Origin: a bacterium
Lineage (GTDB): Bacteria > SZUA-182 > DTGQ01
Direction: 5' to 3'
Length of the DNA: 32,626 nucleotides
Assembly (NCBI GenBank): GCA_023512255.1
Contig: JAILZY010000036.1
Coordinates: 1 to 32,626, forward strand
How positions within the stretch are numbered: position 1 is the first letter of the stretch; the number at the start of each line of letters is the position of its first letter. The notes beneath the pieces are model-generated. The model was given only the letters and a program-made list of their open reading frames with translations, was not told where the DNA came from and made no database searches. A program made the translations under genes and the position numbers. Below are positions 1-32,626 of the stretch, in pieces.

Positions 1-73
1 CTTTCTTCTCTCTTTATTTTCTCTCCTCCCCTTTATATTTTCAACATTATTTTTTCAACATGGGGAACATCTG
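1..73 (+). repeat. Left copy of terminal 73-bp inverted repeat
   Basis: Bases 1-73 are the exact reverse complement of 32552-32624. The strand shown is pyrimidine-rich at its outer end and contains two near-identical 14-nt blocks around TTTTCAACAT. Identity ends abruptly after CATCTG at base 73. The repeat lies beyond the 3' end of lptG. Ending a sequence in opposite orientations of the same repeat is typical of an assembly that broke at a dispersed repeat, so this is probably part of a longer multicopy element (inference). No coding potential seen. Confidence 0.9.
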
Positions 74-115
74 AATTACTTATTTTACAATACCTTTATT
101 AAAATTTTCAATATG

Positions 116-1195
116 TTATGTAGGAATAGTCATCAGCAGGTAAATCCCTAACCCCAGAAAAACCAAATTGCCTAGCCAGGCAGCCAGAATCGGAGGGAGA
201 GCTCCAGCACGGCCAAGAGAAATACTGAGGTAAAAGATAACCCAATAGATAAAGCTAATCAGAAGCCCTAATCCGATATTAAAAAGCCTGCCGCTGCGAT
301 CAACTTTTACAGCAAAAGATACTCCGATCAGGGCAATGATAAAGGTAATAAAGGGGGTTGAAATCTTGGTATGCAAATCGACTAGATACCTGTCTACGTT
401 ATAGCCTGCCTCGCGCAGCCGAGCAATGTAGCGGGAGAGCTCCTGATAAGACATCTCTTCCGGCAGCTTCTGCAAAGCAAAGATATCCTCAAATTGCTCT
501 GGGAGAGAAATGGCTCTCTGGTCAAACTCCTGGAAAGTCATTTTGGAGAAATCATCAGGGCTGAAAATGCGCTCTATTCCATGCTCCAGATACCAGATCC
601 CGTTGCGGTAACTACCCCGCTGAGCATCAATTCGGCGGATGATCCGAAACTGTGGGTCCAACTCAAACATAATGATACCCCTGACCTCGTTAAGCTGTGG
701 ATTTACTAGTTGAATATTAAAAAGCCGCGTCTTTTCCCAAAACCAGATTCGCCCCTCAGACAAACGCTGGCCAGGATTTTTCCCTTCCATCAGTTTTTTG
801 TAGTAGCTAGCAAGCTGATTGCTCTCGATTAAGACTGTCTCCTGACATATAAAGGAGAAGGCGGACAGGAGCGCAGCCATGAGCAGAATACCAGCAGTGG
901 CCCGATAGAGACTGATGCCGGCGGCTTTCATAGCCAGAAGTTCCCGATTGCGGGACATTATCCCTAAGGTCAGCAAAACAGCGATTAAAAAAGCTACCGG
1001 CAGGAGTTGAAAAAAAGTTGCCGGAAGGCTATAAAATAGATACCTTAGCATGTAGCCAAGAGAAGTGCCAGATTTTATAACATCATCGAGCTTTTCGAAA
1101 AATTCAATAATCGTATATATTCCCAGAAGACAGACACTCGTTAGAACAAGTGAGCGGGAAAATTCATTAATTAGATATCTATCCAGGATCCGCAT
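116..1195 (-). CDS. lptG: LPS export ABC transporter permease LptG (YjgP/YjgQ family)
   Basis: Inner-membrane permease that, with LptF and the LptB ATPase, extracts lipopolysaccharide from the inner membrane for transport to the outer membrane. The 359-residue product has the family layout: an N-terminal helix at about 13-35, two more helices before residue 115, a periplasmic beta-jellyroll region at about 120-265, and three C-terminal helices. The segment SRNRELLAMKAAGIS near residue 81 is the conserved cytoplasmic coupling region. It lies downstream of lptF in the same direction, separated by 177 nt that hold a repeat element. No Shine-Dalgarno sequence precedes the ATG; the 12 nt upstream are A-rich and run straight into the repeat's first hairpin. 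LptF versus LptG is assigned by sequence flavour and order, so a swap of the two names is possible. Confidence 0.88.
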   Translation of the reverse strand: MRILDRYLINEFSRSLVLTSVCLLGIYTIIEFFEKLDDVIKSGTSLGYMLRYLFYSLPATFFQLLPVAFLIAVLLTLGIMSRNRELLAMKAAGISLYRATAGILLMAALLSAFSFICQETVLIESNQLASYYKKLMEGKNPGQRLSEGRIWFWEKTRLFNIQLVNPQLNEVRGIIMFELDPQFRIIRRIDAQRGSYRNGIWYLEHGIERIFSPDDFSKMTFQEFDQRAISLPEQFEDIFALQKLPEEMSYQELSRYIARLREAGYNVDRYLVDLHTKISTPFITFIIALIGVSFAVKVDRSGRLFNIGLGLLISFIYWVIFYLSISLGRAGALPPILAAWLGNLVFLGLGIYLLMTIPT

Positions 1196-1207
1196 ATATC
1201 TTTTTTT

Positions 1208-1335
1208 GAGGGGAAAACCCTTTTGAAAAAGGGTTTTCCCCTCAAACCCTTTTCCTAAAACTTTAATTATATAGTTATTAAAGTTTTAGGAGGATGGTTT
1301 GGAAGGAACCCTTTTTCAAAAGGGTTCCTTCCAAA
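1208..1335 (+). repeat. Triple-hairpin dispersed element, copy A
   Basis: A 128-bp element of three consecutive inverted repeats: stem 1 of 17 bp (1208-1224 with 1227-1243), stem 2 of 14 bp (1254-1267 with 1277-1290) and stem 3 of 18 bp (1298-1315 with 1318-1335). An equally long copy in the same orientation lies at 25592-25719. It has no ORF, no obvious target-site duplication, and no U-tract after any stem, so it is not a simple terminator. Relative to transcription of lptF/lptG it is inverted compared with the copy in the pgk/tpiA gap. It resembles a REP/BIME- or MITE-like nonautonomous element (inference). Confidence 0.88.
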
Positions 1336-1372
1336 GAGTTCCTTCTAAACTCAGTGCCATAATTCTTCTCAG

Positions 1373-2455
1373 CTACTCCTCTATTCGTCTGAGCAGATAG
1401 ACCGCTGGCAGCATCAAGAGCAGGTTTGGCATCCACATGGCCAGCCAGGCAGGCAGCCATCCTCCATAAACCATCACCTTCCCTGCAGCCAAGAGAGCAT
1501 AGTAAACCAAAATAATAATCAGACTTAATCCAAATCCACTGACCCGAGTGCCTTTCCGGCTTTGAACCCCTAGGGGACAGCCCAGCAAGGCAAAGACAAC
1601 ACAGGCAAAGGGAATGGAAAATCTTTTATGCCATTCGATCAGGAGCTTGTCAATAGAATGTCCTGCTTTTTTTTGTCGTTTGATCTCACGGTAGAATTCC
1701 TTCATGCTCATGGCTCGAAAATCTCTCCTCTCATCATCCACACTGCCCCCATGGACGAGAAGGTCGTAGGTCGCAAAGGAGAGCCGATGATATTCCTTAG
1801 GATTGGCAGGGTTATTTCTATGAATGGTGCCATCCTCAAGGCGCAAGACAATCTTGAGCGTTCGATCATCAGCAATTAATTTTCCCCTCCGGGCAAAGAT
1901 GGTAATAACCTCACCCTTTTTCCTCTGATCCGAAATAACCACCTTGGATAGCGAGGTGCCGTAGATCTGGTCAACATAAATAATCAGGCCCTCAAGGTTC
2001 TCATTGAAGGTTTTTTCATTAAGCCCCAAAGCAGCACTTTTCCAGCTGGCGCGCAGGGCTAATTGTTGAAAGGCAGCGTTTCCCTTCGGAATTAGAAAGC
2101 AGGATACATACATGGTCAGGCCAAAGATAGCTATAGCCGCTGCCAGCACCGGGGTGATAATCCGATGCAGAGGAACCCCAGCCGCCCGCAGGGCCAGGAT
2201 TTCATTATCCGATGACATGCGGCCAAAGACAATCAGAATGGCGAAAAGAAGGGACATGGGAATAATGAACACCAAAAGTGAGGGCAGTAGATAGACCAGC
2301 AAGAGTGCGACCACAGTCGCCGGAACCTGACTGCCAACAATCAGGTCCGTTAGGCGCAGAATCTTGCCCATCAGGAGGACGAAGGTAAAAACCATGATCC
2401 CTAGCCCAAAGGGAGGAATTAATTCTTTTAGGATATAACGGTCAATAACCTTCAA
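1373..2455 (-). CDS. lptF: LPS export ABC transporter permease LptF (YjgP/YjgQ family)
   Basis: Second permease half of the LptB2FG lipopolysaccharide extractor. The 360-residue product has the same fold plan as its neighbour: N-terminal helix at about 14-33, helices at about 52-78 and 100-120, a periplasmic domain at about 125-265 and three C-terminal helices. The conserved segment SSDNEILALRAAGVP follows helix 2. The only plausible start is TTG at 2455: an in-frame TAA lies a short way upstream and the TTG yields the expected MKVIDRYIL-type N-terminus. No clear Shine-Dalgarno precedes it. A terminator upstream isolates it from the cytochrome gene, so lptF should have its own promoter, which I could not identify with confidence. 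Confidence 0.9.
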   Translation of the reverse strand: MKVIDRYILKELIPPFGLGIMVFTFVLLMGKILRLTDLIVGSQVPATVVALLLVYLLPSLLVFIIPMSLLFAILIVFGRMSSDNEILALRAAGVPLHRIITPVLAAAIAIFGLTMYVSCFLIPKGNAAFQQLALRASWKSAALGLNEKTFNENLEGLIIYVDQIYGTSLSKVVISDQRKKGEVITIFARRGKLIADDRTLKIVLRLEDGTIHRNNPANPKEYHRLSFATYDLLVHGGSVDDERRDFRAMSMKEFYREIKRQKKAGHSIDKLLIEWHKRFSIPFACVVFALLGCPLGVQSRKGTRVSGFGLSLIIILVYYALLAAGKVMVYGGWLPAWLAMWMPNLLLMLPAVYLLRRIEE

Positions 2456-2476
2456 TGCTGACCATAGAAAGTCAAT

Positions 2477-2502
2477 TAGTTATCGAAAATAGTTATCGAA
2501 AA
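2477..2502. repeat. 13-bp tandem duplication upstream of lptF
   Basis: TAGTTATCGAAAA occurs twice in immediate succession (2477-2489 and 2490-2502), both copies identical. The second copy runs into the terminator stem of the cytochrome gene. It is one of several two-copy tandem duplications in intergenic DNA of this window. Confidence 0.85.
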
Positions 2503-2535
2503 AAAAGGGGTAGCGTTTATCTACCCCTTTTTTCG
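2497..2535 (-). terminator. Rho-independent terminator of the cytochrome gene
   Basis: On the minus strand an A/G-rich arm, GAAAAAAGGGGTAG, pairs with CTACCCCTTTTTTC across a 7-nt loop, and the 3' arm is followed by further T residues. It lies 31 nt beyond the cytochrome stop codon and about 40 nt before the lptF start, in the correct orientation to end the cytochrome transcript. Confidence 0.85.
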
Positions 2536-2565
2536 AGAAAATTTCAGCCTTAAAAAAACCTTACC

Positions 2566-2988
2566 TTATTTCGCCTTAGGATGACATTCTTCACACTTGG
2601 TAGGAGCTTTCTTGGCGATAGCATCCTTATTGGTCTTGTGGCATCCTTTGTAGCAGTTGTTGTGCATGGCGTCTTTCAGGGGGATAATCTTGTTCCCTTC
2701 GCCATGGGCTTCTGCTCCGTGACAGTCCTTGGTGCTGCATTTGTTGGCATTAGCGGTATCGTTGTTGTCCTTCATGTTGTGATGGCACTCCTTACAGCCA
2801 GCAATATCTGCATGCTTCTTGTGACTTAAGGTAACAAGACTTTTGGTTTTCTTGTTGCCCTTAAACTTGTCTGCCGGACTATCAATCTCAAAGGTGTCCT
2901 TGACTTTTGGAGCCTCGGCAGCCTTCAGAGCAGATACCCCAACCACTAATAAAGAGAGCACAAGAGTTACTAACAAAGCCTTTTTCAT
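2566..2988 (-). CDS. Periplasmic tetraheme cytochrome c, class III (c3-like)
   Basis: Small secreted electron carrier, 140 residues with an N-terminal signal peptide (KKALLVTLVLSLLVVGVSAL, cleavage near AEA at about 24). Four heme attachment motifs follow: CKECH, CSTKDCH (CX4CH), CYKGCH (CX3CH) and CEECH. Additional histidines just before the motifs (SHKKH, the H after CKECH, AMH) are candidate distal ligands. CX4CH is a hallmark of cytochrome c3; CX3CH is rare. A strong Shine-Dalgarno (AAAGGAGG) precedes the ATG, and a near-consensus promoter and a strong terminator make it a single-gene unit, probably highly expressed. Its redox partners are not in this window. Confidence 0.93.
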   Translation of the reverse strand: MKKALLVTLVLSLLVVGVSALKAAEAPKVKDTFEIDSPADKFKGNKKTKSLVTLSHKKHADIAGCKECHHNMKDNNDTANANKCSTKDCHGAEAHGEGNKIIPLKDAMHNNCYKGCHKTNKDAIAKKAPTKCEECHPKAK

Positions 2989-3021
2989 TCTATCTATCCC
3001 TCCTTTCCCCTTATAGATTAA

Positions 3022-3048
3022 CCAGGCGGTTTATACAAAAACGCCTGG
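3022..3048 (-). promoter_or_regulatory. Stem-loop in the cytochrome mRNA leader
   Basis: CCAGGCG (3022-3028) and CGCCTGG (3042-3048) form a perfect 7-bp GC-rich stem around a 13-nt AT-rich loop. It sits between the promoter at 3064-3093 and the ribosome binding site, so it is transcribed in the 5' leader. It has no following U-tract. mRNA stabilisation or weak termination of the upstream M16 transcript are possible roles (inference). Confidence 0.6.
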
Positions 3049-3063
3049 CGATTAATTCGCTGA

Positions 3064-3093
3064 ATTATAGTAAAAATATTTTTTCGCTGTCAA
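3064..3093 (-). promoter_or_regulatory. Near-consensus sigma70-type promoter for the cytochrome gene
   Basis: On the minus strand TTGACA (3093-3088) and TATAAT (3069-3064) are both perfect hexamers, separated by 18 nt of AT-rich DNA. It faces the cytochrome gene, whose ATG is at 2988. It is the strongest promoter-like sequence I saw in the window. Confidence 0.85.
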
Positions 3094-3135
3094 TACATAA
3101 GCTGATAACTATTTGAGAACTAAAACCTATCAAGC

Positions 3136-4620
3136 TTAATAGTGTTCAATATCGATTATATTCACAAATCCAAACTTATTGAGCGGCTGCTCGAACTGCT
3201 CATCATCCCCAAGAACCAGCAGAATATTATTTTCCGGCTGAAGATACTGCCTGGCCACCCGCTGCACATCCTCAAGACTTACCCGGCGGATATTCTCCTG
3301 GAAACGATCCAGATAATCCTTTGGCAATCCATAGTATTCAAGAGAGATTAACTGCTCTACCACTGCCTCTGAGGAGTTGAAAGAAAAGATAAACTGATTT
3401 AGGATCGACTCCTTAGCCCATTTGAGCTTATCAGGAGAAATCTGGCCACGCTTGACCCTATCCAGAATCTGATAGATCAGGGAGATAGCCAAAATCGTGC
3501 TTGAGGAGTTGGTGAAGCAATAAGCCCCCGAGACTCCATAGTTAATATAGCCATTGTAAAAACTTCCTACACTATAGGCTAGCCCTCGACTTGAGCGGAT
3601 TTCCTCAGTCAGATAGGAATTAAATCCATCGCCTCCCAGTAGGTGATCTAGAATCAGAAAGGCAAAATAGTCAGGGTGATTCTGCGGCACGGAAAATCCT
3701 CCAGTAACGATGATCGATTGAGGTAATTTCCTGGAAATGTAATTGATTGATTTTACAGTTTTCCCTGATGGAACAGGAGGAGGTGGAACAGGAGCCTGAA
3801 GAGGCGACCATCCAGCAGTCAATTTTTCTAGTTTCTCTATAATTTCCTCTGGCTGGAAATCACCACTGATACCCATAATGATATTGTCAGGGTGAAAGTA
3901 TCGCTGGTGGAAATTGACCATATCCTGCCTGGTCAGTTTCTGAATACCGGCGATAGTGGCTTCCCGGCCGCGAGGGTCCCCGCGATAGAGAATTTTGCGG
4001 AATTCTCGAAAAGCGATGTCTTGTGGAGAGTCGTTTTTGCGGCGAATACTTTCGATTTTCTTATCCTTAGCCAAATTCACCTTTTCCTGACTAAAGGCCG
4101 GATTGCGCAGAACGTCAAAAAAGAGTTCAAGTCCCTTGTCCAGGTCCTTAGTTAGCACGGACAGCGAGGCGCTCCCTGACTCCCGGTCAATGGTTGTATT
4201 GATGTGGATGGAGTGAAATTCCAGCTCCTCATCGAGCTTTTCCGCAGACATTGAGCTTGTTCCGCCGGTGCGCATCACCTCGGCGGTAAGCTGAGCTACG
4301 CCAATCTGATCAGGCAGCTCATAGACGCTACCTGTCCGAATCAGGGCAGTAACATCAACAATAGGGATCTCATGGTCAGGCAAAAGATAAATAATCAACC
4401 CATTTTTTAATTGCCTGCGCTCTGCCTTGGGAATATTAAACTGCAAGGGGGGATAGCGTAGGCTTCGGGGTGAAGGCAGGGCTACGGAAGAGGTTAAAGC
4501 CCTGCTGGTGGGGGATGAGGTAGCCAAGGTGCAGGCTGCAAGATAAAGTAGGCAGAGTGTGGCCAGCCCCATCTTCAGCCAATTTTTTGATAGTCTCCTC
4601 ACTTTGGTTGCGGTAGTCAT
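3136..4620 (-). CDS. M16 family peptidase-like lipoprotein, non-catalytic partner
   Basis: 494-residue member of the M16 (insulinase/PqqL/processing-peptidase) superfamily. An N-terminal lipoprotein signal ends in the lipobox LAAC (Cys30), predicting an envelope-anchored protein. The position of the zinc motif HxxEH is occupied by QLTAE (residues 110-114), so both histidines and the catalytic glutamate are lost. The C-terminal half keeps the EEIRSSRGLAYSVGSFY region that in M16 enzymes supplies substrate-binding Arg/Tyr residues. The ATG overlaps the stop of the upstream catalytic homologue by 4 nt, implying translational coupling and a heterodimer, as in known active/inactive M16B pairs. Substrate unknown. 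Confidence 0.9.
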   Translation of the reverse strand: MTTATKVRRLSKNWLKMGLATLCLLYLAACTLATSSPTSRALTSSVALPSPRSLRYPPLQFNIPKAERRQLKNGLIIYLLPDHEIPIVDVTALIRTGSVYELPDQIGVAQLTAEVMRTGGTSSMSAEKLDEELEFHSIHINTTIDRESGSASLSVLTKDLDKGLELFFDVLRNPAFSQEKVNLAKDKKIESIRRKNDSPQDIAFREFRKILYRGDPRGREATIAGIQKLTRQDMVNFHQRYFHPDNIIMGISGDFQPEEIIEKLEKLTAGWSPLQAPVPPPPVPSGKTVKSINYISRKLPQSIIVTGGFSVPQNHPDYFAFLILDHLLGGDGFNSYLTEEIRSSRGLAYSVGSFYNGYINYGVSGAYCFTNSSSTILAISLIYQILDRVKRGQISPDKLKWAKESILNQFIFSFNSSEAVVEQLISLEYYGLPKDYLDRFQENIRRVSLEDVQRVARQYLQPENNILLVLGDDEQFEQPLNKFGFVNIIDIEHY

Positions 4621-6155
4621 TTTCCCCCCCTTCCTGATTTTGGCACTAAGATAGCTACGGTTCTATTTTCCTCGCTGAGGTATTTTTTTACCTTTTCTTG
4701 AATCTCGTCGGCAGTTATGGTGTCTAAGACCTCAAGATGGGTGTCGATGTATCTCCAGTCTCCAGCCACGCTTTCAAAGTAGGAGAGCTTACTGGCCAGG
4801 CCAGCGTTGGAATTCAAGGATCGGATAAACTCTCCTGCTAGTTGATTTTTAACCTTCTGTAGCTCTCGGTCTGAAATCTCCTCCGTCTTCAGCCGCTCGA
4901 TTTCTTCATAAACGGCTTGCTCTACCTCTTGGACCGTATGGGGATAGCGGGGCGTGGACATAATCATGAACAGGTTGTCAAATCGGGCTCCAGGCATTCC
5001 ATTGGCTGTATCAACCCGAACCGCAATCTGGTCTTTTTCTACCAGGCGACGCCAGAGGCGGGAGGTGCGGCCTGCGGAAAGAATAGCATCCACAAGATCA
5101 AAGACATAATCCTCTCGGCTGGGCAGGGTTGGCTTATGATAGCCGATCATGAGCTGAGGCTGAGCATCGAGGTGCACGCTTATTCTGCGCTCACCTATCT
5201 GGGGAGGCTCTTTCAAGGTGGCAATATCCTCGGGCAGATGATCTTGACGAGGGAGTAAGCCGAAATAGCGCTCTACTAAAGTAAAAAACTCTTCTGCCCG
5301 AATATCTCCCACAGCGGCAATTACGGCATTGTTAGGGACATAATAGGTCTTAAAAAATTCTTCCATCTGCGATTTGGAGAGAAACTCTATCTGCGGCCCC
5401 CAGCCGATTACCGGATGCCGATAGGGATGTAATATATAGGCCACAGCTAGAAACTGCTCCCAGAATTTACTCAAGGGCTCGCTTTCATGGGTCTGCCGCC
5501 GCTCTTGCAGAACCACATCCCGCTCGGAATAAAATTCACGGAAAACAGGATTGGCAAACCGATCTGACTCTAGCCTTGCCCACAATTCAATCCGGTTGGA
5601 GGGAAGGCTCACCTGATAGGTAGTAAGATCAGCGCCAGTGCTGGCATTCAGCCCTACAGCTCCATTTTCGGTGTATAGAAGGCTTATCTCATCGGTGATC
5701 ACATACTGACTAGCCTGCTTTTGGAGACTCTTTAATTCCTCTTCTAGCTCTTTGAGCACCTTAGGATTAGCAGCCTTGCCCTTTTTCCTCTCAGAATCAA
5801 GTTTTTGGCCAACCTGATCGATCTTAGCCAGAAGCTTTTTTTCCTCGCTGAAATTTTTCGTTCCAACACTGCTTGTCCCTTTAAACATCATATGCTCAAG
5901 GAGATGGGCTAGCCCCTTTCCCCCCTCATCAACCATTCCTACCCGAAACCTGAGGTAGATTGAGACCGTAGGTGCCTGATGCCTCTCAAGCACCAGGACC
6001 TTGAGACCATTGTCCAGGGTTTTTTCAATCACCCGATCTCGAAGATGGGTGGATGCTGCCAGACACGGATAGACACGGATGATTAAGATGATCAGCCCAG
6101 CAATTAGAAACCAAGCTTTGTTATTCGATCTGACGTTCTTCGATCTGCCGTTCAT
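4617..6155 (-). CDS. M16 family zinc metallopeptidase, catalytic subunit
   Basis: Predicted envelope zinc peptidase of the M16 family. From the ATG at 6155 (512 residues) an N-terminal hydrophobic segment (about 15-30) acts as signal peptide or anchor. HLLEH lies at residues 84-88 in the context GGKGLAHLLEHMMFKGT, and the matching glutamates are in SERDVVLQERR at about 210-219. A charged, lysine/glutamate-rich insertion (about 104-150), probably helical, separates the zinc motif from the rest of the first domain. A GTG at 6218 would extend the protein by 21 residues; the ATG is preferred because it gives a normal signal peptide and has AGGG upstream. It is the first gene of a two-gene operon with the inactive partner. 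Confidence 0.9.
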   Translation of the reverse strand: MNGRSKNVRSNNKAWFLIAGLIILIIRVYPCLAASTHLRDRVIEKTLDNGLKVLVLERHQAPTVSIYLRFRVGMVDEGGKGLAHLLEHMMFKGTSSVGTKNFSEEKKLLAKIDQVGQKLDSERKKGKAANPKVLKELEEELKSLQKQASQYVITDEISLLYTENGAVGLNASTGADLTTYQVSLPSNRIELWARLESDRFANPVFREFYSERDVVLQERRQTHESEPLSKFWEQFLAVAYILHPYRHPVIGWGPQIEFLSKSQMEEFFKTYYVPNNAVIAAVGDIRAEEFFTLVERYFGLLPRQDHLPEDIATLKEPPQIGERRISVHLDAQPQLMIGYHKPTLPSREDYVFDLVDAILSAGRTSRLWRRLVEKDQIAVRVDTANGMPGARFDNLFMIMSTPRYPHTVQEVEQAVYEEIERLKTEEISDRELQKVKNQLAGEFIRSLNSNAGLASKLSYFESVAGDWRYIDTHLEVLDTITADEIQEKVKKYLSEENRTVAILVPKSGRGGK

Positions 6156-6241
6156 AGGAAATATGACCCTGAGAATTGTTTTGGGGTTAAATTTTCCCAC
6201 CGCGAAACTTTTGAGCACATATTTCTAAAAGCCTGTTTGAG

Positions 6242-6275
6242 AGGCTAAATTAGCCTAATTCATCAAACTTGTCAA
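6242..6275 (-). promoter_or_regulatory. Promoter of the M16 operon with palindrome over the -10
   Basis: On the minus strand TTGACA (6275-6270) is followed after 17 nt by TAATTT (6252-6247). The palindrome AGGCTAAATTAGCCT (6242-6256, 7+1+7) covers the -10 hexamer, as an operator would. The -35 match is perfect and the -10 is moderate. A palindrome of this size is expected about twice by chance in a window this long, so only its position is suggestive. Confidence 0.5.
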
Positions 6276-6330
6276 GCCCCTCATCATCCGTTCGACTATC
6301 GGCACACTGTTTGCATTTTCCCATAGTCTA

Positions 6331-6362
6331 AAGATTTCTCTAAAACTGCTCTTAGAAATCTT
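6331..6362. other. Inverted repeat between the divergent M16 and S8 protease genes
   Basis: AAGATTTCT (6331-6339) and AGAAATCTT (6354-6362) are perfect 9-bp inverted arms around 14 nt. The site lies in the 302-bp region shared by the divergent protease genes, upstream of both. It could be a binding site or a transcribed hairpin; the sequence does not decide. Confidence 0.45.
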
Positions 6363-6392
6363 ATGCTGCTATTTCGGCAAAAAGCAAGTAAC

Positions 6393-6432
6393 TCATTGGC
6401 TGGTTAAAAAGATCATTGGCTGGTCAAAAAGA
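6393..6432. repeat. 20-bp tandem duplication upstream of the S8 protease gene
   Basis: Two adjacent 20-nt copies (6393-6412 and 6413-6432) differ at one base: GGCTGGTTAAAAAGA in the first, GGCTGGTCAAAAAGA in the second. The array ends 25 bp before the protease start codon, where promoter and leader elements would sit. Confidence 0.88.
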
Positions 6433-6457
6433 ATAGATTGGCAAATATAGGGGGGAT

Positions 6458-8266
6458 ATGGTGATCGCCTGGCACAGGGTGAGAAGATGGCCACGGCTGT
6501 CTATAGCCCCTGTGGCTAGAGAAAAGCATCGTGGGCCGCTAGGTTTGATTCTGGGAATCGTCGTCCTGATCGGATTTTTAGTCTGTGGGCAATCAAGCTG
6601 TGGACATGCCGAGTGGCTTTCTGCCAATCCGCTCTTCTTCTCTGGGCCATCCTGGTCAGTAGCGGCCCCTGCTCAGTGGTCTTGGGCTAGCGGTCAGTCT
6701 GGTGGGGGATCTGTCTGGGAGTTTTTCCCTTGGGCCGGCGGCCTCTTTTATCCCCAGAGCTTGTGGTGGAGTATTGGCTGGCCAGAAAATCAGGCTATCT
6801 CCTCTGTCTGGGGTGCGGCCTGGCCGATCTTTCCAGCTGATCCGATCACAAGTTCTTTGGCCGGCTATGAAACAGCTTCCTCTCTTCTGCTCAGGGCTTA
6901 TTTACTTGATACTCTCCTTATCAACACTTTTTCCAATCCCTGGCTGCTCTTGAGCCGGTCAGCTTTTTCTTCCCGTACAGCGGCCAATGCTAATCCGCCT
7001 CTTGTAGATCGGCGCACGGTCGGCATCGAATCACGGCAGGTTCTCTATAAGTCTTCAGCACTACAGACTGCAAAATTCTCCTCTGTGCCAGGGATTCCCG
7101 CTTATCGGGCAAATCAGGTCGTGGTGCAATTTGTGCCAGGGACTTCTTCCTCTGAGGTTGGGCGGATTTGTGCCCGACATGGGTATCGTGAGGTCTACAC
7201 CAGCCCCTATTCAGGCTATACTATCCTGAGTATCCCCTCCTCGATCCCAGTGATTGAGGCGGCACGGCGGCTGCAAGCCGAGCTTTCAGTTCTTGTGGCT
7301 GAGCCGAATTACCTGCGACATGCCCACTTTGTGCCCAATGATCCATATTATCATTACCAGTGGCACCTGTCCCGTCTGAATTGCGAATATGCCTGGGATT
7401 ATAGTAGCGGAGCAGGAGTTGTGGTTGGGCTGATTGATTCTGGTGTCGCCTTTGAAACTAACGGCACCTTCAGACAGGCTCCTGATCTTGCTGGAACCCT
7501 CTTTGTTCCAGGGTATGATTTTGTCAACAACGATGCCTTTCCTGATGACGACTATGGTCATGGTACTCATATGGCTGGCTGCATTGCCCAGACGACAAAT
7601 AATCTGCTAGGGGTGGCTGGTGTAGCCTTTAATGCAGCCATTATGCCGGTTAAGGTTATGGATAATATTGGAGGTGTAGTTATCAGCACCGAAGTCGATG
7701 GGATTTATTTTGCCGCTAACAACGGCGCTAAGGTTATCAGTATGAGTCTCGGAGGGCCCGGCACCTCAGCCATTGAGGCTGCGGCCATTACTTATGCCTA
7801 TAATAATGGTGCAACTATCGTCTGCTCAGCCGGCAACTCTGGCTCCAGCACCCCAGAATATCCAGCCTCTTATCCAGAGCCGATCTCGGTAAGCGCTATT
7901 CGCTACGATTATACTCTCCCCTCTTATTCCAATTATGGCACCTATGTTGATGTCTGCTCACCCGGAGGCGATCTGAGTGTGGACCAGAACCTCGATGGAT
8001 TCGGAGATGGGATCCTGCAGCAGACCCATGATGGAAAAAACTATACTACCTTTTACTATTACTTTATGGAAGGCACCTCCCCGGCCTGTGCTCTGGTCTC
8101 TGGCGTAGCTGCCCTGATCATTGGAAAGAGCACCATTCCACTGGCTCCGGTCGATGTAGTCTCGATTATCAAGAGCACTGCCACGGATCTTGGCACTGCT
8201 GGATGGGATCAGTATTTCGGCTATGGTCTGGTCAATGCCTACCTGGCTGTGCTCAGAACACCATAG
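6458..8266 (+). CDS. Secreted subtilisin-like serine protease (S8 family)
   Basis: 602-residue exported protease. A hydrophobic segment at about 28-43 serves as signal/anchor. Residues 52-130 are unusually tryptophan-rich and match no domain I recognise. Residues 215-290 look like a fervidolysin-type propeptide (NQVVVQFVPGTS through VAEPNYLRHAH). The catalytic domain starts near 300 with the triad Asp327 (GLIDSGV), His368 (GHGTHMAG) and Ser541 (EGTSPA), and the oxyanion Asn460 (SAGNSG). The serine motif reads GTSPACALVSG instead of the usual GTSMA-x-PHVAG pattern at the same spacing. The start is supported by AGGGGGG just upstream of the ATG. It is divergent from the M16 operon; its target is unknown. 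Confidence 0.93.
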   Translation: MVIAWHRVRRWPRLSIAPVAREKHRGPLGLILGIVVLIGFLVCGQSSCGHAEWLSANPLFFSGPSWSVAAPAQWSWASGQSGGGSVWEFFPWAGGLFYPQSLWWSIGWPENQAISSVWGAAWPIFPADPITSSLAGYETASSLLLRAYLLDTLLINTFSNPWLLLSRSAFSSRTAANANPPLVDRRTVGIESRQVLYKSSALQTAKFSSVPGIPAYRANQVVVQFVPGTSSSEVGRICARHGYREVYTSPYSGYTILSIPSSIPVIEAARRLQAELSVLVAEPNYLRHAHFVPNDPYYHYQWHLSRLNCEYAWDYSSGAGVVVGLIDSGVAFETNGTFRQAPDLAGTLFVPGYDFVNNDAFPDDDYGHGTHMAGCIAQTTNNLLGVAGVAFNAAIMPVKVMDNIGGVVISTEVDGIYFAANNGAKVISMSLGGPGTSAIEAAAITYAYNNGATIVCSAGNSGSSTPEYPASYPEPISVSAIRYDYTLPSYSNYGTYVDVCSPGGDLSVDQNLDGFGDGILQQTHDGKNYTTFYYYFMEGTSPACALVSGVAALIIGKSTIPLAPVDVVSIIKSTATDLGTAGWDQYFGYGLVNAYLAVLRTP

Positions 8267-8647
8267 AGATTATAGTTATAGTAACCTCCCTGGGAGGATA
8301 TGGTAATCGGAGTATACGGTAGCGGCCTCACCTTTGATAATCCACACCTGTTGATAATACCTGTGGTAATAAATAGACAGTGCTAGCCATTGATTTTTCT
8401 ACAAATTATTTTTTAAAATAGCTCTCCTCCCTGCAAAGTGTGGTAATTTTATCACAAAAAAAGCGACTATTCCTTTACCCAGGGCCAAAGATGATGATTT
8501 ATCAAAAGAAAAATAAGCCAATAATATTGGCATATAAAATGCATCATCCTTAATGACCTGTGAATATACATTAACAAATATAAAAATGAATATAAATCCA
8601 TTCATGCTTTTGAGCTCTTTTCCAGCAAAAAGAGGCAGGATAAAACG
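8267..8647. other. Gene-free region upstream of lpxC
   Basis: 381 bp without a supportable gene. It holds two short palindromes, CCTCCCTGGGAGG (8285-8297) and CCAATAATATTGG (8518-8530), the latter next to a TATAAA sequence. Repeats of 6+1+6 are expected several times by chance in a window this long. The last 250 bp are AT-rich and presumably contain the lpxC promoter, but I cannot assign convincing -35/-10 boxes. Confidence 0.5.
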
Positions 8648-9601
8648 ATGATTTCTTATCAAAGAACAATTAGAGAAAAAATAAGCTGTAGCGGCATCGG
8701 TCTCCATTCAGGGGAGAAAACCAAAATCACTCTTTTCCCTGCCGAGCCTGACAGTGGAATCCGATTCCGCCGGACTGATGTCCCAGGAAAGGATGTCCTG
8801 ATTGAGGCTTCCTATCGGAATTTGGCCACGGTAAACTATGCAACTACCCTATCAAAAGATGGCTATCGCGTCCAGACCGTGGAGCATCTTCTGTCTGCTT
8901 TGGCCGGATTGGGGATCGACAATCTGCTGATTGAAATTGATTCTGGGGAAGTGCCGATTATGGATGGCAGCGCGGCCCCTTTTGTTTTTCTGATTCAGGA
9001 GGCAGGCGTGGTAGAGCAGCCGGTGCCGAGAAAATATATTAAGATCAAAAAGACCATTCAGGTAGGCACAGGTGATAAATTTATTAAAATCACTCCGGCA
9101 AAAGAGTTTGAAGTTACCTACACCATCCATTTTGATCATCCACTGATTAATACTCAGCAGGCCCACTATGTTATTAGTGAAGCTACGTTTATCAGGCGAA
9201 TATCTCGTGCCCGGACCTTTGGTTTTCTCCACGAAACCCAAAAACTCAGAGAAGCGGGATTGATCAAGGGAGGTTCACTGAACAACGCTATCGTGGTCGG
9301 TGACTATCACATCTTGAATGGGGGATTGCGGCTCGAAGATGAGTTTGTCTGCCATAAGATCATTGATTTTCTAGGCGATATTTCTTTGCTTGGACGTCCC
9401 ATAATCGGCCATGTTACTGCTTACAAGGCTGGACATGGGCTTCATGCGCTGCTGGTTCAGGAAATCGCCCCCTATATCCATAAATGGGAGTTTATTCCTG
9501 AACTAGAAGAAAAACCTACTTTCTCTGAAAGTATCTTATCTCATAACCAGATCATCTATCCCTATCCAAAGACAAATCTTGTAGCCACAACAGCGCCCTA
9601 G
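8648..9601 (+). CDS. lpxC: UDP-3-O-acyl-N-acetylglucosamine deacetylase LpxC
   Basis: Zinc amidase catalysing the committed step of lipid A synthesis, acting on UDP-3-O-acyl-GlcNAc in the cytoplasm. The 317-residue protein has the two duplicated domains. Zinc ligands are His80 (TVEHLLSAL), His236 and Asp240 (CHKIIDFLGD), and the catalytic-region histidine is in AGHGLHALLV (His266). Length and N-terminus (RTIREKISCSGIGLHSGE) match the family. AGGCAGGA upstream supports the ATG. It stands alone between the S8 protease and the convergent polyamine operon, and its presence indicates an LPS outer membrane. Confidence 0.97.
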   Translation: MISYQRTIREKISCSGIGLHSGEKTKITLFPAEPDSGIRFRRTDVPGKDVLIEASYRNLATVNYATTLSKDGYRVQTVEHLLSALAGLGIDNLLIEIDSGEVPIMDGSAAPFVFLIQEAGVVEQPVPRKYIKIKKTIQVGTGDKFIKITPAKEFEVTYTIHFDHPLINTQQAHYVISEATFIRRISRARTFGFLHETQKLREAGLIKGGSLNNAIVVGDYHILNGGLRLEDEFVCHKIIDFLGDISLLGRPIIGHVTAYKAGHGLHALLVQEIAPYIHKWEFIPELEEKPTFSESILSHNQIIYPYPKTNLVATTAP

Positions 9602-9616
9602 AAGCTTCTCCCCTAG

Positions 9617-9639
9617 AAGCCCCTATGAGATTGGGGCTT
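9617..9639 (+). terminator. Possible terminator after lpxC
   Basis: AAGCCCC (9617-9623) and GGGGCTT (9633-9639) form a 7-bp stem with a 9-nt loop, 16 nt after the lpxC stop. The following T-run is very short, so termination may be weak or factor-dependent. Confidence 0.5.
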
Positions 9640-9704
9640 TAGGCGCATCACTCCTATGGGATATTAGGAACAAGAGACAGTCTCATGAGATACTTACCCA
9701 GGGC

Positions 9705-9795
9705 AGTTAAATTTTCACTATTGAGACTTTAATGAGAATGATGAGACTTTAATGAGAGAGTTAGATTTTCACTATTTGAGACTTTAATGAGAATG
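9705..9795. repeat. Short direct repeats in the lpxC/speB convergent gap
   Basis: A 37-nt block at 9705-9741 recurs at 9759-9795 with a base change and a one-base shift. Between them is a partial copy (9741-9760) sharing GAGACTTTAATGAGA. The core GACTTTAATGAGA therefore appears three times. Spacing and repeat lengths do not fit a CRISPR array. The region lies past the 3' ends of both neighbouring genes. Confidence 0.75.
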
Positions 9796-9823
9796 AGGCA
9801 GGAAACTTTAATTTCAGGAAATT

Positions 9824-10687
9824 TTAAGGAGAAGAGGAAGAAAAGTAGAGTAAAAGAGCCTCCCTGATGATTTTGGCCGCTACAATACTGCTCACCTGAT
9901 GGGGAGGCTGGGGCAAAAGCTCTACCACATCCATACCGACTACCTCAGCGGCCTGAAAGGTTGAGAGAATCTCGATCACCTGATCGAAGGTCAACCCTCC
10001 CGGCTCTGGTGTTCCAGTGTCGGGAAGGACCGCAGGATCTAGGATATCTAAATCGAGACTGAGATAAATGGGGTGACCATTAATTTTCTGTTTTATGATT
10101 TCAAGGTCAGATGGCCAGGCTTTGTACTGGCAGCCAATTTTGCGGGCCAGAAGAAACTCCTCACGAGTTCCTGAGCGGATGCCGATCTGGATCAGATGAG
10201 AGCCTTCAACAAACTCCAGAACCCGGCGCATTACCGTACCATGAGACAGCTGCTCTCCGAGGTACTCATCCCGCAAGTCTGCATGGGCATCAAGGTGAAT
10301 TACCATAAGCTCAGGATAATACTTTTTGACTGCCTTGATAATGGGTAGGCTAATCAGATGTTCGCCACCAAGGGTTATGGGGACCTTATGCTCATTGAGC
10401 AGATGATCTATGGTTTGCTCGATGAGGGCAAGAGCCCGCTGCGTATTTCCAAATGGCAGCTCTAGATCGCCAAGATCGCAGAAATTGATTTCCGAAAGGT
10501 CTCGGTTAAGTTTTGGGCTGTAGCTTTCCAGTGCCCAGGAGGCCTCACGGATGGCATTGGGTGCAAATCGCGACCCAGGCTGATAGCTTGAGGTTCCATC
10601 AAAGGGACAGCCAAGCAGAACCAGCGAAGCAGCCGTATATTCTGCTTGGGCATTGAGGAAATGCAGAGAGTTAAAACGAGTTTCCAT
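9824..10687 (-). CDS. speB: Agmatinase (ureohydrolase family)
   Basis: Hydrolyses agmatine to putrescine and urea using a binuclear manganese centre. In the 287-residue protein the metal-binding motifs are GGEH (His110), DAHADLRD (Asp133, His135, Asp137) and SLDLDILDPAVLPDTGTPEPGG at about 208-229, all characteristic of the arginase/agmatinase family. Agmatinase rather than arginase is inferred from the neighbours: arginine decarboxylase and spermidine synthase lie immediately upstream. Its start overlaps the speE stop by 17 nt, indicating coupled translation. It is the last gene of the operon. Confidence 0.93.
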   Translation of the reverse strand: METRFNSLHFLNAQAEYTAASLVLLGCPFDGTSSYQPGSRFAPNAIREASWALESYSPKLNRDLSEINFCDLGDLELPFGNTQRALALIEQTIDHLLNEHKVPITLGGEHLISLPIIKAVKKYYPELMVIHLDAHADLRDEYLGEQLSHGTVMRRVLEFVEGSHLIQIGIRSGTREEFLLARKIGCQYKAWPSDLEIIKQKINGHPIYLSLDLDILDPAVLPDTGTPEPGGLTFDQVIEILSTFQAAEVVGMDVVELLPQPPHQVSSIVAAKIIREALLLYFSSSSP

Positions 10688-11528
10688 TAGGCAGCATTTC
10701 CTCTACGAAATTAGGCAGGCTAAATGATGAGCGATGAACTTGTGGATTATAATACCTAGGTTTTGGCTGAAGCTTCTCATAGCGCTTTTCGTCAGGGCGA
10801 TCTGATAACAGGTTTCCCTTGGAACACCAGGCAAAGCTCCAGCAGCCGGCTGGGTAGGTTGGAATAAAGGCTAGATACATTTTACAAACTGGAAAGACAT
10901 TTTTTAGCTTCCGGTACATGGGGCTAATTATATTCTCGTGGACAAAAGGAGATTCTGACTGGGCCACCAACAGACCTCTATCCCTGAGGGCGCGATGAAT
11001 ATCCTGGTAGAAAGCCTCAGTAAAGAGCCCTTCTCCTGGACCGATAGGATCGGTCGAGTCAACGATAATTACATCATAGTCAGAGCGGCAGTTTTTGACA
11101 AATTGAATTCCATTTGCAATATGAATAGTAACTTTCGGAGAGCTTAATCCTTGAGTTAGAGTAGGGAAATACTCCCTACATTTGTCGATGACCATCTGGT
11201 CGATTTCAACCAGATCAATATGTTCAACCTCTGGATGTTTCAGCACTTCGCGAACCGATCCCCCGTCCCCTCCCCCAACAATGAGGACCTTTTGCGGGTT
11301 AGGGTGAGAGAGCAGAGGAACATGGGTGATCATCTCATGATAGACAAATTCATCCCGCTCGGTCAGCATGACTAGACCATCCAGTAGGAGAATTTTCCCA
11401 TAGTGAGGTGTCTGAAGAATGGTGATCTGCTGATACTTGCTCTTTTCCTGAAGGAGGCAATCGGTAACCTTGATCGTAATTCCTGTAGTCTCAGTATGTT
11501 TTTCTGTATACCAAAGTTCCATATCCAT
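10671..11528 (-). CDS. speE: Spermidine synthase
   Basis: Transfers the aminopropyl group of decarboxylated S-adenosylmethionine to putrescine. The 285-residue protein has the N-terminal beta-barrel and a Rossmann-type domain with GGGDGG at 85-90, VEIDQMVI at about 107-114 and the catalytic DSTDPIGPGEGLF at 157-169. The C-terminal tryptophan/phenylalanine segment (CWSFAWCSKG) is also typical. It follows pdaD by 17 nt and overlaps speB. The ATG at 11528 has a modest GAGG upstream. Confidence 0.96.
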   Translation of the reverse strand: MDMELWYTEKHTETTGITIKVTDCLLQEKSKYQQITILQTPHYGKILLLDGLVMLTERDEFVYHEMITHVPLLSHPNPQKVLIVGGGDGGSVREVLKHPEVEHIDLVEIDQMVIDKCREYFPTLTQGLSSPKVTIHIANGIQFVKNCRSDYDVIIVDSTDPIGPGEGLFTEAFYQDIHRALRDRGLLVAQSESPFVHENIISPMYRKLKNVFPVCKMYLAFIPTYPAGCWSFAWCSKGNLLSDRPDEKRYEKLQPKPRYYNPQVHRSSFSLPNFVEEMLPNGNSF

Positions 11529-11545
11529 AGTTGAAAAGCCTCATC

Positions 11546-12013
11546 TTAGTCCCACAAAACCACAGCCGCGAAGGCAGCTCCGATCTTTTTAACCTGATAT
11601 TCGATAGCAATACTTTGGATTTCCCTGATCTCCTTCTGACGCATCATCATGCCCTGCTCAGCCATATGGCGGACTATGTTTTCAATATCTTGCTTGCGCC
11701 CCTGAGCGGAGTACTCCATAATTAAACCAGGATAGTCTGGATCGACAGGAAAAGCAGCGGCTACCGCGGCGGAGATATACTCGTCCTTGATATCACTGCT
11801 GATCGAAGCATAGGCTACAGGCACCAGAGAGCCAGCCGGAATAGTACATGGAGAAATCTTCGTGCACCTAGGGGGAACAATACTGCTCATTTTCACCAGG
11901 TTGACATTTCCAATACCGGCATCCAAGAGCGCACCATCAAAGGCATTCAAAGGAGAATATCCTTCCGATGCTCCAGCGACGAAAAAATATTTGGTCGGTG
12001 TTTTAATAATCAT
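11546..12013 (-). CDS. pdaD: Pyruvoyl-dependent arginine decarboxylase
   Basis: Converts arginine to agmatine. This 155-residue proenzyme belongs to the PvlArgDC family known from archaea, chlamydiae and some other bacteria; it uses a self-generated pyruvoyl group and no pyridoxal phosphate. The self-cleavage site is the Ser-Ser pair at 43-44 in KMSSIVPP, and the N-terminal region carries [23 protein letters not shown], split here only by family context. The C-terminal EEY-type segment is replaced by the expected [17 protein letters not shown]. It begins 1 nt after the speD stop. The neighbouring genes for agmatine use make the arginine specificity convincing. Confidence 0.94.
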
Positions 12014-12014
12014 A

Positions 12015-12446
12015 CTAGTCTCTAACCTTACACTTTGTAGCAGCTGAATTAAGGGTTTCTACCAATGGTTTGTACGCGAGGTGCTGAGGGTGTTGCAAAT
12101 CAAGCTGTCCTCTTTTCATTTCCATAGTGGTAGCATAGGAAGCTTTCAGCTTCTCTTTCAAAAACTCAAAGGCCTTCCATGGATCTACGGTATCGCCGCA
12201 GGTGAAAATATCAACCGCTGCATAACCGTATTCTGGCCAGGTATGGATGGCCAGATGCGACTCGGCAATGACGACGACTCCACTGATTCCATGTGGGTTA
12301 AACAAATGAAACACACTTTTTACAATGGTGGCGTTGCAAGCCTGGGCAGCGCTTTCCATGTATTTCTGAATAAGGCTACAGCTATTCAGGATGGTATGAT
12401 CGCAGTCATAGTATTCTGCAAGTATTTGGCGGCCTAGTGCTATCAT
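12015..12446 (-). CDS. speD: S-adenosylmethionine decarboxylase proenzyme
   Basis: Supplies decarboxylated S-adenosylmethionine for SpeE. This 143-residue protein is of the small prokaryotic class. Self-cleavage is expected between Glu62 and Ser63 in [12 protein letters not shown]; His68 and Cys83 (FTCGD), the known processing/catalytic residues of the Thermotoga-type enzyme, fall at the same positions. The start has a strong Shine-Dalgarno, AAGGAGGG, six nt upstream. It is first in the operon speD-pdaD-speE-speB. Its leader contains a mini-ORF and two alternative hairpins, which may control it. Confidence 0.96.
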
Positions 12447-12449
12447 AAG

Positions 12450-12470
12450 CTACCCTCCTTCTTTGCCCAT
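12450..12470 (-). CDS. Six-codon mini-ORF in the speD leader
   Basis: ATG at 12470 reads MGKEGG and stops at TAG (12452-12450), leaving three nt before the speD ATG. AAGGAGG lies four nt upstream of this ATG. The last codons of the mini-ORF are the Shine-Dalgarno of speD itself (GAA GGA GGG), so ribosomes finishing the peptide would occupy the speD entry site. Translation is not proven. An alternative reading is that TATAAT here (12473-12468) is a -10 box, though no good -35 stands 17 nt upstream. Confidence 0.4.
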   Translation of the reverse strand: MGKEGG

Positions 12471-12479
12471 TATACCTCC

Positions 12480-12509
12480 TTGCTTATTTTGCTTATTGAT
12501 AATAAGCAA
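12480..12509 (-). promoter_or_regulatory. Alternative hairpins in the speD leader
   Basis: In the sense of the speD mRNA, TTGCTTATT (12509-12501) is followed by two adjacent identical complements AATAAGCAA (12497-12489 and 12488-12480). The first arm can pair with either copy but not both, giving a 9-bp stem with a 3-nt loop or with a 12-nt loop. The second copy abuts the GGAGG that precedes the mini-ORF. This has the geometry of a simple leader switch; a function is inferred only. Confidence 0.5.
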
Positions 12510-12529
12510 CCCATAAAGACAAGACAGCT

Positions 12530-12558
12530 ATTTTACCTTATTTATTCTTTAATGTAAA
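12530..12558 (-). promoter_or_regulatory. Promoter of the polyamine operon
   Basis: On the minus strand TTTACA (12558-12553) and TAAAAT (12535-12530) each match consensus in five of six positions, with an ideal 17-nt spacer. Transcription would start near 12523, giving a leader of about 75 nt that includes the alternative hairpins and the mini-ORF. The remaining 340-bp gap up to nfu holds no gene. Confidence 0.65.
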
Positions 12559-12680
12559 GAATTATTTTTGTAAAAAATCATTTGCTATGTGCATGATTTT
12601 ATGGTATTTTTGATTATACAAGATAAAAACAATTTTATCAATACGAACACATTTTCCAAGGGTGCGGAAAATAAGAAAAT

Positions 12681-12714
12681 CTTGCTTGACAAGCAAGATG
12701 ATTTGTGAGATTCT
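12681..12714 (+). promoter_or_regulatory. Possible nfu promoter with 17-bp palindrome
   Basis: CTTGCTTGACAAGCAAG (12681-12697) is a perfect 8+1+8 palindrome containing TTGACA (12686-12691). A weak -10 candidate, GATTCT, follows after 17 nt. Another palindrome, ATATCTAAGATAT, lies at 12729-12741. If the TTGACA is a real -35 box, the palindrome would be an operator over it. The -10 is poor, so confidence is limited. Confidence 0.4.
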
Positions 12715-12786
12715 CTTCGCCGATAAATATATCTAAGATATTTAAATTTAATTGATTTCTCACAACAAACTTTGAGGAGAAAAAGC

Positions 12787-13005
12787 ATGTTTGATGAGGT
12801 AAAGAAAGCTCTGGAAGAGATTCGCCCGATATTGCAGGCTGATGGAGGCGACGTGGAGTTGATAGGGGTTGAAGATGGGGTAGTTAGGCTAAAGCTGATC
12901 GGAGCCTGCTCGGGATGTGCCATGGCCAAAATGACCCTAAGGATGGGCATTGAAAGGAGATTGAGGGAAAAAGTGCCTCAAATCAAGGGAGTGGAAGAGG
13001 TATAG
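12787..13005 (+). CDS. NifU-like (Nfu) iron-sulfur cluster scaffold/carrier
   Basis: 72-residue protein consisting of a single NifU C-terminal domain, which binds and delivers Fe-S clusters to apoproteins. The diagnostic CSGCAMAKMTL holds the CxxC cluster ligands, and the N-terminus VKKALEEIRPILQADGGDVEL is typical. A TTG fifteen bases upstream is in frame, but the GAGGAG at 12775-12780 is placed correctly for the ATG at 12787, which I therefore chose. It stands alone, divergent from the polyamine operon and followed by the repeat modules upstream of rng. No isc/suf genes are nearby. Confidence 0.92.
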   Translation: MFDEVKKALEEIRPILQADGGDVELIGVEDGVVRLKLIGACSGCAMAKMTLRMGIERRLREKVPQIKGVEEV

Positions 13006-13114
13006 GCCAGGCCAAAAAAGAGAAAAGGCAAAGAGGCTATATCTTTGTGGCCAGGAGAGCCTGCGGTGAGAAAAGAATTTTAAGAATCTATCCCAAATCA
13101 TTAATCTCTATTGT

Positions 13115-13226
13115 TTAGTGGTCCTTTCGCTAAGTAAATATACATTAATGATAACCTCATTAAAGCCAAAACCTTAAGATTGGCCTTTAATTAGGTGATT
13201 CCGTACTTAGCGAGGAAACCACTTAG
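13115..13226. repeat. Inverted-repeat module A flanked by TTAG
   Basis: A 104-bp unit between TTAG (13115-13118) and TTAG (13223-13226). Its ends are inverted: AGTGGTCCTTTCGCTAAGTA (13117-13136) against TACTTAGCGAGGAAACCACT (13204-13223), 16 of 20 positions complementary. An inner inverted repeat, TTAAAGCCAA (13160-13169) with TTGGCCTTTAA (13180-13190), means most of the unit can fold back. No ORF. It resembles a small nonautonomous (MITE-like) element with a 4-bp target duplication. The stretch 13006-13114 between nfu and this unit shows nothing recognisable. Confidence 0.7.
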
Positions 13227-13360
13227 TGGTCTTTTCGCTAATAAAGTTTGCAAGCTGGGCGGGCACAAGGTTTGCACGCTACAATTGATAGCGTTTGTGA
13301 TAGCGTAATTGATATCCGCTGCGCAACTTGTGTTACTCACTTGGCGAGGAAACCACTTAG
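13223..13360. repeat. Inverted-repeat module B, sharing TTAG with module A
   Basis: A 130-bp unit between TTAG at 13223-13226 and TTAG at 13357-13360. Ends AGTGGTCTTTTCGCTAA (13225-13241) and CTTGGCGAGGAAACCACT (13340-13357) are related to the ends of module A, but the interior is different. The inside also shows CACAAGGTTTGC opposite GCGCAACTTGTG. Sharing the middle TTAG suggests either insertion of one element next to another or a duplicated end sequence. Confidence 0.65.
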
Positions 13361-13435
13361 CTTTGAGAAGTTTTGAGGATTATCTGTAAGCCCATCTTGG
13401 TCAACATAAAATGGCTGTTGGCGGTGATAAAATGA

Positions 13436-13464
13436 TTGACAATCAGGTCTTTTTTTCATAAAGT
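13436..13464 (+). promoter_or_regulatory. Probable rng promoter
   Basis: TTGACA (13436-13441), a 17-nt spacer and TAAAGT (13459-13464, four of six consensus positions). It lies downstream of the repeat modules and about 70 nt before the rng start, facing rng. Confidence 0.5.
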
Positions 13465-13535
13465 AGTATACTTCGCTTTTCGTTATTTACTGCTGGTTAT
13501 AGAAATTATCAAAATTCTAATTCGGGTGTACGAAT

Positions 13536-15059
13536 TTGAAAGAGATTATTATAAATGCCAATCCTTATGAAAAACGAGTTGCTTTGCTGGAGAATCGCCT
13601 CTTGACGGAAATATACATTGAAAGGCGAAGAAGCAAAAGGATAAATGGCAATATCTACAAGGGAAGAGTAGCTCGGGTCTTGCCTGGAATGCAGGCTGCC
13701 TTTGTTGATATTGGCATCGGTCGGGATGCCTTTTTATATGTAGTTGATGTTATCGATCCTTCTCTTGATTATGATAAGATTATGTTGTCTGATGATGTTG
13801 ATGTTATTGATACTGATGAAGAGCTGATCGAAGAAAAAAGCCCTTCTCACTACAGTGGGGCCGCGATCGAGGATCTATTAAAAGAAGGGCAGGAGGTGCT
13901 GGTTCAGGTATCTAAGGAGCCGCTGGGGACAAAGGGAGCGCGGGTTACGACCAATATTACCCTCCCTGGAAGGTATCTGGTATTCATGCCGACCGTGGAC
14001 CATATTGGGATTTCCCGAAGGATCGAGGACAAAGCGGAAAGGGCCAGGCTGCGAGAGTTGATAAGCAAGCTGAAAAAGCCTAATGTCGGCTATATAGTCC
14101 GGACAGTAGGAGAGGGGAAGGATGAGAAGCATTTTCGGGCAGATATTGAGTATCTATCAAAGCTTTGGGAAAATATTCTCATTAAAAGCAATAGTTGTTC
14201 TGCTCCTTGTCTGGTTCATCGGGAGCTAGACATCCTGCTCAAGACCCTGAGAGACATTTTTAACAATGACATTGATCATCTGGTGATCGACTCCAAAGAA
14301 GAATATGATCGGTGTATCGAGTTTCTTGAGACCTTTCTCCCTAATCTAACCGATCGGGTTAAACTCTATACTAAGCCAAAGCCTATCTTTGATGAATACG
14401 ATATTGAGCGTCAGATCGAGGATGCCCTCTCGCCAAAGGTTTGGCTGAAATCGGGCGGCTATATTGTTATTGATGAGACCGAGGCCCTGATCGCTATTGA
14501 TGTCAACACTGGGAAATTTGTCGGTGAAACGAGCCTTGAGGAGACCATATTCAAGATCAACATGGAGGCTATTCAGGAGATTGTGCGGCAAGTGCGGCTC
14601 AGGGATCTTGGGGGAATTATCGTTATCGACTTTATTGATATGGAGAGTGAGGAAAATCGCACTAAGCTTCTCCAAGCCCTTGAGGAGGAATTAAAGCGCG
14701 ACCGCATGCGGACTAAGGTTCTTCAGTTGACGGAACTGGGGCTGGTAGAGATGACCCGCAAGAGAATCAAGCAGAGTCTGTCCAATATCCTTACTACTCC
14801 TTGTCCTTATTGCAAAGGAACTGGCCGGGTAAAATCGGTTCTTACTATCTGCCGGACCATTCAGCGGGAGATCGATCGACTGGCTCCTACCTGCAAGGGA
14901 GATGAGATTCTGATTAAAGCACATCCCAATGTGGCCGCTTTCTTTTATAAGCAGGAGGATGCCCTGTTGGAATATCTGGAAGGGAAATATAACAAACGGA
15001 TTACTGTCCGAAGTGATCCGGAGCTTCACTATGAACAGTATGAAATTGTTGTCTTATAA
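13536..15059 (+). CDS. rng: Ribonuclease G (RNase E/G family)
   Basis: Endoribonuclease for rRNA 5' maturation and mRNA decay. The 507-residue protein has an N-terminal S1-type domain (about 38-128) with an acidic insertion at about 77-106, then the RNase H-like/DNase I-like catalytic region. Magnesium ligands are Asp322 (AIDVNTG) and Asp365 (VIDFIDM), and the zinc-link is CPYC (Cys423, Cys426). The spacing between these equals that of E. coli RNase E (303, 346, 404). No long C-terminal scaffold is present, hence RNase G. The TTG start is the only option: TAA is in frame at 13518-13520 and the TTG gives the canonical KEIIINANP N-terminus. Next comes rplU. Confidence 0.95.
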   Translation: MKEIIINANPYEKRVALLENRLLTEIYIERRRSKRINGNIYKGRVARVLPGMQAAFVDIGIGRDAFLYVVDVIDPSLDYDKIMLSDDVDVIDTDEELIEEKSPSHYSGAAIEDLLKEGQEVLVQVSKEPLGTKGARVTTNITLPGRYLVFMPTVDHIGISRRIEDKAERARLRELISKLKKPNVGYIVRTVGEGKDEKHFRADIEYLSKLWENILIKSNSCSAPCLVHRELDILLKTLRDIFNNDIDHLVIDSKEEYDRCIEFLETFLPNLTDRVKLYTKPKPIFDEYDIERQIEDALSPKVWLKSGGYIVIDETEALIAIDVNTGKFVGETSLEETIFKINMEAIQEIVRQVRLRDLGGIIVIDFIDMESEENRTKLLQALEEELKRDRMRTKVLQLTELGLVEMTRKRIKQSLSNILTTPCPYCKGTGRVKSVLTICRTIQREIDRLAPTCKGDEILIKAHPNVAAFFYKQEDALLEYLEGKYNKRITVRSDPELHYEQYEIVVL

Positions 15060-15086
15060 ATACTTATGAGGAGGTGGAAGCATTTC

Positions 15087-15404
15087 ATGTATGCAGTGAT
15101 TGAGACAGGCGGAAAGCAATATAAAATTTCCCCGGGTGATGTGATTGCCGTTGAAAAGCTTGAGGGAGAAAAGGGTAGCCAAGTAGAGTTCGATCAGGTG
15201 CATCTGATTGCCGACCAAGAGCAAATTAGCTGTGGCCAAAAGGTCCAAGGGGCCAGGGTACGAGGGACGATCTTGGGAGAGAAGAAGGGGAAGAAGGTCA
15301 TCGCCTTTAAGTATAAAAGAAGGAAAAGCTATAAGAGAAAGATCGGACATCGGCAAAAATATACCACGGTACGAGTGGATGAGATTTTACCTGCTTCGGT
15401 GTGA
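15087..15404 (+). CDS. rplU: 50S ribosomal protein L21
   Basis: 105-residue large-subunit protein that binds 23S rRNA. The N-terminus MYAVIETGGKQYKI and the basic KYKRRKSYKRKIGHRQKYTTV segment near residues 75-95 are diagnostic. An in-frame ATG at 15066 would add seven residues, but the strong Shine-Dalgarno AGGAGGTGG at 15069-15077 is positioned for the ATG at 15087. It starts 27 nt after rng and precedes rpmA in the order common to most bacteria. Confidence 0.97.
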   Translation: MYAVIETGGKQYKISPGDVIAVEKLEGEKGSQVEFDQVHLIADQEQISCGQKVQGARVRGTILGEKKGKKVIAFKYKRRKSYKRKIGHRQKYTTVRVDEILPASV

Positions 15405-15440
15405 TCGGAGCAGACTCTTCGTCTTAAGGAGGTTGTGATC

Positions 15441-15710
15441 ATGGCTCATAAAAAGTCAGGAGGAAGCTCCGTTAATGGAAGGGATAGTGCCAGCAAGCGG
15501 CTAGGAGTGAAAAGATTTAGTGGCCAGAAGGTTTCGGCTGGCAGTATCTTGGTGAGACAGCGTGGGACAAGGATTTATCCCGGCCACAATGTTGGCCGAG
15601 GGGGAGATGATACCCTGTTTGCCAAAATTGATGGATTCGTCAAGTTTGAGAGAAAAGGCAAAACCAGAAGGCAGGTCAGTGTTTATGCTGATCCATGTTT
15701 ATGTGCCTAA
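15441..15710 (+). CDS. rpmA: 50S ribosomal protein L27
   Basis: 89-residue large-subunit protein whose N-terminus reaches the peptidyl transferase centre. [21 protein letters not shown], here cited only to its first residues, and [12 protein letters not shown] mark the family. It starts with MAHKK, with no cleavable Firmicutes-type extension. AAGGAGG at 15426-15432 selects the ATG at 15441 over the in-frame GTG at 15435. The C-terminus (ADPCLCA) is slightly longer and more cysteine-rich than usual. Confidence 0.97.
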
Positions 15711-15721
15711 AAAAGATGGTG

Positions 15722-15742
15722 ATGATCTTATTTTAAGATCAT
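15722..15742 (+). other. Stem-loop between rpmA and obgE
   Basis: ATGATCTTA (15722-15730) and TAAGATCAT (15734-15742) form a perfect 9-bp stem with a TTT loop. It lies 12 nt past the rpmA stop and 16 nt before the obgE ATG, which has no clear Shine-Dalgarno. There is no U-tract. It may set the ratio of ribosomal protein to ObgE translation (inference). Confidence 0.55.
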
Positions 15743-15748
15743 TATTGA

Positions 15749-16780
<1,032 letters not shown>

Positions 16781-16788
16781 GAAATCCT

Positions 16789-17964
16789 ATGGACAAATCT
16801 ATGGACGCGGCAGATCAAGAACGTTTTGAACGGAGGCGGGAAATTCTGGAAAATGCGAGGCGTATTGTGGTCAAGGTGGGCAGCGCGGTTTTAGCTGAAG
16901 ATGGCTTTGCCTTGAACCGCCAGGCAGCTTCAGCCCTGGCTAGTGAGATTTCAGCCCTGACCACCCACCAGAGCGGCCGCGAGGTAGTGCTGGTTTCCTC
17001 TGGAGCCATTTTGGCTGGGATGGAGCGGCTTAACCTAAAAACCAGGCCCCACACTATTCCTCACAAGCAGGCTATTGCTGCTATTGGGCAAAGCTCGCTG
17101 ATGAGAATCTATGAAGAATGTTTTAGGGAAAAGGGGCGAATCATAGCTCAGATTCTCTTAACTGTCGATGACATGAATGATCGGCAAAGATATCTGAATG
17201 CTCGCAATACGATTTTTACTCTGTTTCGATACGGGGTGATCCCTATTGTCAATGAGAATGACACCGTGGCCACCAATGAGATAAAATTCGGGGACAATGA
17301 CCGGCTATCTGGTCTTGTGGCCAGTCTGATCGGTGCTGATCTTCTGATTATTCTCTCCCATGTGGATGGGCTTTATACTGCTGATCCGACCGAGCAGCCA
17401 GATGCAGAACTTATCTGCTTTGTAGATAAAGTTACTGAGGAAATCAGGAATCTGGCTAAAGGGAAGACCTCATTTATTGGCACCGGCGGTATGCAGACCA
17501 AAATTCTCACCGCCTATGAGGCCTCCAAATCAGGCATTGCCACCTGGATCGTCAATGGCAAGTCTCCTCAGATTTTGTCTCAGATTCTGCATCATCCTGA
17601 TCGAAAAATAGGGACATTCTTTTTCCCTGAAAAGGATAAACTGACCAGCCGAAAAGCTTGGATCGGCTATGCCCTTCGACCAAAGGGGAAAGTGGTAGTT
17701 GATGACGGTGCTCGGCATAAGTTGATCGTCGAGAAAAAGAGCCTTTTGCCTAGTGGAATCGTGCAGAGCGAGGGCAATTTTGGGGTTGGAGATCTAGTGC
17801 AGTGCGTGGGGCTTGATGGCCGTGAATTCGCCCGTGGGCTAGTAAATTACAACCATGAGGAGGTTGAGGTCATCAAGGGGAAAAAATCTACGGAAATCGA
17901 GCAGCTTCTAGGGTATAAATATTATGATGAGGTGATTCATCGGGACGATTTGGTCATTCTTTAG
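16789..17964 (+). CDS. proB: Glutamate 5-kinase
   Basis: Phosphorylates glutamate in the first step of proline synthesis and is usually feedback-inhibited by proline. The 391-residue protein has the amino-acid kinase domain (VKVGSAVL, VSSGAILAGM, NENDTVATNEIKFGDND, GTGGMQTK) and a C-terminal PUA domain from about residue 285. A GTG at 16777 overlapping the obgE stop would add four residues, but GAGGTGAG at 16773-16780 is spaced for the ATG at 16789. A 174-bp gap separates it from proA; that gap holds the palindrome AATAGACTCTATT (18098-18110) and no gene. Confidence 0.96.
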   Translation: MDKSMDAADQERFERRREILENARRIVVKVGSAVLAEDGFALNRQAASALASEISALTTHQSGREVVLVSSGAILAGMERLNLKTRPHTIPHKQAIAAIGQSSLMRIYEECFREKGRIIAQILLTVDDMNDRQRYLNARNTIFTLFRYGVIPIVNENDTVATNEIKFGDNDRLSGLVASLIGADLLIILSHVDGLYTADPTEQPDAELICFVDKVTEEIRNLAKGKTSFIGTGGMQTKILTAYEASKSGIATWIVNGKSPQILSQILHHPDRKIGTFFFPEKDKLTSRKAWIGYALRPKGKVVVDDGARHKLIVEKKSLLPSGIVQSEGNFGVGDLVQCVGLDGREFARGLVNYNHEEVEVIKGKKSTEIEQLLGYKYYDEVIHRDDLVIL

Positions 17965-18138
17965 CTGAATGAGGGGATAGAGAATCTTCCCGACGCCTTG
18001 AAATCTTTGAGAATTACCTCTAATAACAAATCCAGTAAAATCAAGGGCTTAAGAGAAAGAGTACAAAGCAGAGGAGATTAATCTAATTTTTATTGTGAAT
18101 AGACTCTATTCTTAACTGTAAGTTGAGGAGGATAGGTC

Positions 18139-19395
18139 ATGGACATCAAACAGGCGGTTTTGGCTCAGGCTCGGCAGGCTAAGCAGGCTGCCCGCAAATT
18201 AGCCACCTTGTCATCATCGGTTAAGGATAAAGCTTTGCTTGAGATGGCTGCTGGAATTGAGGGCCAGAGGGAGGAAATTCTTTCGGCCAACCGCAAGGAT
18301 GTAGAGGCCGCAGGGCAAAAGGGGCTTTCTAAGGCCATGATTGACCGGCTGACCCTGAATTCTGGGCGAATTGCGGCTATGGCTCAAAGCTTGCGCGAAA
18401 TTGCTGCTCAGCCCGATCCGGTTGGATCCGTGGACCGGATGTGGAGGCGGCCGAACGGCCTTGAAATTGGGAGGCTTCGAGTTCCAATTGGGGTAATTGC
18501 TATTATTTACGAAGCCCGGCCTAATGTTACCTCAGATGCAGCCGGGCTTTGCCTGAAGGCCGGCAATGCAGTGATCCTGCGGGGCGGATCAGAAGCTATC
18601 CACTCTAATCTGGCCATTGCCGAGGTCATCGGTCAGGCGCTTGAGCGCTCAGGTGTCCCCAAGGAGAGTGTTCAGATGATCTCGATCACTGATCGGCAGG
18701 CAGTGATGGAGCTTTTGACCTTGGATGAGTGGATCGACCTGGTTATTCCCAGGGGAGGGGAGGCTCTGATCAGGACAGTGGTCGAAAACTCAACCATTCC
18801 GGTTATTAAGCACTATAAGGGAGTCTGCCATGTCTATGTCGATGATCAGGCGGATTTGGCTATGGCCAGCCGGATTGTCATGAATGCCAAGGTGCAGCGG
18901 CCAGGGGTATGCAATGCCATGGAAACCCTCCTAGTGCATCAGAATGTGGCTGCTCAATTCTTGCCACCGATGATTGCTGAGCTTCGAGGGGCAGGGGTGG
19001 AAATCCGCGGCTGTCCGAGGACAAAGCTACTTGTGCCTGATGTGATACCGGCAACCGAGGATGACTGGTATGCTGAGTACCTTGATCTGATTCTGGCTGT
19101 TCGGGTGGTGGATGATTTAGATGCGGCTATTGATCACATCGCTACCTATGGGTCTATGCATTCGGATGCCATTGTTACCAAGGATTATAGCCGGGCGATG
19201 AGGTTCCTTCACGAGGTTGATTCGGCGGCTGTATATGTCAATGCTTCAACGAGATTTACCGATGGCGGGGTCTTTGGCCTTGGCGCCGAGATTGGCATCA
19301 GCACCCAGAAGCTGCATGCCAGAGGCCCGATGGGGGCCGAGGATCTGACCACCACTAAATACATTATCTTTGGTAATGGCCAGATTCGAGAATAA
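18139..19395 (+). CDS. proA: Glutamate-5-semialdehyde dehydrogenase (gamma-glutamyl phosphate reductase)
   Basis: NADPH-dependent reduction of glutamyl 5-phosphate, the second step of proline synthesis. The 418-residue protein matches the family in length. [20 protein letters not shown] lies at about 124-143, and the catalytic cysteine is Cys258 in [14 protein letters not shown]. The C-terminal [11 protein letters not shown] and TTTKYII segments are also typical. A strong GAGGAGG precedes the ATG. The nadD start lies about 20 nt past the stop. No proC is present in the window. Confidence 0.97.
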
Positions 19396-19414
19396 TCGAG
19401 GAGAAGAAGCGCTT

Positions 19415-20110
19415 GTGAGATTTGCCCTCTATGGCGGGACATTTAACCCGGTGCATTACGGTCATCTGACGATTGCAGAAGAGATCCGGCAGCGGTTTTC
19501 TCTTGACCTGGTTTATTTTATTCCCTCAGCCCTCCCACCTCACAAGAGTAGTGAGCAGATTGCCTCCCCGCTCGATCGTTTCCTCATGGTAACCTTGGCT
19601 ACGGTATCGAATCCCTCTTTTCTTGCCTCTTCGGTGGAGATAGATCGGGGTGGAAAATCGTACTCGATCGAAACGGTTCAGCACTTTAAGCAGCAGTTTG
19701 GCCAAAGAGCCCAGATTTATTTCCTCATGGGGCTTGATGCCTTTTTGGAAATCTCTACCTGGAAGGATTTTGCCGCCCTGCTCTCCTCTTGCAAACTGAT
19801 CGTTACCAGCAGACCAGGGACTGACCTTGAGGCTGCGGTGAGAAATTTACCTACCATCCTCCGAGATCATCATCAAGGTTTGTGTTTTTCTCTTTGGAAG
19901 ATGGGATCATCAGGCGAGATAACCCCAGTGGTGGATCAGGGAGAGAACCTTTTTTTCGTTGAGGTTACCGCCATTGACATCTCATCGACCATGATCCGCA
20001 GTCGGGCTTTTAGGGGGCAGTCTTTGCGGTATTTGACTCCTCGGGCTGTGGAGGAGTATATCAAAAAGCACAGCCTTTATAATGAAAAAGATAAAATCAT
20101 AGGAGAGTAA
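19415..20110 (+). CDS. nadD: Nicotinate-nucleotide adenylyltransferase
   Basis: Converts nicotinate mononucleotide to deamido-NAD in NAD synthesis. From the GTG at 19415 the product has 231 residues, with the nucleotidyltransferase signature GGTFNPVHYGHL at 7-18 and the C-terminal ISSTMIRSR motif. Frames starting inside proA (TTG 19370 or ATG 19376) are open, but GAGGAG at 19398-19403 sits 11 nt before the GTG, which also gives the expected short N-terminus. Adjacent rsfS is the usual partner gene. Confidence 0.94.
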   Translation: MRFALYGGTFNPVHYGHLTIAEEIRQRFSLDLVYFIPSALPPHKSSEQIASPLDRFLMVTLATVSNPSFLASSVEIDRGGKSYSIETVQHFKQQFGQRAQIYFLMGLDAFLEISTWKDFAALLSSCKLIVTSRPGTDLEAAVRNLPTILRDHHQGLCFSLWKMGSSGEITPVVDQGENLFFVEVTAIDISSTMIRSRAFRGQSLRYLTPRAVEEYIKKHSLYNEKDKIIGE

Positions 20111-20116
20111 AGTTTT

Positions 20117-20512
20117 ATGCATCATCTCAGCGCTGAGGAAAAGGCAAGGCAGGGAGGCAGGGCTGCACTTGAAAAGAAAGCCATCGACATTGTGGCCTTC
20201 GACCTTCGGGGAATTTCCGATATGGCCGATTGCTTTCTCATCTGTAGTGGAACAACCGATCGGCACGTGAGGGCCATTGCCGATGCCATTGAGGAGGCCC
20301 TGTTTCGGGTGGGCGTCAGAATGGACCATAAGGAAGGATATCTTGAGGCAACCTGGATTCTTCTGGATTACGGAGACCTTGTGGTTCATGTCTTTACCGA
20401 AGAAAAGAGGCGCTACTATGATCTTGAGCGCCTGTGGGGAGATGCGCCCAAACTGGATGTGTCCATGAATATTCCTACTACCCCCTTGGATATGAGGGTC
20501 GAGCGAAGATAA
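20117..20512 (+). CDS. rsfS: Ribosomal silencing factor RsfS
   Basis: Binds L14 on the large subunit and blocks subunit joining when nutrients are scarce. The 131-residue protein has the family core: ALEKKAIDIVAFDLRGIS, then DCFLICSGTTDRHVRAIAD and a C-terminal YGDLVVHVFTEEKRRYYDLERLW. It begins 6 nt after the nadD stop, with AGGAG overlapping the end of nadD. The nadD-rsfS-rlmH order is widely conserved. Confidence 0.96.
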   Translation: MHHLSAEEKARQGGRAALEKKAIDIVAFDLRGISDMADCFLICSGTTDRHVRAIADAIEEALFRVGVRMDHKEGYLEATWILLDYGDLVVHVFTEEKRRYYDLERLWGDAPKLDVSMNIPTTPLDMRVERR

Positions 20513-20531
20513 TCCCAATATCCTAATAAAT

Positions 20532-20561
20532 AAATTATAAGAGAGAAAATTATAAGAGATA
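20532..20561. repeat. 15-bp tandem duplication upstream of rlmH
   Basis: AAATTATAAGAGAGA (20532-20546) is followed directly by AAATTATAAGAGATA (20547-20561), one mismatch. The array fills part of the 76-bp rsfS/rlmH gap. Confidence 0.85.
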
Positions 20562-20588
20562 GATTAAGAGGTCCTTGATGTTATTTTC

Positions 20589-21023
20589 ATGCGGATCAAG
20601 GTGATTTGTATTGGGAAAACAGAGGAGCCGTACCTTCGGGAAGGGATAGATAAGTTCCTGAAGAGAATTTCTTTTTTTGTCCCTATAGAATTAATTCTCT
20701 TCAGGCCGGAGAAAAGTCAGGATCTTGCCGAAAAGATAAAGAAGACCGCCAAAGGGTATAAAATCCTGTTGGATGTTGGGGGTTTGGAGCTAGACTCACA
20801 GCAGTTTGCAGCTCTGATCCAAGACGGAATAAATCGGGGATATCCTGAAATTGATTTTCTGATCGGAGGGCCGAGCGGATTTCCTCTTCGATCAGAAATG
20901 GCGATTAATCTCTCAATCTCTCTGTCACGCTGCACCCTCACTCACCAAATGGTTCGTCTCCTCCTGCTCGAGCAGATTTATCGAGCCTTCACGATTCTAA
21001 AAGGGCATCCCTATCATAAATAA
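20589..21023 (+). CDS. rlmH: 23S rRNA (pseudouridine1915-N3)-methyltransferase
   Basis: SPOUT-class methyltransferase that acts on the assembled 70S ribosome. The 144-residue product begins MRIKVICIGKTEEPYL and contains the S-adenosylmethionine knot motifs IGGPSGF (about 92-98) and LTHQMVRLLLLEQIYRA, ending in GHPYHK as the family does. The Shine-Dalgarno is weak: AGAGGT lies rather far upstream of the ATG. Confidence 0.96.
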   Translation: MRIKVICIGKTEEPYLREGIDKFLKRISFFVPIELILFRPEKSQDLAEKIKKTAKGYKILLDVGGLELDSQQFAALIQDGINRGYPEIDFLIGGPSGFPLRSEMAINLSISLSRCTLTHQMVRLLLLEQIYRAFTILKGHPYHK

Positions 21024-21081
21024 TAACCTTTGCGGTAGCCAAAAAACAAACAGGCTTTTGGAAGGGGGACAAGGTAAAGAT

Positions 21082-22284
21082 ATGAGCAAGGATCTGGTTA
21101 AGGATTTAGCGATTGCCTCAGGTTCTAAAATTGTTCTTATTGTCTTTGACGGCCTGGGGGGATTGCCTCGGGGGGTGGGTGAGAGGACCGAGCTTGAAAC
21201 AGCCTATAGGCCTAATCTCGATGCTCTGGCGGCTCGCTCTGTTTGCGGCCTTATGGACCCGATCTCACCAGGGATAACACCGGGCAGTGGCCCAGCTCAT
21301 CTGGCACTATTTGGGTATGATCCGCTTCGGTATGAAATTGGGCGGGGAATTTTATCCGCTCTCGGGGTGGATTTTGATCTTAAGCCAAGCGATGTAGCCG
21401 CAAGGGCAAACTTTGCCCAGATTGATGCTCGGGGCAATGTGATTGACCGCCGGGCAGGGAGAATTTCAACTGAAAAAAATCGCCAGCTGTGTGAACTCCT
21501 CTCTCAGATTAAGGTGCCGGGAGCTGAAATCTTCATTCGGACCGAAAAAGAGCACCGGGCGGCTATTGTCTTTCGTGGCCAGGGATTGTCAGGCCGCCTG
21601 AGTGATACGGATCCGCAAAAGCTTGGTGTTCCTCCCCTGACCGTGCAGCCCCTTTCAGAAGAAGCCCGATCAACGGCTGAAATCGTCAATCGGTTTGTAG
21701 AGCAGGCCAGGCAGATCCTGGCCCGTGAGGAGCGGGCCAATATGATTCTTCTTCGGGGCTTCGATCAATATGAGGCCCTGCCTAGTTACGCCGAGCGCTA
21801 TCAGCTTAAGGCAGCAGCGATTGCTAACTACCCCATGTACCGAGGCGTGGCTCGATTGCTCGGGATGACCGTTTTGCCTACCGGAGATACGATTCAGTCT
21901 GAATTTGAAACCCTGGCCAAGTATTTTCAGGACTACGACTTCTTTTTCTTGCATATCAAAAAGACTGACAGCATGGGTGAGGATGGAAATTTTGAGGGCA
22001 AAGTGAAAGTTATTGAAGAAGCTGATCGATCCATTCCCATATTGATGGATCTTCAGCCGGATGTGGTGGTGGTAACTGGAGATCATTCAACGCCGGCTGT
22101 ACTGAAGGCTCACAGCTGGCATCCAAACCCAGTATTGCTCTACTCGAAGTATTGCCGGCCTGACCAGGTAAGGGCTTTTTCCGAATCTGACTGTCTGCAA
22201 GGGGGACTTGGACGATTCCCGGCGATAAATCTTATGCCTCTAATGATGGCCAATGCCCTTCGGCTGAATAAGTACGGGGCCTGA
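21082..22284 (+). CDS. apgM: Cofactor-independent phosphoglycerate mutase, archaeal type (ApgM)
   Basis: Interconverts 3- and 2-phosphoglycerate without 2,3-bisphosphoglycerate, using a metal centre of the alkaline-phosphatase superfamily. The 400-residue product has IVLIVFDGLGGLP near the N-terminus, then SPGITPGSGPAHLALFGYDP, which carries the likely phosphorylated serine region, and C-terminal VVVTGDHSTP. This layout is the aPGAM family found in archaea and some bacteria, distinct from bacterial GpmI. A TTG at 21058 is in frame, but the ATG at 21082 is better placed after GGGGGACAAGG. It shares the strand with gapA, pgk and tpiA downstream. Confidence 0.92.
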   Translation: MSKDLVKDLAIASGSKIVLIVFDGLGGLPRGVGERTELETAYRPNLDALAARSVCGLMDPISPGITPGSGPAHLALFGYDPLRYEIGRGILSALGVDFDLKPSDVAARANFAQIDARGNVIDRRAGRISTEKNRQLCELLSQIKVPGAEIFIRTEKEHRAAIVFRGQGLSGRLSDTDPQKLGVPPLTVQPLSEEARSTAEIVNRFVEQARQILAREERANMILLRGFDQYEALPSYAERYQLKAAAIANYPMYRGVARLLGMTVLPTGDTIQSEFETLAKYFQDYDFFFLHIKKTDSMGEDGNFEGKVKVIEEADRSIPILMDLQPDVVVVTGDHSTPAVLKAHSWHPNPVLLYSKYCRPDQVRAFSESDCLQGGLGRFPAINLMPLMMANALRLNKYGA

Positions 22285-22318
22285 GAAGAGGACAGGAAAA
22301 AGCGGGGCGTATAGATCA

Positions 22319-23113
22319 ATGAGGCTTGCTTTGGCCGAGGAAATTTTTCTACCCAAGATCAGGCTTTTGCGGGAGGCCAGCCTGGAGCTTCTCTTTCCGT
22401 CAACTTGTTCGGTCTGTGGGGTGCGCTTGGGATGGGGTGAGCAGACCAAAGGACCGGTCTGTACAGCCTGCTGGGGACAGGCGCGTCTTATCCAGCCTCC
22501 AATCTGCTCTGTCTGTGGTCAGCCTCTTTCCGATGAAGTTAGCCGAGATTCAGCCGAAGAGATAATGATAAATTGTAGCTCCTGTCAAGAGTGCTCGCCG
22601 GTATTTAGCCGAGCAAGGTCAATTTTTTACTATGAAGGGCCAATTCGTCATCTGATTCATGAGTTCAAATATCGGGGCAAGGTAAGTGTTGGAAAATTCC
22701 TGGCTCGCTCGATGGTGAGCTTATGGGATAGTTGTCAGGTGGGCATTCCTTCCCCTGACTGCATTGTGCCGGTGCCGATTGGGATAAAAAAGCTGCGGCA
22801 GCGGGAATTTAACCAGTCGCTGATTCTGGCTCGGCAAATTGGGAAGTTATTGAAGGTGCCGGTATATCCTTTTGCATTGAAGAGAGTGAAGGAGGTGGCT
22901 CCTCAGATGAAATTGTCCCGAGAGGAGAGAATGAGAAATGTCCAGAATGCCTTTCAGGTAAGGAATGAGCGCAAGGTATGTGGACGGCGTGTTCTCCTGG
23001 TGGATGATGTATTTACTACCGGAGCCACAGCCCGTGAGTGCAGCCTTATTCTCCGCCAAAACGGGGCGCGGGAGGTTTCAGTGTTGACCTTGGCTCGAAG
23101 CGTTTTAGGCTAA
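22319..23113 (+). CDS. ComF-family phosphoribosyltransferase-like protein
   Basis: 264-residue member of the ComF/GntX family, linked to DNA uptake in competent species but of unclear role elsewhere. The N-terminal part has zinc-ribbon cysteines (CSVCG at about 30-34, CTAC, CSVCG, CSSC). The C-terminal phosphoribosyltransferase domain carries VLLVDDVFTTGATA, the PRPP-binding loop, and RQREFNQSLILAR. Competence cannot be inferred from this gene alone. It starts 34 nt after apgM. Confidence 0.9.
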   Translation: MRLALAEEIFLPKIRLLREASLELLFPSTCSVCGVRLGWGEQTKGPVCTACWGQARLIQPPICSVCGQPLSDEVSRDSAEEIMINCSSCQECSPVFSRARSIFYYEGPIRHLIHEFKYRGKVSVGKFLARSMVSLWDSCQVGIPSPDCIVPVPIGIKKLRQREFNQSLILARQIGKLLKVPVYPFALKRVKEVAPQMKLSREERMRNVQNAFQVRNERKVCGRRVLLVDDVFTTGATARECSLILRQNGAREVSVLTLARSVLG

Positions 23114-23118
23114 AAGCT

Positions 23119-23142
23119 TGTGGGCCAGAAGGTCTGGCCACA
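23119..23142 (+). terminator. Possible weak terminator between comF and gapA
   Basis: GGCCAGA (23123-23129) and TCTGGCC (23133-23139) form a 7-bp GC-rich stem with an AGG loop, extended by three pairs beyond a bulged G. Only a short CTTTG follows, so it may be a pause or stabilising hairpin. It lies six nt after the ComF-family stop codon, upstream of the glycolytic genes. Confidence 0.4.
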
Positions 23143-23259
23143 CTTTGAAAGTATGCACAAGTGGCTAATTATTGAGGATAAAATTGCTCTCCTGCCCGCT
23201 TTGCTGATCAATGGCGGTCGCCGATAAGGGGGGAGCAAAGGGATTAATTCTTCTTTTAA

Positions 23260-24294
<1,035 letters not shown>

Positions 24295-24382
24295 GTCCAA
24301 GATGAGGGGGATTATTGAGATTGAGAGTATGAGGAAAAGGTAGGGTGTTGCAATCTTTGGGGAATAAAAATAGGGGGGTCGG

Positions 24383-25579
24383 ATGGTGAATAAGTTATTC
24401 GTGGATCAGGTCAATGTCAAGAACAAGAGGGTCTTGGTCCGGGTGGATTTTAATGTCCCTCTCGACAGCATGGGTGAGATCAGCGATGATACCAGAATTC
24501 GGGCCGTGCTGCCTACGATTAACTACTTACTTGATGAAGGAGCAAAGGTCATTTTGATCTCCCATATGGGAAGGCCAAAAGGGAAGAGAGACCCTAAGCT
24601 CAGCCTGGCTATTGTGGCTAAACGGCTTCAGCGGCTGCTGCAAAAGGATATCCTGTTCCTGAATGACTGCATCGGCCATGAAGTGAAAGCCGCGGTTGAA
24701 AGGATGCGAAGTGGGGATGTGATTTTGTTGGAAAACCTTCGCTTCTACGCGGAAGAGGAAAAGAATGATGAAAACTTTGCCCGCCAACTAGCCGAGCTTG
24801 GCGAGGTATTTGTCAATGATGCCTTTGCCACTGCTCACCGGGCCCATGCTTCTAATGTTGGAGTATGCAAGTTTTTGTCTCCCTGTGTTGGGGGATTCCT
24901 GATGAAGAAGGAGATAACCTATTTTCAAAGCGCTATGGAACACCCGGTTCGCCCACTGGTGGCTATTTTGGGTGGGGCCAAGGTGTCTGGCAAAATCGAG
25001 GCGCTGAGAAACCTGATCAATAAGGTGGACAAAATCATTATCGGCGGTGGCATGGCCTTTACCTTTTTGAAGGCTATTGGATATGAGACCGGCAAGTCTA
25101 TGGTTGAAGAGAACATGCTCGATGTGGCCATGGAAATTTTAAAATCAGCCAAAAATCAGGGCGTCAAGCTCTATCTGCCGGTTGATGTGGTCATTGCCGA
25201 AGAGGTTGATCCACGAGCGGTTACTAAGATCGTTCCGATTCAGGAAATTCCAGCAGGCTGGATGGGTCTGGATATCGGCCCGGCTTCGACTACTCTCTTT
25301 GCCGAGGTTCTAGAAAATGCCAAGACCATTGTCTGGAACGGGCCAATGGGAGTATTTGAGATTGATGCCTTCAGTCGCGGCACTCTGGCTATGGTCAATA
25401 CGGTCGCTAACTCCTACGCCATGACCATTGTCGGCGGTGGCGATACCGATGTCGCCGTGCACCGGGTGGGAGAATCTTATAAGATATCGTATATCTCGAC
25501 CGGCGGAGGAGCATTCCTTGAGCTGCTGGAAGGAAAGGAGCTGCCGGGGATTGCTGCCCTGACCTCTAAGGAAGCCTAG
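24383..25579 (+). CDS. pgk: Phosphoglycerate kinase
   Basis: Makes ATP and 3-phosphoglycerate from 1,3-bisphosphoglycerate. The 398-residue enzyme has RVLVRVDFNVPL at about 17-28, ISHMGRPKG at about 59-67, a GGAKVSGKI hinge-region motif, and the nucleotide-binding VWNGPMGVFE and TIVGGGDT segments. The AGGGGGG upstream is close to both ATG (24383) and the next-codon GTG; either gives nearly the same product. The triple-hairpin repeat follows 12 nt after the stop. Confidence 0.97.
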   Translation: MVNKLFVDQVNVKNKRVLVRVDFNVPLDSMGEISDDTRIRAVLPTINYLLDEGAKVILISHMGRPKGKRDPKLSLAIVAKRLQRLLQKDILFLNDCIGHEVKAAVERMRSGDVILLENLRFYAEEEKNDENFARQLAELGEVFVNDAFATAHRAHASNVGVCKFLSPCVGGFLMKKEITYFQSAMEHPVRPLVAILGGAKVSGKIEALRNLINKVDKIIIGGGMAFTFLKAIGYETGKSMVEENMLDVAMEILKSAKNQGVKLYLPVDVVIAEEVDPRAVTKIVPIQEIPAGWMGLDIGPASTTLFAEVLENAKTIVWNGPMGVFEIDAFSRGTLAMVNTVANSYAMTIVGGGDTDVAVHRVGESYKISYISTGGGAFLELLEGKELPGIAALTSKEA

Positions 25580-25591
25580 CGGTGAGTGGAG

Positions 25592-25719
25592 AAGGGGAAA
25601 ACCCTTTTGAAAAAGGGTTTTCCCCTTATACCCCTTTCCTAAAACTTTAATATCTTAATATTAAAGTTTTAGGAGGATGGTTTGGAAGGAACCCTTATTG
25701 AATAAGGGTTCCTTCCAAA
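25592..25719 (+). repeat. Triple-hairpin dispersed element, copy B
   Basis: 128 bp, the same length and orientation as copy A at 1208-1335. Stem 1 is 17 bp (25592-25608 with 25611-25627), stem 2 is 16 bp (25638-25653 with 25658-25673) and stem 3 is 19 bp around a single G (25681-25699 with 25701-25719). Spacers between stems are the same lengths as in copy A (10 and 7 nt), and the second spacer AGGATGG is identical. It fills most of the 170-bp pgk/tpiA gap and leaves the tpiA ribosome binding site intact. Confidence 0.88.
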
Positions 25720-25749
25720 ATCACTAAGATAAATAGTCGAGGAGAGTGT

Positions 25750-26529
25750 ATGCGAAAACCTATCATTGCTGGAAATTGGAAGATGTATAAAACCGTGGCC
25801 GAATCTGTGGATCTGGTAAACAGGCTGAAAGAGTCTTTAAAAGAGGTCTTTGCCAGCAAAATTGATGTTGTGGTCGCACCAGTCTACACCTCTTTGTATG
25901 CTGTTTCTAAGGTATTGAGTGGCCACTGGATAGCTTTGAGTGCTCAGGATGTTTTCTGGGAGATGGAGGGGGCTTACACGGGAGAGGTTTCCCCGATTAT
26001 GTTAAAGGATTGCGGCTGTAGCTACACGATTATCGGGCACTCTGAAAGGCGGCAGTATTTTGGTGAGACTGATGAAACAGTAAATAGAAAGCTACGTGCT
26101 GCCTTGCAGGCTGGGCTATATCCGATTGTTTGCGTAGGTGAAACTCTAAATGAGCGCGAGCAGGGGGAAACCTTTCAGGTCGTAGACAGGCAGGTCCGAA
26201 GGTGTCTGGCTGAGGTCAGCCCGGCAGATATGCAAAAGGTCATCATTGCCTATGAGCCGGTTTGGGCCATTGGCACAGGGAAGACAGCCACTCCTGAGCA
26301 AGCCAATGAAGTTCATGCCTTTATCCGTGATTTGGTATTTCGCCTCTATGGCACTCAGGTTGCCGATCAGCTTCGCATTCAGTATGGCGGAAGCGTCAAA
26401 CCTGAAAATACTAAAGGGTTAATGGAGCAGCCCGACATTGACGGCGCTCTGGTTGGTGGGGCTAGCCTGAAAGCAGATTCCTTCACAGCCATTGTCATGG
26501 GAGCACTAGCTGCTATGGGCAAGGGGTGA
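25750..26529 (+). CDS. tpiA: Triosephosphate isomerase
   Basis: Interconverts dihydroxyacetone phosphate and glyceraldehyde 3-phosphate. The 259-residue TIM barrel has Lys11 (GNWKM), His97 (IIGHSERR), Glu169 (AYEPVWAIGTGK) and the phosphate-binding YGGSVKPEN, all active-site elements. GAGGAG is well spaced before the ATG. It is the last gene of the long plus-strand run and is convergent with rodA. Confidence 0.97.
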   Translation: MRKPIIAGNWKMYKTVAESVDLVNRLKESLKEVFASKIDVVVAPVYTSLYAVSKVLSGHWIALSAQDVFWEMEGAYTGEVSPIMLKDCGCSYTIIGHSERRQYFGETDETVNRKLRAALQAGLYPIVCVGETLNEREQGETFQVVDRQVRRCLAEVSPADMQKVIIAYEPVWAIGTGKTATPEQANEVHAFIRDLVFRLYGTQVADQLRIQYGGSVKPENTKGLMEQPDIDGALVGGASLKADSFTAIVMGALAAMGKG

Positions 26530-26533
26530 AGAC

Positions 26534-26571
26534 AAGGGATGTAGAATATTCCCTTTGAGCTTTCTTTTTTT
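26534..26571 (+). terminator. Probable terminator after tpiA
   Basis: AAGGGA (26534-26539) pairs with TCCCTT (26550-26555) across a 10-nt loop. TGAGC and then TTTCTTTTTTT follow. It lies in the 56-bp gap between the convergent tpiA and rodA. The stem is short but the T-run is clear. Confidence 0.5.
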
Positions 26572-26585
26572 GTGGTGTAAGGGGG

Positions 26586-27680
26586 CTAACTGAATCGGCG
26601 CATACGGATATTGAGCAGGATGCCGACAGCCACCATGTTGGTCAGTAGGGATGTCCCACCATAGCTTAAAAAGGGTAGCGGTATTCCGGTAACCGGCATA
26701 AGACCGACCACCATACCGACATTAGTGATTACATGGAAAGCGAACATACTGATAACGCCCATAGCCATAATTGTGCCCAGCCGATCCTTGGCATGGAGTG
26801 CACAGTCAATTCCCTTGAGGATGAGGAACAAAAAGAGCCCGATGACCACAATGCAGCCTAAAAATCCCCACTCTTCGGCCAGTACGGAAAAAATAAAGTC
26901 TGTATGGTGCTGAGGGATGAATCGAAGCTGACTTTGGGTTCCAGCCAGGAATCCCCGACCGAGTGCTCCCCCTGAGCCGACGGCGATTTTTGATTGGAGC
27001 ACCTGATAGCCGATTCCCAAGGGATCAAGATTTGGTTTGGCAAAGCTCAGAATGCGGTTGACCTGATAAGGCTTAAGATGCCGCCAGATAATCGGAATCG
27101 CCCCCAAACCGCAAACCACCAAAAGAATCAGCCACCGCAAGGGGACCTCAGCCACAAGAAGCATAATCATGAAAATTGGCAGCAGCATGAGCGCAGAGCC
27201 CAGATCTGGCTGTTTTACTACCAGCCCCAGCGGAATGCCGAGCAGAATAAGCAAGCAGATTATCTCCCGTAACCCAATATCTTCCGGCTGATGCCGGGAG
27301 AGGTAGCCAGCCAAGATTAGAATCAGTATAACCTTGCTGAACTCTGAGGGTTGGATTGAGATGCCCATAAAGTTGATCCAGCGACTGACACCAGCTCGGA
27401 CCCCTCCTGCAACCAGAACGTAGATCAAAAGGAGATTATCTAAGATATAGAAAAATATTCCGTAGCGGATAAGTCGGTGATAATCGATGCTGATGGTTAT
27501 CAAAAGAGCGATCAGGCCAAATATCGCCCACCAGATTTGCTTCTGATAGAGGCCTCTGGTGGCTGCACTGGGAGCATTGTGGGTGGCGCTATAGATTTGG
27601 ACCGTTCCGCAGATGATTAGAAGACAAACTGCGGTCAGCAAAGGCCAGTCGAAGTTAGTCAACAAGCGGCGATCAAACAT
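26586..27680 (-). CDS. rodA: Peptidoglycan glycosyltransferase RodA (SEDS family)
   Basis: Polymerises glycan strands from lipid II in the elongasome together with PBP2. The 364-residue protein has about ten membrane helices. SEDS signatures are WINFMGISIQPSEFSK (about 109-124), KQPDLGSALMLLPI, and the C-terminal PLPFLSYGGTSL. RodA rather than FtsW is supported by overlap with the PBP2 gene (8 nt) and by the mre genes upstream. GGAG lies upstream of the ATG. It is the last gene of the operon. Confidence 0.96.
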   Translation of the reverse strand: MFDRRLLTNFDWPLLTAVCLLIICGTVQIYSATHNAPSAATRGLYQKQIWWAIFGLIALLITISIDYHRLIRYGIFFYILDNLLLIYVLVAGGVRAGVSRWINFMGISIQPSEFSKVILILILAGYLSRHQPEDIGLREIICLLILLGIPLGLVVKQPDLGSALMLLPIFMIMLLVAEVPLRWLILLVVCGLGAIPIIWRHLKPYQVNRILSFAKPNLDPLGIGYQVLQSKIAVGSGGALGRGFLAGTQSQLRFIPQHHTDFIFSVLAEEWGFLGCIVVIGLFLFLILKGIDCALHAKDRLGTIMAMGVISMFAFHVITNVGMVVGLMPVTGIPLPFLSYGGTSLLTNMVAVGILLNIRMRRFS

Positions 27681-29637
27681 GCCCTGGGGCTCCTTTTGTG
27701 TTTTTCTGGGTTGAGGTTTCTGGGTTTTCTTGGGGTGTTGAGGTTTTTGGATTTTCCTGGGGTAAAGTTTCTGGATTTCCCCGGGTTGAGGTAGATTCTG
27801 GACTGCCTTGTTTTACTGCGGCTCTCTCTTGTTTTAGCTGAAAGTACTTAAGAAAGATCTCCCGGGCCAGAGGCGCACAGGCAGCCCCACCCTTGCCACC
27901 ATGCTCAACAAAGACCGCTACGGCAATTTCAGGGTTTTCAAACGGAGCATAACCGCAAAACCAGGCATGGTCCTTTAGCTCATCCGGCAGGTCATCCTTT
28001 TCAGAATGATCCCGCAGACTAACAATCTGCGCGGTTCCGGTCTTTCCGGCCACCTTAATGTCGGGGAGCATGGCTCTGGCACCGGTGCCATACTCATTGA
28101 CTACACCAAACATACCCAAGCGGACTATATCCAAGGTTTTTCGGGAAATGTTTAACCTCCGTATGACCAGTGGTGGAATCTTTTGGATCACCTCCCCTTG
28201 GCTGTTGAGGACATAGAGAACCAGCTGAGGGCAGTACAGAGTGCCCCCATTGGCTACGGTGGCCATGAGATTGGCCGCCTGGAGAGGAGTAACGGAAATG
28301 AACCCCTGGCCGATCGACATGGATAGGGTATCTCCAGGATACCATTTGGTCTTGAGAGCCTTAAGTTTCCAGGCCGGAGTGGGAATAAATCCTGACTCTT
28401 CATTGTCAAGTAAAATGCCGGTCTGCTGCCCAAGGCCGAAGAGCTGAGCATAGTGGGCGATATTTTCTGCGCCAATCTTGGCTCCGGCCTGATAAAAAAA
28501 GACATTGCACGAGCGGACAATGGCCTGATGCAGGGATATTCGGCCATGTCCCTCTTTTTTCCAGCATTTCCAGTTCCATCGTCCGATACTTATACTTCCC
28601 CCGCAATAGAAAGTGGTTGATTCACTCAGCACCCCTTCCTCAAGGCCAGCAATGGAGACAATGATCTTGAAAACAGAGCCAGGCGGATATTGACTCTGTA
28701 TGGCTCTGTTCTGTAAAGGGTATAAGGGATTGTGGATGAGCTCAGACCATTCCTTCTGACTTATCCCCGAGGCAAAGGAGTTTGGATTGAACGATGGACG
28801 ACTAGCCATGGCTAAGACCTCGCCGGTTCGAGGATCCAAGGCTACAATAGCCCCAGCTTTGTCCTTGAGGAGCTCCTCGGCCAGCTTTTGCAGCTCAAGA
28901 TCGAGAGCCAAAACTAGGTTATCTCCCGCTTTCGGTGCCTCATAGCCCAGGACCTGCATTTCTCTTCCCCAGGCATCTACCTCAATTTGCTTGCCCCCAT
29001 CTTGTCCCATCAAAAATCGATTACAGACCTTTTCCAAACCAAACTGGCCTATTTGATCTCCTGGATGAACATTCTTATAGATCTCCTGATGCAATTGCCG
29101 CTCGGAGATCTCGCCTACATAGCCAAGGACATGAGCTGCTAGCTCGTTTTCAGGATAACTTCGAACCGTCCCTACCTCTACATTTACTCCTGGCAGGTTT
29201 AGCTTTAATTCCTCTATGGCCGCGACCTCAAAAAATGATAGGTCTTTTTTCAAAATGATCTCTCTGTATGGTCCCCAGCGGGGAGCAGAGCGAATCTTTT
29301 CATGGAGCTTGTCCGCTGGGATATTCAGTATCTTGCTCAGTATGTCGATTTCCCTGTCTAGATCACCGGTATCTTCCAAAACAATCGTGGCCTGATAGGA
29401 TGGCCGGGTAGCGCTTAAGACCTTCCGGTTCCGATCATAAATAATCCCTCGGGGGGCAGGGATTCTAACCAGACGAATCCGGTTATTCTGGGAAAGAGCC
29501 AGATACTTATCACCCTGGATAATCTGCATAAACAGAATGCGAATCGTAATGGTGAAAAAGGCGGCCAGGATGAATCCGGTTACTAGGATGACTCTTCGGA
29601 AAAGATGCTCGTTTCTATCCTGTGTTAATTCGGTCAT
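27673..29637 (-). CDS. mrdA: Penicillin-binding protein 2 (peptidoglycan transpeptidase)
   Basis: Elongasome transpeptidase that cross-links peptidoglycan made by RodA. The 654-residue protein has an N-terminal anchor helix at about 14-36, a pedestal region with PRGIIYDRN (62-70), and the transpeptidase domain: SVFK (Ser321), SCN (376-378) and KTG (532-534). The last 45 residues are an odd low-complexity tail rich in E, N, P, T, S with repeats such as QENPKTST and QENPETST, encoded by near-tandem DNA at 27673-27813. The gene overlaps mreD upstream by 23 nt and rodA downstream. Confidence 0.95.
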   Translation of the reverse strand: MTELTQDRNEHLFRRVILVTGFILAAFFTITIRILFMQIIQGDKYLALSQNNRIRLVRIPAPRGIIYDRNRKVLSATRPSYQATIVLEDTGDLDREIDILSKILNIPADKLHEKIRSAPRWGPYREIILKKDLSFFEVAAIEELKLNLPGVNVEVGTVRSYPENELAAHVLGYVGEISERQLHQEIYKNVHPGDQIGQFGLEKVCNRFLMGQDGGKQIEVDAWGREMQVLGYEAPKAGDNLVLALDLELQKLAEELLKDKAGAIVALDPRTGEVLAMASRPSFNPNSFASGISQKEWSELIHNPLYPLQNRAIQSQYPPGSVFKIIVSIAGLEEGVLSESTTFYCGGSISIGRWNWKCWKKEGHGRISLHQAIVRSCNVFFYQAGAKIGAENIAHYAQLFGLGQQTGILLDNEESGFIPTPAWKLKALKTKWYPGDTLSMSIGQGFISVTPLQAANLMATVANGGTLYCPQLVLYVLNSQGEVIQKIPPLVIRRLNISRKTLDIVRLGMFGVVNEYGTGARAMLPDIKVAGKTGTAQIVSLRDHSEKDDLPDELKDHAWFCGYAPFENPEIAVAVFVEHGGKGGAACAPLAREIFLKYFQLKQERAAVKQGSPESTSTRGNPETLPQENPKTSTPQENPETSTQKNTKGAPGHV

Positions 29638-30133
29638 CTTCTAAGATCCATCTTCTGTGAAGCAGATTGATAATCCAGAAAAGAATTGGAGTCAAGATCA
29701 TATTGTAGACAGCCTCAGGTAGAATCAGCTCGACTATGGTTTCATGGATGCCTCGGTTTAGGTGAAAAATCTGGAGAACTACAAGAAAGAAAAAGCCTTC
29801 CACCAGGGAGAACAAAAAGATCAGGAGCATTTGAACAACCGGATTTCTCGTATTCAGCCTTCTTTCCGCCTTTTTACAGAGATATCCGAACAGGGTTTTG
29901 GTCAAGGCGTTCGTTCCCAGGATGCCGACGGAAAGTACATCCTGCAGGAACCCTAACAGAAACCCCAGGCAGGTGCCTACCTCCTCCTCCCATCGCAGGC
30001 TAATATAGCAGACGACAATCAAGACCAGGTCAGGTTTGATGCCCGAAATGACCAAAATATTGAGAGCTGTACTCTGGAAAAATACTGAAGCCAGAATAAG
30101 CATAAAGAAAAATAAGAAATTTTTCAGGGTCAT
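29615..30133 (-). CDS. mreD: Rod shape-determining protein MreD
   Basis: Integral membrane partner of MreC in the elongasome. The 172-residue product is strongly hydrophobic with about five or six helices and shows the family pattern IKPDLVLIVVCYISLRWEEE followed by GFLLGFLQDVLS. MreD proteins are poorly conserved, so the call also rests on position between mreC and mrdA. A 118-bp gap to mreC contains a hairpin directly after the mreC stop. Confidence 0.9.
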   Translation of the reverse strand: MTLKNFLFFFMLILASVFFQSTALNILVISGIKPDLVLIVVCYISLRWEEEVGTCLGFLLGFLQDVLSVGILGTNALTKTLFGYLCKKAERRLNTRNPVVQMLLIFLFSLVEGFFFLVVLQIFHLNRGIHETIVELILPEAVYNMILTPILFWIINLLHRRWILEDDRINTG

Positions 30134-30235
30134 ATATTATAACTCTAAGACCGATGTCTAAGACTGCCTTCATGAGCCTAAAAACACAGGAAAAGAGGAG
30201 CCAATCGGGTATATCACCTTTGTGGCCCGTGTTGT

Positions 30236-30252
30236 GCCCTCAAAAAGAGGGC
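30236..30252 (-). other. Stem-loop immediately after the mreC stop
   Basis: GCCCTC and GAGGGC form a 6-bp GC-rich stem with a 5-nt loop; on the minus strand it starts at the last base of the mreC stop codon. No U-tract follows, so it is more likely to affect RNA stability or mreC/mreD expression ratio than to terminate (inference). Confidence 0.5.
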
Positions 30253-31076
30253 TAAAATTTCGGGGTTCTCTTGATTATAAAAACCTCTTCAAGGTTTGAA
30301 ATCTTTGCCTCTGGGACTACCTCAACATACTGAAAGAGATCGTAATTATTTTTCTGGATCTTGCTGACTACACCAACCACTAACCCTTTTGGGAAAACTC
30401 CACCGATACCAGAGGTAATAACCCGATCTCCTATCCTGATGTCAAAATCCTTGCCAGCGTATTTGATAATACAGTAATCTTTGCCGCTTCCGGCCGCGAT
30501 CCCTTCGGCGCGGCTTCTTTGGATCAAGACTGCTACGCTGCTGTGGATATCGTTGATCAACAGTACCTTGGCGGTATGGTTGGTTACTTCCTGGATCTTG
30601 CCGACAACTCCATTGTAGGTAACCACAGGCATATTTACAGCCACACCATCCATACTGCCCTTGTCCAGCAAGACACTTTTGCACCAGTTGGTAGAGTCCT
30701 TGCCGATGATCTGAGCAGAAAAGGTAGGCTCTTCGATCTGCTCACGAAAATCGAGCAACTTACGGAGACGTTTATTGGCCTCTACCGCCTCAATATACTG
30801 ATTATTTAAATTTTTCAAAAGTTCGATCTGTCGCTTAAGTTCCTTGTTTTCCTGGCGGACCCCTACCAAGGCAATATAGTCTGACCAGATCAGTTTAGCA
30901 CTGCGAACCATAGACACGGATATCTTATGGATCGAAGAGAACAGGGTAATAGTTGATCGAAGTAGGGAATAAGCTTTCTTGCCCTGAAAGCCTTGAAACA
31001 TAATTAAGAAAATGGATATCAAGAGGAAAAAAACCAGGAGGGAGAAAGAACGATGCTTATCCAGATTTAAATCCAT
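30252..31076 (-). CDS. mreC: Rod shape-determining protein MreC
   Basis: Bitopic scaffold that links MreB to PBP2 in the periplasm. The 274-residue protein has a short cytoplasmic N-terminus, one helix at about 11-27, a coiled coil at about 70-112 (NKELKRQIELLKNLNNQY and following) and the two-barrel MreC domain with GVVGKIQEVTNHTAKVLLI and VITSGIGGVFPKGLVVG. Length is normal. The ATG has a weak AAGAGAA upstream. Gap to mreB is 145 bp. Confidence 0.95.
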   Translation of the reverse strand: MDLNLDKHRSFSLLVFFLLISIFLIMFQGFQGKKAYSLLRSTITLFSSIHKISVSMVRSAKLIWSDYIALVGVRQENKELKRQIELLKNLNNQYIEAVEANKRLRKLLDFREQIEEPTFSAQIIGKDSTNWCKSVLLDKGSMDGVAVNMPVVTYNGVVGKIQEVTNHTAKVLLINDIHSSVAVLIQRSRAEGIAAGSGKDYCIIKYAGKDFDIRIGDRVITSGIGGVFPKGLVVGVVSKIQKNNYDLFQYVEVVPEAKISNLEEVFIIKRTPKF

Positions 31077-31150
31077 GACCCAAGGTTCTCTTCTTTCCCA
31101 GGCTCAAGTTGAGCCCCGGACAATATTCAAGCCGATGGCGAAGTCTCTCC

Positions 31151-31190
31151 AAGATAACTTATGACACGATAAGATAACTTATGCCACGAT
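31151..31190. repeat. 20-bp tandem duplication between mreB and mreC
   Basis: Two adjacent 20-nt copies (31151-31170 and 31171-31190) beginning AAGATAACTTATG differ at one base (GACACGAT versus GCCACGAT). A partial third copy, ACTTTATGAG, follows. It lies in the transcribed spacer of the mre operon. Confidence 0.88.
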
Positions 31191-31221
31191 ACTTTATGAG
31201 TTTATACCAATATTGTGAGCG

Positions 31222-32447
<1,226 letters not shown>

Positions 32448-32551
32448 TCAGATTTAAAAACATTTACTAAGTTATTGTTTTGAGCTACCAAAAATCTTTC
32501 TCATTCTAACAAAAACATCTCACTGACGCAAGAGGAAAAGAATGTCCAAAG

Positions 32552-32624
32552 CAGATGTTCCCCATGTTGAAAAAATAATGTTGAAAATATAAAGGGGAGG
32601 AGAGAAAATAAAGAGAGAAGAAAG
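32552..32624 (-). repeat. Right copy of terminal 73-bp inverted repeat
   Basis: Exact reverse complement of bases 1-73, ending two bases before the end of the window. On this strand it contains ATGTTGAAAAAATA followed directly by ATGTTGAAAATATA, a 14-bp tandem pair with one mismatch, then a purine-rich tract. It lies upstream of the mre operon. Confidence 0.9.
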
Positions 32625-32626
32625 TT

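Follow-up and report, generated by a model that had tools for sequence, protein, structure and literature searches.

The window, that is, the whole stretch of 32,626 nucleotides that was analyzed (contig C16), presented two copies of one element, copy A at 1208-1335 and copy B at 25592-25719. The original prediction had located them at exactly these coordinates, in the gaps between lptF and lptG and between pgk and tpiA, and both copies were confirmed, with one shared three-hairpin architecture. Pfam matches on the flanking genes (LptF_LptG on both sides of the first gap, PGK and TIM at the second) agreed with the genes named, and the predicted stem lengths were correct to within 1-3 bp. The element is a three-hairpin, 128-letter dispersed non-coding repeat confined to one lineage, and its parts, hairpins H1, H2, and H3, were distributed in the window as follows.

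1208..1335, + strand: copy A, full element (H1-H2-H3), in the lptF/lptG gap
1208..1243, + strand: copy A, hairpin H1 (GAGGGGAAAACCCTTTTGAAAAAGGGTTTTCCCCTC), with a stem 3 bp longer outward (TTTGAGGGG..CCCCTCAAA)
1244..1297, + strand: copy A, central region, with the CCCTTTTCC tract, palindrome H2 (CCTAAAACTTTAAT..ATTAAAGTTTTAGG), and an AGGATGG tract
1298..1335, + strand: copy A, hairpin H3 (TTTGGAAGGAACCCTTTTTCAAAAGGGTTCCTTCCAAA)
25592..25719, + strand: copy B, full element (H1-H2-H3), in the pgk/tpiA gap
25592..25627, + strand: copy B, hairpin H1 (RNA fold)
25628..25681, + strand: copy B, central region with palindrome H2 and hypervariable centre AATATCTTAATATT
25682..25719, + strand: copy B, hairpin H3 with loop variant TTATTGAATAA (RNA fold)

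Among the dispersed repeats of the window, the strongest was the pair 1209-1335 and 25593-25719 (91% identical with gaps). A covariance model, partly built from copies A and B themselves, matched exactly two places in the window, these two copies, and each gave a hit on either strand, the unit being almost identical to its reverse complement. RNA folds displayed three stems on either strand for both copies, with energies of -72 to -77 kcal/mol vs. about -33 kcal/mol for dinucleotide shuffles (fold z from -9.7 to -12.2). No Rfam match above the gathering score was obtained in the window, consistent with the earlier failure to recognize a named family, and sub-threshold matches resembled chance hairpin similarity. 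The two copies faced opposite ways with respect to local transcription, as had been predicted, copy A lying against the transcription of both neighbours and copy B along it. The absence of a U-tract after any stem, also predicted, held for copy B, where the terminator scan found no T-tract after any stem; in copy A the scan flagged H1 with the tail CCCTTTTCCT, antisense to both genes.

The genome is a fragmented MAG of 3.83 Mb in 172 contigs with a completeness of 96.6%. The core of the right half of the element, with up to three mismatches, appeared at 71 sites genome-wide vs. 0 in the reversed control, which bore out the expectation that two copies in 32 kb imply many; the core of the left half appeared at 91 sites (control, 9). 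After reading all sites, totals were ~59 full copies, ~27 left halves (H1 plus the left arm of H2), and ~8 right halves (the right arm of H2 plus H3), i.e., ~35 halves, figures that depend on mismatch cut-offs and reading and could move by several. A consensus drawn from 24 copies starts with H1 AGGGGAAAACCCTTTTGAAAAAGGGTTTTCCCCT, 3-5 variable bases, and CCCYTTTCC, continues with H2 (CCTAAAACTTTAAT-centre-ATTAAAGTTTTAGG) followed by AGGATGGTTT, and ends with H3 (GGAAGGAACCC-loop-GGGTTCCTTCCAAA). H3 repeats H1 imperfectly in inverted orientation, the unit being ~80% its own reverse complement, and extra tandem half-hairpins were present outside H1 or H3 in some copies. Copies had no coding capacity, occupied intergenic gaps, and were found in either orientation, the neighbours of full copies being arranged 15 times as ++, 13 as --, 8 as convergent, and 10 as divergent pairs. 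Orientation relative to neighbouring genes thus looked random, which argues against a terminator role, as the original prediction had also held. An intrinsic terminator (a GC-rich stem followed by a T-tract, downstream of genes) was rejected on this ground and since copy B contained no candidate and copy A a single one, antisense to both genes.

Other repeats were found in the same genome. Both window ends (1-73 and 32552-32624) carried the same 73-nt sequence, inverted and bounded by CAGATGTTCCCCAT, and this sequence was found again at the ends of contigs C44, C45, and C88 or close to them; the assembly breaks here at another multi-copy repeat, perhaps an IS. One full copy of the element, L021 (G000:C46:824-947), lay between two CAGATGTTCCCCAT-like repeats in inverted orientation, so that one repeat is nested in another. 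Directly after two left halves, L104 (C39:16294) and L105 (C45:197), a third repeat (CGCTCTTATATATCAGACACC...) was observed; in L104 it is completed to a palindrome by TATAAGAGCG.

Model and pattern searches found no copy in relatives, either in the same genus (one genome, G001), in the same family (G002 and G003), or in the same order (G004). Orthologous gaps in the same-genus genome were empty for seven copies, namely both window sites plus L008, L014, L017, L100, and L124, in alignments that were rough because intergenic DNA has diverged; the pgk-tpiA gap was short and empty in both same-family genomes too. The earlier view of the element as dispersed, probably mobile, and non-coding agreed with these empty gaps and with the many intergenic copies that relatives lack. 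Such a distribution supports a spread that was probably recent and restricted to one lineage, insertion being posterior to the split from the same-genus genome, and it is from the distribution of copies that we infer mobility. At L017, a single case hints that the outer bases may have arrived with the element. One copy, L005 (G000:C130:4459-4586), was located at a synteny breakpoint, its two flanks mapping to contig C1 of the same-genus genome in opposite orientations, with ~30 kb between them; an inversion by recombination between copies was rejected there, the far breakpoint being without a copy. A search for carriage of copies by plasmids, phages, or viruses found no match among plasmids, a single weak one among phages, and one viral contig.

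In half copies, the split fell in the centre of the H2 palindrome or close to it. Right halves started within a few bases of TTAAAGTTTTAGG, and left halves stopped within or slightly past CCTAAAACTTT(T)AATAACC. The left halves L100 and L124 were missing from contiguous DNA of the same-genus genome, indicating insertions or truncations at the site and not remnants of large rearrangements. The H2 centre was the most variable part of the element (41 distinct loops in 53 copies) and nevertheless paired with itself more than when halves of different copies were combined (4.53 vs. 3.44 ± 0.16); copies with long loops had a conserved inner sequence in common. Stem covariation within the family was almost nil because the stems barely vary. 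The positions at the foot of H1 varied between copies whose stems are nearly identical, and the bases just inside H1 paired with the unique flank outside (2.77 bases vs. 1.87 ± 0.11, 0 of 5000 shuffles), as in L029 (ACA/TGT), L012 (AGA/TCT), and L023 (GAT/ATC); left-half copies gave 2.81 vs. 2.09 ± 0.22 (P = 0.0014). In these flank and loop shuffle tests the shared ancestry of copies was only partly corrected. No target-site duplication was detected (mean 1.89 vs. 1.87 ± 0.21 when flanks were re-paired). Inverted repeats in the flanks were not in excess either, and insertion into such repeats was rejected.

Repeats with the same plan and other letters were present in same-class genomes (G006-G008), in the Nitrospinota MAG CSMAG_3060 (G040), and in Mailhella. 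They share with the element an H1, a CCCCTTCCnAArACTTT-like arm, a variable loop, an AAAGTYTTnGG-like arm, and an H3, and differ in stem letters, in an extra hairpin nested in the H2 loop in G007, and in longer outer stems in Mailhella. In G007 (L132, L134, and L135) the hairpin nested in the H2 loop was long (GGAATTTGGYTGGCGGCAC...GTGCCGCCARCCAAATTCC) and its centre variable, and the Mailhella repeats (L149, L153, and L154, from goat and sheep gut MAGs) displayed, besides the longer outer stems, strong purine-tract mirror symmetry. The strict two-arm pattern occurred only in the genome under study and in G040 among 386 genomes sampled; single matches of the superfamily pattern in G187 and G234 look like chance and were discarded. 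Common ancestry and convergence are both possible origins of the same plan across phyla.

Considering these features, the element is probably a non-autonomous, MITE-like dispersed palindromic repeat that was moved in trans and whose hairpins have been reshaped by template switching. Mobilization would be carried out by a host or element activity that recognizes the hairpins in single-stranded DNA once it has folded, and opening, breakage, or rejoining would take place at the central H2 palindrome. After insertion, template switching in hairpins during replication would keep every stem perfect, and the same process may rewrite the H2 centre and draw the bases of the H1 foot into pairing with the flank. 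The hypervariable palindromic centre and the foot-flank pairing agree with template switching inside hairpins. Mutation of this type is documented in microbes, and it has been put forward as a way in which hairpins arise and are maintained (PMC8794818). Both patterns could alternatively be produced during insertion. No mover gene was found among the Y1 transposase and reverse-transcriptase searches of the genome, in which an autonomous partner could be missing given its fragmentation into 172 contigs and 96.6% completeness. A reverse transcriptase was rejected as the mover, the PF00078 search having given one frame, on contig C113, where none of the listed copies lies. The element is most likely selfish or neutral, and no regulatory role is evident. 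As a non-autonomous unit within ~100-200 bp, without an ORF, dispersed, and with empty sites in relatives, it resembles the bacterial MITEs Correia/NEMIS, RUP, ERIC, and YPAL (reviewed in PMC2229807), which are likewise non-autonomous units of ~100-200 bp with long hairpins, lie in gene gaps, and were gained in some lineages only. Unlike them, it presents no target-site duplication, and no matching IS was found; its halves occur separately, and its palindromic centre is hypervariable.

A possible though unlikely reading, compatible with mobility, is a repeat similar to PIT or TM_ECO, in which H1 and CCCCTTTC would form a pyrimidine-motif intrastrand triplex and GGAGGATGG and H3 a purine-motif one, causing replication stalls and instability. 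The motif classes of this type contain three tracts with at least 6-8 triplets and at most one mismatch, separated by loops of 1-6 nt (PMC4666352). Seven of eight triplets were counted at both ends of the element (shuffle P = 0.035-0.09, ~0.04 for H1 and 0.09 for H3), and mirror symmetry was kept with another sequence in Mailhella, where L149 reached 12 of 14 (P = 0.00015). The element also shares with PIT/BoxC/TM_ECO (PMC4666352) the mirror-order purine and pyrimidine tracts beside each outer hairpin, a patchy presence among close relatives, and a lack of correlation with gene orientation, and it has a 3-nt TTT loop before H3; one copy, L005, is at a synteny breakpoint. Against this reading, the signal in this genome was weak after composition control, the second end of the L005 rearrangement is without a copy, and the hairpin part between the H1 arms is longer than the 1-6 nt loops described (PMC4666352), the other loop (3-5 nt) being within that range. 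The element also differs in having two motifs of opposite kind flanking a central palindrome, and membership of TM_ECO/BoxC was rejected, as its consensus does not fit the pattern CCCTCNCCCN3-6GGGNGAGGGN3GGGNGAGGG (PMC4666352). The order of tracts is suggestive of triplexes that may form at both ends, which is not a claim of membership.

An unlikely explanation, too, is a MITE of a DDE-type insertion sequence that retained the two terminal hairpins and lost its inside. The inverted similarity of H1 and H3 in a unit ~80% its own reverse complement, the conserved inner sequence common to long-loop copies, and the separate occurrence of left and right halves are in its favour; it is weakened by the lack of target-site duplications, by half copies, which cut-and-paste is not expected to yield, and by the stretches of 3-11 kb around eight right halves, in which no left end paired as a larger unit. 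This last result led to the rejection of an autonomous element with a left half at one end and a right half at the other, and no IS with the same ends as the element was found around these eight right-half copies of the fragmented MAG. A DDE-type MITE without target-site duplications is less likely, though the MAG could lack its parent IS.

It appears rather improbable that these are widely scattered two-ended hairpin elements that spread by fold-back, template-switching DNA synthesis without a dedicated transposase, in which case opening of H2 would release independent halves and each insertion would copy a few flank bases into the hairpin foot. A structural or regulatory element kept by selection (an mRNA 3' end stabilizer, an attenuator, or a binding site for a nucleoid protein or gyrase) is very improbable: stems are very stable on either strand and copies are located inside operon-like gaps, whereas the family is missing from the same genus, family, and order, orthologous gaps in relatives are without the element, and orientation is random, with all four neighbour arrangements represented. 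This lineage-specific distribution, the empty gaps, and the four arrangements argue against a terminator or a conserved regulator.

Least probable of all is a REP/BIME or REPIN-type element moved by a RayT (TnpA-REP) Y1 transposase, with which the repeat shares being dispersed, intergenic, palindromic, non-coding, present in many copies, and without target-site duplication, but REPs are palindromes of 20-50 nt (PMC8266576) vs. a unit of 128 bp with three hairpins, neither GTAG nor CGTC tags appear in the consensus of 24 copies, and the REP-associated gene whose search had originally been suggested was not found as a stand-alone Y1_Tnp frame here; a PF01797 search of nine genomes gave 3-6 matches in sister genomes that lack the element. 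The sole match in the genome under study was weak, the domain being part of a methyltransferase-like frame of 537 aa (L163, G000:C83:30598-30852), which lies beside a second methylase-like frame.

Returning to the MITE-like repeat moved in trans, no description of a three-hairpin element of this kind was found in the REP, MITE, and triplex literature searched. New here are the split near the H2 centre, a centre that is hypervariable yet palindromic, the covariation of the H1 foot with the flank, and the same plan in other letters elsewhere. Small palindromic repeats are common in bacteria, and the movers of many of them are not known. This element offers a clean record, with near-invariant stems, a hypervariable palindromic centre, halves split near that centre, and hairpin feet matched to the flank, and it could serve in studies of the copying, cutting, and insertion of folded DNA. 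That other phyla have the same plan in different letters points to a broader class, which repeat searches relying on sequence would overlook.
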